From Fidelibacterota bacterium (GTDB lineage: Bacteria > Fidelibacterota > Marinisomatia > SCGC-AAA003-L08 > TS1B11): a stretch of 64,000 bases of DNA. The notes beneath the pieces were generated by a model. It saw nothing but the letters and a program-made list of their open reading frames with translations. It searched no databases and was not told the origin of the DNA. Location: positions 2,115,642 through 2,179,641 of the forward strand of contig CP070638.1 in assembly GCA_020354025.1 (NCBI GenBank). The letters are read 5' to 3'. The stretch's first letter is position 1. Each line of letters begins with the position of its first letter. Below are positions 1 through 64,000 of the stretch, one piece after another. The translations under genes and the position numbers were made by a program.

Positions 1-840
1 GAAATCGGGGTTAGGGGTATAGGTCAGGTCAGGCAGGGTGCCGGAGAGGCTGCCGTTGTCCGGGCCGCTGACTACTTCGTAACTGAGCACGTCGCCCTCA
101 TCCACATCGGAGGCCGTCAGGGTGATGGCGACGCTCGCGTCCTCAGAGGTGGAGACTGACTGGTCAGCGGCTATCGGGGCATCGTTGACCGGGTTGACGG
201 TGATGGCAACATCGGCGTTGGCCGAGCCGCCATTGCCATCGCTTATGGTGTAGGTGAAGCTGTCGCTGCCGTTGAAGTTCTCTTCGGGAGTATAGGTTAC
301 GGTGCCGTCGGAGTTGATTGCCGTTGATCCGTTGGAACCCTGAGTGGCGCTCTCTACTGACAGGGCGTCTCCGTCAGGATCGCTGTCGTTGGCCGCCACG
401 TCTATAGTAACCGGCGTGTCCTCATCGGTGGTGGCGGCATCATTGACCGCTACCGGATTTTGATTGGCCTGGGCCGCCCTTACGCGAACCCTGACCTGGG
501 CTCTATCTGTGCCCTTGCGTCCATCATCTGCCGTGTACTCAAAAGTGTCTTCGCCGATAAAATTGGGGGTGGCCCTATAGAGTAAAGTGCCGTCGTCTTG
601 AATGTGTACTACGCCTCTGGCTCGACGGACGTTCCTGACCGTAAGCGGATCGCCGTCTGGATCGGAGTCGTTTGCCAGCACCGGAATGATGACGGTATTC
701 CCCTGAACCACTGTGGCTGAATCATCTTGGGCTACAGGAGGATTATTTCGGCCCCCTCCCCTCTGAGCCCAGACGGGTTGTGCGCCCACCAGACCTGCCA
801 GAAGTGCGAGCGTGATAGTATGCCGGAGTAACTTGTTCAT
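1..840 (-). CDS. Exported cadherin/Ig-like tandem-repeat protein, 5' part (truncated by window edge)
   Basis: The frame is open from an ATG at 840 to the window edge (280 codons, no stop), so only the N-terminal part is seen. Residues 1-26 form a signal peptide (basic start, hydrophobic run, then QPVWAQ). A short Gly/Arg/Asn-rich linker leads to tandem domains of about 95-100 residues, each opening with NPPVAQDD, NPVAVNDA or NDAPIAAD and carrying acidic DSDPDGDPL-type calcium-binding motifs and a (D/S)(T/S)FTYT-type strand. This is the tandem cadherin-like (VCBS/BIG-type) pattern of large surface adhesins. At least three repeats are visible. It diverges from the kinase gene at 1520, with CRP-type palindromes between them. 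No clear ribosome binding site precedes the ATG. The family assignment is firm; the ligand and full length are unknown. Confidence 0.85.
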   Translation of the reverse strand, partial: MNKLLRHTITLALLAGLVGAQPVWAQRGGGRNNPPVAQDDSATVVQGNTVIIPVLANDSDPDGDPLTVRNVRRARGVVHIQDDGTLLYRATPNFIGEDTFEYTADDGRKGTDRAQVRVRVRAAQANQNPVAVNDAATTDEDTPVTIDVAANDSDPDGDALSVESATQGSNGSTAINSDGTVTYTPEENFNGSDSFTYTISDGNGGSANADVAITVNPVNDAPIAADQSVSTSEDASVAITLTASDVDEGDVLSYEVVSGPDNGSLSGTLPDLTYTPNPDF

Positions 841-928
841 CGTTTTATTAATCCCAAACACTGTTTGTTTCCTAATTATCTTCTTTCCAAAATCTTGCCG
901 AATGGTAGCCTGGTTCTCGTTAATAAGC

Positions 929-944
929 TGTGATAAATATCACA
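929..944. promoter_or_regulatory. CRP/FNR-family palindrome 1 (TGTGA-N6-TCACA)
   Basis: TGTGATAAATATCACA is a perfect match to the CRP consensus TGTGA-N6-TCACA. It is the closest site to the minus-strand repeat-protein start at 840, 89 bases away. The regulator is not encoded in the window. Confidence 0.75.
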
Positions 945-957
945 GAATTATTCGGTT

Positions 958-973
958 TGTGATATTGATCACA
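958..973. promoter_or_regulatory. CRP/FNR-family palindrome 2 (TGTGA-N6-TCACA)
   Basis: TGTGATATTGATCACA is a second perfect TGTGA-N6-TCACA palindrome. Its centre is 29 bases from that of site 1. Confidence 0.75.
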
Positions 974-1096
974 GGCCAACAAGTTCCTATTTCAATACTC
1001 ACTTAGCCACTGCCATTTTCACAAACTCGACCATTAGTACTTACGTTACTATACATCGGCGCTTACTCGATTGATTTGAGCAAAAGTCTTACCAAA

Positions 1097-1112
1097 CGTG
1101 ATATTGGTCACG
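1097..1112. promoter_or_regulatory. CRP/FNR-family palindrome 3 (CGTGA-N6-TCACG)
   Basis: CGTGATATTGGTCACG is symmetrical, with the outermost T/A pair of the CRP consensus changed to C/G on both sides. The inner ATATTG resembles that of site 2. Confidence 0.65.
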
Positions 1113-1137
1113 TTCTCTGTCCGATTCCAACCTTTGG

Positions 1138-1153
1138 CGTGATAATAATCACA
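1138..1153. promoter_or_regulatory. CRP/FNR-family palindrome 4 (CGTGA-N6-TCACA)
   Basis: CGTGATAATAATCACA keeps both GTGA/TCAC half-sites with the 6-base spacer. Its centre is 41 bases from that of site 3, roughly four helical turns. Confidence 0.65.
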
Positions 1154-1267
1154 AATATATGTCACGCCAAGTAAATTTATGCCGTTCAGCAAAGGGCATC
1201 TCTGTGATCGTACAGTGCAACTTCAGGGTGGATAGTCAATGAGTGTATCCAAGCCCTGGAGAATGTT

Positions 1268-1282
1268 TGTGAGAACGTCACA
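1268..1282. promoter_or_regulatory. CRP-like half-site pair 5 with 5-base spacer
   Basis: TGTGAGAACGTCACA has both perfect half-sites but a 5-base spacer instead of 6, so it may be a weak or altered site. It is the one nearest the kinase gene at 1520. Confidence 0.45.
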
Positions 1283-1519
1283 ATAATACAACTATATTGT
1301 TAATTAACAGGTAATTGCAACAATATTATTCCCCGTTCCGTCGGTGGTTGCGGCAAAATCGTATCTTCTCCGGATGTTATAATACAGACCCGTGACCATG
1401 AGAACCCGGGATAGGGCGACTCAAAATCCGGGTAAAGATTGCCCCTCGAGATTCGTTTTTTTTTCGGCTAGACGGTCATATATTACCCCCACTGCCAACT
1501 AACCAACAGGTGTTGTGAG

Positions 1520-4006
1520 ATGGTACTCCAGAACCAGCGGATAAGGTTCGTCCTCGCAATGGATGCACTGCTCTTTTTCATGGGTGTAATTGGTACTTAT
1601 CGCGTGGTGGTCAGAGCCGGCCTGCCAGCCGGACTTGACATGGACCAGGGTCAAGTGGTCGTCAGGGAGTTGCGCAACTCGGCGACGGACACTGACTTGC
1701 ACCTGGGAGACACAATCCGTTCTATTAACGGACAGGCCGTATCTACAATCCGGGATGTTGAATTCCTTACCGATCACCTGACGATTGGGAGCAATCTCTC
1801 CCTGGAAGTTGAGAGGCAGGGGACCACTCGGATAATTGTGGTGCCCCTTTTAAGGTTCTATGGCCTAAGGTACCTGATAATCCACTGTTTGGTGGGTAGC
1901 CTGTACTTTTTCTTGGGCATCCTGGTACTGCTGAAAAAGCCTGGTGACCGGGCGGCGTCTGTCTTTCATTGGGCATCGGTAGCCGTAGGAGTCATGGTGA
2001 TGACCACCTGGGCTAGTTACGCTATCAAGCCTGCGGGCCTGGGACAAGCCATGCAGGTGCTGGACCTGGCGGCTAACGCTGCGATCCCTGTTCTATTCGT
2101 ACACCTCTGCTTCGTCTTCCCCCGGGAGAAGATGATAACAGTGCGGAAACTGTTACCGATATTGTACGCTATATCGGCTGTCTTCCTGATCTGGATGGCG
2201 ATTATGTTTCTACGCGCCACCTTTCCGCCGACTGTGACAGGTTATCACGACTTCCTGGAAGTGTTTGATGGATTTCGCTGGTTCTTCTCTGTGTGTATTA
2301 TCGTAGGGGTTGTGAATCTGCTTCATTCCTATTTCACCGCCATTGAAGAGCTGGAGCGCCGCAAGCTCCGGTGGGTCATTCTGGGGCTTTGGGCAGGACC
2401 GCTCGGTTTCATTTTCCTCTGGGCCATTCCATATATCATCCTTTCCCGCGCCCTGGTAGCGGCGGACATTATCGTGCTTATCTCCGCCGTGATACCTGTC
2501 ACCTTCGCAATTTCCATCGTCCGTTATCACATCATGGACATCGACCTGATTTTCAACCGCAGTACCGTATACACCATCGTGTTGGGGGCCTTGTTGATGA
2601 TATACGCGCTGGTAGTGGGAGTGGCGGCGGTGGTCATCGGCGCTTTCACCGTCAAAGCCTCGTTGATCGCGTCAGGTGTCGCCGCAACGGCGGTGGCGCT
2701 CCTCTTTGAACCGATACGGCGTGCGGTACAGCAGCTTGTGGATCAGACCTTTTTCCGGGTCAGGTATAATTATCGGGAGGCCCAACGGCAATTCGTCGAA
2801 GAGCTTACGCGTTGCGTGGATAGCCAGCAGCTAGCGGATCTCATTGTCAGCCGGACGAACAATCTGCTCCAGCTGGAGCAAATCGGATTTTTCAGCATGG
2901 AGGATCCTGACCGCGAGCCGGTCCTGCTTGCACACAGAAATGGCGACCGGCTACTGGCAGTAGAAGGGACGAAAGTGGTGAGACGGTTGCAGCCCCCGCT
3001 ACGGCTTCCCCTCGCTCTGGATGATAGGCTTGAACCTGGCGTGCCTCACGACTCAGCTGACCTTGACCTATTCCATGATCGGGGAATCGCGCTTGTCTTT
3101 TCGGTGCCATCTGAGCGTTTTGAAACCCTGGCTCTGCTCGTCCTGGGAGCCAAGAAGTCGGGAGCACGGTTCAATATCGAAGATATGGATCTGCTCAGTT
3201 CCGTAGCCTCCCAGGCTGGTCAGGCCCTTGCACGTATCACCCTCCAGCAGAAGCTGGTACTGGAGCGGGAGGAGACACAGCGCTTGGAAGAACTGAATCG
3301 GCTTAAGTCCTACTTCGTTTCCAGTGTTTCCCACGAGCTGAAAACGCCCCTTACCTCCATCAGGTTATTTGCTGAATTGCTCCAGTCGCAGAAAAAGGTC
3401 ACTCCAGAGCAGAAACAGGAGTACCTGGAAATTATCGGGGGCGAAAGCGAACGGTTAACCGCGCTAATCGAAAACGTCCTAGATTTCGCGAAAGTGGAAC
3501 GGGGCGTTAAAGAGTACCGCTTTGCCGATGTCAAACTTAATGAGCTGGTGCAGAAGGTGTTGAAGTCTCTGCAATACCAGTTCAAAATTCAGCAGTTTCA
3601 GGTACAGGTTGACCTTTATCAGCAGGAGAATATCATTAGCGCCGACGCCGACGCGGTCACCGAATCCCTGACGAATCTGCTTTCCAACGCCATGAAGTTC
3701 TCCCGGGAGAAAAAACGGGTAACCGTAACGACCTTCTGTCGGGAAGGCTTCGCTGGCGTCGCTGTTGAGGATCAGGGAATCGGGATCTCCAAGGAAGACC
3801 GGGAGCATATTTTTGATCCATTTTACCGGGCACATGAAGGAACGACGCGGGAGCTGGCAGGGACCGGGCTGGGATTAGCCTTGGTCAAGCACATCATAGA
3901 GGCGCACCAGGGGAAAATCGAAGTGCGCAGCAAGCCTGGAAAAGGGAGCACATTCACCCTGCTGTTTCCATTGGAGGTGAACCATGAGGCGCATACTGAT
4001 AGTTGA
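1520..4006 (+). CDS. PDZ-multi-TM-GAF sensor histidine kinase
   Basis: A membrane sensor kinase of 828 residues. After an N-terminal hydrophobic helix, residues about 33-95 form a PDZ-like domain (GDTIRSINGQAV). About eight hydrophobic segments follow between residues 110 and 390, then a GAF-like region (about 420-590), a HisKA helix with SHELKTPLTSI (phospho-acceptor His605), and an HATPase domain with an N box (LTNLLSNAMKFS), a G1 box (DQGIGI), an F box (FDPFYRAHEG) and a G2 box (GTGLGLALVKHI). All catalytic boxes are intact, so it should autophosphorylate. Its 3' end overlaps the response-regulator gene by 23 bases, which makes that regulator its likely partner. An extracytoplasmic PDZ domain suggests sensing of protein or peptide termini, but that is inference. 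CRP-type palindromes lie 240-590 bases upstream. The start is the ATG at 1520, with GTTGTGAG just before it. Confidence 0.9.
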   Translation: MVLQNQRIRFVLAMDALLFFMGVIGTYRVVVRAGLPAGLDMDQGQVVVRELRNSATDTDLHLGDTIRSINGQAVSTIRDVEFLTDHLTIGSNLSLEVERQGTTRIIVVPLLRFYGLRYLIIHCLVGSLYFFLGILVLLKKPGDRAASVFHWASVAVGVMVMTTWASYAIKPAGLGQAMQVLDLAANAAIPVLFVHLCFVFPREKMITVRKLLPILYAISAVFLIWMAIMFLRATFPPTVTGYHDFLEVFDGFRWFFSVCIIVGVVNLLHSYFTAIEELERRKLRWVILGLWAGPLGFIFLWAIPYIILSRALVAADIIVLISAVIPVTFAISIVRYHIMDIDLIFNRSTVYTIVLGALLMIYALVVGVAAVVIGAFTVKASLIASGVAATAVALLFEPIRRAVQQLVDQTFFRVRYNYREAQRQFVEELTRCVDSQQLADLIVSRTNNLLQLEQIGFFSMEDPDREPVLLAHRNGDRLLAVEGTKVVRRLQPPLRLPLALDDRLEPGVPHDSADLDLFHDRGIALVFSVPSERFETLALLVLGAKKSGARFNIEDMDLLSSVASQAGQALARITLQQKLVLEREETQRLEELNRLKSYFVSSVSHELKTPLTSIRLFAELLQSQKKVTPEQKQEYLEIIGGESERLTALIENVLDFAKVERGVKEYRFADVKLNELVQKVLKSLQYQFKIQQFQVQVDLYQQENIISADADAVTESLTNLLSNAMKFSREKKRVTVTTFCREGFAGVAVEDQGIGISKEDREHIFDPFYRAHEGTTRELAGTGLGLALVKHIIEAHQGKIEVRSKPGKGSTFTLLFPLEVNHEAHTDS

Positions 4007-4667
4007 GGACGATCCGGCAATCCTGAAAGGACTGGAAGTCAGCCTTGGGGAGGAACACTACCGGATTCTATCAGCTATGGACGGGGAGGAGGGCTATCAG
4101 TTGGCCAGGGAGGAGAATGTCGACCTGATCATCCTGGATGTGATGCTGCCCCGTAAAAATGGCGATGAAATCTGCCGCGACCTGCGCGCCGGAGGAATCG
4201 AGACGCCGATTCTCATGTTGACCAGTAAAAAGGAGGAGACAGACAAGGTTCTGGGGCTGGAGCTGGGCGCCGACGACTACATGACCAAGCCGTTCAGCGT
4301 GCGCGAGCTGCAGGCGCGTATCCGGGCCCTGCTGCGGCGGCATAAGGGAGTCAGGAAGGACATTGACGATTGTACGTTCGGTGATGTGCACATTGATTTC
4401 AGGCGGCAGGAGGCCGATAAGGCAGGAATCCCGGTCAAATTGTCAGGGAAGGAGTATGAGGTCCTGAAATACCTGGTCCAGCACGAGAGGGAGGTAGTCA
4501 CTCGGAACATGCTGCTGGACGAGGTCTGGGGCTACGAGGCCTATCCCGCTACCCGTACAGTGGATAACTACATCCTGTCCCTGCGAAAGAAGCTGGAGGA
4601 TAATCCGTCCCAACCAAAGCACCTGCTCACAGCCCACGCCTCGGGATACAAGTTTGTGAAGGGGTAA
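3984..4667 (+). CDS. OmpR/PhoB-family response regulator
   Basis: A DNA-binding response regulator of 227 residues. The receiver domain (1-120) has the acidic pocket ED9-D10, phospho-acceptor Asp52 (LIILDVMLP), Thr80 and Lys102 (DDYMTKPF), all canonical. The C-terminal winged-helix domain (about 130-225) carries VKLSGKEYEVLKYL and the recognition-helix region RTVDNYILSLRKKLE, typical of OmpR/PhoB. The ATG at 3984 lies inside the last 23 bases of the kinase gene and is preceded by TTGGAGGTGAACC, a good ribosome binding site, so the two are translationally coupled. It should be phosphorylated by that kinase. Target genes are unknown; the divergent repeat-protein gene is one candidate. Confidence 0.93.
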   Translation: MRRILIVEDDPAILKGLEVSLGEEHYRILSAMDGEEGYQLAREENVDLIILDVMLPRKNGDEICRDLRAGGIETPILMLTSKKEETDKVLGLELGADDYMTKPFSVRELQARIRALLRRHKGVRKDIDDCTFGDVHIDFRRQEADKAGIPVKLSGKEYEVLKYLVQHEREVVTRNMLLDEVWGYEAYPATRTVDNYILSLRKKLEDNPSQPKHLLTAHASGYKFVKG

Positions 4668-4895
4668 ATATCCAGATGGAAGGGGTATCCCGCTGTGTAG
4701 GGGCGAAACTCAATGCGTCCCTGCCAGATTAGTACCACTTTCCAGCTGGCCGTGAAGCGTCGATCATCGCGACCCATGCTTCATGTAGTTGTAACAAGTA
4801 TGGCGCCGCTTTTCCACTGGAAAGATTTTGTAAGGGCGGGCAGGCTTGTAGAATAATCCCATTTATCTTTACAGGAAGAGGGTCTGTCAGGGTGG

Positions 4896-5723
4896 TTAGA
4901 GAGCGCAGTTATCGATCAGGCGCACGACACCGATGCTGGCAGCCACCAGCAGCCGGGCACCTTCCTCCGGGGCGGTGAGCGGCTCCAGGCTCGCACCATC
5001 AACCAGAGCCAGATAATCCACCTGGAAGCCCGCAGCTGCCAGGGTGCTGCGCTCCTCGCTCAGGGCAGCTGCGGCATCCTGGTCAGCACCGATGGCGGCC
5101 CTCAGGCGGTCCAAGGCCTGCTTGAGCCGGGGCGCACGGGCCCTTTCATCCGGAGATAGGAGGCTATTGCGGCTTGACAAGGCTAGGCCATCGGTTTCCC
5201 GGATAGTTGGGCCGCAGCGAATCGTCACCGGCAGGTTTAGATCGCCGACCATTGCCCGGATTACTTGGAGCTGTTGGTAGTCTTTCTCGCCGAAGTAGGC
5301 CACATCGGGTTGGACGATGTCCAATAGCTTGGACACCACCGAGCAGACTCCCTCAAAGTGCCCAGGTCGATGCTCTCCCTCCCACCGGGCCGCTACAGCG
5401 CCGGGATTGATGGTGATGGAGTAGCCCTTGGGATACATTACCTCGTCAGTGGGCAGGAAAACGCTATCCACCTCCAGACTCTCTAGTAGCATGCGATCCT
5501 TCTCCCAAGTGCGGGGGTAGCTGGCCAGGTCCTCAGGATCGTTGAACTGGGTGGGATTCACATACACCGATACAACCACCGTCCGGTTCTCCCGACCGGC
5601 CAGCCGCACAAGGGAGAGATGCCCCTCATGCAGATTACCCATGGTGGGCACGAAACCGAGGGGGCTGCGTAATTGGCTAGCCCGGAAATCACGAATCTCC
5701 TCGATATTACGTAGGATGTTCAT
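4896..5723 (-). CDS. panC: Pantothenate synthetase PanC
   Basis: Cytosolic enzyme that joins pantoate and beta-alanine with ATP to make pantothenate, the vitamin B5 step of coenzyme A synthesis. The 275-residue protein has the HIGH-type motif PTMGNLHEGH (His32 and His35), the GEKDYQQL segment, and the LALSSRN motif of the nucleotide-binding loop, all at usual positions; the length is normal for PanC. It begins inside the stop of panB (ATGA overlap, 4 bases), so panB and panC are translationally coupled. The upstream panD that would provide beta-alanine is damaged, so this enzyme may depend on beta-alanine from elsewhere. Confidence 0.96.
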   Translation of the reverse strand: MNILRNIEEIRDFRASQLRSPLGFVPTMGNLHEGHLSLVRLAGRENRTVVVSVYVNPTQFNDPEDLASYPRTWEKDRMLLESLEVDSVFLPTDEVMYPKGYSITINPGAVAARWEGEHRPGHFEGVCSVVSKLLDIVQPDVAYFGEKDYQQLQVIRAMVGDLNLPVTIRCGPTIRETDGLALSSRNSLLSPDERARAPRLKQALDRLRAAIGADQDAAAALSEERSTLAAAGFQVDYLALVDGASLEPLTAPEEGARLLVAASIGVVRLIDNCAL

Positions 5724-6502
5724 CGAGAGACGAATGAACCCTCACGCACCTCCTGTACGAATCGGGCCAGCCCTTTGATGATGGTCCGGCCTGCTTCGGT
5801 GTAGCGTTTAGCGTGGCGTGGTTTGAAACCGGGTCGAAGGCCGAGCAGATCGTGGAATACCTGCACTTGGCCGTCACAGGCAGGACCGGCGCCGATACCG
5901 ATGGTTGGCATTTCAAGTGTCCTGGTGATCTCCGCGGCCAGATTGTGGGGGATATTCTCGAGGACCAGGGCAAAAGCTCCGGCATCCTGGAGGGCCTGTG
6001 CGCTGGCCAGTAGCTTCCGTTGCTCCGCCGCTGTTTTGCCCCGCTTGCCGTAACCGCCGTAGAGATGAATGGATTGTGGTTGCAGTCCCAGGTGAGCCAT
6101 GACCGGTATGCCCGCCGCAATCAGAGCCCGCACCTGGGGCGTGATCTCTTCTCCGCCCTCAAGTTTAACGGCATGGGCACGCCCCTCTTTCAGCGCTAGC
6201 CCGGCGGAACGCAGCGCATTTTCCGGCGAGACCTGGTAGGACATGAAAGGCAAGTCGGTGATGACAAACATATCCGGTGCCCCGCGCACCACTAGCTTAG
6301 TGTGATAAATCATCTCGTGGAGGGTAACCGACAGGGTGTTATCGCTCCCCTGGACTACCATACCCAGGGAGTCGCCGACCAGCAATGCATCCACGCCAGC
6401 GGCCTGGGCCAGGGCAGCCATAGTTGCATCGTAGGCGGTCACCAGCGCTAGGGGACGGCCCGACTCCTTGGCCTTTTGGAAAAGGGTTATAGTATTGCTC
6501 AT
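5720..6502 (-). CDS. panB: 3-methyl-2-oxobutanoate hydroxymethyltransferase PanB
   Basis: Transfers a hydroxymethyl group from methylenetetrahydrofolate to 2-oxoisovalerate, giving ketopantoate, the first committed step to pantoate. The 260-residue TIM-barrel protein shows the metal ligands Asp44 (VGDSLGM) and Asp83 (TDLPFMSY), Glu115 (VKLEGG) and the catalytic Glu182 (LVLENIP). The segment AHLGLQPQSIHLYGGY is the family signature. The start overlaps the end of the panD frame by ATGA, and the stop overlaps panC by ATGA, giving an unbroken panD-panB-panC transcription unit on the minus strand. PanB is usually a decamer. No ketopantoate reductase (panE) is seen in the window. Confidence 0.96.
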   Translation of the reverse strand: MSNTITLFQKAKESGRPLALVTAYDATMAALAQAAGVDALLVGDSLGMVVQGSDNTLSVTLHEMIYHTKLVVRGAPDMFVITDLPFMSYQVSPENALRSAGLALKEGRAHAVKLEGGEEITPQVRALIAAGIPVMAHLGLQPQSIHLYGGYGKRGKTAAEQRKLLASAQALQDAGAFALVLENIPHNLAAEITRTLEMPTIGIGAGPACDGQVQVFHDLLGLRPGFKPRHAKRYTEAGRTIIKGLARFVQEVREGSFVSR

Positions 6503-6869
6503 GGCTCGTCACTGCTGATGGAAGTCACGGTGTTGCTCTCGTCGACAAAGACAACGGTCGGGGGATACTTAGGCTCTTCTGCTTCCTCAGCGGTCTGGAA
6601 GGTCATGATAGACACCAGATCGCCGACGTTAACCGTGTGGGCTGCCGCCCCGTTGATACAGACCTCGCCGGGCCGACCATGACCGCACACGGGGTAGGTC
6701 TCCAACCGGCTACCATAAATAATGTCGGCCACCAGGACCTTTTCATGGTCAAGGATACCCGCCGTCGCATCAGGACGGGATTAAGGGTGATGGGACCCAC
6801 GTTGTTCGGATTGGCTTCGGTCACGGTGGCCCGGTGGATTTTGCTCTTGAGGATCGTAACCAGATTCAT
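6499..6869 (-). pseudogene. panD: Damaged aspartate 1-decarboxylase panD (frameshift, cleavage-site Ser replaced by Pro)
   Basis: PanD decarboxylates aspartate to beta-alanine after self-cleaving between Gly and Ser to create a pyruvoyl group. The reading starting at ATG 6869 gives a clear PanD N-terminus (ILKSKIHRATVTEA, with the catalytic Lys10) but then NNVGPIT, where the family has Y-x-G-S: the serine that becomes the pyruvoyl group is Pro26, and the preceding Tyr is Asn. Around 6766-6772 the frame must shift to continue as DATAGILDHEKVLVADI, then SRLETYPV and the ICINGAAA-type strand, ending FVDESNTVTS at 6499, where ATGA overlaps panB. One base missing near CTGATGCG explains the shift. 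Either lesion alone should abolish activity. A sequencing error could explain the frameshift but not easily the Ser-to-Pro change as well. Confidence 0.85.
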
Positions 6870-7038
6870 ATGCTTGCTTTCATCGTCAATTGGATAATTT
6901 CCTACATTCTGACACGTAAATCCAGTTGGCATTATTCCCAGGTTCTGTGTCGCTACGTCCATCTATCATGTAAACAATCAGCCGTACTGGAGTACGCCCC
7001 AACGCTGGCCGGGAAACACGTCGGTACGGGAATCCCCC

Positions 7039-8433
7039 TCAGCGGTGGCTCCTCAATCCTCTGAAGTAGAATACCAGGCCTACAGCGATAAGTCCCACCG
7101 CGCCACCCACGACCTTAACGAAGAACCACAGAGGCGAAGTCGCTACCTCGGTTGGGAGGGTGGCCAGGACGATGGAGACGACGGTGGTAGCGAATCCACT
7201 GGCGGCTACGATAACCACTATTGGTGTACCCCCGGGGATGGTGAAAACCGGTCGCTTCGCCCCGATCCCCCGCCGTCGAACGGAAACCAGGGTCAGGAAC
7301 AGATACAGGTAGGGGATGAAGTAAACGATGATGGTGGTGTCCACAAGCACCATATAGGCCTCCTCTACTGAGCTGCCCAGAGCACCCAGCAGTATGAATA
7401 TGGAGGCCCCTACGCCCTGCACCAGCAGAGCCACATGGGGAGTGCCCCAGCGGTTGTGAACCCGCCCCAACCCCGAAGGCAGATAACGGTCTAGCCCTAT
7501 CACGAATGGGATTCGCGCACTGCCCGCCAGCCAGGCGCTAAAGCCGCCCAGGCCGGCCAGGACGATCATGAAGCCGACAATGCGGAATAGCGGCAGCCCT
7601 AGCAGCTCACCGGCTTGGCCGATGGCTTCCACCACGCCGGTCACCAAGTCCACGCCCGAAGTGGAGAAGGTGGCCAGCACCGCTAGGGTACCCACAATAT
7701 AAATGCCCGCAATGAGGGGGGCGGCGACGAGGATGGAGCGGGGGAGTGAGCGGGCTGGATCGCGTACTTCACCACCCATGATCACTGCCAGCTCCAGTCC
7801 TGCCAATGCAAAACAGAGGCTCGACCAGAGTCCCAGGCTGTTTCCGCTGAGATCCGGGACTAGGGCACCGGCGGTGAAGGGATTTTGCCCCACCCCCAGG
7901 TTCCAGGCGGCTACACCCAGGATAATCAGCAGGGCCACAACGATCCAATTGGCCAGGGCGCCGGTGTTCTGCACCCACCGGCCGGACCGCAGCCCAATGA
8001 GGTTCAATCCCGTTGCCAGCCAGAGAATAATCAGAGAAAAGGCCACCTGATAAAGGACGTTATCCGCCAGACCGGCGTATTGCTTTCCAAGGATGAACAC
8101 CGCGTTGCCGGCTACGAAAATGATTAGCGACGGGAGGTAGATGAGGTTGCACACCCAGTAAGCCCAGCCGCAGATGAAGCCGTGGAGTGGACCGAACGCC
8201 TCACGGGTCCATACATATATGCCCCCTTCCTCCGGCAGGCGTGACGAGAGCTCCAGGACGGCCAGTCCCTGGGGAATGAAAAACAACAGAACAGCCAGCA
8301 GCCAGAGGATAATGGATGAGGGGCCGATGTTGGCGGCTGTGAGCAGCCAGCGCAGCCCTACGATAGCGACAACGTGAAGCAAGACCAGGTCACGGAGGCC
8401 CATAATCCGCGGAAGCTCAGGGCGCTGATTCAT
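7039..8433 (-). CDS. APC-family amino acid permease
   Basis: An inner-membrane transporter of 464 residues with about 12 hydrophobic segments. The N-terminus (GLRDLVLLHVVAIVGLRWL) and the following SRLPEEGGIYVWTREAFG segment match the first helices and loop of the amino acid-polyamine-organocation superfamily; PEEGG is the conserved turn before helix 3. It lies 169 bases downstream of the pan cluster on the same strand and 45 bases after the acyltransferase gene, so it may share a transcript with either. The substrate cannot be read from sequence; amino acid or amine uptake or antiport is typical. Supply of beta-alanine or aspartate to the neighbouring pantothenate pathway is possible but only inferred from position. 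Confidence 0.88.
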   Translation of the reverse strand: MNQRPELPRIMGLRDLVLLHVVAIVGLRWLLTAANIGPSSIILWLLAVLLFFIPQGLAVLELSSRLPEEGGIYVWTREAFGPLHGFICGWAYWVCNLIYLPSLIIFVAGNAVFILGKQYAGLADNVLYQVAFSLIILWLATGLNLIGLRSGRWVQNTGALANWIVVALLIILGVAAWNLGVGQNPFTAGALVPDLSGNSLGLWSSLCFALAGLELAVIMGGEVRDPARSLPRSILVAAPLIAGIYIVGTLAVLATFSTSGVDLVTGVVEAIGQAGELLGLPLFRIVGFMIVLAGLGGFSAWLAGSARIPFVIGLDRYLPSGLGRVHNRWGTPHVALLVQGVGASIFILLGALGSSVEEAYMVLVDTTIIVYFIPYLYLFLTLVSVRRRGIGAKRPVFTIPGGTPIVVIVAASGFATTVVSIVLATLPTEVATSPLWFFVKVVGGAVGLIAVGLVFYFRGLRSHR

Positions 8434-8478
8434 CTCGAATCCCAGGATTTCAGGAAAGTGTTCATAACGGCTTGTCTG

Positions 8479-9942
8479 CTAACCGAGAGGTATGAAGTGC
8501 GTCAGGGCATTGGCGTAATAATTCAGCAGCTGATCTTCCTCAGGTGCGGCACGATACAGGCTGCCCTCTTCCAGGACCAGGTGCCGCAGGGTCAGCATGC
8601 GCAACCCGACAGTAACAGCATAATCCCGGTCACTGCGGGGGATATACACGTGCGCGCCCTGATCCTCTAGCTGGCCGATCAGGTTCTGCACTCGAGCCTT
8701 GAGTTCCAGGTCTGAAAACGCTCTTCCAGGCCGTTCGGCAAATACATAGGCAACCAGCGACACGGGCAGCACCGGCATCACCTGGCCGACGGCCGCCATA
8801 AGGTCATTGGCCAGCAGTTGGAGGTTCGCAATGCCAGTTTTCTTGTCCCCGTTGAGTGAGTTAATCCGGTTAGTCCGCATGTATTCCCGCATGGAGATAG
8901 GCGCACCGAAATTGGCGGCGGCATAGCCGAAACGATACCACCCACCACGAGCCATGAGCCAGAAGTTATGAAAAATAAATCCCAATGAAGTCCTGACCGT
9001 AAATAAACGGGACTTCTTTTCGGCGTGGGGATCGCTGGCCAGCAGTAGGGTCCGATCTTCTATGACCCGGTCATAGTTGACGGCAACCGGGATGAATACC
9101 AGGTCACGCTCTCCCTCAGGGTCGAAACCCTCCAGTATGTATTTCAACAAGCCGATCTTGGGTTCACAAAATCTGCCGTCCATGCTCAATCTGCCCTCGG
9201 GGAATATCGCCTGTACCACCCCACCTTCAGTCGCCATCTGTACGTAGCGTGCCAGTACCCGGCGGTACAGTGGATTGCCCGAGTTGCGCCGCACGAAGAA
9301 CGCCCCCATTGCACGGATGAGCTGCTGAACCGGCCAGATGCGTGCCCATTCCCCTACCGCGTAGCTCAGTGCCACACGATTCAAAGCTAGGTAGGACACC
9401 AGGATGTAGTCCATGTTGCTGCGGTGGTTCATCACAAATATCACGCTCGCATTTGGATCAACCCTGCCCAAGCTTTCCTCATCGGCGTAGCCGAGGCGAA
9501 CGCGGTAAAGCAGCTGCGCAAGGGATTTGCTCAGCCAGCTGCCAAGCCGGAAATATATATAGGCGTTGAAGCCTGGTACGATCTCCCTGGCATACCGCTC
9601 CACCTTTTCCACGGCCACTTCGTTGGGAACTCCTTCCTTTTGGCAATACTCATCCACTGCCGCCATAACCCTGGGATCGTACGTTAGTCGGTCGATGAGC
9701 ACCCTCCGTCTGGTGAGTTTGAAGGCTGGGAGCCGGAGGTCGAGTCGCTCGTTGAGCTCATCGATGACGATATTGACGCGCCGACGGAAAAACCACCGGG
9801 CGCTGGGCAGCAGCAGGCGATCCAGCAGGACCCAGAGGACGAAAGCCCCGCCAATGAGAACCAGCCAGAGTGGAAGAGTAATTGAATTGGTCACGGTACC
9901 GTCGTGAATATCAGTGCTCTGCCACGGTTTTAAAGGCGCCAT
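8479..9942 (-). CDS. PlsB-like glycerol-3-phosphate/lysophosphatidate acyltransferase
   Basis: A membrane-anchored acyltransferase of about 487 residues. One N-terminal helix (about residues 20-45) is followed by the PlsC/PlsB catalytic domain: motif I NHRSNMDY (His173 and Asp178 of the H-x4-D pair), a FVRRNSGNPLYRRVL-type motif II and FPEGRLS (247-253) as motif III. The extended middle and C-terminal part is closer to the large PlsB (DHAP/G3P acyltransferase) type than to short PlsC. It should acylate glycerol phosphate or a related acceptor at the membrane. The ATG at 9942 lies inside the 3' end of the lipase-like gene (32-base overlap); a GTG at 9894, just after that gene's stop, is an alternative start. 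The coupling suggests a shared role in lipid turnover, which is inference. Confidence 0.8.
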   Translation of the reverse strand: MAPLKPWQSTDIHDGTVTNSITLPLWLVLIGGAFVLWVLLDRLLLPSARWFFRRRVNIVIDELNERLDLRLPAFKLTRRRVLIDRLTYDPRVMAAVDEYCQKEGVPNEVAVEKVERYAREIVPGFNAYIYFRLGSWLSKSLAQLLYRVRLGYADEESLGRVDPNASVIFVMNHRSNMDYILVSYLALNRVALSYAVGEWARIWPVQQLIRAMGAFFVRRNSGNPLYRRVLARYVQMATEGGVVQAIFPEGRLSMDGRFCEPKIGLLKYILEGFDPEGERDLVFIPVAVNYDRVIEDRTLLLASDPHAEKKSRLFTVRTSLGFIFHNFWLMARGGWYRFGYAAANFGAPISMREYMRTNRINSLNGDKKTGIANLQLLANDLMAAVGQVMPVLPVSLVAYVFAERPGRAFSDLELKARVQNLIGQLEDQGAHVYIPRSDRDYAVTVGLRMLTLRHLVLEEGSLYRAAPEEDQLLNYYANALTHFIPLG

Positions 9943-10660
9943 GCTCCAGGAAATGAATCACCTGCTCGATTACCGTTTCGCGGGTCATAATGAAGGTATG
10001 GCTGTAGGGGACTACGAGAAAATCGGCCATACCGGCCACCTTGGTTCGCTCTACTGATACGACACCGTCGTCTGGGCCGGGTATCAGCCCGGAGGCTGCG
10101 GGATTCAGACTTTGGCTGCCGGCGATCACGCCCAGCTCGAAATCAACCGGCCCCAGCTTCGCCGGTAGGCCGTCCGCTCCGGTACCCATCTGCAAGCCCG
10201 CCGGCCAGTTAAAAACCTTTAAAAAGTAATTACTCCCCCACTGATCCACCAGCTCTGTTCCCTGATTGGGCGGGCTGAGCATTACCACCCGTCCCAGCTC
10301 GGCCAAGTCATGATGCTTGAGGTAGTAGCGGACAACGATGCCGCCGATGGAATGGGTAACGAAATGAATCTTTGCCCCGGGGGACTGGCAGCAGCTGGCA
10401 ATGACCGGACCGAGACTCTCCTCCACCAGACTTTCAATGGATTGCTTTGTGGAGCGGTAGCCCACATTGATTACGTTGTAGCCACGGCTAGTGAGCCTTC
10501 TTTCCAGTTGGCCCATCGAGCGCCTGGAACGCAGCAGCCCGTGAAGCAGGATCACATACTCGACGGTGGCCGGTTCGTCAACCGATCCAGCAGGTTCTAT
10601 GACATGGTTTTGGGTCGGGATGAGCAGGAGCAAAGCAAGCTGTGTGCACACCAGTTTCAT
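9911..10660 (-). CDS. Exported alpha/beta-hydrolase, lipase-like
   Basis: About 249 residues from the ATG at 10660, which opens a short signal peptide (MKLVCTQLALLLLI); an upstream ATG at 10708 would add 16 residues and run into the aldo/keto reductase stop, so it is less likely. The core shows an oxyanion HG motif (LLHGLL), the nucleophile elbow THSIGG (Ser104), an acidic region GPDDGVVS and a late histidine (PYSHTF), fitting a Ser-Asp-His triad of the triacylglycerol-lipase/PGAP1-like fold. It probably acts on lipid esters in the periplasm or outer membrane. It overlaps the acyltransferase gene by 32 bases and follows the reductase by 19 bases. The substrate is unknown. Confidence 0.8.
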   Translation of the reverse strand: MKLVCTQLALLLLIPTQNHVIEPAGSVDEPATVEYVILLHGLLRSRRSMGQLERRLTSRGYNVINVGYRSTKQSIESLVEESLGPVIASCCQSPGAKIHFVTHSIGGIVVRYYLKHHDLAELGRVVMLSPPNQGTELVDQWGSNYFLKVFNWPAGLQMGTGADGLPAKLGPVDFELGVIAGSQSLNPAASGLIPGPDDGVVSVERTKVAGMADFLVVPYSHTFIMTRETVIEQVIHFLEHGAFKTVAEH

Positions 10661-10679
10661 TGAAAAAACGAACGCATCA

Positions 10680-11507
10680 TCAAGGCGCGCCACTCGGATC
10701 CCAGTCAAACCGGCAATCCTTATTAAGGGAATCGAGCAGGGCTAGGTCCTCATGAGTGATCTCAAAATCGAACACGTCCGCGTTTTCATAAATCCTTCGC
10801 TTGTTTGCTGATTTTGGTATCACCACTATCTCATGCTCCAGCGACCAGCGGATCATGATCTGGGCGGAAGTCTTGCCATACCTGGCCGCTATGGAGGTGA
10901 TAGCGGGATGGTTGAGCTTCTTGCCGCGGGTTAGCGGGCTGTAGGCTTCCAGTTGTATCCCATGGGACCGGCAAAAATCGAGCAGGTCTTTCTGGTAGAG
11001 GAAAGGGCTGAACTCAACCTGGTTCACTGCTGGTACAACCGGAGAATCGGCTAGCAGTTCTTCCAGGTGCCGGATAGTATAATTGCTCACTCCGATGGCT
11101 CGGCATTTCCCGTCCTTCTGGAGTGCAATCATTGCTTCCCAGGTCTCGTTCCTGAGATTTTCCACCGGCCAATGGATGAGATATAGATCAATATAGGGGA
11201 GATTCAATTCTCTCAGGCTTTCCTCGCAGGCTGTGATCGTCCGGTTGTAGCCGTGGTCGCTGTTCCATAACTTGGTCGTTATGAAGATTTCCTCTCTTGG
11301 TATGCGGCTGTTTCTGACCGCCCTGCCCACCTCCCGCTCGTTGCCGTAGAGACTGGCAGTGTCTATATGCCGGTAGCCGGCTTCGAAAGCGTATTGTACG
11401 GCGTTTTCAGTCCCGGATCCCGGCCCGGCAAGGTACACTCCCAATCCTAGATAAGGCATCTCAATGCCGTTATTCAACCGGGCGGCACTGGTCAAGGTTT
11501 TTTTCAT
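10680..11507 (-). CDS. Aldo/keto reductase
   Basis: Cytosolic NADPH-dependent reductase of aldehydes or ketones, 275 residues, with the complete catalytic tetrad: Asp49 and Tyr54 in HIDTASLYGNE, Lys79 in TTKLWN, and His112 in LIHWP. The IGVSNYTIRHLEEL strand and IPKSANKRRI cofactor motif (2'-phosphate binding) are also present, matching the AKR5 type (2,5-diketo-D-gluconate reductase-like). It is the first gene of a closely spaced minus-strand run with the lipase-like and acyltransferase genes, and is separated by 54 bases from arfB. The physiological substrate cannot be named from sequence. Confidence 0.92.
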   Translation of the reverse strand: MKKTLTSAARLNNGIEMPYLGLGVYLAGPGSGTENAVQYAFEAGYRHIDTASLYGNEREVGRAVRNSRIPREEIFITTKLWNSDHGYNRTITACEESLRELNLPYIDLYLIHWPVENLRNETWEAMIALQKDGKCRAIGVSNYTIRHLEELLADSPVVPAVNQVEFSPFLYQKDLLDFCRSHGIQLEAYSPLTRGKKLNHPAITSIAARYGKTSAQIMIRWSLEHEIVVIPKSANKRRIYENADVFDFEITHEDLALLDSLNKDCRFDWDPSGAP

Positions 11508-11561
11508 TGATTCGGGCCGTTATGCATTGCCGGTATAAAACGTTTCAGCGAGGTTGCGATG

Positions 11562-11987
11562 TTAATCCTCATGGGATTGGACAGATTGTCGCAGCCGCTT
11601 AATCTCGCCTCTACGGCGTTTGGCCTCCAACCGCTGCCGTTTTGATGTCGGCGTCGGGCTTGTTTTCCGGCGGGACTTGGGCCTTTCAGCCGCCTTACGG
11701 ATCAAGGCCACTAGTCGATCGACGGCATCCTGGCGGTTGCGGGCCTGTGTACGGAACCGCCGGGCTTCGATGATCAATACACCCTCTTCGGTCATCCGCC
11801 GGCCGGCCAGGCGAGCTAGACGCTGGCGGACGTCGTCGGGCAGGGAAGGGGAGTGAACTGCGTCGAACCGGAGCTGAACGGCTGTGGCGACCTTATTGAC
11901 ATTCTGCCCGCCCGGTCCCGAGGAGCGGATAAATTCCTCCTGGATTTCGCCCTCATCAATGGCTATGGTGGAGGTGATCTGAATCAT
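11562..11987 (-). CDS. arfB: Alternative ribosome-rescue factor ArfB (YaeJ)
   Basis: A 141-residue codon-independent peptidyl-tRNA hydrolase that frees ribosomes stalled on mRNAs without a stop codon. The GGQ motif sits at residues 26-28 in SSGPGGQNVNK, inside the class-I release-factor catalytic fold, and there is no codon-recognition domain. The C-terminal 40 residues are very rich in Lys and Arg, as in ArfB, where this tail enters the empty mRNA channel. Length and layout are typical. It is apparently monocistronic or the tail of a run reading from 12829. No ssrA or smpB is seen here. Confidence 0.92.
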   Translation of the reverse strand: MIQITSTIAIDEGEIQEEFIRSSGPGGQNVNKVATAVQLRFDAVHSPSLPDDVRQRLARLAGRRMTEEGVLIIEARRFRTQARNRQDAVDRLVALIRKAAERPKSRRKTSPTPTSKRQRLEAKRRRGEIKRLRQSVQSHED

Positions 11988-12085
11988 GCCGTTAGTTTAC
12001 CCTCTAACAGCGTACCACTCAAGTTTCATTCCGTTGACGAGATCTAATAGGTCAGTGCACAGATGTATGGGGTGATTTGGCCTTA

Positions 12086-12829
12086 CTATGGTCTTACGAA
12101 AATCATGAAGTGCTGTTGGGGAAGGATATCCCTGGTCTCATGCCACCTTAGCCCTACCGCTGCCATTTCCCGGCGTGCCTGAGCCTCAGTCATCTTGTGC
12201 AGTGGATATCGTCTGACGTTGGGATCCTCGCCCCGGAATTCGACGAGTACCACCATCCCTCCTGGCTTAAGCGCCATGACGATGGCCTCCATCATCTCCC
12301 GGGGATGGGAAAACTCGTGGTAGGCGTCTACCATCAATACCAGGTCCACCCCGGCCTCGGGCAGGTTGGGATCGATGATGGACCCCAGCACCGGCACCAC
12401 GTTCTGTATTCCTTCCTCCTCTATTCGCTGGCTAATTACGGCTAGCATTTCCGGCTGGATATCCACTGCCAGACATTTACCCAGGGGCACGAGCGGACTG
12501 ATCCGGAAAGTTAAGAAACCGATCCCAGCTCCGATATCAGCCACCACGTCCGTTGGTTCAAGGGGCAGGTTCTTGATTAGCAGGTCCGGCTGCTCCTCTG
12601 CCTGGCGGGCGGGGCGCTCCAACCATGCGGCACTCCGGTGGTTCATGACGCCCGAGATTTCCCGGCTCATATAGACTTTCCCGGTCCCGCTCTGGCTCGG
12701 CTGGCGGTAGGTATAGACCTGGGAAGTATCGGGGACGGCTGCGGGAGGCCAGTGGGAGAGTGGCGTCCCCGCCGATGCCGCCTGAAGCAGGAGCAGCGGC
12801 AGAAGAATAAAACGGGTGGTGCATCGCAT
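12086..12829 (-). CDS. Exported class I SAM-dependent methyltransferase
   Basis: The start chosen is the ATG at 12829, which opens a clear signal peptide (MRCTTRFILLPLLLLQ, then AASAG); a longer frame reaches 12949 but its first 40 residues look non-coding. The mature part has the methyltransferase motif I VVADIGAGIGFLTF, an acidic strand-2 end (AVDIQPEML), a motif near VDLVLMVDAYHE and LKPGGMVVLVEF, so the fold is complete. The N-terminal region contains Y(M)SREISGVMNH, seen in secreted methyltransferase-like proteins of environmental bacteria. SAM is not known in the periplasm, so its cellular location and activity are puzzling. The product is 247 residues long; the substrate is unknown. 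Confidence 0.75.
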   Translation of the reverse strand: MRCTTRFILLPLLLLQAASAGTPLSHWPPAAVPDTSQVYTYRQPSQSGTGKVYMSREISGVMNHRSAAWLERPARQAEEQPDLLIKNLPLEPTDVVADIGAGIGFLTFRISPLVPLGKCLAVDIQPEMLAVISQRIEEEGIQNVVPVLGSIIDPNLPEAGVDLVLMVDAYHEFSHPREMMEAIVMALKPGGMVVLVEFRGEDPNVRRYPLHKMTEAQARREMAAVGLRWHETRDILPQQHFMIFVRP

Positions 12830-12989
12830 GTATGTCAGAGGCCGCTGGTATTTATTAACCGGTTTGGGTGGAGAGCTGGTGAGCGGAGAGACAGCACGAC
12901 AGGCGAACATGCCCGTCAAAGGGCTCGTTTGCGGGATTCCGCCTCCCATATCGAGATATGCCGCGGATTAGAGCAGGGAAGAAGGGCTG

Positions 12990-13586
12990 TTAGATTCTTT
13001 CCTGAATGTATTTATTGGTTCTGAGCAGCTCACCGGAGTGGCGCTCAACCATCATGCTTACCTGCCCGGTAATTTCTTCCAACAGGTCATCACCGCGCTC
13101 CATGTACTCCCTGAGAAAATCGTTCCGCGATGACAATCCCCTGATATACCGCCAACCAGGCCATTTTTCATTGCTGCGCGTAAATCCGTCTTCCTTCAGC
13201 TGGGATTGGAGGTTACTGATCAGATTCCCCGCTGCGGCTATGCCCGGCACTTCGGTCCACGTTACGCCTCCATACAATGGCAGGTAGGTAGGTCCCGCAT
13301 GCTGCTCAACTCTGAACATCAGGTAGAATTGTGGCGTTCGATCGGGGGGCAGAATGCTCAGACCGAAATAGCCCCTGGCAACGTTGTTTTCACCACCGAA
13401 GTCATCTAGCTCCACGCTCCATCCTTCTTCGAGCAGCCGCCCTTCTACATTCACGCGCAGCTTCTCCCAGAGCTGGCGATGCAGCTGGTCCTTGGCCTTC
13501 TCAAAATGTTTTTCAATATCCAGAGCAAGGAGGAAGTTCTCCTTCTCCAGAAGGAAGCTGGTTATTTCATCTTCGTAGGCATCCAT
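12990..13586 (-). CDS. Unknown protein, downstream partner of PD-(D/E)XK-like gene
   Basis: About 198 residues from the ATG at 13586 (MDAYEDEI), chosen because AGGAGG sits 6 bases before it; an upstream in-frame ATG at 13607 lacks such a site. The N-terminal part is rich in charged amphipathic helices (LEKENFLLALDIEKHFEKAKDQLHR), followed by a beta-rich middle (VELDDFGG, GYFGLSILP, YLMFRVEQHAG) and a C-terminal helix. There is no signal peptide or membrane segment. In its order and style it resembles the C-terminal region that in many bacteria is fused behind a PDDEXK_4-type nuclease domain; here it is a separate gene directly after the one carrying that domain (stop TGA immediately followed by the AGGAGG). 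A shared complex is inferred. No function can be stated. Confidence 0.7.
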   Translation of the reverse strand: MDAYEDEITSFLLEKENFLLALDIEKHFEKAKDQLHRQLWEKLRVNVEGRLLEEGWSVELDDFGGENNVARGYFGLSILPPDRTPQFYLMFRVEQHAGPTYLPLYGGVTWTEVPGIAAAGNLISNLQSQLKEDGFTRSNEKWPGWRYIRGLSSRNDFLREYMERGDDLLEEITGQVSMMVERHSGELLRTNKYIQERI

Positions 13587-13599
13587 GGTCTTTCCTCCT

Positions 13600-14376
13600 T
13601 CAGACATTTTGGATTATTTCAAGGTATTGAAGAACGGTCCCGTGTAGTTGGATTGCACTGATTTCCGGCAGGGCAGCCTTCAACGTCCCGGCAACCTGCC
13701 CGTGGTAGGAAGCCGTATAGTAGGTGGCGGGATCAGCAGTCTCGGATACTTCACCCGTGGGTGTCAGATATACTAATGCCTGCCATTCATAGCGCTCGCG
13801 GTTGTTGTGCATCCACCTGGCGTAGCGATCAAGCTGATCGTCCTGCTCACCATCGAAAAGCCTGTTCCTCACCGCTATTAGATAGCTCAACGTCGGGCAG
13901 GATACAACGATATCCAGTGTCCCTTCACCGATATACTTGTGGGGTTCGACGAACCAGGTATGCTGCTCAATACTCTCTTCTGGCGGTGGAAAGCTGCTGT
14001 GACTGCTTATCATGGCATCAATGAAGGCGCGCAGGAACAGATGCTTCTGCCCGTGGGCACCCCTGGGATTAAGCAGTTCAGCGAGAAAGGCTGTGTGAAC
14101 CTCGTCGGTTTTCGCTTCCAGGTGGAGAATCCTGAATATATTGAATGAGGCTGCCTGCAGCCGATTCTGCTCTTCAGCATTGTTCAGCATGTCCTGCATC
14201 AGTTGTCGGAGGTTGCTGAAGGCCTGCTTGAAGTTTTCCACGTTCCGCCAGGCCTGTGCATCCTTAAGGTTCTGGTAACGCTGAAGAAATCGCGCTATCG
14301 GCTCCACGTTCTCAACTTCCCCGCCCCTTGGCAGGGGAGAAAAGATCCCCGGTCCCAGTACGGATTCAGAGTTCAT
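13600..14376 (-). CDS. PD-(D/E)XK nuclease-family protein with altered active site
   Basis: 258 residues. The segment TDEVHTAFLAELLNPRGAHG and the following FLRAF match the conserved E..H..(L)LLdP..H start of the PDDEXK_4 family, and EGTLDIVV supplies the acidic Asp155. Where the family has I-E-N-K (the E-x-K of the active site), this protein has V-R170-N-R172 (AVRNRLFDGEQ), so both the acidic residue and the lysine are Arg; the downstream QLDRY motif is kept. The protein should therefore fold like the nuclease but may not cut, or may use other residues. It ends HGTVLQYLEIIQNV, where the fused relatives continue. The next gene begins at the stop codon with a strong ribosome binding site. Its role (defence, regulation or decay) is unresolved. 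Confidence 0.7.
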   Translation of the reverse strand: MNSESVLGPGIFSPLPRGGEVENVEPIARFLQRYQNLKDAQAWRNVENFKQAFSNLRQLMQDMLNNAEEQNRLQAASFNIFRILHLEAKTDEVHTAFLAELLNPRGAHGQKHLFLRAFIDAMISSHSSFPPPEESIEQHTWFVEPHKYIGEGTLDIVVSCPTLSYLIAVRNRLFDGEQDDQLDRYARWMHNNRERYEWQALVYLTPTGEVSETADPATYYTASYHGQVAGTLKAALPEISAIQLHGTVLQYLEIIQNV

Positions 14377-14705
14377 CCTTAATCACCAATGGTTGCCTCC
14401 GTCGCGGGTATCCCGGGCCGGCATCCGGGAATCGCTGGAGTGGTTATAGGTCTGTGATCAGTGAATGTTGAAGTACGGTAGTGGGAGCTCATATCTCCTA
14501 GGCGACGCTCTGTCAAGGGGACTTCCTGCCGGTGGTTGGTGCTGCCCCCCGGTCGTTTATGATTTGTGCGTTCTCTGGTCAATCGCAATATATGAGGTAT
14601 GACGATACTACTATGAATATAACACTAATGCGAACGGTTCCAATGTATCCTGTCTGTGATAACTTTTCAAGTCCTTATTTATTAGAGTGTGATTGGTACG
14701 GTTTC
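14377..14705. other. Intergenic region without recognisable gene
   Basis: The 329 bases separate the PD-(D/E)XK-like gene from the aldehyde dehydrogenase gene, both on the minus strand. The part from about 14580 to 14705 is AT-rich and could hold the promoter of the nuclease-like gene or the end of the upstream transcript. No terminator hairpin with a T tract, repeat or small gene could be supported. Confidence 0.5.
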
Positions 14706-16073
14706 TTACACGACGTATACCGTCTTGACGTTTACAAACTCCCTTATCCCGTAGCTGGACAGCTCGCGTCCGTAGCCGCTTTCCTTGATGCCCCCGAAAG
14801 GCAGGCGCGGATCTGACTTCACAAAGGCGTTCACGAAGCAGCAGCCCGCCTCCAACTCGGTGGCGGCGATCCGCTCTCCCCTCTCCACGTCTCGGGTGAA
14901 GACGGCCGCCCCCAGGCCAAAAAGGGTATCGTTGGCTACTCGGATGGCTTCCTTCTCATCCTTCACCGGAATAATGGCCGCAACCGGTCCGAACAGCTCC
15001 TCTTCGTATGCGGGCATTCCTTTCGTCACGCCGGTGAGAACCGTGGGGGGGTAATAGGCTCCTTTGCTTTCGGGGATCCGGCCGCCGAGCAGACAGGTGG
15101 CGCCTTGCTCAATGCTGTCCTGGACCTGCTGGTGGAGCTCATTCCGCAGATCATGGCGGGCCTGGGGGCCAACGATGGTGTCCTCTTCCAGCGGGTCACC
15201 CATCTTCCGGGCGCACATCTGCTCTACAAAGAGCGCCTCGAACCGCTCCCTGAGTGGCTCTACTACCACGAACCGCTTGGCGGCAATGCACGTCTGCCCC
15301 GAATTGATCAAGCGGCTGGTGACACAAGTCGTTATGGTGGCTTCTAGGTCGGCGTCTTCCAGTATCACGTAAGGATCACTGCCGCCCAATTCCAGGACGG
15401 TTTTTTTTGCCACTGCCCCCGCCTTGGCGGCAACCGCTTTGCCAGCCGGTACGCTGCCGGTGAGAGTCACGGCTCTGATCAGCGAATGCTCAATGAGCTC
15501 CGCCACCCGGCTACTTCCCACCAGCAGGGTCCTGAAAATACCCGTCGGAAAACCGGCCTTGTGAAAAATATCCTCGATGGCCAAGGCGCATCCGGGGACG
15601 TTGGAAGAGTGCTTCATCACAATCGTGTTACCCGCCATAACTGCCGGGGCGGCGAACCGGAATAGCTGCCAGAAGGGAAAATTCCAGGGCATGACCGCCA
15701 GCACTACTCCCAGCGGTTGGAAGGTGACGTAGCTCTTGCTGGCATCAGTCTCCACGACCTCCGGCTGTAAAAAGACCGCGGCATTGTCGGCGTAGTAGTC
15801 GCATACCCAGGCGCATTTCTCTACTTCCGCCCGGCTTTCGGTGATGGGCTTCCCCATCTCGCGGGTAGCCAGAAGGGCGTACTCCTCCCGATTGTCTCTT
15901 AGGACCCCGGCAATATTTTTCACTAGCGGCGCTCGCTCGGTAAGGGCGGTATGGCGCCAGCTGTGGAAGGCCTCGTCTACTCCCTTGATGATGTCATGGA
16001 TTTCTGCCGGCGTATTCTCCCGGTAGGTTTTGATCGTCTCACCCGTGGCGGGATTGACGGCTTCAATTGTCAT
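14706..16073 (-). CDS. NAD(P)-dependent aldehyde dehydrogenase (succinate-semialdehyde dehydrogenase type)
   Basis: 455-residue cytosolic aldehyde dehydrogenase. Key residues are visible: Asn131 in PWNFPFW (oxyanion), Glu228 in LELGGSDPYV (general base), and nucleophile Cys262 in SGQTCIAAKRF. The compact N-terminus beginning TIEAVNPATGE and the FGGIKESGYGREL end fit the short GabD-like succinate-semialdehyde dehydrogenase group, which oxidises succinate semialdehyde to succinate. Substrate assignment is by family only, and other short aldehydes are possible. It stands 165 bases after queD on the same strand and no gabT-like aminotransferase is next to it. Confidence 0.88.
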   Translation of the reverse strand: MTIEAVNPATGETIKTYRENTPAEIHDIIKGVDEAFHSWRHTALTERAPLVKNIAGVLRDNREEYALLATREMGKPITESRAEVEKCAWVCDYYADNAAVFLQPEVVETDASKSYVTFQPLGVVLAVMPWNFPFWQLFRFAAPAVMAGNTIVMKHSSNVPGCALAIEDIFHKAGFPTGIFRTLLVGSSRVAELIEHSLIRAVTLTGSVPAGKAVAAKAGAVAKKTVLELGGSDPYVILEDADLEATITTCVTSRLINSGQTCIAAKRFVVVEPLRERFEALFVEQMCARKMGDPLEEDTIVGPQARHDLRNELHQQVQDSIEQGATCLLGGRIPESKGAYYPPTVLTGVTKGMPAYEEELFGPVAAIIPVKDEKEAIRVANDTLFGLGAAVFTRDVERGERIAATELEAGCCFVNAFVKSDPRLPFGGIKESGYGRELSSYGIREFVNVKTVYVV

Positions 16074-16238
16074 AATGATTTCCCTCAGACATTTTTCAAT
16101 GGTGGTTGTACAGTCATAGCTGGATAGAAGCCCGCTAGCGGTGGGGCTGGATTGCGACTGAACATTGACAATCGCCTATTGCCACCCGGCCGCATCCACC
16201 AAGTGGGGATCGTACCGGGCAGACTTTCCCCGCTGCTG

Positions 16239-16667
16239 CTACGGCACCTCCACCCAGCTGCTGGGTGTCTCCAGCAGACGGATATGGGTCACGGAGAGGG
16301 GCCGGTCCAACTCGCGATTCAGCTCTTTCTGGAGAACTTCTCGGAGGTGGATTGCCAGGTTCTCGGCGGTGGTGTTGAAATCCACCACGTAGTGTCGCTG
16401 GTTTTCACGCTGAAGGAAGTCCAGGAGGGCTGTGTCTGATTCGCAGACGATGGTGGTGTGATCAAGGTGCTCCTTGATCCAGCCCAGGCAGGTGCGCTTG
16501 ATGTCGGCGAAGTCCACTGCCATGCCCACGGCGTCCATCTCTCCCGTCACCGTCACCTCCACCTCGTACTCATGACCGTGCAGAGAGGCACAGGGGCCTT
16601 TGTAACCGTGGATTAGGCGATGGGCCATGCTCCACCGGAAGCGCTTAACCACCCGCATGCTGGTCAT
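16239..16667 (-). CDS. queD: 6-carboxytetrahydropterin synthase QueD (PTPS family)
   Basis: About 142 residues from the ATG at 16667 (MTSMRVV); a longer frame to 16721 adds 18 poorly conserved residues. The zinc ligands are His16 (MAHRL) and His30/His32 in the CASLHGHEY motif, with the catalytic Cys26. HLDHTTI supplies the catalytic His and TTAENLAIHL the conserved Glu that binds the pterin. QueD converts 7,8-dihydroneopterin triphosphate to 6-carboxytetrahydropterin in the queuosine/preQ0 pathway; pterin-salvage PTPS relatives look similar, so queuosine is the likely rather than certain role. No queC, queE or folE lies nearby; the radical SAM gene at 17763 is of a different (SPASM) type. Confidence 0.85.
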   Translation of the reverse strand: MTSMRVVKRFRWSMAHRLIHGYKGPCASLHGHEYEVEVTVTGEMDAVGMAVDFADIKRTCLGWIKEHLDHTTIVCESDTALLDFLQRENQRHYVVDFNTTAENLAIHLREVLQKELNRELDRPLSVTHIRLLETPSSWVEVP

Positions 16668-16734
16668 ACGTTTAATGCCTTTCCCTTTCTGGTATGAAAT
16701 AATTTTCGGCATGACAATCAAGTCCCGGTATGTC

Positions 16735-16953
16735 TCAGATAGACAACGATTCCAGTCCTTCCTTGATAAAGGCCAGCCCGAAATAGGCCGCCAGTATAAC
16801 TACGATGAAAACGGTGATGACCATCATCCGGAAACAGACTATAAAGACACTCGGTATAGACAGAAGGGTGTAAGCCTTCTGATCGGTGCGTGTAAGGATG
16901 GTCTGTTCGCTCTGGAGGATATGAAATAGCAGTTGAGAACTCAGATCAGTCAT
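16735..16953 (-). CDS. Small single-pass membrane protein, possibly truncated
   Basis: About 72 residues. The N-terminal half is soluble and helical (LLFHILQSEQTILTRTDQKA), followed by a hydrophobic stretch over about residues 30-65, and it ends abruptly (EGLESLSI). The D-x-KA motif just before the hydrophobic helices resembles the start of DUF5706-type membrane proteins (Pycsar effector family), which normally continue for 150-180 residues with three or more helices. If so, this is a truncated or internally deleted copy. It lies 67 bases upstream of the queD start on the same strand, and is divergent from radC. The similarity is weak and from memory, so the gene itself is uncertain. Confidence 0.4.
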   Translation of the reverse strand: MTDLSSQLLFHILQSEQTILTRTDQKAYTLLSIPSVFIVCFRMMVITVFIVVILAAYFGLAFIKEGLESLSI

Positions 16954-17057
16954 CAAGACCGAATTTATCCATCACTTTTGTGAGTTGCAAAGGACGTTGA
17001 AAGCATGCAACTTCTTGTATTATTTAGTGAGAGTACGAGGAAGTAAGGAGACAAGTA

Positions 17058-17741
17058 TTGTCCAGTGAGACGCGCTCACCTGAGGGACATTATCAGCGAT
17101 TACGTGATCGATTCCTGGCTAATGGTCTGGATGGCTTCCTGGATTACGAGGTCGTTGAGCTGCTGCTGAAGTTGGCTGATCCCCGCCCGGATCATAAGCC
17201 CACCGCCAAAGCCCTCATGACTAGGTTCAAGTCCTTGGGGGGCATTCTGGAAGCGCCCCCGAGCCTGCTTAAAGCGGTCAAGGGCGTGGGGGACAAGAAT
17301 ATCTTCGGCCTCAGGCTGATCCAGGCCGTGGCTCGCCGCTACCTGAAGGAGGGGGTGACCGACAAAGAATATATCCAGTCGGCCGAACAGGTGCTGGCCT
17401 ACCTCATTCACTACCTGAAGAATCGCAACCGGGAGCTGTTCCTGATCATACTGCTCAACGGCCGCAACCAGATTATCGACATCGTGACCATCTTTGAGGG
17501 AAGTCTCACCACTAGCGCGGTCTATCCTAGAGAGGTCGTTAAGCTGATTCTGGAGCGGGATGCGGCGGCGGTTATCTTTGTACACAACCACCCCTCGGGC
17601 AACCTCTCGCCCAGCCAGGACGACCACCGCATTACCAAGCGGCTCAAGCAGGCCTGCCAAAGCATTGACGTGCAGGTGCACGATCATCTTATCGTCGGTG
17701 GCAACGACTACTTCTCCTTCAACGATCACGGCCTGCTGTAA
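17058..17741 (+). CDS. radC: RadC-family JAMM-domain protein
   Basis: 227 residues starting at a TTG, chosen because AAGGAGA sits 8-10 bases upstream. The N-terminal half is a helix-hairpin-helix region (LLKAVKGVGDKNIFGLR) and the C-terminal half a JAB/MPN metalloprotease-like fold with HNHPSGNLSPSQDD, giving the zinc ligands His176 and His178 and Asp189, the full RadC/UPF0758 signature. Despite its name, a DNA-repair role for RadC is not supported by biochemistry, and the actual activity is unknown. Its stop is 21 bases before a radical SAM gene on the same strand, so the two are probably co-transcribed. Confidence 0.9.
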   Translation: MSSETRSPEGHYQRLRDRFLANGLDGFLDYEVVELLLKLADPRPDHKPTAKALMTRFKSLGGILEAPPSLLKAVKGVGDKNIFGLRLIQAVARRYLKEGVTDKEYIQSAEQVLAYLIHYLKNRNRELFLIILLNGRNQIIDIVTIFEGSLTTSAVYPREVVKLILERDAAAVIFVHNHPSGNLSPSQDDHRITKRLKQACQSIDVQVHDHLIVGGNDYFSFNDHGLL

Positions 17742-17762
17742 CCAGGCAATAGGTCTATTCCC

Positions 17763-18932
17763 ATGCGTAGTCGCACGCCATTGAAGATACTCTCCCAATT
17801 GATGGTGCAGCAGCCCCAGTTGATCTGGCTAATTATACGAAACCTGGTTCGTAAACACTTAACAGTGGAATTCGACTACCACTTTAGGAAAGGATTCAGC
17901 AAAAATCCACGCCAGATTTCTTTAAAGATCACGAACCGCTGTAACCTGCGCTGCGAGATGTGCGCCCAGTGGGGCGAAGCTGGATATAACTTTAACCGCC
18001 CCAAGGAAGAAATCGATGAGGCGGTCCCTCTCGAAATCTACCAGAGAATGGTGGACGAAGTTGCGCCTGACAGGCCAATTTTTTATATCTGGGGCGGGGA
18101 GCCGTTCCTCTATCCCGATCTACTGCCTTTGCTGGCATATCTTAAGGAGAGAAATCTTACTACCACGGTGGTGACCAATGGTCTCCATCTCTCCAACCAT
18201 GCCGCGAAGCTCGTGGCTATGCAGCTCGACGGTCTACTAGTATCCATCGACGGGCCGGAAAAGACCCACAACCGTATCCGCGGCTGGGACCAAAGCTATA
18301 GCCACCTCCTGGAAGGGCTGTCACGAATAAGGGAGGAACGGCACAAAGCCCGGTCAGTACTGCCCTATATCGCGGTACTTATCACAGTCTCCCGCCACAA
18401 TATGGATCAGCTGGTGGAGTCCTTTCAGGCGGCTGCCGAGGCCGGGGCGGATGTAGTGATCTGCTACTATTCCTGGTTTACTAATCCCGAGATCGGCCGC
18501 CATCACGTGGCCGTTATGCAAAAACATTTCAACCTCACCCCCAGTACCTGGGAGGGCTACCTGCTTCCCTATGATCAGATCGATGGACACCTGGTAGCCC
18601 AACAGGTTCGCCAGATCAAACAGCGCCGCTGGCCTTTCCCATACATATTTCTGCCCAGGCTGAAAATCCGCGAGATCCCCCGCTACTATGAGGAGCCTGC
18701 AGAGACTTTTCGCTATCGCCGCTGTGCAGCGCCATGGCTGGTCACCGAAATTATGCCCAATGGTGATGTGGCCACCTGCCGGGATTATCCCGACTATTGC
18801 ACCGGCAATATCGCCCAGGACAACCTGCTTTCAATCTGGAATAACGAACACTCTCGCCACTTCCGCACGACCCTGAAAGGACTGGAAAAACTGCCCATGT
18901 GTGCCCGCTGCTGCGGCTTGATGGGTTACTGA
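17763..18932 (+). CDS. Radical SAM/SPASM-domain protein
   Basis: 389 residues. The radical SAM cluster motif is Cys60-x3-Cys64-x2-Cys67 (NRCNLRCEMCAQWG), with GGEPFLYPD as the SAM-binding GGE motif. The C-terminal region (about 310-389) is a SPASM/twitch domain with further Cys residues (RRCAAPW, ATCRDYPDYC, MCARCCG) that would bind auxiliary 4Fe-4S clusters. Such proteins modify ribosomal peptides, enzymes or cofactors, but no precursor peptide gene is seen next to it; the upstream partner is radC. The N-terminal 45 residues before the radical SAM core are basic and hydrophobic and may contact the membrane. The substrate is unknown. Confidence 0.88.
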   Translation: MRSRTPLKILSQLMVQQPQLIWLIIRNLVRKHLTVEFDYHFRKGFSKNPRQISLKITNRCNLRCEMCAQWGEAGYNFNRPKEEIDEAVPLEIYQRMVDEVAPDRPIFYIWGGEPFLYPDLLPLLAYLKERNLTTTVVTNGLHLSNHAAKLVAMQLDGLLVSIDGPEKTHNRIRGWDQSYSHLLEGLSRIREERHKARSVLPYIAVLITVSRHNMDQLVESFQAAAEAGADVVICYYSWFTNPEIGRHHVAVMQKHFNLTPSTWEGYLLPYDQIDGHLVAQQVRQIKQRRWPFPYIFLPRLKIREIPRYYEEPAETFRYRRCAAPWLVTEIMPNGDVATCRDYPDYCTGNIAQDNLLSIWNNEHSRHFRTTLKGLEKLPMCARCCGLMGY

Positions 18933-18994
18933 TATCCGCCTGGCTGACCTGCTCCCGCTCGCTACTGCTTAAGCACCGGGAGCCCCTGGACCCC

Positions 18995-20107
18995 TTAAAT
19001 TTTAATGAATATCTTTCGTTTGTATAACCAATAGCAGATATACCACAACAGTCCCCAAACAACCAGGCCGTTGATAACATTTGCAGATAACTCACCCGTC
19101 CATGAAAATAAGCTGGTTGTAAACGGCTTCACAATTCTATGGAGCAAATCGCTGCCTCCGGTGTTTGTGAAGAGGTAGATGAATATGGAATTCATGCCGA
19201 CTATTGCGAAAAATCGCGACCAGTTCTGAACTTTTTTCACGTCAATCAACCAGTAGGAAAAAACCAGCGCAAGCAGACACCAGCCGCCGCTGACGATCAC
19301 AAAGGAACTGGTGCATATGCGTTTGATTATTGGCGAAATGGGATTTAGCGCATAACCGGCTACTACCCCGATCAATCCGGCAACAGCCAATATCTTGATT
19401 TTTTGATCTGGCGTTCGAGGACTCATGAGCAGCTGACCCGCCAGTACGCCCCACATGGTGTGTGCCGTCGTTGGCACGGCATTGAAAGAGACCCAATGGC
19501 CTTTTGATAGCTCACCCGAAAGAAATAGATCAACGTATGATCCAAAGTTATGATCAGGTACAAAAGGCTGATTAAAACCCGCGACGGGGAAATAACGATA
19601 GACAAGTTCGGTAATCAGGAGTAAAGAGAAGGTAAAAACGAGCTGCGCTTGAAAGGATCGCCTCATCATGAGGAAGGCGACTAAATAAGTAAAAGAAAGT
19701 TGAGCCAGTACATTTTGAAATCGAAACGTGATTCTGCCGGGGCCAATACAGTAGAGCATCCAGCCGAAGAGCAGCAACAGGAAAGAACGCACAATGGCAT
19801 GGCGGAGTATTTGAGAATATCTGTCCCCACGATTCAGCCGTTTAGCTAATGAAAATGGCAGGGCTACACCTACGATGAACATGAAAAACGGCTGGATTAA
19901 GTCCCAGAAGCGTAAACCGTTCCAGGGGTGGTGGTGAAATTGGTTGCCAATGGCGCTGATAACGGTCCCTTTAAGGGCTGGATCAACCATATGAGAAAAC
20001 AGGCTCGTTCCTTCTGCTATCAACAGAAACATGGTTATCCCCCGAAAGAAATCCAGGGACAGCAACCGACCTTCAGTAGTTAAGGAATAATCAGTACTCT
20101 TTGCCAT
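18995..20107 (-). CDS. DUF5009/DUF1624-type membrane acyltransferase (heparan-alpha-glucosaminide N-acetyltransferase-like)
   Basis: 370 residues with about ten hydrophobic segments. The opening LSLDFFRGITMFLLIAEG is the R-G-hydrophobic signature of the HGSNAT/YeiB-type transmembrane acyltransferase superfamily, and a conserved HHHPWNGLRFWDLIQPFFMF segment follows; it also has TTAHTMWGVLAGQLL and a C-terminal NSIFIYLF motif. These proteins move acyl groups across the membrane onto sugars. It is convergent with the radical SAM gene (62 bases apart) and divergent from the nadA remnant. The acceptor is not known; glycan or amino-sugar modification is the family expectation. Confidence 0.83.
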   Translation of the reverse strand: MAKSTDYSLTTEGRLLSLDFFRGITMFLLIAEGTSLFSHMVDPALKGTVISAIGNQFHHHPWNGLRFWDLIQPFFMFIVGVALPFSLAKRLNRGDRYSQILRHAIVRSFLLLLFGWMLYCIGPGRITFRFQNVLAQLSFTYLVAFLMMRRSFQAQLVFTFSLLLITELVYRYFPVAGFNQPFVPDHNFGSYVDLFLSGELSKGHWVSFNAVPTTAHTMWGVLAGQLLMSPRTPDQKIKILAVAGLIGVVAGYALNPISPIIKRICTSSFVIVSGGWCLLALVFSYWLIDVKKVQNWSRFFAIVGMNSIFIYLFTNTGGSDLLHRIVKPFTTSLFSWTGELSANVINGLVVWGLLWYICYWLYKRKIFIKI

Positions 20108-20348
20108 TTTTCATTTTCCCCAGTATTAAAAGTGTGATACCCGGCACTGCGGCTAACACCGGAAATTACAGCTTTGTTTACCTTGGAACATTGCCGGGAA
20201 CGTTCTCCCTCCACGCGAGGAATCAGGCCTATGCAGGTTATGGAGCATCTCCCATTGGTCTGGCCTTTGACGGACCTGTTTGCAGCGCAGCGTGGATGAA
20301 TGGTACTCCGTCGAAAGCGGGGTTCAGTTCAGGTACCTTCCATCGTGA

Positions 20349-20636
20349 GATAACATACATTCCGGTGGTACAAATGCTATGATCATGTACCTGGATGAAA
20401 TAAATGTCGGACGCATTTTGTTATTGACCGAATGCTCCATGGGGGATAATATCGCCGCTGCACGTCTTGAAAAGGAAAAGCTTTGATTATAAGGTGTACG
20501 CTGTCTACACATAGCGGAGATCAGGTTGACAGATACCCTGAAAGCCATGCAAAATCATCAATATGTCGTTGAATTACCGAAAGATATTCGTTACTGCACA
20601 CCACAAGCTGTGGAACGGATGATTGCCATCGGATAG
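20349..20636 (+). pseudogene. nadA: Quinolinate synthase nadA remnant (C-terminal third, three in-frame stops)
   Basis: One frame reads IHSGGTNAMIMYLDE, then GRILLLTECSMGDNIAA, then VRCLHIAEIRLTDTLKAM and ends AVERMIAIG, the order of conserved C-terminal NadA motifs (GST..M, LLTECSM.DN, CPHM..ITL, the closing RMl.i). The frame is broken by TGA at 20346 and 20484 and TAA at 20490, and the N-terminal two-thirds with the other cluster ligand regions are absent; upstream sequence to 20108 shows no NadA similarity. In the CPHM motif Pro and Met have become Leu and Ile. The remnant's TAG at 20634-20636 lies one base before the nadB ATG, the usual nadA-nadB operon arrangement. NadA would have condensed iminoaspartate with DHAP to quinolinate. 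A functional nadA elsewhere cannot be excluded. Confidence 0.8.
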
Positions 20637-20637
20637 C

Positions 20638-22206
20638 ATGGAGGAGTGCACCATATCCGATGTCCTCATCATCGGCAGTGGGATTGCCGGTGGTACGACG
20701 GCGCTGCAATTAGCGGATGCCGGTGTAACTGTTACCCTGGTCACTCGCGCCACTGCTCCAGAAGAGTCCAATACCTATTATGCCCAGGGGGGGATTATTT
20801 ACCGCGGGGAGAATGATTCGCCGGAATGCTTGGTTAGGGATCTAATTGAAGCCGGAGTAAAGTATAACAATCCACAGGCAGTTCAGCGAATTGCTGAGGA
20901 CGGGCCAAAGCTGGTTAAAAAAATCCTGATTGATAAACTGCAGGTACCTTTCGATAGAAATGAAAATGGGGATCTTTCTCTTATTGGGGAGGGTGCGCAT
21001 TCGTCCAAACGCATCATCCATTCGGCCGATACTACTGGGAAAGCAATTGAAATCGCCCTGCTGAATGCCCTGAAATCCCATCCCAAGGTAAAATTTTTAA
21101 CCCGGCACACGGCGATCGATCTCCTGACTCCCTCTCATCACAGTATCGATCCCTTACAGATCTATGAGCCACAATCCTGTGTGGGTGCGTATATACTCAA
21201 TCAGCAAACTGGTGAGGTAATCCGTTGTCTAGCCAAAAATACCGTCTTGGCCACGGGAGGATTGGGTGAAATATTTCTCATCACCAGCAATCCTGAAGGC
21301 TCCCGGGGAGATGGTTTGGCTATGGCTTACCGAGCCGGTGCCAGAGTGATTAATTGTGAATTTATCCAATTTCACCCGACCACGTTTTACCATCGTCATG
21401 TCCCTAATTTCCTTATCAGTGAGGCAGTCCGGGGAGCCGGTGCCCGGTTGGTGGACGCCGATGGGAAGCCGTTTATGACCAGATTCAGTCCGGACTGGAA
21501 AGACTTAGCTCCCCGGGACATCGTTGCCCGGAGCATCCATATGATCATGCTGGAGAAGGGTCTCACCAATGTGTACCTGGATCTGGCTTCCTATATGCCG
21601 GCAATAAAGATCAAGGAACAGTTCCCTACGATTTATCGCCAATTAAAAGAGTATGGTGTCGATATGACGGCTGACCTGGTGCCGGTGGTTCCGGCTGCCC
21701 ACTATTTCTGTGGCGGGGTTTGGGTTGATGAATGGGGAGCCACTACAATCTCCAATTTATACGCCGCGGGGGAAGTAGCCTGTACCGGTGTTCACGGAGC
21801 CAATCGGCTGGGCAGTGCTTCCTTGTTGGAGGGCTTGGTCTGGGGACACCGGGCAGCCCACCACATTGCGGAAAGATCGCCGAAGCAAAACCTCGTCGAT
21901 GAACAGTCGATCCCGGATTGGCAGTCTGTCGGGGATGATCTACCGGATCTCGCGCTGATACAACAGGATATGAGTTCCATTCAACATATAATGTGGAACT
22001 ATGTCGGACTTATCCGTAGCGCTCATAGATTGGAGAGAGCCTGGAATGAGCTTCGAAACCTTGAGTTTCAAATTGAGCAATTTTATCGGGCCACCAGGAT
22101 CACCGATGGATTGATTGGTTTACGAAATGCCGTTAGATCGGCACTGATCGTTACGAACGCGGCCTGGACCAATAAACGAAGTATCGGCTGTCATTTCCTC
22201 GAATAA
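20638..22206 (+). CDS. nadB: L-aspartate oxidase NadB
   Basis: 522-residue flavoprotein that oxidises L-aspartate to iminoaspartate for NAD synthesis. The start is the ATG at 20638; a TTG at 20623 adds five residues but lies within the nadA tail. The FAD-binding motif is DVLIIGSGIAGGTTALQLA, followed by YYAQGGI, and the active-site region ARVINCEFIQFHPTTF and SEAVRGAGA, and the late GEVACTGVHGANRLGSASLLEG FAD motif, all as in NadB of the succinate dehydrogenase flavoprotein superfamily. The C-terminal helical region is present and the length is normal. It appears intact although its partner gene nadA is degraded, so iminoaspartate would need NadA from another locus. Confidence 0.95.
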   Translation: MEECTISDVLIIGSGIAGGTTALQLADAGVTVTLVTRATAPEESNTYYAQGGIIYRGENDSPECLVRDLIEAGVKYNNPQAVQRIAEDGPKLVKKILIDKLQVPFDRNENGDLSLIGEGAHSSKRIIHSADTTGKAIEIALLNALKSHPKVKFLTRHTAIDLLTPSHHSIDPLQIYEPQSCVGAYILNQQTGEVIRCLAKNTVLATGGLGEIFLITSNPEGSRGDGLAMAYRAGARVINCEFIQFHPTTFYHRHVPNFLISEAVRGAGARLVDADGKPFMTRFSPDWKDLAPRDIVARSIHMIMLEKGLTNVYLDLASYMPAIKIKEQFPTIYRQLKEYGVDMTADLVPVVPAAHYFCGGVWVDEWGATTISNLYAAGEVACTGVHGANRLGSASLLEGLVWGHRAAHHIAERSPKQNLVDEQSIPDWQSVGDDLPDLALIQQDMSSIQHIMWNYVGLIRSAHRLERAWNELRNLEFQIEQFYRATRITDGLIGLRNAVRSALIVTNAAWTNKRSIGCHFLE

Positions 22207-22379
22207 TTACTGCCGGTATCAACGTTCGACTCCCCGCATCCTGCGGGACGGGCAGATCACTACTCTCCCGTCGTTAAGTACCCTCCCCTGATGATTGTGT
22301 ACCGGCTAAGGTCGGGTAGACCGGTCCGGCGGATCGAAAATAATTCCGGCCGGCTCTTGCGTCTGCCCGCTGCCCGCTG

Positions 22380-23576
22380 TTACTGATACAGACTCTGGTA
22401 TCGGTCTCGGACTCGGTCAGGTAGCAGTTTGAGGGCGTTGGCGTAGTAGATTTTTCTGAGCACTCCATCAGGCAGGAAGACGCCGTAGATCATCCACCGG
22501 CCCTGGAGCCCCGCCCCCAAAGGCCCGCGCATTTGGGCCGGGTGGTTGAAGTACTCGTCATCGGTTTCCAGGAAGCGCCAGTGGGGGATCCAGAAATCGG
22601 CCTCTCGGGTCGGGTTACCGTCGGTGCCGAAAAGGATCCGGTCCTGGTACTTGAGGAAAAACCGCCGGGCGGTGTAAGGCTGGCGTCCCAGCTCTTGCAG
22701 ACGGGCGTTCATATCCACGTAGAGGTTGGGATAGGTGTCCAGCAAACGGCTGACCTCCGCCAGGTCCCAACCCCGGCTGGTGACGTGGGCGCCGATGAAG
22801 ATTGTGTTAGGATGGCGCGCATAGAGCCGCTCCTGTGCCGCCAGCAGCTCGGTGTAGTGGGGCAGATCGCTGCCATAATAGTTGCCGTCGGGGCTGCTGC
22901 GCCACATGCCGGCTTCGTAGCGCTCGTTGTTGGGGCCGATAGGCTGCCAGCGGGCTGGCGGATCGGCGGTGTGGATCATCACCGGTAGGCCGGACCGGGC
23001 ACAGGTTTCCCAGATCCGGTCCAACCGGGGATCGTCAGGCATCACGTAGCGCCCGTCGGCATATTTAAGGGACATCCCCAGATTCTTGCTGATCTTCAAA
23101 GCGGCCGCCCCGACCCGGTAACTCTCAGCCAGGTCAGCCGCCGCCCGCTCCGGCCAGTCCGGATCGTCAATCCCCTCCCAGTCAACCCGGGCGAAATTGA
23201 TAAGGCGACCGTTGGAGGAAGCGGCGTTGCGCATCGCAGTCTCCAGGCGCTCGCCAAAGTAACCGTCCATGTTGGCGATCATGGCGACGCCCAACTCGTC
23301 CATGAGCGCCAGCTGCTTTTCGGCATCTGCCCAATCCCGGCCATGAAAATGGATATCGACAGCGGGATACTTGGCCTTCTTAATATCAGTCCGTGTTACC
23401 TTGAGGACCGATTCGGGAATGGGATACTGTTCCGGCGTCGGTTTGAAATCGGCATAAACATCCCTCGCAGGCTTTTCCTTGCCCGCGCCCGTGTCCCTGG
23501 GGACCTGGCCCTCATCTTTCGAAGGACCGCAACCGGCCGTCAGCAGTAAAACGATTAAAAAGATATAACGTGACAT
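22380..23576 (-). CDS. Amidohydrolase-2-family lipoprotein
   Basis: 398 residues with a lipoprotein signal (MSRYIFLIVLLLTAGC, lipobox LTAGC, Cys16), so it is anchored to a periplasm-facing membrane. The core is a metal-dependent TIM barrel of the amidohydrolase 2 (ACMSD-like) family: VDIHFHG gives the His-x-His ligands, PVMIHTADP and FIGAHVTSRG the later histidines, and ILFGTDGNP the final catalytic Asp. Most relatives are cytosolic decarboxylases or hydrolases; a lipoprotein form is less common but recurrent in environmental bacteria. It is convergent with nadB. The substrate is unknown. Confidence 0.85.
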   Translation of the reverse strand: MSRYIFLIVLLLTAGCGPSKDEGQVPRDTGAGKEKPARDVYADFKPTPEQYPIPESVLKVTRTDIKKAKYPAVDIHFHGRDWADAEKQLALMDELGVAMIANMDGYFGERLETAMRNAASSNGRLINFARVDWEGIDDPDWPERAAADLAESYRVGAAALKISKNLGMSLKYADGRYVMPDDPRLDRIWETCARSGLPVMIHTADPPARWQPIGPNNERYEAGMWRSSPDGNYYGSDLPHYTELLAAQERLYARHPNTIFIGAHVTSRGWDLAEVSRLLDTYPNLYVDMNARLQELGRQPYTARRFFLKYQDRILFGTDGNPTREADFWIPHWRFLETDDEYFNHPAQMRGPLGAGLQGRWMIYGVFLPDGVLRKIYYANALKLLPDRVRDRYQSLYQ

Positions 23577-23975
23577 GTCCGCCTCCTCAGCTGGTAGGTC
23601 AATACCGGTGATCTGACTATCACAGTCTAGCCATTTATTGTACTACGATTCACAGCATCATGCAAGGGGTAAAGCGCCCCGGTCTTCCGGCGGAAGAGGC
23701 GGCTTTGTGCCTGCAGTGCTGTTCCGGCTGCCGGATCGAACGGCTCCAGCACAACCCTGGCGAGCCGGGGACTATGGGCTCCCCAGGGCGCGCTCGCCCC
23801 GATGGAACGAGATACCAGATCCCCACAGCAGCGATTCCCCTTGATATAAAGAACTGGTATCCAACCGGCAGTCCTTCGTATTTTATACCTGCCTTTAAAC
23901 CAACATAATCCATATTATTCTGCTTCTCTCGGCCCGGCAGAGTGGGGCATCTTTATTTTTTAAGGAGAGTGAAAC
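23577..23975. other. Intergenic region, divergent promoter area
   Basis: The 399 bases lie between the divergently transcribed amidohydrolase and LRR-protein genes, so promoters for both are expected. TTTAAGGAGAGTGAAAC just before 23976 provides the ribosome binding site for the LRR protein. The GC-rich middle (about 23660-23820) is open in two frames (82-87 residues), but neither has a recognisable family or good start. Confidence 0.5.
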
Positions 23976-26900
23976 ATGAACCAGCTCCGACACCTGACTA
24001 TACCTCTATTAGCCAGCCTGTTATCATCTACCTTGCTTGCCCAGGCACCCGATGTTCTCTGGATGAAGACCAATGGATATGCCGGGCATGACTACTACAC
24101 CTCGGTCCAGCAGACCACCGATGGTGGATTCATTCTCGCCGGTACAACTGGATCCTTTTCCAGCGATAGCTCGTTTTATTGGCTCGTCCGGCTGGATAGC
24201 GATGGGAATATTGTCTGGGACAAGGTTTTTCCCGCCGATAAGGAAGATAATCAGCGGGCCATACAGACTTCGGACGGCGGCTTTGCTATCGCCGGGGATG
24301 GCGATCCCTGGCTGATCAAGACCGATAGCAATGGTGACATAACCTGGCAGCAGGCTGCCAGCACCCTGGGCGATTACGTAGCTATCTACGAAATCGAGGA
24401 AATGGCCGACCAGGGATTTATCGCCACGGGCTCTATGGAGTTAACAGACATACGCAAGGCTCTGGTTGTGAGAACGGACAACACCGGTGCTGTTTCCTGG
24501 TCCAAGGCCTATGGGGGCGAGCATGACGCGGCCGGTATCGCGATCACCAAAACGAGCGATGGAGGGCTCGCTGTAGCGGGCGTACAGCATCAACCCACCG
24601 GTGAGGGCGTTTATCATGGCTGGCTGCTGAAACTAGACGCCGCCGGGGATTCGCTCTGGTCAACAGTTTACGGCGGTACCGCCGACGCGTTTTTCCATGG
24701 TTTCCAGGAAACCGCGGACGGGGGCTTCATCCTGGTTGGCAGGCAGAAACAGGCCGGGCGAGACGATACTGATATTTATATCGTCAAGACCAATTCCCTT
24801 GGGGTCGAAGAATGGAGCCAAACCTTCGGCGGCACCAATGATGATGAAGGGATATCGGTTGTCCAGACCAGCGATAATGAGTTCACCCTTGCTGGGATGG
24901 GAGACCCGTATTCCACAGGGAACATGGATGGATGGATTCTGCACATGGCTGCCAACGGCGACTCGCTCTGGGACCGTCAGGTGGCTGAGCTGGGTGTTGA
25001 TGCCTGTTTCGATTTGGTCGAGATCAGCGCTGGTGAATATCTCGTCGCCGGTGGGACAATCACCGACTGGGAAACCGGGCAATTTGAGGGCTGGCTGGTG
25101 CGGCTGGGCACTGATACTATCCCACCAGCAATTCCTACCGGCCTCGTGACTATTGCTGGAGATGGTCAAGTTATACTGAGCTGGACCGAATATACCGGTA
25201 GCGGGTATGTGGAATACTGCGTCGAAATGGGTACGGATCCGGCTTCCTTCACAGCGATTGATACAACTTGGAACAGCACCATAACCATAACTGGTCTGAC
25301 CAATGGTACGCCATATTATTTTCGTATCAAGGCGGTGGATGAAAGCGGTAACGAGAGTGATTATTCCAGCGTAGTCTCGGCCACACCGCAGGCGGGCTTG
25401 TTCGAGGCTGATTCCCTGGCCCTGGTGGCGCTGTACGATAGTACAGGAGGGCTCAGCTGGGGTACCCAATGGGACTTGTACGCACCGGTCTCAAGCTGGG
25501 ATGGTGTCACTATAACCGGTGGCCGGGTTACTAAGCTGAACTTATATCACCTATATGGTGGCGGATTGACCGGTGCACTCCCGGCAGCCATCGGGGACCT
25601 TACCGCTCTCACATCCCTGCGGTTGTGGCATAACGAATTGACTTACATCCCGCCCGAGATCGGCAACCTGGTCAACCTGAAGGAGCTGGCCCTTTCTAAA
25701 AATAAATTCACAGCGGTTCCCACCGAGATCAGCAACCTTATCAATCTGGAAGACCTGTACCTGAGCGACAACCTGCTTGCCAGTCTGCCAGCCGGGATTG
25801 GTGGGCTGAGCAGCCTTAAGTCACTGAGCCTGGGCAAGAATGAGCTGACCTCTATTCCCGCCGAGATATCCGGACTGGCCAATTTGACGTCACTGGACAT
25901 GTCTGAAAATGAGATCACCGAACTCCCGGCATCAATCGGCAGTATGGACAGTCTGAAGGGACTGGGATTGAGCGGTAATAAACTGGCCGCGATCCCGGCC
26001 GCAATCGGCGGTCTCGTTAATCTGGAGGGTCTGACTCTTAGCTATAATCTGCTGACATCAATCCCTGATGAAGTCGGCAGCCTGACAAACCTGGTCACCC
26101 TTTATCTTGATGGCAACCAACTGGCTTCAGTACCATCCACCCTGGGGGGCCTGACTAGCTTGGTGGACCTGTATTTAGGCGACAATCGCTTGACTTCACT
26201 TCCCACCGAAATGAGTGGCATGACCAGTCTGGTGAATCTAGGCCTCGGTATGAATCGACTGACCTCAATACCAGCCGGGATTCTCAGCCTGACTAACCTG
26301 GAAGTACTTTATCTGAATGACAATCAGCTGACTGGTGAGATTCCCACTGATATAGGAAATATGACCGATCTGATCATTCTCAGGCTTAATGGTAATGAAC
26401 TGACCGGTCCCATTCCGGACGCCATCGGTGAACTTGTAAGTCTAAGGTACTTTTACCTGTCTCACAACCAACTGAGCGGCGCAATTCCGGATACCCTCGG
26501 CAACCTGGTGAATTTGGAGCAGCTGCAGCTTGGCTACAACCGGTTCACGGGTACGATCCCGGCCGCGCTGGGAAGGGATACCAGCCTTACCTACCTGGTG
26601 CTTTCGGGGAATCAATTGACCGGTGAGGTTCCTGCCGAACTGGGAAATCTACATAATCTATCCTCTCTGCGACTTGACTATAATGAATTGACCGGCGCGG
26701 TTCCTGCCCAACTCGCAAATCTGCATAATCTTTCCACTCTGTCGATGAGTTATAACCAGCTCGAAGATCTGCCCGATCTGAGTTCAATGCCGGCTCTGAC
26801 GGATTTACGTATTGATAACAACCGCTTCACCTTCGAGGATATTGAACCGAATGTCAATTTGTCTGCGGCACCCGGACCGTTAAACTGGTCCTATTACTCG

Positions 26901-28859
26901 CCCCAGGACAGCGTCGGTGAAGAAACGAGAATCACTGTAGGCGCCGGCAGCCCCTTCACTTTGGAGATAGCTATGGGAGGCAGCGCCACCCAGTACCAGT
27001 GGATACAAAACGGCGTTGAAATAGCGGGGGCAACTGACTCGACATATTCAATCAGCTCTGCAGCCCATGAGCACGGAGGTACCTATTATCTGAAGGCGAC
27101 TAATACGATAGCAACTGGGTTAGAGCTCATTAGCCGGCCTCAATATGTGCTGGCACCAAACACGCCACCGGTGGCTGCGGCGGATTCGGCGTTCACTATT
27201 CCTTCAGGCGCTGCCCTTGGAGTTGATATACTGGCAGCGGCCTACGATGCTGATGGCGACAGCCTTTTTCTTTCCAATGTGAAATCCACGAAGAACGGGA
27301 GCGCAGAAATCTGCAAATTTGCCTGTGGTTCACCGCAGATCAACTACATTCCCAAGCAAGGCTACACCGGCATGGATACGGTCTGGTATACTGTGAATGA
27401 TATTATGTTTGGCAGCGCCACGAGCCGGCTGATTATCACCTTGACGGACTATGTCGGCACCCCCCCCATTGACATTTCAGAGACCTTTGGTGGCAGTGAA
27501 AACGATCGCGGGTATTCCGTCCAGGAGGTAGCCGATGGGTATATAATAGCAGGATATACGGAATCATCCGGCGCCGGTGACGCTGATGCCTGGTTAATCA
27601 AGACCGATGCCAACGGTGCTGCCCAGTGGTCCAAGACCTTTGGCGGCAGCTACTCGGACAAGAGTTATTCCGTCCAGCAGACTACCGATGGAGGCTATAT
27701 CCTGGCTGGCGAGACCGAATCATCCGGTGCCGGCAAGGCTGATGCCTGGCTGATCAAGACCGATGCCAGCGGCGTAGTCACCTGGGAACAGACCTTTGGT
27801 GGAAGCGACTTTGATAATTTCATAGAAGTTCAGCAGACGGCTGATGGCGGCTATATCGCGGCCGGGCAAACTTATTCCGATGTCCAGGGTGTCGCTGATG
27901 GCTGGCTTATCAAAACCGATGCTAGCGGCGTAGCGGCCTGGACCAAGACTTTCGGCGGCGCTGATACTTCAATGTTCTTTTCCGTGAAGCAGGCTGCCGA
28001 TGGAGGCTATATAGTGGTCGGCTATACAGAGTCTACCGGAGAGGGAAAGAAGGATATATGGCTCATCAAGACGGATGCTGCCGGTGAAACCAGCTGGGCC
28101 GAAACCTTTGGGGGCAGTGATGATGATATTGGCTACTCGGTAATACAGACATCTGACGGGGGTTATCTGGTGGCGGGTGAGACCGAGATCCGAACCTACG
28201 GTTATGATGCCTGGATCATCAAGACTGACGCTAGTGGCATTTTGGAGTGGCAAAAAACAATCGAGGATTGGCTTGATGCTGCTTATTCGGTCCGGCAGAC
28301 CGCTGATAACGGCTATATCATAGCTGGGTATGGCTATATCGGATGGTCCTACGACAATTACGTGCTCGTCAGGATGGATGCCCTGGGCGAAGTCCTGTGG
28401 AATCAATTTTCTCTGGGCGCCTACGGCGATGACCAGGCTTTCACAGTCGATCTGACAGCGGATGGCGGCTGTATCGTTGTGGGATATACCGCTTCGTTCG
28501 GTGTCGGGGGAGAGGATGTCTGGCTTATCAAGATCGGAGAGGGGTCGATGGCAATAGATGGTTATACCAGGCCGATACCGGACCAGTTTGCCTTGCACCA
28601 GAACTACCCCAACCCCTTCAATCCCTCCACCACTATCCGCTTCGACCTGCCGGAGGCAGCGGAGGTTACCCTGTTGGTGTATGACCTGCTGGGGCGGGAA
28701 ATGGTGCGGCTGGTGGACGATCACCGCGAGGCGGGATATCACCGGGTGGTCTGGAACGGCCGGGACCGTCGGGGCCGGGAAATTCCGACGGGCCTGTACA
28801 TCGCCCGCCTGGTTACACCTGAGTATGCCAGATCCATCAAGCTGCTGTTACTAAAATAG
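23976..28859 (+). CDS. Giant secreted propeller-FN3-LRR-Ig-cadherin-propeller protein with C-terminal sorting domain
   Basis: 1627 residues; signal peptide at 1-22 (LASLLSSTLLAQ). Visible domains: a first propeller-like array (about 25-375) of repeats with W-LIK/VRTD, W, TFGG-x(n)-DD, S-V-QT-DGGFI/YI-AG; a fibronectin III domain (about 380-470); a leucine-rich-repeat region (about 484-955) opening with a plant-like cap (ALVALYDSTGGLSW) and some 20 repeats of about 23 residues; an Ig-like domain (about 980-1060); a cadherin-like domain opening NTPPVAAADS (about 1062-1160); a second propeller-like array (about 1165-1523); and a sorting domain (1534-1627, HQNYPNPFNPSTTIRFDLP near its start, KLLLLK at the end). 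The C-terminal domain is of the type-A/FlgD-like class exported by type IX secretion in the FCB group. It probably acts at the cell surface in binding; the ligand is unknown. RBS AAGGAGA. Confidence 0.9.
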   Translation: MNQLRHLTIPLLASLLSSTLLAQAPDVLWMKTNGYAGHDYYTSVQQTTDGGFILAGTTGSFSSDSSFYWLVRLDSDGNIVWDKVFPADKEDNQRAIQTSDGGFAIAGDGDPWLIKTDSNGDITWQQAASTLGDYVAIYEIEEMADQGFIATGSMELTDIRKALVVRTDNTGAVSWSKAYGGEHDAAGIAITKTSDGGLAVAGVQHQPTGEGVYHGWLLKLDAAGDSLWSTVYGGTADAFFHGFQETADGGFILVGRQKQAGRDDTDIYIVKTNSLGVEEWSQTFGGTNDDEGISVVQTSDNEFTLAGMGDPYSTGNMDGWILHMAANGDSLWDRQVAELGVDACFDLVEISAGEYLVAGGTITDWETGQFEGWLVRLGTDTIPPAIPTGLVTIAGDGQVILSWTEYTGSGYVEYCVEMGTDPASFTAIDTTWNSTITITGLTNGTPYYFRIKAVDESGNESDYSSVVSATPQAGLFEADSLALVALYDSTGGLSWGTQWDLYAPVSSWDGVTITGGRVTKLNLYHLYGGGLTGALPAAIGDLTALTSLRLWHNELTYIPPEIGNLVNLKELALSKNKFTAVPTEISNLINLEDLYLSDNLLASLPAGIGGLSSLKSLSLGKNELTSIPAEISGLANLTSLDMSENEITELPASIGSMDSLKGLGLSGNKLAAIPAAIGGLVNLEGLTLSYNLLTSIPDEVGSLTNLVTLYLDGNQLASVPSTLGGLTSLVDLYLGDNRLTSLPTEMSGMTSLVNLGLGMNRLTSIPAGILSLTNLEVLYLNDNQLTGEIPTDIGNMTDLIILRLNGNELTGPIPDAIGELVSLRYFYLSHNQLSGAIPDTLGNLVNLEQLQLGYNRFTGTIPAALGRDTSLTYLVLSGNQLTGEVPAELGNLHNLSSLRLDYNELTGAVPAQLANLHNLSTLSMSYNQLEDLPDLSSMPALTDLRIDNNRFTFEDIEPNVNLSAAPGPLNWSYYSPQDSVGEETRITVGAGSPFTLEIAMGGSATQYQWIQNGVEIAGATDSTYSISSAAHEHGGTYYLKATNTIATGLELISRPQYVLAPNTPPVAAADSAFTIPSGAALGVDILAAAYDADGDSLFLSNVKSTKNGSAEICKFACGSPQINYIPKQGYTGMDTVWYTVNDIMFGSATSRLIITLTDYVGTPPIDISETFGGSENDRGYSVQEVADGYIIAGYTESSGAGDADAWLIKTDANGAAQWSKTFGGSYSDKSYSVQQTTDGGYILAGETESSGAGKADAWLIKTDASGVVTWEQTFGGSDFDNFIEVQQTADGGYIAAGQTYSDVQGVADGWLIKTDASGVAAWTKTFGGADTSMFFSVKQAADGGYIVVGYTESTGEGKKDIWLIKTDAAGETSWAETFGGSDDDIGYSVIQTSDGGYLVAGETEIRTYGYDAWIIKTDASGILEWQKTIEDWLDAAYSVRQTADNGYIIAGYGYIGWSYDNYVLVRMDALGEVLWNQFSLGAYGDDQAFTVDLTADGGCIVVGYTASFGVGGEDVWLIKIGEGSMAIDGYTRPIPDQFALHQNYPNPFNPSTTIRFDLPEAAEVTLLVYDLLGREMVRLVDDHREAGYHRVVWNGRDRRGREIPTGLYIARLVTPEYARSIKLLLLK

Positions 28860-28870
28860 GCGCCAGAGTA

Positions 28871-28904
28871 GTCCCGCCAGAGGCGGGGGTGCTGCTGAAG
28901 TAAT
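28871..28904 (+). repeat. Dispersed hairpin repeat, copy A
   Basis: CCCGCC-AGA-GGCGGG forms a perfect hairpin and is followed by GGTGCTGCTGAAGTAATAG. The same layout (GTCCCG hairpin, then TGCTGCTGAAGTAG) recurs at 31009 and 42333 and in part at 41754. This copy starts 12 bases after the stop of the 1627-residue protein. The rest of the 373-base gap up to 29232 shows no gene. Confidence 0.6.
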
Positions 28905-29232
28905 AGTCGGTACCAGAGACTGGCTACTTGCTGCCAAGGGTTGACGGCAACCTACTGGGGGTTCCTCGTTACTTCGGGCTGGATTTCCCACCGCCAGGGG
29001 GATTGCACCGCCATAAGCGGGGGAGAAATCTGACCAGTGGTGATCCACTGAAGATACGAGAATCGATCTGGAGGTCCAACCTGTGAAGATCTGACAAGAC
29101 CGTAGAGGTCCTATGCCTTCCTGACAATTCCAGCCTGCCTGATTCACGGTCAGTTGACAACCTTCCACACCCGCGTCAGGTCACATATAGAGTGGGACTG
29201 ATAACCTTATATAGATAAAGGAAGGGGATGAG

Positions 29233-30936
29233 ATGAGACCTGCATCGCTTTTCATGGTAATGATTTTGTCCATCGCAGCCTGCGCGAACCTGGGAACCAC
29301 GGGGAAGGCAGTCACATATGACTTCGAAGTCTCTTCATATGATCTTTCATACGAGATCGATCCCGAGAAAAGGATATTTAAGTCCACTCAGGATATCGGG
29401 ATTATCAATGTATCCAAAAACAGGGTGAACCATATATACTTCCTTTTGCATCCTGATCTTCTGATAGATAGCATTGCCGTCCTGGATTCAAAGGGGAAAA
29501 CCATTGGCGTGACAGGTTGGGAACTGCTTGAAACGCAACGGATCTTCCTTAATACCTTACGAATAGTACAGGTTCGTACTTCCAAACGCATAGCTCCCGG
29601 GCGTGAATATCGGTTCAGACTTGTATATCACGCACGCCCGGGAGCATTCAAGGACAGTCTGAGTCAAGAGGATCACATTCTCGAGCTCACCCTATGCGCG
29701 GAATCAAGCTATGCTATTGGCCCAACCACGGGGCACAACGCGCTATTCAACAGAAACACCGTTGCCCCGTTTCAGTTCACCGTCAAATATCCACAGGGAA
29801 ATTATTGCTGCGTCCCGGGTAACTTGGTCTCTTCAGAAGAAAGCGCCGGTCAGATGGTTGAAACCTACCAGAGCAAAACACCTAAAATACCGACGTTTTC
29901 TTGTGCACCTTACGAGAAGAATGTCAGCAGAGTGGGTGAAAACACTTCTGAGTTCTACCTGTATCCTGGACAACCGTTCGTGAAGGAAATGGCTAGTATC
30001 GTGGCCAAAATTGTACAGCTGTATACCACGTCCTTCGGAGACCCAGGTACTGATACCTACCGCTTCGCTAATGTCGGAGTACAAGGCTCTGGTTTCCCCC
30101 CTGGTTTGGAGAGCAAGGGCAATGCGATTTATTTGACTGATTTTACAACGAGGTATTATACTCTGGATGATTTTGTCAAGGAGATGTTCATTGGATTTAT
30201 TGCTCACGAGTTATTCCATAATTGGAATCTGTTTACCCTGAATTGGACAGGTATGCTAATGAATTGGTTTGAGGAAGGCGGGGCCAACTTTGTCGGAAGC
30301 TGGGCGGTCGAGCAACTGTTCGGTGAGGATCGTGCAATTGGAGGACGAGTTCATTTTGCAGAATCATACGATGGAGGTCAGGGATTTCGTGGATATGAAG
30401 CTGAGGGAACCCTTGAATCTGTATATAAGAACGACATGGCCAGTCTGATGTTGATGTATTATTACGGTGCCCTTGTATGGGAGCAGTTAAGACAGAAAGT
30501 CGGTGACGAGGCGATGTTTGCCGGATTGGCGGATTTTTTCGAGAAATACGCGTTCAAATCGGTCACCTATCAGGATTTCTTACAGTGCCTACAAATGAAA
30601 ACCGATGTTCAGGTGGAAGCATATCTGAACCAATGGATAAAGCACAATGCCAGGATCGACCTTGTGATAGGTGATGTGAACGTTCAGGAGCTGAATGAGA
30701 CTTACACTACTGAAGTAGAAATAGTGGTTGACGCAGACCGGGATTATGAGCTGTTTACATCCATCGGATACCGAACACCGGCGCAGGATCAGCTATCAAT
30801 AATAGATGTGCATACGACGGAAAAAGGTTCTCACAAGGTGGCCTTTGAGAGTAACGAGCGACCGGTATTCATCCAGGTTGATCCTGCCTGCCGGGTTCCC
30901 CAGATCAATCTTGAGAATAATATTTGGCAAGAATAA
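29233..30936 (+). CDS. M1-like zinc metallopeptidase, lipoprotein
   Basis: 567 residues with a lipoprotein signal (MRPASLFMVMILSIAAC, Cys17). The zinc site is HELFHNW (His325, Glu326, His329) followed 18 residues later by Glu348 in NWFEEGGANF, the exact HExxH-x18-E spacing of the gluzincin clan (M1/M61). A beta-sandwich-like N-terminal half (about 30-250) and a helical C-terminal part fit an M1 aminopeptidase-like enzyme acting outside the cytoplasm. The usual GAMEN substrate-binding motif of true M1 aminopeptidases is not obvious, so exact specificity is unclear. The ATG at 29233 follows AAAGGAAGGGGATGAG, a good ribosome binding site. Confidence 0.82.
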   Translation: MRPASLFMVMILSIAACANLGTTGKAVTYDFEVSSYDLSYEIDPEKRIFKSTQDIGIINVSKNRVNHIYFLLHPDLLIDSIAVLDSKGKTIGVTGWELLETQRIFLNTLRIVQVRTSKRIAPGREYRFRLVYHARPGAFKDSLSQEDHILELTLCAESSYAIGPTTGHNALFNRNTVAPFQFTVKYPQGNYCCVPGNLVSSEESAGQMVETYQSKTPKIPTFSCAPYEKNVSRVGENTSEFYLYPGQPFVKEMASIVAKIVQLYTTSFGDPGTDTYRFANVGVQGSGFPPGLESKGNAIYLTDFTTRYYTLDDFVKEMFIGFIAHELFHNWNLFTLNWTGMLMNWFEEGGANFVGSWAVEQLFGEDRAIGGRVHFAESYDGGQGFRGYEAEGTLESVYKNDMASLMLMYYYGALVWEQLRQKVGDEAMFAGLADFFEKYAFKSVTYQDFLQCLQMKTDVQVEAYLNQWIKHNARIDLVIGDVNVQELNETYTTEVEIVVDADRDYELFTSIGYRTPAQDQLSIIDVHTTEKGSHKVAFESNERPVFIQVDPACRVPQINLENNIWQE

Positions 30937-30983
30937 TCGGTTGGATTTCATGGTAATTTGACTCGGTGCAAACGCATTGCCCC

Positions 30984-30999
30984 GGGGCATCTATGCCCC
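30984..30999 (+). terminator. Hairpin after peptidase gene
   Basis: GGGGCAT-CT-ATGCCCC is a 7-bp perfect inverted repeat 47 bases after the stop of the M1-like peptidase gene. It lacks a following T tract (TTCC), so a role as an intrinsic terminator is uncertain; it could instead stabilise the mRNA 3' end. Confidence 0.35.
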
Positions 31000-31008
31000 C
31001 TTCCAGTA

Positions 31009-31063
31009 GATCAGGATGCCTTTGTCCCGTCGTAGGCGGGGCTGCTGCTGGAGTAGGATGAGG
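31009..31063 (+). repeat. Dispersed hairpin repeat, copy B
   Basis: This 55-base stretch aligns without gaps to copy C at 42333-42387: both begin GATCA, share TGCCTTTGTCCCGT, then a CGGG arm, a CTG/TTG-rich part and AGTAGG..GAGG. The CCCG arm pairs with CGGG. It lies between the peptidase and serine-hydrolase genes, in the same orientation as both. Confidence 0.65.
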
Positions 31064-31095
31064 GCCATTATTCACCACAAAACGTGGATCACATA

Positions 31096-32160
31096 ATGAA
31101 AGCAAAGAGAGTGGCAATTGTGGCAGTATTGTTGCTCCCGTTCCTGTCCTGCGATCGGTCCCTGGGACCGAGGATAGATAGTCTGTTCACCAGGGTGATC
31201 GCTCCACATTCGCCGGGGGCGGCTGTGGCTATCGTGCATCATGACCAGGTTGTCCATGCCGCTGCCTTCGGTACCCGGGATGTGAGGAGTGGAGAGCCGA
31301 TCACCCTGACGACCAACTTCCGGCTCGCCTCACTCACCAAGCAGTTCACGGCCATGGCCGTCATGATCCTGGAGGAACGAGGGGTGTTAGGTTATGACGA
31401 TCCCCTGACAGCCTTTTTCCCGGAATTCCCTGACTACGGCCGGGTCATTACCGTTCATCACCTCCTGACCCATACCTCCGGCTTGAAAGACTACGAAGAC
31501 CTGATTCCGGCTGAGACTACGGTCCCGTTGAAGGACCGGGATGTTCTGACACTGCTCACCAGGGAGGCGGAAGGTGATTTTCCGCCAGGCACCCGCTACC
31601 ACTACAGCAACTCGGGCTATGCCCTGCTGGCGCTCATCGTTGAGCAGGTTTCAGGCCTGACCTTCGCGGATTTTCTACGCACCACCATTTTTTCACCCCT
31701 GGATATGACCGCGACCGTCGCATTTGAGAAGGGGATTTCCACTGTCCCGGAACGAGCTTTCGGGCATACCAGGACTGAAGAAGACTTTTCCTCAACAGAT
31801 CAAAGCATTACCAGCTCTGTCCTGGGGGATGGGGGGATTTACTCGTCGGTGACCGATCTGATGAAATGGGACCGGGCATTGTATTCTGACCAGCTGGTGA
31901 CGCGGGAGACAATGGAGACCGCTTTCAGCTCTCACGCTGATGGGGAAGACCGCGGTCAGTATGGCTACGGTTGGTTTGTGCGATCGGAACAAAGCCGGAA
32001 GCTGCTCTGGCATTACGGCAGTACCATTGGATTTCGCACCGCGATCCTGAGAATTCCGGAGATCCAGCTGACAGTCATTGTCCTGGCCAACCGCAACGAT
32101 ATTGACGCGGAAAATACCGCCCATAAGATCCTGGATTGGACCCTCAAGGCGTTCTATTGA
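31096..32160 (+). CDS. Beta-lactamase-fold serine hydrolase (class C/D-Ala-D-Ala peptidase type), lipoprotein
   Basis: 354 residues from the ATG at 31096 (MKAKRVAIV); an ATG 12 bases earlier is possible. The signal sequence ends in the lipobox FLSC. The penicillin-binding fold motifs are complete: SxxK as Ser79-Leu-Thr-Lys82, YxN as Tyr170-Ser-Asn172 (HYSNSGY), and HYG near the C-terminus (LLWHYGSTIG) replacing KTG as in class C-like esterases. It could cleave peptidoglycan peptides, esters or D-amino-acid amides; sequence alone does not decide. A repeat of the dispersed hairpin family precedes it. Confidence 0.88.
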   Translation: MKAKRVAIVAVLLLPFLSCDRSLGPRIDSLFTRVIAPHSPGAAVAIVHHDQVVHAAAFGTRDVRSGEPITLTTNFRLASLTKQFTAMAVMILEERGVLGYDDPLTAFFPEFPDYGRVITVHHLLTHTSGLKDYEDLIPAETTVPLKDRDVLTLLTREAEGDFPPGTRYHYSNSGYALLALIVEQVSGLTFADFLRTTIFSPLDMTATVAFEKGISTVPERAFGHTRTEEDFSSTDQSITSSVLGDGGIYSSVTDLMKWDRALYSDQLVTRETMETAFSSHADGEDRGQYGYGWFVRSEQSRKLLWHYGSTIGFRTAILRIPEIQLTVIVLANRNDIDAENTAHKILDWTLKAFY

Positions 32161-32356
32161 TCCTGACCTCGGGCCTGCGTGGGGAAGGGGGGGGTGAGAG
32201 ACCCCGCTGTCATCCTTTAGTGGCCCCTGGACGGCAGATGCTAGTCATATATTCAGATTCCAGCCGACAATGGCTGAGGTCGCCAGGCACAGGGCTATGT
32301 CTACTGGAAGATATCGGTTTCTGTAAAAATACTATTCAGCGGAAGATTGAGTTCAG

Positions 32357-32384
32357 GAGCGTGCGCTTTCGAGCGTGCGCTTTC
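32357..32384 (+). repeat. Tandem 14-bp duplication
   Basis: GAGCGTGCGCTTTC occurs twice without a gap (32357-32370 and 32371-32384) in the 246-base gap between two convergent genes. It looks like simple slippage; no function is suggested. Confidence 0.6.
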
Positions 32385-32406
32385 AAGCGTCCTCTGCGAC
32401 TGGTTG

Positions 32407-33414
32407 CTAGCCCATAATTCTCTGCCATGAGAGTTCCTGCTCAAACTTTTTAACGAGAGAGTTCTTCTTTTCCTCCGGTAACCATGAAGATCTTATGCCA
32501 AGGAGAATGATTTCGCATATCTCCCGTCTGGAAAATCCGCACTTCTGCACCAGCAAGCGGTATTCTTCCGCGAGAGTGGTGTTGAACATCTTCGGGTCGT
32601 CAGTATTCACACTTATGATCAATCCATGTTCATAGTATTTTCGAATCGGATGCTCCCTGATGCTGTTGACAGCTCCTGTGCGGACATTTGACATGGGGCA
32701 AAGCTCGATGGGAATTTCATTCTCGGCAATATAGTCGAGTAGCTCAGGGTCTTCGTGAACTCGTGTCCCGTGACCAATCCTGTCGACCCGAAGCTGATTG
32801 ATCGCTCCCCAGACGCTTTGAGTACCGGATGCTTCTCCTGCGTGAGCGTTGGTGCGGAAGCCCATGTTGCGTGCTTCACGGTATAGTAACTCAAATGGTT
32901 CTGGTGGATACTCATGCTCGGATCCCCCCATCCCAATACCGATGACACCGCAATCCTTGACTTCGTTCAGCGCCTTCAGGGTGGTCATCTCAGACTCCGG
33001 TCCATAGTCTCGTACGAGATCGGCAATAAGGGCAATCTCGATCTCCGGTACTCTGGACAGTCCCTTCCTGACGGCATAGGCTAGCTCCTGTACATCCAGT
33101 CCATACTGATTGAAGAGTGACGGTGAGAAAAATACCTCTGCATAGCGAATATTCTGCTCGGCCATGTCACGGGCGGTCAGCTCCGCAATGTGAGTGAAAT
33201 CCTCATATTCACGCAGGAATTGATTTTTCCACGACCACGCCTCAATAAACTGGGGAAAATCTTTGTACTCAAATCGTTTCGCGAGTGCAGCGACATCTGG
33301 TATGGAAGGATCGCCACCATACTTCTGGACTAGGTCGAATAGTGCTTCATGGGGGATAGCTCCCTCAAGATGAACATGCAGTTCGATTTTTTGCAGATCT
33401 TCATACCAGGTCAT
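32407..33414 (-). CDS. add: Adenosine deaminase
   Basis: 335-residue purine-salvage enzyme that deaminates adenosine (or a close relative such as adenine) using zinc. The ATG at 33414 (MTWYEDLQKIELHVHLEG) gives the family N-terminus; the frame is open further upstream but without similarity. The metal ligands are His13 and His15 (HVHLEG), the NAHAGE motif carries the next His and catalytic Glu, RIGHGTR the following His, and SVNTDDPKMF the final Asp pair. Length fits the Add family. Its start is 143 bases from the stop of the C_GCAxxG_C_C gene on the same strand. Confidence 0.93.
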   Translation of the reverse strand: MTWYEDLQKIELHVHLEGAIPHEALFDLVQKYGGDPSIPDVAALAKRFEYKDFPQFIEAWSWKNQFLREYEDFTHIAELTARDMAEQNIRYAEVFFSPSLFNQYGLDVQELAYAVRKGLSRVPEIEIALIADLVRDYGPESEMTTLKALNEVKDCGVIGIGMGGSEHEYPPEPFELLYREARNMGFRTNAHAGEASGTQSVWGAINQLRVDRIGHGTRVHEDPELLDYIAENEIPIELCPMSNVRTGAVNSIREHPIRKYYEHGLIISVNTDDPKMFNTTLAEEYRLLVQKCGFSRREICEIILLGIRSSWLPEEKKNSLVKKFEQELSWQRIMG

Positions 33415-33557
33415 ATGTGATTCCTGTTTTGGGGCTGACGGTCGTGAGCGAGGCGGCCCGGCAAAGCCACTTTCGGATTCAAGGATCACTGAAGCCGGGT
33501 TCGCTCCAGCGAGCGGCTAGGCGGATCAATATGACGAAGGTTGAACTTCACGACCGC

Positions 33558-34007
33558 CTATCCTTCATCTACTTCTTCCAAACGAGCTATGGCCATTCGA
33601 GTAGCCTCCTCTGTATAGCCTAGGCATTTTTCGACGAGATTGTTCTCGTGAAAAATCCGCTGCCCATCTTCTGTATCAAGGTCCAATCCGAGAAGCTCGG
33701 TGCAGCCGGTTGCCCCGTACTTCTCCTCAAACATCCTCCGGATTTTCCTGACCTTGGCGTACGTAGTATCAATCGAAGCACCCGCTGAACTTCTGCCAGT
33801 CATTAGGCTTACGCTCATTATTGCCCCGCTGAGGGCGCCACATTGTCCGCTCGTCCTGGCCATACCACTGCAAAAACCAGTCGCAATCTTGGGTATTAGT
33901 TCGGATTTGATGCCCTTCTCCTCTGACACAGCGAGGAGAACGCTTTCTGCACACCAGAATCCCGAATTGAAAAGCTCCCGGCTCCTCTTAGCCGCCTGAT
34001 CTTTCAA
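33558..34007 (-). CDS. C_GCAxxG_C_C family putative redox protein
   Basis: 149 residues starting at a TTG at 34007, because GGAAGGAGG lies 7 bases upstream; a longer open frame to 34211 has no similarity. Conserved cysteines are seen in FWCAESVL, TGFCSGMARTSGQCGALSGAI and ATGCTELLG, the pattern that names the family (C_GCAxxG_C_C), thought to bind metal or act in redox. The GMARTSGQCGALSGA glycine/cysteine motif is very well kept. No enzyme activity is established for the family. It precedes adenosine deaminase on the same strand with a 143-base gap. Confidence 0.85.
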   Translation of the reverse strand: MKDQAAKRSRELFNSGFWCAESVLLAVSEEKGIKSELIPKIATGFCSGMARTSGQCGALSGAIMSVSLMTGRSSAGASIDTTYAKVRKIRRMFEEKYGATGCTELLGLDLDTEDGQRIFHENNLVEKCLGYTEEATRMAIARLEEVDEG

Positions 34008-34280
34008 TGGAAACCTCCTTCCGAATTGAGATTGAGAGTAGTGAAGAGATATCTCTTTATCCGCCTGACTGTTATTTATGAAGAGAATACTACTACTCGG
34101 GAAATCTGTTATCCTGGACTTGAACAAAACTATGTTAATCGTCACAGCCTGCGGTATCAAGTGCGAACTGGACAACTTTGCTAAGGGACGACTTTTAATC
34201 GCTATTTCCAAATTACATCAAAGAAAAAATTCTGATTATCAGACCACGACCCGGCTCCTTGAACGGATATGAAGGGTGAT

Positions 34281-34334
34281 GCGCACCACGCGCACCAGGC
34301 GCACCAGGCGCACCAGGCGCACCACGCGAACGAC
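34281..34334 (+). repeat. 9-bp tandem repeat array (GCGCACCAG/C), copy 1
   Basis: Six perfect 9-base units: GCGCACCAC, three GCGCACCAG, GCGCACCAC, then the variant GCGAACGAC. A five-unit array of the same units, ending in the same variant, lies inverted at 46584-46628. The array is immediately followed by a promoter-like pair with the same geometry at both loci. Confidence 0.85.
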
Positions 34335-34358
34335 AAACCTCCACGGATGACGTATATT
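34330..34358 (+). promoter_or_regulatory. Promoter-like pair after 9-bp array, copy 1
   Basis: ACGACA (34330-34335), 17 bases, TATATT (34353-34358) resembles a sigma-70 -35/-10 pair (4/6 and 5/6 matches to the consensus). The second array at 46.6 kb has ACGACA-N17-TATATT in the mirror orientation, although most of the spacer differs. This would start a transcript at about 34365. Confidence 0.5.
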
Positions 34359-34364
34359 CGGACG

Positions 34365-34555
34365 TTATGCTGACGCTGTCGCCATATTGCCCGTCCCCTT
34401 TGTGTGTGGACCACTTATGCTGCAATCGCCGACTGTGGACGCTGGGGGGGTACACCCCTGGGCGGTATCATACCTCCCGTCGGGAGGCGTGGTACAATCG
34501 TGGTATTGTCGTGCAACTGGGCTGCGGGGCCCGCGGGCGCCTCCCGGGCCTTTTT
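34365..34555 (+). ncRNA. Candidate structured non-coding RNA ending in an intrinsic terminator
   Basis: Between a promoter-like pair and a terminator, about 190 bases contain consecutive hairpins: GGGGT..ACCCC (34447-34458), a long stem with arms GTATCA/TGGTAC and CCTCCCG/CGGGAGG (34465-34495), an overlapping ACAAT/ATTGT stem (34494-34509), and a GC-rich terminator stem. No convincing protein is encoded: the open frames across it have no family and odd composition. Known RNA classes (tmRNA, SRP RNA, 6S, T-box) were considered and none clearly fits. The boundaries are inferred. Confidence 0.4.
34528..34555 (+). terminator. Intrinsic terminator
   Basis: GGCCCG (34528-34533) pairs with CGGGCC (34545-34550) and is followed by five T. 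It lies 560 bases upstream of the next plus-strand gene, so it ends a transcript that begins inside the intergenic region. Confidence 0.65.
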
Positions 34556-34564
34556 GGTATTTTT

Positions 34565-34763
34565 CATTTTGCATCTGGTCTCTCGTCGGGGAAAAACTTG
34601 AAAATGCAGAATTTTAGTGGGATTTTGCGGAATTTTGGCGTCTATCTCTGGCCCGCTTTCTATTCTTCGGTTTTACATTTCGCATTTTTCAAACTGCGTC
34701 CGCTTCTCATCGGGAAAAAACTTCAGGATGTGGAATTTTGTATGGATTTTGTTGAATTTCGCG
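34565..34763 (+). repeat. Imperfect direct repeat, two copies about 111 bases apart
   Basis: Copy 1 (34565-34640) and copy 2 (34676-34763) both start CATTTTGC/CATTTCGC, then share CGGG(G)AAAAACTT, a GAATTTT, a GGATTTTG and a GAATTT(T/C)(G)GCG segment in the same order. The AT-rich block is unlike the GC-rich sequence around it. No coding potential was recognised. From 34764 to 35118 nothing further is seen apart from the upstream region of the gene at 35119. Confidence 0.55.
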
Positions 34764-35118
34764 CCGGACCTTGCTACCCGGCTGGTAGGCTAGCCCAAAA
34801 TAGGACCGAACAAAACCCCCACCCCCTTGCTGACCGGCTACGGGACAGGCCTTAAGCACAGGATTTATGCACCGTGAGCACCAGCACGAAACTAAGTTAT
34901 GGTAGGATAAGCACGAACCATAATATACAATGGTTGAATACCAGTGTTAGGGAAAAGGGAGGAGGCTATCCATTACCATGCAATGGCGACCGGCGGGAAG
35001 ATCATAGACGGCGACGCCCGCGATTTTAAAAGGAAGCGGTGTCACGGTAGATTCTTTGCGTGAATTGAATAACGAAGTTGAAATGCCCGCACATGGTGCG
35101 GATAACAGGGAGGCTTAA

Positions 35119-35622
35119 ATGGCAGGATTAGCACATCTTGGAGTCGGCTTGGCGGCCAAACCGGCTGCTCCCAGAATACCGGTTTGGGTTTTGATCCTGA
35201 TTGCTTATGGAATCGATTTCGTGTTCTTTGGATTCATGTTTGTGGGCCTGGAGCATTTCCCAACGGGGGATGTCGCGGTCTCGGCTCCCTGGTCCCATAG
35301 CCTTTTCATGGCAGTGATCTGGTCTGTACTGGCGGGGGGCATAGTGAAGCTCATAACGAATGATATGCGCACTGCCGTGATCATCGGACTACTCTTCTTC
35401 AGTCACTGGATGGTGGATTTCATATCCCATCCCATGACGGCCCTATTCCCTTTAGCTCCTGGACTGCGGCTTTTCTTCCTCGGTTCGCAGGAGATAGGGC
35501 TGGGCATGTACCGCTCCCAGTTGGGAGTCAATATAGGCGAATATGGATCGCTTGCCCTGGGACTCGGTATCTACATCTTCACCCTGATCAAGCTAAGGAA
35601 AAAGAAAAAGATTCACGCCTGA
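35119..35622 (+). CDS. Membrane-bound metal-dependent hydrolase-like protein (YdjM type)
   Basis: 167 residues with about four hydrophobic segments. Histidines sit in positions typical of YdjM-like membrane-bound metal-dependent hydrolases: AHLGVGL near the start, WSHSLFMAV, and FSHWMVDFISHP, where the H...D..H pattern is conserved. The C-terminus is strongly basic (LRKKKKIHA), cytoplasmic. The start ATG has GGGAGGC just upstream. The family lacks a proven reaction; many relatives are LexA-controlled or stress-associated. It precedes the pseudogene at 35713 on the same strand. Confidence 0.75.
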   Translation: MAGLAHLGVGLAAKPAAPRIPVWVLILIAYGIDFVFFGFMFVGLEHFPTGDVAVSAPWSHSLFMAVIWSVLAGGIVKLITNDMRTAVIIGLLFFSHWMVDFISHPMTALFPLAPGLRLFFLGSQEIGLGMYRSQLGVNIGEYGSLALGLGIYIFTLIKLRKKKKIHA

Positions 35623-35712
35623 GAGAAGGCTCCTGGCCAAGCCTTCAGCATCGTACAGCGCTGTCCCCTACTGGAGGGTTTTATGGCCGCTCGAATATAT
35701 AAGGGGAGCAAC

Positions 35713-36482
35713 ATGTCACGATCAAAACCAACTCAGGTATCGTAGATGGTACCCGCCGATCCCACCGGGAAAAAGCTCTACCTGATCGGCGGAGTGGCGC
35801 CTCTGATCACATTGGCGTTTTACCTGAGTGAAATGATCTTAATACCCTGGGAGACGTGTCCGATCATCATTGAAGACTGGTACTCGCTGTTCCAGCGCAG
35901 CAGGTTCCTGGGGCTCTTCTACCTGAACGCCTTGGATATTTTGTCAATTGCACTTCTGGGCCCCATGTTTCTCGCCTTGTACTTGGCCCTCAAGGGAGAT
36001 AATGGATCCTGGATGGCAACCGCAGTACTCTTAGCGTTCATTGGGATACCGGTTTCCTCGCGCCGCGTACGGCGATGCTCTCCATACTTCCCCTCAGTGA
36101 CCAGTACGCGGCTGCCACCACCGGTGCCCTTAGATCACAGGCTCTGGCAGCCGGGGAATCGCTGGTCGCTCAAGACCAGGGGACGCCGCAAACCATCGGA
36201 TTCCTATTTATCGCCATCGCGGTTCTGATCATCTCACTGATCATTCTCCAGAGCGAGATCTTCAGCCGAACGACTGCGTATACGGGAATCGTAGCCAGTG
36301 TCGTCACCTTTGCCGATGATATCAGTGTTGTCATCGCACCCTCGGTAGCTGCCATTCTCATGCCTGCCAGTGGTGTATTCTGGGTGTTATGGTGGATCCT
36401 CATCAACCGTAAGGCTCGTCTTTTCAGGTTTACTGCTGTTAGTTCTGGCTATCCCAGCATGGACGCATATAAGTCAGTTTAA
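35713..36482 (+). pseudogene. Membrane-protein pseudogene (nonsense codon and frameshift), DUF4386-like
   Basis: The best ribosome binding site, AAGGGGAG, precedes ATG at 35713 (MSRSKPTQVS), but the frame meets TAG at 35743; it restarts in the same frame at ATG 35746 and encodes LYLIGGVAPLITLAFYLSE, LYLNALDILSIALLGPMFLALYL and AFIGIP. Near 36045 the reading must move to another frame to continue as GFLAPRTAMLSILPLSDQYAAA, then TIGFLFIAIAVLIISLIIL, ending at 36482. The joined product would be about 245 residues with six or so membrane helices and an A-A-x-T-x-x-x-R loop typical of a widespread membrane protein of unknown function. Two independent lesions make a sequencing artefact less likely. 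DUF4386 is a tentative name. Confidence 0.65.
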
Positions 36483-36676
36483 CATGATCAACTGAACCCG
36501 TAAAAAGAGGGTGATAGGCTCTATAGCTAAAGTAAAAGCCAAATATTATGATGTGACATTCCATATGAGGTGCGCAGAGATAAACTAAAAATTAAATTAC
36601 CTGGGTCGACCGGTCGATATCGGATACTCTTGCCGCAAGGCCTGATTAGACCAGTAATTTATTAAGGGTGTAACTT

Positions 36677-39600
36677 ATGACTACGCTTTCGAGAAAATTT
36701 CTACGCCTGCTGACGGCACCAGTCTTTGATGATGAGGAGAGGATTCGCATTGCCGGAATACTCAACATCATCCTTCTGTCAGGACTAGGGATGGTGGTGG
36801 TGGCAGGGCTGGTGAATGTATCCATCTCACCTCGTCCATTCCCTCAACTAGTCACTGCTTGTGGTCTTTTCTTCTGGCTCCTGGTTCATTTGGCCCTATT
36901 TCGAGCGGGATTCATTCAACTTGTCAGCCTGCTTCTCCCTTCGACGGCGTGGGTAATGATCACCCTGCTGGTGACACTATCTGGAGGCATTACCTCTCCC
37001 AACGCGGCCGGCTATCTCACTCTCATTATTGGTATCGGTCTTGTTTTTGGTGTACGATATGGAATATACGTCACTATTATCAGCCTGTTAGCCGGGCTGG
37101 TAATGTTAGCTGCTCAGGCGCGCGATCTGTTGCCCACACAGATACTCGTTTATCATAATTTCAATGTGTGGGCGGTCTATCTGATCTGGTTCACACTATC
37201 AGCGATACTGCTTCATCTGGGAACCAAAGAAATCGCCGCTGCCCTACGTCAAGCTCGCCACTTTGCCAGTCACCAATCGTCCGTGGCCAAACAGCAGGCC
37301 GCAATTGCCAGACTCGGGCAGACGGCCTTGGAGACAGATGATCTAACGGTCCTATTTGATAAGGCAGCGGAGTTAACTGCTCATACGCTCCAAGTGAAGT
37401 ATAGCCAGATACTCGAGCTGTTGCCCACGGGGGATAGATTGCTGATGAGGGCGGGTATTGGTTGGAAAGATGGGCTGGTCGGCCTGGTAACAGTCATGGT
37501 GGATGAGTCTTCCATGGCTGGCTTTGTCCTAAGACAGGATAAGCCGATAATTATGGAATATCTACAGGCTGAGACACGGTTTCCTGCACCTCCGCTTCTG
37601 GTTGAGCACCATGCTGTAAGTGGCATTAGTACCATTATCCACTCACAAGAAAATCCTTTCGGAATCCTGAGTGTCTATACCCAGAAACACCGAAGGTTCA
37701 TGGAGGACGAAATTTACTTCCTCAGTACTATAGCTAATATTTTAGCCACTGCTATCAAGAACCACCGTGCGGAAGCAGCACTGAGAGTATCGGAGCGGAA
37801 ATACCGGAACATCCTGGAAAGCATTCAAGAGGGCTATTTTGAGGTTGACCTAGCGGGAAACTTAACATTTTTCAACGACTCTCTATGCCGAATAGCGGGA
37901 CTCCCACAGGATGAACTGATGGGGATGAATAATAGGGAGTATACCTCCCCTGAGACCGCCAAACGGATTTATCAGGCTTTTAATGAAGTGTATCGCACCG
38001 GAAAACCAGCAAGCGTGATGAACTATGAGATTATCAGAAAAGACGGCAGCAAAATCATTGCTGAGATGTCTATATCCTTGAGACGAGATACAGCCGGTGA
38101 GCCGATCGGTTTTCGAGGCATTGTACGCGATATGACTGAAAATAAACGGGCTGAGGAAGCACTGTGGGTGAGTGAGGAGAGGTATCGGAGACTATTTGAA
38201 GAAGCCCGAGATGGTATTTTCCTGGCTGACGCAGAGACCGGGATAATTGTAGGCTGTAACCAGGCAGCCGCCGAATTGGTTGACAGGGAGATTTCAGAAC
38301 TGGTCGGGCAACATCAAAGAATCCTTCATCCCCCTATTGATAATAGCCAGAAATTCACCGAGAGTTTTCAGAAGCACCTGAACGAGAGCGAGGGTCAGGT
38401 CCTAGAACAGCAGGTTATCACCAGCAGTGGCGAGATCAGGGAAGTTGCCATAAAGGCTAATCTGATGCATGTCGGGGATAAGAAAGTGCTGCAGGGGATG
38501 TTTCGCGATATCACCGACTACAAGCGGGCTGAGAAAGCGCTTCGTGAATCGGAACAGATGCTGCGGGAGATCCATGAGAACGCTATCGAAGGCATTTTCC
38601 GCACTACTCCCGAAGGTCAAGTCCTTTACGCTAATGAGGCTATCGCCAACATGTTCGGCTACGATAGTGCTGAGGAGTTCCTCAATGTTGACGTCAGGGA
38701 CCTGTACTTCATGCCCGATGAACGCGAACGTGTACTGAAGCCTTTTAAAGATCGCATTCATAACCTCGAACTTCAGATGCGTCGTAAAGATGGTAGGAAG
38801 ATTTGGGTCCAGGAGAATTCTGTACTGATCCGCGGTGACGACGGCAAAATCAAGTGGTATGAAGGCTTCCTATCGGATATAACAGATCGGAAGGAGGCTG
38901 AGGAGGCTTTGCACCAAAGCGAGGAACAGCTGCGCCATGCCCAGAAAATGGAAGCGGTGGGACATTTGGCCGGGGGTGTCGCCCACGATTTCAACAACGT
39001 TTTGGCCCAGATTCTAACCGCAACTGAGCTTCTAGAAGAGCGCATCGACGAAAAATCTCTTAACCAGTATCTCGACATTCTCAAGGGATCGGTTGAGAGG
39101 GGAAGATCGGTCACCGAGCGGATACTCAGGTTCTCACGCAAGGAGGAATCGCATTATGAGAGCCTGTCTATCCGAGCGATTCTGAAGGATGTAATACACG
39201 TCGCCGTACATACTTTCCCAAGGAATATCGCTGTCAAGCTGAACCGCTACCGTGGAAAAGACCTTGTATGGGGTGACCCAGCCCAGTTGCATCTGGTTTT
39301 TATGAATTTATGTCTTAATGCCGCTGATGCTATGCCCGATGGTGGCAAGCTCACCATGAGCATGCGCAAACCGAAAGCTAGTGAAGAACGGCGCTATATC
39401 CCCCAGGCGGAGGGGGATTATGTTTGTATCGTAGTAACGGATACGGGCGTTGGAATGGAACTTGGGATGGCCGAGCTGGTGTTCGATCCATTCTTCAGCA
39501 CCAAAAAGCCCGGGAAAAGCACCGGCCTGGGACTTAGCATTGCATACAAGATTGTTACTGACCATAACGGCTGGATCGATCTGGAGAGTACACCCTCTGA

Positions 39601-40057
39601 GGGCACGACCTTCACTATTGGCCTGCCGCTCTCAACGAAGGAGCCCGCGGTCCAAGACATTGAGATTCAGGAAGAAAAGTCACGAGGGAGAAAGGAACAC
39701 ATATTAGTGGTGGAAGATGAGCCAACCTTACGGACATTACTGGAAGAAGTGCTCAGATCCCAGAATTATACGGTCAGCATTGCAGATAATGGTAATGAGG
39801 CCTGGGAGTTTATCCAGAAACACAGAGGGGAGATTGATCTGGTCATCAGTGACCTCGGTATGCCGGGCATGGATGGCAAAGAGCTCGCCCAGAGAATACA
39901 TACATACATACCCGGAATGAAAATTATTATCTCGTCAGGCAACCTAGAACCCGATGAACTGGCGGAGCTCAAAAGGTATGGCATGCACGCAGCTTTAAGC
40001 AAACCATATAGAGTAAATGATTTGATACATACGATTGTGACGGCACTGAATTGTTAG
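36677..40057 (+). CDS. Hybrid sensor histidine kinase with GAF and three PAS domains
   Basis: 1126 residues. Five to six membrane helices occupy about residues 25-200, then a GAF domain (about 210-375), three PAS/PAC domains (about 378-500, 505-625 and 630-750; each ends in a D(I/M)T(E/D)xK/R motif), a HisKA helix with LAGGVAHDFNN (His770), an HATPase domain (NLCLNAADAM N box, DTGVGM, FDPFFSTK, STGLGLSI) and a C-terminal receiver with Asp1059 (LVISDLGMPGMDG) and a KPY lysine. All catalytic residues are present. This AHDFNN class of hybrid kinases often hands phosphate to a separate histidine phosphotransfer protein; none is nearby. Stimulus unknown; PAS domains suggest a redox, light or ligand cue. 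The start follows a weak ribosome binding site (AAGGGTG). Confidence 0.92.
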   Translation: MTTLSRKFLRLLTAPVFDDEERIRIAGILNIILLSGLGMVVVAGLVNVSISPRPFPQLVTACGLFFWLLVHLALFRAGFIQLVSLLLPSTAWVMITLLVTLSGGITSPNAAGYLTLIIGIGLVFGVRYGIYVTIISLLAGLVMLAAQARDLLPTQILVYHNFNVWAVYLIWFTLSAILLHLGTKEIAAALRQARHFASHQSSVAKQQAAIARLGQTALETDDLTVLFDKAAELTAHTLQVKYSQILELLPTGDRLLMRAGIGWKDGLVGLVTVMVDESSMAGFVLRQDKPIIMEYLQAETRFPAPPLLVEHHAVSGISTIIHSQENPFGILSVYTQKHRRFMEDEIYFLSTIANILATAIKNHRAEAALRVSERKYRNILESIQEGYFEVDLAGNLTFFNDSLCRIAGLPQDELMGMNNREYTSPETAKRIYQAFNEVYRTGKPASVMNYEIIRKDGSKIIAEMSISLRRDTAGEPIGFRGIVRDMTENKRAEEALWVSEERYRRLFEEARDGIFLADAETGIIVGCNQAAAELVDREISELVGQHQRILHPPIDNSQKFTESFQKHLNESEGQVLEQQVITSSGEIREVAIKANLMHVGDKKVLQGMFRDITDYKRAEKALRESEQMLREIHENAIEGIFRTTPEGQVLYANEAIANMFGYDSAEEFLNVDVRDLYFMPDERERVLKPFKDRIHNLELQMRRKDGRKIWVQENSVLIRGDDGKIKWYEGFLSDITDRKEAEEALHQSEEQLRHAQKMEAVGHLAGGVAHDFNNVLAQILTATELLEERIDEKSLNQYLDILKGSVERGRSVTERILRFSRKEESHYESLSIRAILKDVIHVAVHTFPRNIAVKLNRYRGKDLVWGDPAQLHLVFMNLCLNAADAMPDGGKLTMSMRKPKASEERRYIPQAEGDYVCIVVTDTGVGMELGMAELVFDPFFSTKKPGKSTGLGLSIAYKIVTDHNGWIDLESTPSEGTTFTIGLPLSTKEPAVQDIEIQEEKSRGRKEHILVVEDEPTLRTLLEEVLRSQNYTVSIADNGNEAWEFIQKHRGEIDLVISDLGMPGMDGKELAQRIHTYIPGMKIIISSGNLEPDELAELKRYGMHAALSKPYRVNDLIHTIVTALNC

Positions 40058-40636
40058 TCTCCCAGGTGGATCAGATCAAATAAATCCTGGATTCTGTCAG
40101 GTAGATGTCCCGTCGTGTCAACCATCTGGCACCATTGCGGGATAATATAGAGAATCACCCTCAGAAAGGACAGGTCAATCAGTAAGTAATCCCACAGATG
40201 TCGCATCAGGAAAAGTTGGCCAGTGATTTGGGTCTGCTGAAGATTGATCTGGAAATGTTGAGTGTAGCTATCTCGAATACAAGTGACAGGGTAAATAAAG
40301 CAAAGTGCCCGGGACTGAAAAGCCCGGAATTATACATCCCTACAATGTTCCCTCCCATAACGGCAGTTCAGAGACTGAATGCAAATATGTAACTTTCACA
40401 TCCTAATTGTTATTTTCCCAAAGTCTCTGTACATTTCCCTGAAAGCCTTCTACTCGAAGGTTCCAGGGTTAATTGAAAGACCACTGTGCCGTACAGGCAC
40501 TGGGCAACATCACGCCCGATTAATCAAGCTTCGCATCTGTAATCATACCGATCTGACGATTGCCTGAAGACACTGGTAGAATTGTCAATACGGTAAAAGA
40601 CTCGTTCAGTGAACAACTAGCAACGAGGTATTTTGC
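40058..40636. other. Intergenic region with a small hairpin
   Basis: About 580 bases between the hybrid kinase and the HExxH-protein gene. CCGGG-x(n)-CCCGG around 40310-40326 can form a hairpin but has no T tract. A 64-residue open frame (40198-40392) has no recognisable family and a poor start. Nothing else is supported. Confidence 0.5.
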
Positions 40637-40693
40637 ATGAAAGACCATATAGCCATATGCGCATTAATCAATCATTTCGCGGGAGTGAGGGCT

Positions 40694-41722
40694 ATGCTAA
40701 GGCATCTCGAATATCTTTTCCTGATTGCATTTTTCCATACTGCTTGCCTCGCCCAATCGGCACCGCAAGATACAGCAACACTCAGTTGGATCGATGAGGT
40801 TCTTCAGGGACCTGAGCGCCAGTTGAAAAACTACCAGTTTGATCCTGAAACGAGCATCGAGAGCCGGGTTAAGAAGCCTAACGAACACCTTCTGGCCTAT
40901 ATCCGGTCTTTTGAACATGCCACCGAAGCTGCCCAGCCACCAACAGGAAGTGAATTACAAACTGTGATTGATGCAATCAAAATGTTGCCGCCGCTATCTC
41001 AACGGATCATGGATGAACGGGTGATAGAAATCAGCTTCGTCAAGAACCTTGGGTATAATGGTTGGACGGACTGGGTCGTTGATGAGAATGGCGCTATATA
41101 TTGTGTCATGGTGTTTGATCAGAAAGCGTTAGACTTTACGCTAAGTGAATGGCTGGAGGGCAGGATAAACTCATGCTTTAAGAATGATAAAAGCGGCATC
41201 GAAATTGAGATCGATTGTGGAAACCGCTATTCCGGGTTTCTTGGGATCCTTCTGCACGAGGCCACTCATGTAGTGGATTATATCGAGAATATCACACCGT
41301 TTGTGGAGCCATCAATATTTGAGCTTGGATTGAAATACGGTCATCAGTTTCGCGAGAGTTACCCATTCGTCAAAGGAATCTGGTATGGCAACGCTTCTCC
41401 GGCAGAGGAATATAACTATCCTCTCAGGGACAGCCTTACGTTCTATCGACCGGTTGATCAAAGAAAGCTGTACTTGAAAGAGGCGGCCTTGGTCATTAAT
41501 CAACTACCTTCAACGCCATTCGTTTCGCTATATGCAAGCACCTCTTGGGCTGAAGACCTGGCAGAAATATCAACATTCTATCATTTAACGCAGAAATTAA
41601 AGCAGCCGTATACGATTACGGTAATCGAAGGTGGGGAATCAACAGTTTATCACCCAATGGAAAATCCCTTGGTGGACGCCAGATTCCCCGTAATAGAGCG
41701 GTTCTATCAAACCGAACCGTAA
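40694..41722 (+). CDS. Exported protein with HExxH putative metallopeptidase motif
   Basis: 342 residues from the ATG at 40694, which opens a signal peptide (MLRHLEYLFLIAFFHTACLAQ); an ATG at 40637 is an alternative. The mature part has LLHEATHVVDY (His188, Glu189, His192), a zinc-binding HExxH, 80 residues after a conserved-looking NLGYNGWTDWVVDENGAIY segment, and a later ALVINQLPSTPFVSLYAST and WAEDLAEISTF region that could supply the third ligand (Glu/Asp in WAEDLAE). I do not recognise the family; the HExxH followed by a downstream WxED resembles gluzincin-like orphan peptidases. It is probably periplasmic or secreted. Upstream is the kinase gene and downstream a DUF4870 gene. Confidence 0.7.
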   Translation: MLRHLEYLFLIAFFHTACLAQSAPQDTATLSWIDEVLQGPERQLKNYQFDPETSIESRVKKPNEHLLAYIRSFEHATEAAQPPTGSELQTVIDAIKMLPPLSQRIMDERVIEISFVKNLGYNGWTDWVVDENGAIYCVMVFDQKALDFTLSEWLEGRINSCFKNDKSGIEIEIDCGNRYSGFLGILLHEATHVVDYIENITPFVEPSIFELGLKYGHQFRESYPFVKGIWYGNASPAEEYNYPLRDSLTFYRPVDQRKLYLKEAALVINQLPSTPFVSLYASTSWAEDLAEISTFYHLTQKLKQPYTITVIEGGESTVYHPMENPLVDARFPVIERFYQTEP

Positions 41723-41753
41723 CCGGCCTGGAGTTTTCCATGTCCATCAAAAT

Positions 41754-41784
41754 GGTGCCGCTGAAGTAGGAGGACTTCCAGTGA
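41754..41784 (+). repeat. Dispersed repeat, partial copy D (3' half)
   Basis: GGTGCCGCTGAAGTAGG AGG, then CTTCCAG, aligns with the 3' half of copy C (GTACTGTTGAAGTAGG, then GGATTCCAG). The hairpin arm is missing. It lies 32 bases after the stop of the HExxH-protein gene. Confidence 0.45.
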
Positions 41785-41892
41785 GGTGGGAACTGAGACT
41801 TGGAATTTCTACATAGACTTCTTAGTTTAGAACCAATTGATCTAACTCGCTTTGACGGCTTAAAGCAATGACCATTTTGGAGGTAAAGGAAG

Positions 41893-42264
41893 ATGACGGA
41901 TGAAGCACCTGAAATATCCTCCCCATCAAGAGAAACGCGCAAGTGGGCGATGCTCTGCCACCTTTCAGCACTGACAGGGATTCTTGGGAACGGACTTGGA
42001 TTCCTGGTAGGTCCACTTGTTGTCTGGCTATTCAAGAAAGAAGATGATCCGTTCATCGATGACCAAGGCAAAGAGGCCGTGAATTTCCAGATAACTATGT
42101 TTATCGCACTTCTCGTGAGTGGCTTCCTCGTCCTGGTACTGATCGGATTTGTTCTGCTGGTTGTCGTGGGTATCATGATGATCGTGTTCCCAATCATTGC
42201 TGCAATGAAAGCGAACGAAGGGGAACTCTACAGATATCCGTTTTCAATTCGCTTCATAACATGA
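41893..42264 (+). CDS. DUF4870 membrane protein
   Basis: 123 residues. The N-terminal helix and RKWAMLCHLSALTGIL, then GPLVVWLFKKEDDPFIDDQGKEAVNFQ and two hydrophobic segments (about 70-105) are the signature of DUF4870 (TIC20/YlbA-like small membrane proteins), in which the acidic DxFIDxQGKEAVNFQ loop is conserved. Length is normal. Function unknown. It has a good ribosome binding site (GGAGGTAAAGGAAG) before ATG 41893, and a strong terminator at 42404 ends its transcript after a copy of the dispersed hairpin repeat. Confidence 0.9.
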   Translation: MTDEAPEISSPSRETRKWAMLCHLSALTGILGNGLGFLVGPLVVWLFKKEDDPFIDDQGKEAVNFQITMFIALLVSGFLVLVLIGFVLLVVVGIMMIVFPIIAAMKANEGELYRYPFSIRFIT

Positions 42265-42332
42265 CGTGACGTATTCCAGATCGTCCAGTTAACCGGATCA
42301 TTCCGCCTAGTGACATCCGAGTACACCCAGTC

Positions 42333-42387
42333 GATCAAGGTGCCTTTGTCCCGTAGGATACGGGGGTACTGTTGAAGTAGGGGGAGG
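42333..42387 (+). repeat. Dispersed hairpin repeat, copy C
   Basis: Same 55-base layout as copy B, with the hairpin CCCGTA-GGA-TACGGG perfect in both arms although the bases differ from copies A and B, so pairing is conserved rather than sequence. It is followed by GGTACTGTTGAAGTAGG. Confidence 0.65.
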
Positions 42388-42403
42388 ATTCCAGAAAGTA
42401 AAG

Positions 42404-42429
42404 AAGCCCTAGCATTGCTGGGGCTTTTT
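42404..42429 (+). terminator. Intrinsic terminator after DUF4870 gene
   Basis: AAGCCCTAGC-ATT-GCTGGGGCTT forms a 10-bp stem (one T-G pair) with a three-base loop and runs into TTTTT. It is placed 140 bases after the DUF4870 stop. Confidence 0.8.
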
Positions 42430-42430
42430 C

Positions 42431-42447
42431 GTACCCCGGGCGGGATT
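42431..42447 (+). repeat. 17-bp duplication of the tRNA-Arg 3' end
   Basis: GTACCCCGGGCGGGATT is identical to 42530-42546, the end of the tRNA-Arg gene, and lies 99 bases beyond its 3' end. It is followed by an inverted repeat TCCCGAC/GTCGGGA (42448-42475). Such a duplication can mark a past integration at the tRNA, but no integrase is nearby. Confidence 0.6.
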
Positions 42448-42499
42448 TCCCGACGTTCGCTACGCTCAGTCGGGATAGACTCCCGCGCGACCACATGTG

Positions 42500-42521
42500 A
42501 AAAGCCCTGCTGATCAAGCAG
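42500..42521 (-). terminator. Terminator of the tRNA-Arg transcript
   Basis: On the minus strand CTGCT-TGATC-AGCAG forms a hairpin followed by GGCTTTT. It starts 10 bases after the tRNA 3' end, so it fits a tRNA terminator. Confidence 0.6.
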
Positions 42522-42530
42522 AGAATTCTG

Positions 42531-42604
<74 letters not shown>

Positions 42605-42889
42605 GCTCTATCATCCTAAAGGTAATATGCTCAGGCATCGCTTGAAACATCCATTTTTAGCTACTCATCTACCGATCCTGAACGCAAGGCAGATAAAAAG
42701 TGGTTTTAAATGCTGGATGCACCTGAATAGCTTTAGGCTCAATTTGCATTACAAGCTCACGTGTTAAGGATATGAGATTGAACAGGCGAACGACTTCCCA
42801 ACTCTCCGGTGATCAATGGGTTTCTGCTCTTTCCAATTGCTGGATTCCGCTGATGCCATCCCCGATACCGGTTATCGAAGGCAGGTATT

Positions 42890-44641
42890 TTGCTCCAGTG
42901 TAAAGGCAGACTGCTTGTTCTAGCGGGAGTGGTATTGGCGATTATTACCGCGCCGGCTTCGGGCCAGGTGCTGATGTACGTCGGTACCGACAGCGTTACC
43001 ATCGAGGATTTCTCGAAACGGTATCGAGATTACCGGCAGCAAACGAAGCAAGGAGACTCTCTACAGAACAGGCTTGACTGCCTGCAGCGGATGGTTGGGG
43101 ATATTATCTACTCGCAGTACAGTCGCGAGGTGGGTCTTGACCGGGACCCGAACATACTCAGGGCTGGCCACACGGCGTGGAGGGAGGCCGTACTTCATGG
43201 AGTCGCCCACGGTCATTTTATAGATGATATTACCCTATCCGCCGATGAAGTCGAAGCAGAATACCGCTACCGCAACACGATCCTCCTCACGCAATACCTG
43301 ATTCTGCGTGACAGTCTCACCGCCATCGAATACCTGCAGCGGCTCAGGTCCGGTGAGCCATTCCAATCGCTGGCCCTCCAAGCCAACGACATACCTGCCT
43401 TTATGGATAATCCGGCAGAGCCGGAATGGAAATTTCCGCACCAGCTGGATTCCTCCTACGCCCGCCACGCCAGCCAGCTGGCACTTGGCCAATTCTCCAG
43501 ACCACTGAACATCACGCAGAGGTACCATATAATCCAGCTACTGGGCAAAGAGTTTCGCCCTGATCACGGCCACTTCGAGCGGGTTAAACGCTTCCAACGA
43601 ATCGCCGTCGAACTGCGGCCGCTCAAAGTTATCGATGCGACGCGGGATACACTTCAGCAGAGGTCCGCAAACCTGCCAATCAAGTGGCGCAGATGGGCAG
43701 TCCGGAGAGTGCTCCGTTCCGGTATCCTAGAAGATCTCGGTGTCAGTCCGATGGCTGACACAGCGACAACGGAATTGGCCGATGAAGTGTTGTTTACCCT
43801 GTATGACGAACCGTTTACCCTGGGTTGGCTTCTGGCGCGGCTGCATCTACTTCTTCCGGAAGAAAAAACCAGTGTAACCAGCGCGGAGGCGCTGCGGAAG
43901 TTGGTACGGTCGCTTTTCACGTGGGACCAGCTCATGGAGCTGGCGGCATCTCTCACCCAAGCTGATTCGGTGATAGCTGCCGCCGACAGCCTGCGGGAGG
44001 TGGTCATCTACCAGGCCATACGGGACTCGGTTCAGGTACAGGTCCTCAGGGGGGCTGTGCCGCCTGAAAATTCCTTGCGCCGCTTATTCGCCGGGCAGCA
44101 GCTGCGCTATACCACTCCCGCACTGGTGAATCTGCAAGAGATTGTGGTACGGGATTCAACCCTGGCGGTAGCTCTAAGGGACACGCTGCTAGCCGACGGT
44201 TCGACGGACTTCGGTGCACTGGCGCAACGCCATACTGAACGCAAGTGGGCTCAAAAGACCGGTGGCAGATTGGGCTGGGTACCGTTGAAGATCTATGGAT
44301 CGGCAGCCGCTGCTTTGGTCGAGGCTGCCGGGCGGAATCCAGAGAGGTTAGTTGGCCCGCTGAAGGTAGACGGTTACTATGTTCTGGCACAATCCAGTGG
44401 ATACCGACCGGCGAATGTGCCGTCGTTTTATGATGTCCAGCCGCGTCTCCGGCGCGACTGGATAGCGGCCAACCGCCAGCGATTGATTGGAGAGTGGGAA
44501 CAGCAGCAGGCTGCCCTCAGTCCCGTTGATATTGATACAAACCTGGTTACCAGGTTACGGCTGGATGAAATGGGAAGAATCACACTCCCGGCGCTGCCAG
44601 ATTCGTCCACGCGCGATCTAAAGTCAGCTTATCCTGATTAG
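42890..44641 (+). CDS. Exported parvulin-type peptidyl-prolyl isomerase-like protein
   Basis: 583 residues from a TTG at 42890, with a signal sequence (LVLAGVVLAIITAPASGQ). The N-terminal third (VGTDSVTIEDFSKRYRDY, then helical YSREVGLDRDP) looks like the SurA/PpiC chaperone domain, followed by two regions resembling parvulin domains (about 130-225 and 390-500; the second has LAQRHTERKWAQKTGGRLGWVP, the S..xGG.LG.(V/I) parvulin signature). It probably helps fold outer-membrane or secreted proteins in the periplasm. The start is uncertain because TTG is weak and there is only a poor AAGG site. It is 286 bases from the tRNA gene and reads away from it. Confidence 0.78.
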   Translation: MLQCKGRLLVLAGVVLAIITAPASGQVLMYVGTDSVTIEDFSKRYRDYRQQTKQGDSLQNRLDCLQRMVGDIIYSQYSREVGLDRDPNILRAGHTAWREAVLHGVAHGHFIDDITLSADEVEAEYRYRNTILLTQYLILRDSLTAIEYLQRLRSGEPFQSLALQANDIPAFMDNPAEPEWKFPHQLDSSYARHASQLALGQFSRPLNITQRYHIIQLLGKEFRPDHGHFERVKRFQRIAVELRPLKVIDATRDTLQQRSANLPIKWRRWAVRRVLRSGILEDLGVSPMADTATTELADEVLFTLYDEPFTLGWLLARLHLLLPEEKTSVTSAEALRKLVRSLFTWDQLMELAASLTQADSVIAAADSLREVVIYQAIRDSVQVQVLRGAVPPENSLRRLFAGQQLRYTTPALVNLQEIVVRDSTLAVALRDTLLADGSTDFGALAQRHTERKWAQKTGGRLGWVPLKIYGSAAAALVEAAGRNPERLVGPLKVDGYYVLAQSSGYRPANVPSFYDVQPRLRRDWIAANRQRLIGEWEQQQAALSPVDIDTNLVTRLRLDEMGRITLPALPDSSTRDLKSAYPD

Positions 44642-44722
44642 TATCTATCCCGCTCTATTCTTCGGTCGCCTGATCGGCGCTGAAGACATCCCCCTCCGCG
44701 GCAAGGTCGCGGTGTACCCGGT

Positions 44723-46141
44723 TCACAGGGTGCCCCTCACACTATAACTCAGTATAACCTCTTGTCCGGCGGGGACCTCCACAGAGAACCGGGCGGTGAA
44801 GGCATATTCCTGGACATAATCGTGGGAGCTGTCCCTTATCTGCCACTCGCCGGGGAAGTGAGCCAGCACACTGATGGTTACCGTCTCCTGCTCTTTACGG
44901 TTGCGCAGGCTGACTTCGAAGCCACTCTCATAGCGCCGGGTAACGCGATCGCTAAGGTCTTCGTAACCGGTCTGCTTCACCTCACAAACCAGGTCGAAGG
45001 CCCTGCCAAGAGTGACCTCCACTTCCTCGTCGCGGGGGGTGTGCTCGATGCGGTCCTCACCGGCGAACTGTAGAGTGCCAGCCTGGTCTTCGCTGTAGAT
45101 CCTGATGATGCCGCCGGGGAGCGGATCGCCCAAGTGGTTCGCCTGAGTATTGGCGAACAATAATCGCACGTTCACCGGTAGCTTGCTCTCACCCTTCCGG
45201 GAACCGGCTACGAAGCTGGCAGGCACATCAGCCAGGTAGTGACGCTCCAGGTTGAGTCCCGACCGGTTCAATAGTTCCACCTGCTTCTGCTGATTATGCT
45301 TGAGAGTAGTTTTCCAAGGGATGGTGTAGAGATGGTACTCCATGAACGCCTCTTCGGTGACTTCCGGCGGGCGGACCCGGGCCAGCTCCATCCGGGCCTG
45401 CACCGGCGGATAGCGGCGCTCGGGCGGAGCGCGATGCACGTCTCCGGCCACCAGCTTTACCAACGCTTCGGGATAGGCGATGCCGCTCTGGTTGTTCAAG
45501 GTGATCCAGCCGGTGAGGTCGCCGCTGTTGGCAGCCTGGTTTACCTTCAGCACGTAGTCGGCCTTCCAGGTAAGGCCCCCGGACAGGTAGCTTACCTGGA
45601 TGGTGTGTCTCCCCATATCTCCCTCGACCAGCCAGCGCAGACTGGGCCGGGCTACCAGTTCCTTGGGCACCTCCGGCAGGATAACGTGACCGGGATGCTT
45701 GATATGGATCTCTTTCTCCACCTGGTACAGGGGTCCCTCGTTGAGTGAGAGCAGCGTAGCGGTCTGCTGGTCAACTACCTTATTGTCGCTGTCGTACGTC
45801 AAGAGCCGCACTGGTTGGCCCACGTACTTAGCTAGAAGAGTGTTGGGGGTAAGCAGATCGTACTCGTAGTTCTGCTCCAGTACCACCCATTCTCTTTGTG
45901 GGGTCTGGCTCACCGGAAGAACAGTCTCCGCCTGGACCTTGGCTGCCACGTCCTCCAACAGGACTTCCATTTGCCCACTTCTGGTCAGGTAGAAAGAGCG
46001 CGTGTCTTTCACCAGGCCGATGTTGCTGTTGTAGATAGTAACCTCCAGGCCGGTGCGGGTGTCGGCATCAATGGTGAACTGGGATTGAGCAGCCAGCTGC
46101 AGGAACAGCAGGCAGACGGCCCCAAGTGCGCGTGGTATCAT
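44723..46141 (-). CDS. DUF4139 domain-containing exported protein
   Basis: 472 residues with a signal peptide (MIPRALGAVCLLFLQLAAQSQ). The sequence from TGLEVTIYNSNIGLVKDTR onward, GTLTWKADY-like VSYLSGGLTWKADYVLKVN, and the DLTGWITLNNQSGIAYPEALVKLVAGDV segment are the DUF4139 (mucoidy-inhibitor-like) fold: beta-sandwich strands that end with YSVRGTL. The C-terminus is intact. Function is unknown; relatives are periplasmic or surface proteins. It is convergent with the parvulin-like gene, 81 bases apart, and its upstream gap holds the second 9-bp array. Confidence 0.88.
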   Translation of the reverse strand: MIPRALGAVCLLFLQLAAQSQFTIDADTRTGLEVTIYNSNIGLVKDTRSFYLTRSGQMEVLLEDVAAKVQAETVLPVSQTPQREWVVLEQNYEYDLLTPNTLLAKYVGQPVRLLTYDSDNKVVDQQTATLLSLNEGPLYQVEKEIHIKHPGHVILPEVPKELVARPSLRWLVEGDMGRHTIQVSYLSGGLTWKADYVLKVNQAANSGDLTGWITLNNQSGIAYPEALVKLVAGDVHRAPPERRYPPVQARMELARVRPPEVTEEAFMEYHLYTIPWKTTLKHNQQKQVELLNRSGLNLERHYLADVPASFVAGSRKGESKLPVNVRLLFANTQANHLGDPLPGGIIRIYSEDQAGTLQFAGEDRIEHTPRDEEVEVTLGRAFDLVCEVKQTGYEDLSDRVTRRYESGFEVSLRNRKEQETVTISVLAHFPGEWQIRDSSHDYVQEYAFTARFSVEVPAGQEVILSYSVRGTL

Positions 46142-46477
46142 GATAGGCTCCTCGTTACATGCTCAAATTGTAGCTAACAACGGCGGAGGACAAGGATTTC
46201 GTGCGTTGGACCAACAGCCGGCATAGTCGGAGGCAACGCCTACGGCGAGCCTGGCAGAAGCAACAAGCCGAACCAGCACGGCTAAGGGTTCACAATTGCA
46301 CCTGAAACACCCCATGATAGCCTCTCGATAACCCCACCAAAGCCTCTCAAAAGCCCCACTGAAGGACCGCGAATGGATAGCTAAAACCTTTCAAATGGTT
46401 CACTCTCGCCGACGGGGGGGCGAGCCCAGGTAGTACTGCGGAAAAAAACGTCCCGGTCTCTAACCCACCCTTGTTTT

Positions 46478-46518
46478 CCCTCCCTTACAAAGGAAACTCG
46501 CGGAGCGAGAAGGGAGGG
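46478..46518 (-). other. Long inverted repeat with nested hairpin
   Basis: CCCTCCCTT (46478-46486) pairs with AAGGGAGGG (46510-46518), and inside them CTCGC-GGA-GCGAG forms a second hairpin. It sits about 40-80 bases beyond the promoter-like pair of array copy 2, in the direction that pair would transcribe, so it could be the body of a small RNA. Confidence 0.55.
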
Positions 46519-46559
46519 TCTTCTATTGGTATCCTTCTCTATTTTCAAAGAGCGGGGGG

Positions 46560-46588
46560 AATATAAGGATTTTTAGGAGTGTTGTCGT
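46560..46588 (-). promoter_or_regulatory. Promoter-like pair after 9-bp array, copy 2
   Basis: On the minus strand ACGACA (46588-46583), 17 bases, TATATT (46565-46560), the same elements and spacing as at 34330-34358. Most of the spacer sequence differs between the two loci, so the end elements and their distance are what is conserved. Confidence 0.5.
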
Positions 46589-46628
46589 TCGCGTGGTGCG
46601 CGTGGTGCGCCTGGTGCGCCTGGTGCGC
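46584..46628 (-). repeat. 9-bp tandem repeat array, copy 2 (inverted)
   Basis: On the minus strand: two GCGCACCAG, two GCGCACCAC, then GCGAACGAC, the same units and the same closing variant as the array at 34281-34334. Confidence 0.85.
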
Positions 46629-46801
46629 GAAGAGGGGCTGGGGGCTTGAGGCAGTAGCAGCGCCCAGCGTGTCCATCGAACATGTGATTCAGACCACGTT
46701 TTACGTTTCAATAAAATATTTTACTTGTATCTATCCCGGTTTGTTTGTTACTTGAAAAAGTAAGCTTCTCCTGAATACCAACACCTGCAAGGGAGGTCAT
46801 C

Positions 46802-49057
46802 ATGAAAGCTAGAGCCGCTATTCTGATCGGACTTGCGCTGCTTCTGGTCCCGTTATTTCACCTGGAGGCGCAAATCCCGGGTACACTATCATACCAGGCC
46901 TTTTTAAGCGATAGCCTAGGAGTTCCTAAAGCCGATGGTGCCTACACAATAACGTTTGGCCTTTACAATGTCGAAACCGGGGGTACGGCATTATGGACAG
47001 AGACCAAGGACCTGGAGGTTAAGCAGGGCCTGTTTTATACACATCTTGGTCCTTTCCCGTCCTCACTGCGCTTTGACCAGCCCTACTGGCTGGGTATCCA
47101 GGTGGGGAGTGAAGCGGAGCTAGCGCCCCGCATTCCCCTGACGAGCGTGGGCTACAGCTTCATGGCGCTGCGATCCGATTCGGCCCAGTATGCCCTACTA
47201 GCCGATTCGGCGCAGTATACAAAACAGGCGCTGCGATCCGATTCGGCGCAATTTGCTGTGCAGGCCGATACAGCGAAAGTGGCCACAAGTGCTCTGGCGG
47301 CCGCCGATCTGGCCGATGATGCCGTCACCAGCGGCAAGATTGCCGACGGTACGATATCAACGGTGGACCTGGCGGACAATGCAGTGACCCCGGCTAAGAT
47401 CGACACTACCGGCGCCGCCGCCGGGCAGGTCCTGGTGTATAACGGCGAAAGCCTGACATGGCAACCACCGCCCACCTCAGGCGGCAGTATCACCACCACC
47501 GAGCTGGCGGACAATGCCGTGACCAGCACAAAGATCCTGGACGGGGCGGTGACCACGGCCAAGATCCTTGACGGTGATGTGACCTCAGGTGACCTGGCGG
47601 ATAATGCCGTCACCAGCACAAAGATCCTGGATGGTGCTGTAGTTGCAGCTGACTTGGCGGACAATGCCGTTACCAGCGCAAAGATCCTGGATGGTGCTGT
47701 AGTTGCAGCTGACCTGGCGGACAATGCCGTAACCGGCGCGAAGATTACCGACGGTGCTATCGCTGGCGAGGACATCAGCGCCACCGCGGCGGTAACCGTT
47801 GCCTCACTCACCACTGCCCAAGTGGGTACCACCGATCCCGCTGCCCTGGAGCTGCGGGTGAACGGCACCAACGCGCTGCGTCTCGAGCCCCACTCAACCA
47901 GTCCCAATATCATCGGTGGTTACAGCGGCAACAGCGTGGGAGCCGATGTATATGGAGCTACTATCGGTGGCGGCGGTAGCGACCTGAGTACGAACCAAGT
48001 AACAAGTAATTACGGCACCGTCGGCGGTGGTAATAATAACATTGTTAACGGTGAGAGGGCCACCATCGGTGGCGGCCATGACAACATTGCTGATGGCTCG
48101 AGAGCCACTATCAGCGGCGGTAAAGCCAACCAAGCCAGCGGCTATAAGTCGTTCATCGGCGGCGGCCATGGTAACCAGGCCAGCGGGTGGAAAGCCACCA
48201 TTGGCGGTGGCAACGCAAATCTGGCCAGTGGCTGGAACGCAACAGTGCCGGGGGGTAATTCCAACGTGGCCGGGGGCGGATTCAGCTTCGCTGCCGGTCG
48301 GCGTGCGAAGGCAAATCACGACGGCGCTTTCGTCTGGGCCGATACTACCGATGAGGACTTCGCTTCCACCGCCGCCAACCAGTTTCTTATCCGGGCGTCT
48401 GGCGGTGTGGGTATCGGGACAGCAAATCCCGGCGCAACGCTGGACGTTGCTGGGAACGTACGAATACCGAATGACCAGTCTATCGCCGGGAATTCGGGTA
48501 ACGATATTGGCTATTTAGATATTGCCAAAGTCGGTACCAGCAACGAACTCATCATCGGTCATGGCAATAACTCTGATCTGCAGTTTGTCACCGGGGGAAC
48601 CAGCGGAATCCCAAGCATGGTCATCGCCAATGGCGGCAACGTTGGCATCGGTACGGATAACCCAGGAAGTGTACTGGACGTGAACGGGACGGCAAATATC
48701 GGCGGTTTGTTCACAACTGGTGGTGGGCATGTGGTGAACGTAGTATCAAAAACAGAGAGCTATACGACCCTTACGAGCGACCGGATTATTCTGTGTGCTA
48801 CACAGGACCCTGACTTTCCGGTTACAATAACTTTACACTCCGCTGTTGGTGTCCGCGGACAACTGCTCAGTATCAGGAATATTAAGCCTTCTGACCCTGT
48901 GACCATCACTCCCAGTGGCGGGGAGACCATAGATGGAATGTCTGAGGTGGAGATCTATTTAAGTGCGTATGACGATATTACGGGTATTACCCTTGTGAGT
49001 GACGGAGCGGGTTGGTGGATCATATCCGATGTAGCAGTGCTGGGACAGGCTATGTGA
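46802..49057 (+). CDS. Secreted repeat protein with YadA-head-like motifs
   Basis: 751 residues with a signal peptide (LIGLALLLVPLFHLEAQ). Residues about 25-125 are a beta-rich domain (IPGTLSYQAFLSDSLG, LGIQVGSEAELAPRIPLTSVGYS). Then come alanine-rich repeats, residues about 169-330, with the motif DLADNAVTSxKILDGAV, and about 385-500 repeats of the ATIGGGxxNxASG type, as in the heads of trimeric autotransporter (YadA/Hia-like) adhesins. A short GIGTxNPGxxLDV segment recurs twice, then a final beta-domain (about 645-751). There is no YadA membrane anchor at the C-terminus, so export or anchoring differs. It likely forms a surface fibre; the ligand is unknown. It precedes a sorting-domain protein by 97 bases. 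Ribosome binding site GGGAGG. Confidence 0.82.
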   Translation: MKARAAILIGLALLLVPLFHLEAQIPGTLSYQAFLSDSLGVPKADGAYTITFGLYNVETGGTALWTETKDLEVKQGLFYTHLGPFPSSLRFDQPYWLGIQVGSEAELAPRIPLTSVGYSFMALRSDSAQYALLADSAQYTKQALRSDSAQFAVQADTAKVATSALAAADLADDAVTSGKIADGTISTVDLADNAVTPAKIDTTGAAAGQVLVYNGESLTWQPPPTSGGSITTTELADNAVTSTKILDGAVTTAKILDGDVTSGDLADNAVTSTKILDGAVVAADLADNAVTSAKILDGAVVAADLADNAVTGAKITDGAIAGEDISATAAVTVASLTTAQVGTTDPAALELRVNGTNALRLEPHSTSPNIIGGYSGNSVGADVYGATIGGGGSDLSTNQVTSNYGTVGGGNNNIVNGERATIGGGHDNIADGSRATISGGKANQASGYKSFIGGGHGNQASGWKATIGGGNANLASGWNATVPGGNSNVAGGGFSFAAGRRAKANHDGAFVWADTTDEDFASTAANQFLIRASGGVGIGTANPGATLDVAGNVRIPNDQSIAGNSGNDIGYLDIAKVGTSNELIIGHGNNSDLQFVTGGTSGIPSMVIANGGNVGIGTDNPGSVLDVNGTANIGGLFTTGGGHVVNVVSKTESYTTLTSDRIILCATQDPDFPVTITLHSAVGVRGQLLSIRNIKPSDPVTITPSGGETIDGMSEVEIYLSAYDDITGITLVSDGAGWWIISDVAVLGQAM

Positions 49058-49154
49058 TATCCGGCTAGATGAAAGCGTCATACGAACCAGGCGCAGAAGT
49101 GTGGGAAATCATTAGCACTTCAGATGAGTTCGCAGCAACCAAAGAGGTCTATAT

Positions 49155-49706
49155 ATGAATAGAAAAATATTATCCTGCAGCGTAGCCGGGCTACTGCTGC
49201 TGGTCTGCCCTACAATGGTAAGTGCTCAAAACAGCGCTATTCCCTGGTCCTCGTTTAATACGGGCACCGGCATTTCCACTGACGAAAACACCGCGGTTGT
49301 CTCGGCGACGGGCGAGGTGCTGATAGGGTCTTCGGAGGGTGAGGATATCCACGCCGCAAGCGGCTTCGTGGTCGTCCTGCAACGGGTGCAGTCTACCGTC
49401 GCGATAGATGAGACTGATGCCCTACCGGCCGCCTACGCCCTACACCAGAACTATCCCAATCCCTTCAATCCCAGCACGATCCTGCGGTTCGACCTGCCGG
49501 CAGCGGCGGACATCCACATAGTGGTCTATGACCTGCTGGGCAGGGAGGTAGTGAGGCTGGTAGACCGACGCCTGGAAGCGGGGTACCATCAGCTGGTCTG
49601 GAACGGCCGGGACCGTAGCGGGCGGGAGCTACCGACGGGTATGTACATCGTCCTGATGGCGACGCCGGAGTTCCGCAAGAGTATCAAGCTGCTACTGCTG
49701 AAGTAA
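49155..49706 (+). CDS. Small secreted protein with C-terminal sorting domain
   Basis: 183 residues. A signal peptide (LLLLVCPTMVSAQ) is followed by only about 65 residues of low-complexity sequence and then a sorting domain of about 90 residues (YALHQNYPNPFNPST, LLGREVVRLVDRRL, GRELPTGMYI, IKLLLLK), almost the same as the end of the 1627-residue protein. The mature part is thus little more than the sorting domain, so it may be a stub or a partner of the preceding repeat protein. No catalytic motif is visible. Confidence 0.85.
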   Translation: MNRKILSCSVAGLLLLVCPTMVSAQNSAIPWSSFNTGTGISTDENTAVVSATGEVLIGSSEGEDIHAASGFVVVLQRVQSTVAIDETDALPAAYALHQNYPNPFNPSTILRFDLPAAADIHIVVYDLLGREVVRLVDRRLEAGYHQLVWNGRDRSGRELPTGMYIVLMATPEFRKSIKLLLLK

Positions 49707-49735
49707 GCCTGGGACTCAGGGCAGAATCCTAGCAG

Positions 49736-50854
49736 TTACAGTTTACCAATCACCGCCTCGGTAACCTCCAGGCTGGTGTTGGTACCGCCCAGGTCGTAGG
49801 TGCGCACCTTCCCCTCGGCGATTACTTCCGCGATCGCGCTTTCCAGCCGGGCGGCCATTTCCGATTCCCCCAGCCAGTCCAGCATCATCCTGGTTGACAG
49901 CAGCATGGCCGTGGGATTGACCTTGTACTGCCCGGCGTACTTGGGGGCGCTGCCGTGGGTGGGCTCGAAGACGGCGTAGCTGTCACCCATGTTAGCCGAG
50001 CAGGCGAATCCCAGCCCTCCCACCAGCTGGGCCGCCAGGTCGGACAGGATGTCGCCGAACATATTCTCCGCCACCAGGACCTCATAGTCCTGGGGATTTT
50101 TCACCAGCCACATGCACTGGGCGTCGATGTTGGTCTCCCACAGCTCGATGCCGGAGAATTTCGCGGCCACCTCCCTGGCGGTGCGGATCATCAGACCTCC
50201 GGTCTCCCGCAGGACATTGGGTTTGTCCACAACCGTGACCGATTTGCGGCCGAACTTCTGCGCGTACTCGAAGGCCCGGGTAACAATATTTTCACACCCT
50301 TGCCGGGTCATGATACGGGTGGAGAGGGCGATGTTCTCGAGGCCGAACTTCCCGAACTTGGCCATCTTGGGGTGGTTGGCATCCAAGGCGTCAAATACAG
50401 CCTGCGGCAGGGGATGGAACTCCACGCCGCCGTACATCCCTTCGGTGTTCTCCCGGAAGATAACGATGTCTACGTCGTCACGGTAGTTAAGGGGATTGCC
50501 GGGGTAGGCCTTGCAGGGGCGCAGGTTGGTGTGCAGGTTGAACTCCTGACGCAGACGTACAATGGGAGAGAAGTATACGAAGCCCTTGTCTTTCAGCGAC
50601 GGGTCCAGCTCTCTGGCGGCCTCCTCCTTGGGTTTGGAGGTTATGGCCCCGAAGAGGGCGCAGTCGGTCTGTTTCATCAGCTCTATGGTGCGCTCGGGCA
50701 GGGCATCTCCCTCGGTCTTCCAGAACTCCCAGCCGATATCGCCGGGGAAGTATTCAGCGTCCAGGGCCAGCCAGTCAAGTACCAGTTGGGCACAGCGCAT
50801 GACGTCGTTGCCTACCCCATCTCCGGGCAGCCAGGCGATACGATACTCAGCCAT
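49736..50854 (-). CDS. Isocitrate/isopropylmalate-family dehydrogenase (substrate uncertain)
   Basis: 372 residues from the ATG at 50854, chosen because GAGGAGA lies just upstream; a longer frame to 51061 is not similar to the family. It has RLRQEFNLHTNLRP (substrate-binding arginines), RENTEGMYGGVE, the catalytic Lys region (KSVTVVDKPNVLRE) and the metal-binding Asp pair in ENMFGDILSDLAAQLVGG, and EPTHGSAPKYAGQ. This is the beta-decarboxylating dehydrogenase family, probably of the tartrate/isopropylmalate type, NAD-dependent. Which hydroxy-acid it uses cannot be told. No leuC or leuD is nearby. Confidence 0.88.
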   Translation of the reverse strand: MAEYRIAWLPGDGVGNDVMRCAQLVLDWLALDAEYFPGDIGWEFWKTEGDALPERTIELMKQTDCALFGAITSKPKEEAARELDPSLKDKGFVYFSPIVRLRQEFNLHTNLRPCKAYPGNPLNYRDDVDIVIFRENTEGMYGGVEFHPLPQAVFDALDANHPKMAKFGKFGLENIALSTRIMTRQGCENIVTRAFEYAQKFGRKSVTVVDKPNVLRETGGLMIRTAREVAAKFSGIELWETNIDAQCMWLVKNPQDYEVLVAENMFGDILSDLAAQLVGGLGFACSANMGDSYAVFEPTHGSAPKYAGQYKVNPTAMLLSTRMMLDWLGESEMAARLESAIAEVIAEGKVRTYDLGGTNTSLEVTEAVIGKL

Positions 50855-51191
50855 GTATAAATTCTCCTCTGTTGAGCAATAAGCGTTCAGCAAACAGCGA
50901 TCAGCATTCAGCCCCGTGACCCCAGTGACAGACGAGCCGAGGGGTACGAAGAAATAAAGGCTGCCGAATTTATGCAGCCGGGGAAGGAATGTGAAGGACA
51001 AGGGGGCTGCAGCCCAATTCCTATTGAGGGGGAGAAGGATCTGTAGATAACCGGCTCGCACTTACCCGGAGGTGGCCGTGTTCCCTCAATAAAAAATCTT
51101 CCCATCCCTTTTGCCACAATAGCTATATTCCTCCCATACCTTGAGTTCCCACACAGGTTTCTGTGGCCAATCAACGTTATCGGAGGATTCG

Positions 51192-52121
51192 ATGCGAAGT
51201 GTTTATTTGCTCACCGCGGCAGCATTTCTGGTTGGCTGTAGCGCTAGTCTGGAGAGAGACGAGATTGAGCCGGTGGAAGAGCCCGTGATTGAGAGCAGTC
51301 TGGAGATCATCTCGATCGAGACGGGGGAGCGGAGGGTGGTTTACCGGGCGAAGGACCACTTTGAGGCCCCGAACTGGTCGCGGGACGGCACCTACCTTCT
51401 CTTCAACAGCCACGGCCGGCTCTATACGGTTCCTGTAGAGGGTGGCAAGCCGCGGCTGGTGGATACGGGCTTTGCCGTCGAGTGCAATAACGATCACGGG
51501 ATATCCCCCGATGGCGACTGGCTGGTTATCAGCGATGGATCCATTGATGGGGAGTCCCGGATCTATATTCTGCCCATCACCGGTGGCGAGCCGCGCCTGG
51601 TGACCGACAAGGCTCCTTCCTACTGGCACGGCTGGTCACCTGATGGAAAGATTTTGGTCTATCCCGCCTGGCGCAGCGGGGACTACGATATCTATGCCAT
51701 CCCGATTGAAGGCGGAGAGGAAACGCGCCTTACCGATGCGCCGGGGCTGGACGACGGTCCCGACTATACTCCCGACGGCGAATACATTTATTTCAATTCG
51801 GTGCGCACCGGTGCCCATAAGATATGGCGCATGCGAGCGGACGGCTCGGATGAGGAGCAGATGACGTTTAATGAGGAATACGCCGACTGGTTTCCCCATC
51901 CCTCGCCGGACGGCAAGTGGGTGGTGTTTCTCTCTTATGACAGCAGTGTGGAGGGGCACCCTGCCAACAAGGATGTGGTGTTGCGTATAATGCCCCTGAC
52001 GGGAGGGGAGCCGAGGGTCCTGACAAAGCTCTTCGGTGGCCAGGGGACCATTAATGTACCCTCCTGGGCTCCCGACAGCAGGCACTTCGCCTTCGTCAGC
52101 TATCGCCTGTTAAGGTTTTGA
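51192..52121 (+). CDS. TolB/PD40-type propeller lipoprotein
   Basis: 309 residues from the ATG at 51192, chosen because it opens a lipoprotein signal ([16 protein letters not shown], lipobox LVGC) after a good ribosome binding site (CGGAGGATTCG). The mature part is a series of WD40-like/PD40 blades: [64 protein letters not shown] and [13 protein letters not shown], six blades of the TolB propeller type. It is probably a periplasmic protein-interaction module. It is closely followed by a Gfo/Idh/MocA oxidoreductase gene (39 bases). Confidence 0.87.
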
Positions 52122-52160
52122 GGGAAGGTGTCGCTCATCCAATTGGAGAAGGAGACAAGC

Positions 52161-53492
52161 ATGAAACGAAGCGAGTTTATCAAAGCCAGCACGGTGGCTG
52201 GGCTGGGCATGACTTTTTTCAAGCCCAATCTGGTGTTCGGCCGGGATGACCGGAAGGTAAGGTTGGGCTTTATTGGTGTAGGAGGCCGGGGGACCAGTCA
52301 CCTGCGTCGGGTCCTGAAGCGGGACGATGTGGTAGTAACCAACATCTGTGACATCGATAAGGAGGCCCTCAACCGGGCACGGGACCTGGTGGTTCAGGCT
52401 GGCGGGAAAAAGCCCCGCGGCTTCTCCCGTAATGAAGTGCATTACAGGGATATGGTGGAGCGGGAAGACATGGATGGTATTATCATTTCAACTCCATGGA
52501 AGTGGCACGTACCAATGACGGTGGATACCATGAATGCGGGGAAATATGCCGGATTGGAGGTGCCGGCCGCCGTTACTTTAGACGAATGCTGGCAGCTGGT
52601 GCGGACCTACGAGGCCACCAAAGTGCCCTGCATGATCCTGGAGAACGTCTGCTATCGCCGGGACGTTATGGCCGCGCTGAACATGGTCCGGCAAGGGCTC
52701 TTCGGCGAACTGGTCCATGCTCACTGCGGCTATCAGCACGACCTGCGCGGGATAAAATTCAATCCCGGCGCCGAATTCGGTCCCGACAAGGGGGAAGGTG
52801 AGGCAAAGTGGCGCACGCAGCATTCCATTGACCGGAATGGCGACATCTATCCCACCCACGGAGTGGGTCCGGTGGCTACCATGATGGAAGTCAACCGGGG
52901 CAACCGGTTTGTGCACCTGACCTCCACGGCCACCAAATCGCGGGGGCTGCATAACTACATTGTGGAAAAAGGGGGTGTGGGCCATCCCAACGCCGGGATC
53001 AAATTTACCCTGGGGGACATTGTCACCACGGTCATCAAGACGGCCAGGGGCGAAACGATGGTGGTCAGTCATGATACCAACCTGCCGCGGCCGTATTCCC
53101 TGATGTTTCGCATCCAGGGCACACATGGCCTTTGGCTGAAAGATAACGACTCGATCTACATCGAAGGCCGCAGTCCCGAAGAGCACGAATGGGAATCTTT
53201 TGCAGCCTATCAGGAGGAGTTTGATCATCCGCTGTGGAGGAGGTATGGCGAGCAGGCGGAAGGCGCCGGGCACGGCGGCATGGACTTCTTTGTCACGCAC
53301 GCTTTTATCGAGTCGGTGAAACGGAAGGTCTCGCCACCCCTGGATGTCTATGACGCCGCGGCCTGGAGCGCTATTTCTCCATTATCAGAGCAATCCATTG
53401 CCGAGGGGAGCACACCGATGCAGTTCCCGGACTTCACGCAGGGGAAATGGGAGAACAGGAAGCCGGTCTTCGCACTGGATGATGATTTTTAA
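52161..53492 (+). CDS. Gfo/Idh/MocA-family oxidoreductase, possibly exported
   Basis: 443 residues from the ATG at 52161 (MKRSEFIKASTVAGLGM) after AGAAGGAGAC. The N-terminus looks like a Tat-type leader (SEFIKASTVAGLG), but the twin-arginine is Lys-Arg. The Rossmann motif GFIGVGGRGTSHLR, EKPxxx-like LEVPAAVTLDECWQL and the HxxxD region are as in Gfo/Idh/MocA dehydrogenases; YPTHGVGPVATMME and the later HGGMDFFVTHAFIESV segment match Planctomycetes/Bacteroidetes type secreted members. It would use NAD(P) to oxidise a sugar or related compound. It is co-oriented with the TolB-like gene upstream. Confidence 0.86.
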   Translation: MKRSEFIKASTVAGLGMTFFKPNLVFGRDDRKVRLGFIGVGGRGTSHLRRVLKRDDVVVTNICDIDKEALNRARDLVVQAGGKKPRGFSRNEVHYRDMVEREDMDGIIISTPWKWHVPMTVDTMNAGKYAGLEVPAAVTLDECWQLVRTYEATKVPCMILENVCYRRDVMAALNMVRQGLFGELVHAHCGYQHDLRGIKFNPGAEFGPDKGEGEAKWRTQHSIDRNGDIYPTHGVGPVATMMEVNRGNRFVHLTSTATKSRGLHNYIVEKGGVGHPNAGIKFTLGDIVTTVIKTARGETMVVSHDTNLPRPYSLMFRIQGTHGLWLKDNDSIYIEGRSPEEHEWESFAAYQEEFDHPLWRRYGEQAEGAGHGGMDFFVTHAFIESVKRKVSPPLDVYDAAAWSAISPLSEQSIAEGSTPMQFPDFTQGKWENRKPVFALDDDF

Positions 53493-53561
53493 AAAGGATC
53501 CGCTGAGGGATCGGTCCGTGGCCTGTCCGGGCACCGGAAGGTTTTAGCTCTTCGGCCCCGA

Positions 53562-54290
53562 TTAATACACCGCCAGCAGCTCCCGGAAGGTCGCGGCGTT
53601 CTTAGGTGCGCGTGCGTGGTAGTCGTTATTGAAGAAGGCGTAGAGGGTCCGCCCTTCCAAATGCGGCTTGACCTTCTCGGCCCATGCAGCAAGCTCTTCG
53701 TCGGGGTAGTCGTACTGGTATACCAGGTCCGCAGGGCCGTGGAAGCGCAGGTAGAGGAAGTCGGTAGTGGGGATGATGTCCTCAGGCAGGCCACCCATGC
53801 TGACGGCCACGAAGGCGGCCTGGTACCTGGCCAGGGTATCGGCGGTCTGGTCGTCCCACCAGCTGCCGTGGCGGAACTCAACGGCGTGCCGCACCTGGCC
53901 GGGCAGCAGAGCCAGGAATTCCTCCAGCAGGGGCAGGTCCTGATGCAGGGATGGCGGCAGCTGCCAGAGGATAACCCTCATGGTGCGCAGCTCCAAGGCG
54001 CGATCCAGGAAAGTCTGCAGCGGTTCCCGGCAGTCCCGCAGCTTCTTCAAGTGGGTTATCAGCCGTGATCCCTTGAGTACCAGATGGAAATCGGTTCCCA
54101 GCCGCCGGTTCCAGGCGTTGATCATGTTCTGGGTCGGGAGGCGGTAGAAGGTGGCGTTGACTTCTACCGTATCAAACTGCCGGGCGTAGTAGACTAGCCG
54201 CTCCGGACCTTTGACGTCCTCGGGGTAGAACCGCCCTTGCCAGTCGTCGTAGACCCAGCCGGAGGTACCGATGTGGATGGCTGGCCGCAT
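53562..54290 (-). CDS. DUF72 (YecE-like) protein
   Basis: 242 residues from the ATG at 54290 (MRPAIHIGTSGW); a GTG at 54308 adds six residues. HIGTSGWVYDDWQGRFYP, FDTVEVNATFYRLP, EFRHGSWW, and FFNNDYHARAPKNA are the DUF72 TIM-barrel-like signatures. Length is normal. The function of DUF72 proteins is not settled. It is convergent with the oxidoreductase gene, 69 bases apart. Confidence 0.92.
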   Translation of the reverse strand: MRPAIHIGTSGWVYDDWQGRFYPEDVKGPERLVYYARQFDTVEVNATFYRLPTQNMINAWNRRLGTDFHLVLKGSRLITHLKKLRDCREPLQTFLDRALELRTMRVILWQLPPSLHQDLPLLEEFLALLPGQVRHAVEFRHGSWWDDQTADTLARYQAAFVAVSMGGLPEDIIPTTDFLYLRFHGPADLVYQYDYPDEELAAWAEKVKPHLEGRTLYAFFNNDYHARAPKNAATFRELLAVY

Positions 54291-54434
54291 TACTATCTTA
54301 CCAGGCACTTCCCGTATATTCGGTCTATTGACTTAATTTAAGGTAGCGAATATGCTTTCTCCACCCGGCTTCGTAGAAAGTACTGCCCATCTCCCCGGTC
54401 ATTTCTACCTATATTCCCGCTCCAATAACGGCTA

Positions 54435-56015
54435 ATGCCTGCTCATTTCGACTATATCATAATCGGTTCCGGTTTCGGGGGCTCGGTGGCAGCCCTGAGG
54501 CTGTCGGAGAAGGGTTACCGGGTGGCGGTTATCGAGCAAGGCCGACTTTACCGGCCACACGACTTCCCCAGGACCAACTGGAACCTGCGCAAGTTTCTCT
54601 GGATGCCCAGGTTGGGACTGTACGGTATCCAGGCCATGACGCTGCTGAAGGACGTTTTCATCTTTCACGGTACCGGTGTAGGAGGCGGCAGCCTGGTTTA
54701 CGCCGGCAACCTGCTGATACCGCCCGATGAGGTATTCGAGGATCCTGCCTGGCAGGGAGGAAACTGGCGGGAGAAACTGGCCCCCCATTATGAAACGGCA
54801 CGCAGGATGCTCGGGGTCACCTCGCATGAGGTGATAAGCCCATCCGACGAGCTGCTCAGGGAATGTGCCACCGATGTGGGGAGAGGAGACACCTTCCACG
54901 TCAACGACGTGGGGATCTACTTCGGTGAGGAAGGGGTGACGGTACCCGATCCCTTCTTTGACGGCGAAGGACCGGATCGAACCGGGTGTACCCTATGCGG
55001 TGGGTGCATGGTGGGCTGCCGCTACGGCTCAAAGAACTCCTTGGACTTGAATTATCTCCACCTGGCGGAGAGGCTGGGTGCGGAGATTATCCCCGAAACC
55101 AGGGTCGTTGATGTGAGGCCATCATCAGGAAACAACGGGTATGACGTGATCGCCCGGCGGGTCACAGGATTTCTCAGTCCCCGTAGAGAGTATCACGCTG
55201 AAGGAGTCATCTTCTCGGGTGGCACTCTGGGGACGGTGAAACTTCTCCACCGCTGCAAGGCACGGGATTCGCTGCCGCGCCTTTCCAACCGGTTGGGTAG
55301 TAAGGTACGCACCAACAGCGAGGCGTTCGTCGGTATCCAGGCGCGGGGCAAAGCCGTGGACTACTCCCAGGGTCTGGCCATCGCATCGGGGGTGTATCCC
55401 GACGACGACACCCACATCGAGACGGTGCACTATGCCAAGGGGCAGACCGTCATGTACCTTCTGGGTACCGTGCTCACCGGAGGCGGTAAGCCCTGGCCCC
55501 GGCCTCTGCGATTCCTGAGCAACGTGCTGCTGCATCCGCTCCAATTCCTCGGCGGGTTCTGGCCTTTCGGACGGGCGGAGCGCAGTATCATACTGCTGGT
55601 AATGCAGAAGATCAGCAACTGGCTGCGCCTGGAATACAAGCGGCGCTGGTGGCGATTGGGGAACCGGAGCATGAACTCCAACTGGCACACCCGCCAGCCA
55701 GTGCCCTCTTACATCCCGATAGCCAATGACTTCGCCCGACGCATGGCCGCCAAGGTGAAGGGGGGGCGGAGCTACAGCATTCTGCCGGAGGTGGTGTTCG
55801 ACACCTCGTCCACGGCCCATATCCTGGGAGGCTGCATCATGGCCAAAACGCCTGAAAACGGCGTCACCGACTTTGCTGGTAAAATCCACGGCTACGACAA
55901 CCTCTACGTGGTTGACAGCTCGATTGTAGCGGCCAACCTGGGCGTCAATCCCAGCCTGACCATCACCGCCCTGGCGGAGTATATCATGGCGCAGTTCCCG
56001 GAGAAGCGTGTGTAG
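54435..56015 (+). CDS. GMC oxidoreductase with a four-cysteine motif
   Basis: 526 residues. The FAD motif is FDYIIIGSGFGGSVAALRLSE (GxGxxG 11-16), followed by VGGGSLVYAGNL, typical of cholesterol-oxidase-like GMC enzymes. In the middle, Cys185-x2-Cys188-x2-Cys191-x3-Cys195 (GCTLCGGCMVGC) forms a ferredoxin-like motif that may hold a 4Fe-4S cluster or metal, seen in a subgroup of these enzymes. The C-terminal region has STAHILGGCIMAKT and DSSIVAANLGVNPSLTITALAEYI, completing the fold. It probably oxidises a lipid-like alcohol and passes electrons to a membrane acceptor. No signal peptide. Confidence 0.86.
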   Translation: MPAHFDYIIIGSGFGGSVAALRLSEKGYRVAVIEQGRLYRPHDFPRTNWNLRKFLWMPRLGLYGIQAMTLLKDVFIFHGTGVGGGSLVYAGNLLIPPDEVFEDPAWQGGNWREKLAPHYETARRMLGVTSHEVISPSDELLRECATDVGRGDTFHVNDVGIYFGEEGVTVPDPFFDGEGPDRTGCTLCGGCMVGCRYGSKNSLDLNYLHLAERLGAEIIPETRVVDVRPSSGNNGYDVIARRVTGFLSPRREYHAEGVIFSGGTLGTVKLLHRCKARDSLPRLSNRLGSKVRTNSEAFVGIQARGKAVDYSQGLAIASGVYPDDDTHIETVHYAKGQTVMYLLGTVLTGGGKPWPRPLRFLSNVLLHPLQFLGGFWPFGRAERSIILLVMQKISNWLRLEYKRRWWRLGNRSMNSNWHTRQPVPSYIPIANDFARRMAAKVKGGRSYSILPEVVFDTSSTAHILGGCIMAKTPENGVTDFAGKIHGYDNLYVVDSSIVAANLGVNPSLTITALAEYIMAQFPEKRV

Positions 56016-56187
56016 TCGGCAGTCATCGGCCAATAGCAAATACCTGCTCGCATATCCAGACTCCCACAAAGAATCCCAGCCGCTCATGCCGATCGCCAGG
56101 CACGGTTATAGCCCCACGAGTTTTAAAACTGCATTAAATTACGCGGCAATTTTTTCGTTAACCGATCCGTGAAAGGCAGGTATAATT

Positions 56188-56883
56188 ATGACCGATAAAC
56201 CCGAAATAATATCAGGCAGCGCCTTGGCGGGCATTCTGCTGATTCTTGTAGGATTTTTATTCCTGGTGGAGACCCTGGATATCATGAACCTAGGGCCGCT
56301 CTTTTCTAACTGGTGGCCATTGATCCTGATCGCCATCGGCGTACTGAAATTAAAAGGGAGTGATAAGACAGGTGGTGCGATTATTTTCCTGGTGGGAATC
56401 GCGTTCCTGTCAGCCACACTGGACATTATCAACTGGGGCAGTATCTTCAAGCTCTGGCCGCTGATTCTGGTAGTAATCGGGCTTTCCATCATTATGAAAG
56501 CGAAGGGCAGGAGTTTATGGGGAGTAACATCTTCAAGTGAAACCTCCGAAGATTTTGTTAAATCAAGTGTTATTCTCGGGGGTGTAAATCAAACGGTCAG
56601 TTCCGAAAACTTCAGGGGTGGCGATGTTTCGGCAATCTTTGGAGGTGTTGATCTGGACCTTCGTCAGGTAAGGGTATCCCCGGAGGGATGCGACATGAAT
56701 ATTACCGCCTTGTTTGGCGGGGTGGAGATGATCGTCCCGCCGGACTGGCAGGTATCCGTGTCCGGCACACCAATCCTTGGAGCCATCGAAAACAAGACGA
56801 CCCGGACCGGAAGCGAGCAAGAGGGGAAGAAGGTTAATTGCCGCTGTACGGTCGCATTCGGTGGTGTTGAGATAAAGAACTGA
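56188..56883 (+). CDS. LiaF/LiaI-like membrane protein
   Basis: 231 residues. The first 110 residues are two DUF5668 (LiaI/LiaF-TM) units: GILLILVGFLFLVETL, WWPLILIAIGVLKL and a second pair (IFLVGIAFLSATLDI, LWPLILVVIGLSII), each with a WPL motif. The C-terminal half is a cell-wall-active antibiotic response (LiaF C-terminal) beta-solenoid: SSVILGGVNQTVSS, GDVSAIFGGVDLDLR, ALFGGVEMIVPPDW and CTVAFGGVEIKN. In other bacteria LiaF tunes envelope-stress two-component systems; none is adjacent here. Confidence 0.87.
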   Translation: MTDKPEIISGSALAGILLILVGFLFLVETLDIMNLGPLFSNWWPLILIAIGVLKLKGSDKTGGAIIFLVGIAFLSATLDIINWGSIFKLWPLILVVIGLSIIMKAKGRSLWGVTSSSETSEDFVKSSVILGGVNQTVSSENFRGGDVSAIFGGVDLDLRQVRVSPEGCDMNITALFGGVEMIVPPDWQVSVSGTPILGAIENKTTRTGSEQEGKKVNCRCTVAFGGVEIKN

Positions 56884-57075
56884 CCGTCTGCCATACTGGA
56901 GGGCCTGATGGTCCTCGCCCCGGTCTCAACCACTTGCCGGATTGACAACCTCAGGGCGAACCTCAAGCCACCAGAGCTTGCATGCGTTGGGGGGGGCGTT
57001 GCGACATCCATGCTGCATACCTGACGATTTGACCTTATATTAAGCCGCAACCACCAGCTGCGTGGATTGTACATA

Positions 57076-58521
57076 ATGCCAGATCCAGCCTCTAAACCAG
57101 CTGCGTTGATTCAAACTCTCAAGCACAGACTGCTGCCAACAGTGGGGATGGTAGCGATCGCTATTGTCATCTGGCTGGTTCCCGCTCCTGGCGGTGTCGA
57201 CCAAAAGGCGTGGCACCTGCTGGCAATCTTTGTGGCCACAATTGTGGGTCTCATCGTTAAGCCTTTCCCTATGGGGGCGGTGGCCATGCTGGGCATTACA
57301 GCCACTGCTCTCACGGGCACTCTCACCATCACCGAAGCATTGAGCGGATTCGGCAACCGGGTCATCTGGCTCATCGTAATAGCCTTTTTCATATCGCGCG
57401 GGTTTATCAAGACCGGCCTGGGAGCCCGGATTGCCTACCTGTTTATGGCAGCCGTGGGGAAGAAGTCGCTTGGCCTGGCGTACAGTATGGTAGCTACCGA
57501 TCTGGTACTGGCACCAGCCATTCCCAGCAACACCGCCCGTGCCGGTGGGGTGATCTTCCCGGTGCTCAGGTCGGTTGCCAGGGCTTATGGCAGTGAGCCC
57601 GATGATGGTACTGCCCGCCGGATAGGCGCATTCCTGGTCAAGACCTCCTTCCAGGCCACGATCGTTACCAGCGCCATGTTCCTGACGGCCATGGCGGCCA
57701 ATCCGCTGGCGGTTGAGCTAGCGGGTGGACTGGGAGTAGAAATCACCTGGGGGATATGGGCTCTAGCCGCGTCGGTCCCCGGCCTCGCCAGCCTGACGGT
57801 GGTGCCCTGGCTCGTCTACCGGCTATACCCCCCTGAGATCAAAGAGACCCCCGCCGCCGCGCAAATGGCCAGGGAGAAACTAGCGGCGATGGGGAAAATG
57901 AAACCTGGTGAAATGACCATGCTGGGGACTTTCATCCTGCTGCTGATATTGTGGATATTCGGCGGGAATTTGGGTATCCATCCCACCACGGCGGCATTGG
58001 CCGGTCTGAGTATCCTGCTGATCAGTGGTGCCTTAACCTGGAATGACATCATTACTGAAAAGGGAGCCTGGAACACTCTAGTCTGGTTTGCGGCGCTGGT
58101 GATGATGGCCAGTTATCTGAACACGCTGGGGCTGATCCCCTGGTTTGGTGATACAGTCGGCGCGGCTGTTGGCGGTATCGGTTGGATCTCGGCCTTTCTG
58201 GTTTTAAGCCTGGTATATTTCTACAGCCATTATTTCTTCGCCAGCAACACGGCTCATGTCAGTTCGATGTACGCCGCGTTTCTGGCGGTGGCAATTGCTG
58301 TTGGCACGCCGCCGGTGTTAGCGGCCCTGGTGCTGGCTTTTTTCAGCAACCTGTTCAGCAGCATGACCCACTATGGCACCGGGCCGGCTCCGGTGCTGTT
58401 TGGCTCGGGCTATGTCGAGATGGGTGTATGGTGGAAACTGGGGGGGCTTATCAGCGTGGTCAATATCATTATCTGGATGGGGCTCGGTGGTCTGTGGTGG
58501 AAGGTTTTGGGGCTATGGTAA
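57076..58521 (+). CDS. DASS-family sodium/dicarboxylate-type symporter
   Basis: 481 residues from the ATG at 57076; a TTG at 57067 is an alternative. It has about 12 hydrophobic segments and the SNTA-type motifs of the divalent-anion:sodium symporter (SLC13) family: PAIPSNTARAGG early and FFASNTAHVSSMY late, the two halves of the inverted-repeat substrate site. It should import a di- or tricarboxylate with sodium. The molybdenum hydroxylase genes begin 97 bases further on, same strand. Confidence 0.9.
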   Translation: MPDPASKPAALIQTLKHRLLPTVGMVAIAIVIWLVPAPGGVDQKAWHLLAIFVATIVGLIVKPFPMGAVAMLGITATALTGTLTITEALSGFGNRVIWLIVIAFFISRGFIKTGLGARIAYLFMAAVGKKSLGLAYSMVATDLVLAPAIPSNTARAGGVIFPVLRSVARAYGSEPDDGTARRIGAFLVKTSFQATIVTSAMFLTAMAANPLAVELAGGLGVEITWGIWALAASVPGLASLTVVPWLVYRLYPPEIKETPAAAQMAREKLAAMGKMKPGEMTMLGTFILLLILWIFGGNLGIHPTTAALAGLSILLISGALTWNDIITEKGAWNTLVWFAALVMMASYLNTLGLIPWFGDTVGAAVGGIGWISAFLVLSLVYFYSHYFFASNTAHVSSMYAAFLAVAIAVGTPPVLAALVLAFFSNLFSSMTHYGTGPAPVLFGSGYVEMGVWWKLGGLISVVNIIIWMGLGGLWWKVLGLW

Positions 58522-58618
58522 ATCTACGATATATCCACAATAAGACCGCAGCATGAATTAAATTGACTACCACCCTGTACCAGGGAAAATGACGATCTAA
58601 ACGTCAGGAGGGTTTCAA

Positions 58619-59077
58619 ATGGCTCAGATAGCTTTCACAATCAATGGCCAGCCTAAGTCGTTGGAGCTGGATCCGGCCACCAGATTACTCTGGGTTATCA
58701 GGGATACTCTCGGTCTGACAGGCACCAAGTACAGCTGTGGAATGTCCCTGTGTGGATCCTGTACGGTACACAAGGATGGTGAGGCCATCCGCTCATGTAC
58801 TACGCCGGTCTCAGCTGTGGCGGGCAGCGAGATAACAACTATCGAGGGCCTGTCCGCTGACCTGAGTCACCCACTGCAGCGGGCCTGGATCGAGGAGGAG
58901 GTATCCCAGTGTGGGTATTGCCAGCCGGGCCAGATCATGATTGCAGCGGCTCTCCTGGCCAAGAAACGCCGGCCCTCCGACCGGGACATTGACACCACCA
59001 TGTCCCGTGCTCTCTGCCGGTGTGGAACGTATCAACGAATCCGGCGGGCAATCCACCGGGCGGCCCGGGAGGTGTGA
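58619..59077 (+). CDS. 2Fe-2S subunit of a molybdenum hydroxylase (IorA/CoxS-like)
   Basis: 152 residues with eight cysteines in the two-cluster arrangement: plant-type cluster Cys40, Cys45, Cys48, Cys60 ([14 protein letters not shown]) and a second, helical-domain cluster Cys98, Cys101, Cys133, Cys135 (CGYCQPGQ and CRCGTY). It passes electrons from the molybdenum subunit encoded next. A very strong AGGAGGG site precedes the ATG. It ends one base before the ATG of the large subunit, so the two are translationally coupled. Confidence 0.93.
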
Positions 59078-59078
59078 A

Positions 59079-61190
59079 ATGACAGCGAAAACAACTATCA
59101 GCAGAGGTGATTTTCTTAAGGTTTCAACCGCGGCAGGGACCGGCCTAGCCCTCGCTTTTCATCTCCCCTTATTGGATAAGCTGACGGCAGCCCAGGCACT
59201 CGACGGTTTCGAACCTAACGTGTGGGTGAGTATTGATACATCAGGTACGGTAGCCATCACCATGCACCGCAGCGAGCTGGGGCAGAAAGTCTGGACCACC
59301 CTTCCCATGATCCTGGCGGAGGAGCTGGAAGCGGACTGGTCGAGAGTCCAGGTAAAGCAGGGTCACTTTAACCCGGCCTACGGTGGCCAGAGTACCGGTG
59401 GCAGCGCCAGTGTCCGCACCAGCTATGACAAGCTCCGCCGAGCTGGCGCAACAGCCAGGGAGATGCTCATTACAGCCGCCGCCCAGACCTGGGATGTTGA
59501 CCGGAGCAGCTGCCGTGCGGAAAACGGCGCCGTCATCCACGATCCCACCAACCGGAAACTTAGCTATGGGGAGTTGGTGGAAACGGCCGCCAGGCTGCCG
59601 GTGCCCGAGGAAGTCTCCCTGAAAGATCCCAAAGACTTCAAGATCATCGGGAAATCCATGAAAAGCCTGAATGCCGCGTCAATGGTTGACGGCAGCGCCC
59701 TCTTTGGAACCGATTTCAAGCTCCCGGGAATGCTGACCGCCGTGGTGTTCCGCTGCCCGGTATTCGGCGGCAAGGTAGCAAGCTACGATGATTCGGGCGC
59801 CAGGGCTGTTCCAGGAGTCCGCCACGTGACCCAGATTTCCAGCGGAGTGGCGGTAGTGGCCGATGACACCTGGTCGGCACTGCAAGGGCGTGAGGCTCTA
59901 AAAGTCACCTGGGATGAAGGCCCCAATGCCAGTCTGAGCAGTGAAGATATCTCCAGGACGCTAGCAGATGCGGCTCAATCAGAGGGAACGGCCCAGCGTG
60001 AGGAGGGAGACGCCCAGGCGGCGCTGGATGGAGCAGCGAAAAAGTTGGATGCGGTTTACGAGGTGCCTTACCTGGACCACGCCACGATGGAGCCTCTGAA
60101 CTGTACCGCCCGGATGGGTAACGGCTCATGCGAAATCTGGGTATCCACGCAGAATCCAGGCGAAGCCCATGAAGCTGCTATGGAAATCACCGGACTATCC
60201 GCCGAGGCCATTAAGGTTCATACCCTGCTGTCGGGTGGTGGTTTTGGACGGCGCCTGGCGGATGACTTTGTAAGGGATGCGGTGGAGGTTGCCAAGGTTC
60301 TCGACGTACCAGTAAAAGTAATCCGTACCCGGGATGAAAACATTCAGCATGGCCTCTACCGGCCTGCCAGCTATCATCATATTCAGGGTGGACTGGACCG
60401 CAAAGGCCAACCGGTGGCCTGGATTCACCATGTTTCTGGTCCCGCAGATTCCAGCTTCAGCGTATCTGCAGACTCTCCCAATTATGGGATTGACATGGCC
60501 TACGCCATCCCTAACGTCTACGTTGACATGACTACGTCCGATATACCAGTTCCTACGGGTCCCTGGCGGTCGGTGGCCAACACCCAAATTGCGTTCGTGA
60601 ATGAGTCGTTCATCGATGAGCTGGCCCATGCCGCCGGGAAAGATCCCTACGAATTCCGCCGGACGCTGATAAAAGAAGCTCATCCCCGACTACTGGGTGT
60701 ATTGGATCTGGCAGCGGAGAAGGCCGGTTGGGGTAAACGTCGACGGGGTCGCTACCAGGGGATCGCCGTTCACGGATGTTTCCGCAGTTACGCGGCTCTA
60801 GTGGCGGAAGTCTCAGTAAACCGGCGGGGCGAAATCAAGGTTCACAAGATGGTATGCGCTATTGACTGCGGCACAGTCATCAATCCCGACGGCGTCAAGT
60901 CTCAGGTTGAAGGAGGCATTGTCCTAGCGCTAACCGCCGCCCTGCATGGGGCCATCACGCTTAAGAACGGGCGGGTGCAGCAGAGCAATTTCCACAATTA
61001 CAAGCTACTGACCATGCGGGAGATGCCGGTAGTGGAAGCTCACATCTTACCCAGCAATGAGCCTCCAACCGGGGTAGGTGAACCGCCGGTGCCTCCAACC
61101 CCGCCAGCGCTGACCAACGCCATCTTCGCGGCCACAGGCAAGCGAATCCGGCGGCTGCCCGTTGATACCGGGGAGCTGAAGCGGGGATAA
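59079..61190 (+). CDS. Molybdopterin-binding large subunit (IorB-like isoquinoline 1-oxidoreductase family)
   Basis: 703 residues from the ATG at 59079, one base after the small-subunit stop; a longer frame to 58941 overlaps that gene. The N-terminus ([21 protein letters not shown]) is Tat-like but has Arg-Gly instead of twin Arg. It is a single-chain large subunit: [11 protein letters not shown], a hinge ([19 protein letters not shown]), [12 protein letters not shown] (molybdopterin region), and [21 protein letters not shown] with the catalytic Glu near the end. These oxidise N-heterocycles or aldehydes by hydroxylation. The substrate is not evident. Maturation genes are not in the window. 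Confidence 0.9.
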
Positions 61191-61656
61191 TCAAGCCGGG
61201 TAAGTGCGGAAGTGATGAAGCATATAACAGCGCCCGATGTGAGCGTGCGCAACTCGGTGATTGATTTAAGAGGTCGGTCCTTTTAAAAAAGGAGTGTCTT
61301 GCCACTCATTTTTCAGCAGACTGGATAGAATACTCTCGCTCGAAATCTGATCTGTCATTTCCATACGCCAGTAATAAAAAAGATGCAAATGGAAATAACA
61401 TAATCAACCTGGAATTCCCTTTTCGTGCACGAAAACTGGAATAATTCATTATGAAAACACGTGCAGAATGAGGTAGTTACTCATGACACAGTCGATAAAT
61501 AATTCTATATGATATGTGGATTTCTTAACCATTTTTAAAACTCAATAAATGAGTCAATTGAGCTCACATTGAATAATACTTAGTAATTGCATTTTCTTGA
61601 ATTAGTATTTAACGTTCCGCGAATCTTTCAAGTAACCAAATAGAGGTAATAAATCC
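61191..61656. other. AT-rich intergenic region
   Basis: 466 bases, clearly AT-richer than the neighbouring genes, with one extended palindrome (61414-61442). A ribosome binding site (AGAGGTAATAAATCC) precedes the gene at 61657. No terminator with T tract was seen directly after the molybdenum subunit. Confidence 0.5.
61414..61442. promoter_or_regulatory. Extended palindrome
   Basis: The 16-base perfect palindrome TTTTCGTGCACGAAAA (61420-61435) is flanked by ATTCC and GGAAT, extending the symmetry to 29 bases with one unpaired base. It is a candidate operator about 215 bases upstream of the gene at 61657. Confidence 0.5.
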
Positions 61657-62013
61657 ATGCCATTCGAGAAATTTGTACCGGCAAAAAAACGGGGAGCTGC
61701 ACCAAAACCACCGGAAGTAAAGGTGCTGAAAGGTGGCCAGATTTCCCTCAACTCTGCAGCTTACCAGCAGTTTTTAAAAGGGGCGACTCACATAGAGCTT
61801 TTTTATGATCCCTCTTCAAAAAAAATCGGGTTGCAGCCTAAAAAGTACAAGACCAAAGCGGCCTTCAAGCTTCGCGCCGTGGGCAAGAACAAGTCAACCT
61901 ATCGTGTAAATGCCAAGCCGCTGATTGAGCATTACAGCATAAAACTGAGCGCAAAAGTTTCGGCAACGCCATCGTGGAACAGTGATCATAATCTACTGGA
62001 ATTGACATTGTAG
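61657..62013 (+). CDS. Small basic protein of unknown function
   Basis: 118 residues, basic at both ends (FEKFVPAKKRGAAPKPP and KPKKYKTKAAFKLRAV). The core alternates strands (VKVLKGGQISLNSAAYQQF, THIELFYDPSSKKIGLQP) and looks like a small beta-sheet domain, compatible with a nucleic-acid-binding or SpoVT/AbrB-like fold, but no motif settles this. It has a good ribosome binding site and a strong terminator right behind it, and its upstream region is AT-rich with a palindrome, so it is probably a single regulated gene. Not recognised. Confidence 0.7.
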   Translation: MPFEKFVPAKKRGAAPKPPEVKVLKGGQISLNSAAYQQFLKGATHIELFYDPSSKKIGLQPKKYKTKAAFKLRAVGKNKSTYRVNAKPLIEHYSIKLSAKVSATPSWNSDHNLLELTL

Positions 62014-62031
62014 GGATTGCCCGAAAGTGAT

Positions 62032-62064
62032 GAAAAAAAGGACGACGATTCGTCCTTTTTTTTC
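62032..62064 (+). terminator. Intrinsic terminator, probably bidirectional
   Basis: AAAAAAAGGACGA-CGA-TTCGTCCTTTTTTTT is symmetrical with A tracts on one side and T tracts on the other, so it can end both the small-protein gene and the convergent rfbA transcript. Confidence 0.88.
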
Positions 62065-62107
62065 GCCCTGAACTCCAAATCAGCGTTGATGCTATTGGTA
62101 TAGCTGT

Positions 62108-62989
62108 CTATGAAAGTTGGCGCGTTTCATGCAGGACACGCTGGAGGTAATCCCGGTACTGGCTTGCCGGTATTTCCTTAATGACCTGATCCAGTTGAGC
62201 TGCATTGATATTGCCCATGTGAAACGCCACTTCCTCAATGCAGCCGATCTTCAAACCCTGGCGTGTTTCAATGGCTTCGATGAAATTGCCAGCTTCCAGC
62301 AGACTCTGGTGGGTTCCCATATCCAACCAGGCGATGCCGCGGCTGAAGCGAAGAACCTGGAGCTCACCCATTTCCAGGTAGATCTTGTTAATGTCGGTGA
62401 TTTCCAACTCGCCACGGGCCGAAGGCTTCAGGCTCTTGGCAAATTCCACCACCCGCTGGTCGTAGAAATAGAGACCCGGTATGGCGTAATTGGATTTTGG
62501 TTGCTGCGGTTTCTCTTCGATACTCAGAGCCCGGCCCTGCGTGTCAAACGTCACAATGCCGTAGCGTTGGGGATCACGAACCGGGTAGGCGAAAATTGTG
62601 GCCCCGCGCTCCAGTGACGCAGCTTTTCGTAGCTGCTCCACATACCCGGTGCCATAAAACACATTATCACCTAGAATCAAACAAGCCGGATCGCTGGCGA
62701 TGAAAGACTCTGCGATGATGAATGCCTGAGCGATTCCCTCCGGGCGGGGCTGCTCCTGGTAACTGAAATGCACTCCGAGGCGGGAACCATCCCCCAGAAT
62801 CTGTTCGAAGCGGGGGAGATCGTCAGGGGTGGAGATAATCAGGATGTCCTTTAGACCTGCCAGCAGTAGCGTGGAGAGGGGGTAGTAGATCATGGGCTTG
62901 TCGTTGACGGGCAGCAATTGTTTGCACACCGCCCGGGATAGGGGATACAGGCGTGTGCCAGCCCCGCCAGCCAGGATGATTCCTTTCAC
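62108..62989 (-). CDS. rfbA: Glucose-1-phosphate thymidylyltransferase RfbA
   Basis: 293 residues. Makes dTDP-glucose from dTTP and glucose-1-phosphate, the first step of dTDP-rhamnose and related sugar-nucleotide synthesis. The N-terminal GIILAGGAGTRLYPLS nucleotide motif and KQLLPVNDKPMIYYPLS are unmistakable; ILGDNVFYG, the substrate loop VEEKPQQPKSNYAIPGLYFYD and the C-terminal region IAWLDMGTHQSL (hexose site) are complete. No rfbB, C or D is seen up to the end of the window. It is convergent with the small-protein gene and shares the terminator there. Confidence 0.96.
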   Translation of the reverse strand: MKGIILAGGAGTRLYPLSRAVCKQLLPVNDKPMIYYPLSTLLLAGLKDILIISTPDDLPRFEQILGDGSRLGVHFSYQEQPRPEGIAQAFIIAESFIASDPACLILGDNVFYGTGYVEQLRKAASLERGATIFAYPVRDPQRYGIVTFDTQGRALSIEEKPQQPKSNYAIPGLYFYDQRVVEFAKSLKPSARGELEITDINKIYLEMGELQVLRFSRGIAWLDMGTHQSLLEAGNFIEAIETRQGLKIGCIEEVAFHMGNINAAQLDQVIKEIPASQYRDYLQRVLHETRQLS

Positions 62990-63144
62990 CTTCGATGCTC
63001 CTTTCTATATCTGTTGATGAACCGGGCGCCGTCTGTCCGCTGCTGGTTCATTCACCTCGTACGAGACTTCCGCGCAAGGGCCGAAGAGAGCCAGTCGGGA
63101 TATGAAGCCGAGCCATCTTCGGTGGCATATAAGTAGCGGGTCCC

Positions 63145-64000
63145 CTATCCCTTTTTGCCCGACTGGGCTGCGATCACATTCAGCGCCGAACCGGCCTTGA
63201 ACCACTCGATCTGGGTTTCATTAAGGGTATGCTGAAGAGGGATCGTTTCTCTTGAGCCGTCAACATGGTCCAGAACCATTGTCACAGTTGATCCGAAGGC
63301 CAGTTCCATCAGACCCGTCAGGGAAACCGTGTCATCAACCTGGACTTTATCATAATCGGCAGTATCCACGAATGTAAGGGGAAGAATCCCCTGCTTTTTA
63401 AGATTGGTCTCGTGAATGCGGGCAAAGCTCTTAACAATGACAGCCAGACCCCCCAGGAATCTTGGTTCCATCGCAGCGTGTTCCCGACTGGATCCTTCGC
63501 CGTAATTCTCCTCGCCCACAACCACCCAACCGATGCCTTCGGCCTTGTAGGACCGGGCGATGTCGCTGAGTTTGCTCCCTTCTTCACCCGTGACCAGATT
63601 ACGTCCCGTACCTGTCTCGCGCGCGTAGGCATTGGTCATGCCGTTAAAGAGGTTGTTGCTGATATTATCCAGGTGTCCCCTGAATCGGAGCCAGGGTCCA
63701 GCCGGAGAGATGTGGTCGGTGGTGCATTTTCCCCGCGCCTTGGCCAACACCCGCAGGCCCTGCAGGTCTGAACCCTCCCAGGTGGGAAACGGTTCCAGCA
63801 GCTGCAGGCGTTCACTATCAGTCTTGACGGCGATCTGAATCCGGCTGCCGTCCGCTGGCGGTGGCTCGTAGCCCGACTCGCCGGGATTGAAGCCGTCAGC
63901 CGGCAATTCGTTTCCAACCGGTGGAGCTAGCAATATCATGCTGTCTCCATCAGGTAAAGGATCGGTCAGGGGATTGAATGACAGGTGCCCTGCCAGGGCC
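63145..64000 (-). CDS. Aconitate hydratase, 3' part (gene continues past the window)
   Basis: The frame is open to the window edge, so the 285 residues seen are the C-terminal part only; an internal ATG at 63939 is not the start. Before it the frame reads GHLSFNPLTDPLPDGDSM, which continues the enzyme. The C-terminal swivel domain is clear: GKCTTDHISPAGPWLRFRG, VVVGEENYGEGSSREHAAMEPR (substrate-binding serine/arginine region) and GLAVIVKSFARIHETNLKKQG. This is the aconitase of the TCA cycle, mitochondrial type by its motifs. The cluster-binding Cys residues lie in the missing N-terminal part. It ends 156 bases before the rfbA start. Confidence 0.94.
   Translation of the reverse strand, partial: ALAGHLSFNPLTDPLPDGDSMILLAPPVGNELPADGFNPGESGYEPPPADGSRIQIAVKTDSERLQLLEPFPTWEGSDLQGLRVLAKARGKCTTDHISPAGPWLRFRGHLDNISNNLFNGMTNAYARETGTGRNLVTGEEGSKLSDIARSYKAEGIGWVVVGEENYGEGSSREHAAMEPRFLGGLAVIVKSFARIHETNLKKQGILPLTFVDTADYDKVQVDDTVSLTGLMELAFGSTVTMVLDHVDGSRETIPLQHTLNETQIEWFKAGSALNVIAAQSGKKG

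Follow-up and report, generated by a model that had tools for sequence, protein, structure and literature searches.

Two copies of an array-headed unit in the window

The window, the whole 64,000-nucleotide stretch analyzed here, belongs to a Candidatus Neomarinimicrobiota genome assembled as a single contig of 3.40 Mb. It holds two copies of an intergenic unit that opens with a short tandem array. The copy at 34 kb comprises the following features.

34281..34325, + strand: 9-bp tandem array of five units, GCGCACCA(C/G) = GCGCACCAS
34326..34334, + strand: diverged end unit GCGAACGAC, overlapping the −35-like ACGACA (34330-34335)
34353..34358, + strand: −10-like TATATT, exactly 17 nt past ACGACA
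34359..34393, + strand: putative start region with moderate per-position conservation and a shared ATG at 34367
34394..34581, + strand: variable middle, of a subfamily with a CCTCCCGTCGGGAGG hairpin and 11-nt CGTGGTACTAT-type repeats
about 34525-34551, + strand: private terminator-like stem inside the variable middle
34582..34636, + strand: type-1 3' tail with predicted curvature (CYCGTCGGG palindrome, A-run, phased GAATTTT-GGGATTTT-GGAATTTT)
34706..34759, + strand: second, diverged type-1 tail (copy O2150374+)

Matches to two successive array units occur seven times in the window against 0.08 expected, and none of 100 shuffled sequences reached seven. The sequence-only reading had described the array joined to ACGACA-N17-TATATT at this place, together with an inverted copy at 46.6 kb; its coordinates proved correct, the arrangement is far beyond chance, and the second copy has the same array end, spacing and −10. 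That copy is organized as follows.

46593..46628, − strand: four array units
46560..46592, − strand: end unit GCGAACGAC, ACGACA, 17 nt, TATATT
46540..46553, − strand: boxA-like GCTCTTTGAAAATA at the putative transcript start
46286..46425, − strand: type-2 tail of 10-11 bp phased GGGGCTTTT units (curvature z = 2.3)

Two further claims held in part. The 34-kb unit had been credited with a clean intrinsic terminator. At about 34525-34551 there is indeed a bulged GC stem with TTTTT after it, but a terminator scanner gives it no score and sister copies have no U-run there. The unit does carry the promoter-like pair but is larger than was described, with a conserved tail of predicted curved DNA at its end. 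Intergenic spacers (e.g., window 34490-34520 and L161:2079-2160) are rich in short tandem units with a period of about 11 nt (CGTGGTACTAT) and in TTTTGCATTTTGCA runs. A 60-bp tandem repeat at window positions 47586-47745 lies inside a 751-aa open reading frame (ORF; 46802-49057) for a repetitive surface-type protein.

A dispersed family with a sigma70-type promoter signature

Across the host genome, the two-unit pattern has 86 matches, compared with one in a reversed control. From the pattern matches and DNA stretches fetched around them, we assembled about 45 copies, which lie on both strands and are 160 to 500 bp long. A modular element dispersed through the genome has the window array at its 5' end; the array is not part of a single small-RNA gene.

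Arrays range from one to seven units, and the copies have a common order of array, GCGAAMGACA, 17-nt spacer, and −10. GCGAAMGACA is near-invariant in the 67 promoter-positive copies, in part because the motif served to collect them. A TAnnnT hexamer lies exactly 17 nt past the array-end ACGACA in 43 of the 45 host-genome copies, and in 67 of 75 (the window copy at 34353..34358 among them) when relatives are included, against a background of 1.6% at each other offset. TATATT is the commonest form (51 copies), the others being TAAATT, TATCTT, TAGATT, TACCTT, and TATAAT; this variation stays within what is expected of a sigma70 −10. The central spacer is unconserved, at near 0.1 to 0.3 bits. Hexamers, fixed 17-nt spacing, and free spacer together form a sigma70-type promoter signature, which suggests promoter activity. 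About 35 nt past the −10 are moderately conserved, and the variable middle comes next.

Many arrays without the promoter pair, the outcome that the sequence-only reading had named against itself, did not appear, and its proposal of a self-contained unit that brings its own promoter, with an array of variable length as the upstream element, is supported at the sequence level. Since the copies are paralogous, P-values in this work overstate independence. A REP-like palindrome (CTCTCC..GGAGAGG..GGGTGAG) often precedes the units, before an array-starting TTTTC (e.g., G000:C1 2544340-2544390).

RNA structure and reading frames in the variable middle

That the unit resembles no named RNA class agrees with an Rfam search, in which no family matched above the gathering score and nothing relevant appeared at either of the two thresholds used. 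The further proposal, that the locus makes a separate, structured small RNA ending at a terminator of its own, is not supported. Folding of the window transcript is no more stable than that of dinucleotide shuffles (z = −0.03); the RNAalifold covariation terms are unfavorable in the two subfamilies analyzed, giving no covariation support; and the terminator-like stem is private to the window copy, not a shared feature. A multicopy family of small-RNA genes, in which a common promoter serves RNAs that each have their own targets, would fit independent intergenic units with a promoter, hairpins in the middle, and conservation of the first ∼25 nt. A boxA-like motif (GYTCTTTGA) is also found in 11 of 75 copies against 1.2 expected, about half of these near the putative start. 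Set against the unfavorable covariation, the ordinary folding energy, and the lack of a shared terminator or Rfam match, we consider such a family unlikely.

The shared ATG lies ∼8 nt past the −10 in most copies, and in one copy it begins a real ORF of 144 aa, so that leaderless small proteins were considered as the product. ORFs from this ATG vary in length between 2 aa and more than 300 aa, with the conserved 3' tail occurring in all three frames relative to it; a conserved ORF was rejected on this ground, and we judge the leaderless reading extremely unlikely. An rRNA promoter was likewise rejected, the array being absent upstream of 16S.

Units end in DNA predicted to be curved

A conserved type-1 tail (GTCGGGAAAAAACTT..GAATTTTGGTGGGATTTTGCGGAATTTT) follows 39 of the 45 host-genome copies on the same strand, 116 to 459 bp downstream (median 172). 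It consists of CYCGTCGGG, an A-run, and CTTYARAATGC, then GAATTTTG-GTGGGATTTTG-CGGAATTTT. Conversely, 38 of 40 tails in this genome have an array upstream, and the other two have an N-masked stretch there. One apparent orphan tail was rejected as its locus is N-masked. A second tail type, seen for example in the 46.6-kb copy, differs in sequence, yet it too is built of 10-11 bp phased units.

Curvature was predicted with a dinucleotide wedge model; a phased-A-tract control behaved as expected. In this model, 54 type-1 tails have a mean curvature of 65 degrees over 53 bp, compared with 24 ± 11 degrees for random stretches. Within 244 kb of host-genome sequence, made up of the stretches around array matches, 57 curvature peaks exceed 60 degrees, and 34 of the 40 tails lie on one. 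Other tail types, picked by eye, are also modeled as more curved than shuffles (z 2.0-3.9). By this prediction, the tail ranks with the most strongly curved sequence in the sample.

Arrays stand before phage-derived packaging genes

One array of the host genome sits in a cluster of head genes, between those for terminase large and portal (E-values: portal, 4e-92; terminase large, 1.7e-76; protease, 1e-54; major head, 1.7e-75). This cluster, at ∼2061-2071 kb (G000:C1; L173:5121-15299), comprises terminase small-like, terminase large, portal, protease, and major head genes; host genes flank it and no tail genes were recognized. It is possibly a domesticated phage or a gene transfer agent (GTA).

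In five related genomes (G186, G187, G188, G189, and G190) a four-gene operon that ends in a terminase-small-like gene is headed by an often degenerate array, ∼1 kb before that gene, with a −10-like hexamer 17 to 18 nt past the array. The terminase-small-like gene matches a small-terminase PHROG in G186, G187, and G189 and Pfam Terminase_5 in G190. The operon (L207, L208, L209, L210, L168) encodes a 75-aa membrane protein, proteins of 106 and 86 aa, and the terminase-small-like helix-turn-helix (HTH) protein; in G186 and G187 it adjoins host metabolic genes, not head genes.

Another host-genome array precedes a lone terminase-small-like gene, encoding the 144-aa protein, and a phased tail follows. 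This protein has only an N-terminal HTH in common with terminase-small proteins and gave no phage match. An internally deleted copy of the unit, at 1176081, encodes 44 aa and has a weakly curved tail (z = 2.0). Arrays directly before protein genes in the host genome were seen just at the portal gene and at the 144-aa gene with its deleted copy.

These arrangements recall the pac site of phage SPP1, which contains direct repeats and spans small-terminase promoters, and whose terminase is modeled to select intrinsically bent DNA (PMC4737164). By this analogy, the units might be dispersed pac-like sites of a domesticated phage, with an HTH small terminase recognizing direct repeats, promoter, and bent DNA; arrays do precede terminase-small genes, units do end in predicted curved DNA, and the lone terminase-small-like copy has both array and tail. 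The wedge model, though, found no strong curvature near the operon arrays of the relatives, and the pac-like reading is weakened because these arrays lack a strong bend. Moreover, no particles or packaging are known here, and for known GTAs the use of discrete packaging sites had not been demonstrated (PMC6854486). We hold pac-like sites to be very improbable. The same low standing applies to a wider conjecture, in which a domesticated phage packaging system of this bacterial family would use a set of co-regulated sites, the ∼45 units of array, promoter, and curved DNA spread over the whole chromosome. An HTH small terminase may recognize these sites as packaging starts, and transfer of host DNA would then begin at defined positions.

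Distribution, placement, and turnover

A 19-mer of the family is present in named Candidatus Neomarinimicrobiota genomes. Of the 245 genomes searched across the phylum, eight gave matches. All eight belong to the window's GTDB family, which is represented by 11 genomes, and the other 234 gave none; one of the eight, G184, has just one match, with one mismatch, and in G190 one of two matches lies in a coding region. Two sequences labeled Planctomycetota also carry it: the metagenome-assembled genome VRUF01, with six copies, and CP070790.1 (L101), with a single array copy and TATCTT at 17 nt. This occurrence may reflect mislabeling, chimerism or contamination, or transfer. IMG/VR contains three exact 19-mers, none with TAnnnT at 17 nt, and the tail was not found there; phage and plasmid collections gave no DNA match to the family.

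Placement fits standalone units: a divergent upstream gene accompanies 33 of the 45 host-genome copies (P = 0.002), and 27 of 45 point toward the 3' end of a gene on the opposite strand (not significant). The unit was looked for beside chosen neighbor genes in three congeners; it persists at proS (G185 and G187) and groEL (G187) and is absent beside ∼10 others, where the element-free neighborhoods mostly show synteny on one side only. A copy also persists at the 2443392 locus in a different genus, and a short VRUF01 match may show the same for the 313046 locus. In the three species compared at proS, the array, the promoter, and the first nucleotides are retained at one end of the unit and the tail at the other, but the middle and the unit number vary.

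Such turnover bears on whether the units are purely selfish, MITE-like or BOX-like repeats, whose promoter and tail would be ends for copying by a putative trans-acting enzyme and would have no host role. Many dispersed copies, modular middles, the internally deleted derivative, absence beside most orthologous genes tested, and the 27 copies facing a convergent gene end all accord with this. On the other hand, terminal inverted repeats are absent from the three copies examined, which have internal hairpins or none, and no copy carries a transposase. The proS and groEL copies are kept across species with both ends conserved, the promoter signature is stricter than a mobility signal would need, and several genera retain the same promoter at a phage-derived operon. 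Pure selfishness is possible, though doubtful.

Proposed explanation

We favor, with moderate confidence, a modular interspersed repeat family confined to one Neomarinimicrobiota family, in which a regulated promoter common to phage-derived packaging genes has spread as non-autonomous copies. This builds on direct observations of copy number, anatomy, fixed spacing, tails, distribution, turnover, and the link to packaging genes; promoter activity, regulator, origin, and mobility are read from sequence and are put forward conditionally. Each copy would be an independent intergenic unit comprising the 9-bp array and a sigma70-type promoter (weak −35 ACGACA, 17-nt spacer, TAnnnT), followed by a transcribed middle that varies between copies and, at the 3' end, a tail of curved DNA. 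A putative regulator would most likely bind the array units beside the weak −35 and so control RNA polymerase, and the number of units may tune the promoter's response. Since the same promoter stands before packaging genes (the small-terminase operon and the portal gene), that promoter is probably the source of the repeats, which would also be part of its regulon and would have spread as non-autonomous copies.

If the promoter is real, this uncultured lineage has a large group of closely similar transcription units under a repeat-tuned promoter common to phage-derived packaging genes, and interspersed repeats would be linked to a phage-derived regulon. Array-length tuning and curved-DNA ends would then be directly testable across natural copies.

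Comparison with known systems

In the open-access literature searched, we found analogues and no published description of the family. Correia elements, which are promoter-bearing MITEs, have terminal inverted repeats, a feature not found in the present family. The two are alike as dispersed short repeats able to supply a promoter (PMC3049150). The direct repeats of Beggiatoaceae (TAACTGA) also form short arrays at many intergenic sites and are proposed regulator-binding sites; they lie just upstream of start codons and are proposed to act post-transcriptionally, whereas the present arrays lie upstream of a −35/−10 pair and are mostly unattached to a gene (PMC4679880). The SPP1/SF6 pac site shares direct repeats, a small-terminase promoter, and intrinsically bent DNA with our units but is a single site in a phage genome, compared with ∼45 chromosomal units known from sequence alone (PMC4737164).

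BOX elements of Streptococcus pneumoniae, organized as boxA-boxB(n)-boxC, are likewise short modular intergenic interspersed repeats with variable unit number, are enriched near convergent gene ends, and have been proposed to move non-autonomously (PMC3049150). The present family has the same plan of interspersed intergenic units with common end modules and a variable middle and unit number. It differs in its fixed-spacing sigma70-type promoter signature with its own array, in its tail of predicted curved DNA, in having no conserved RNA fold that we could find, and in sequence and phylum. Although it lacks the inverted repeats of a MITE and the structured RNA of BOX, the family works like promoter-bearing modular interspersed repeats of the BOX and Correia kind.
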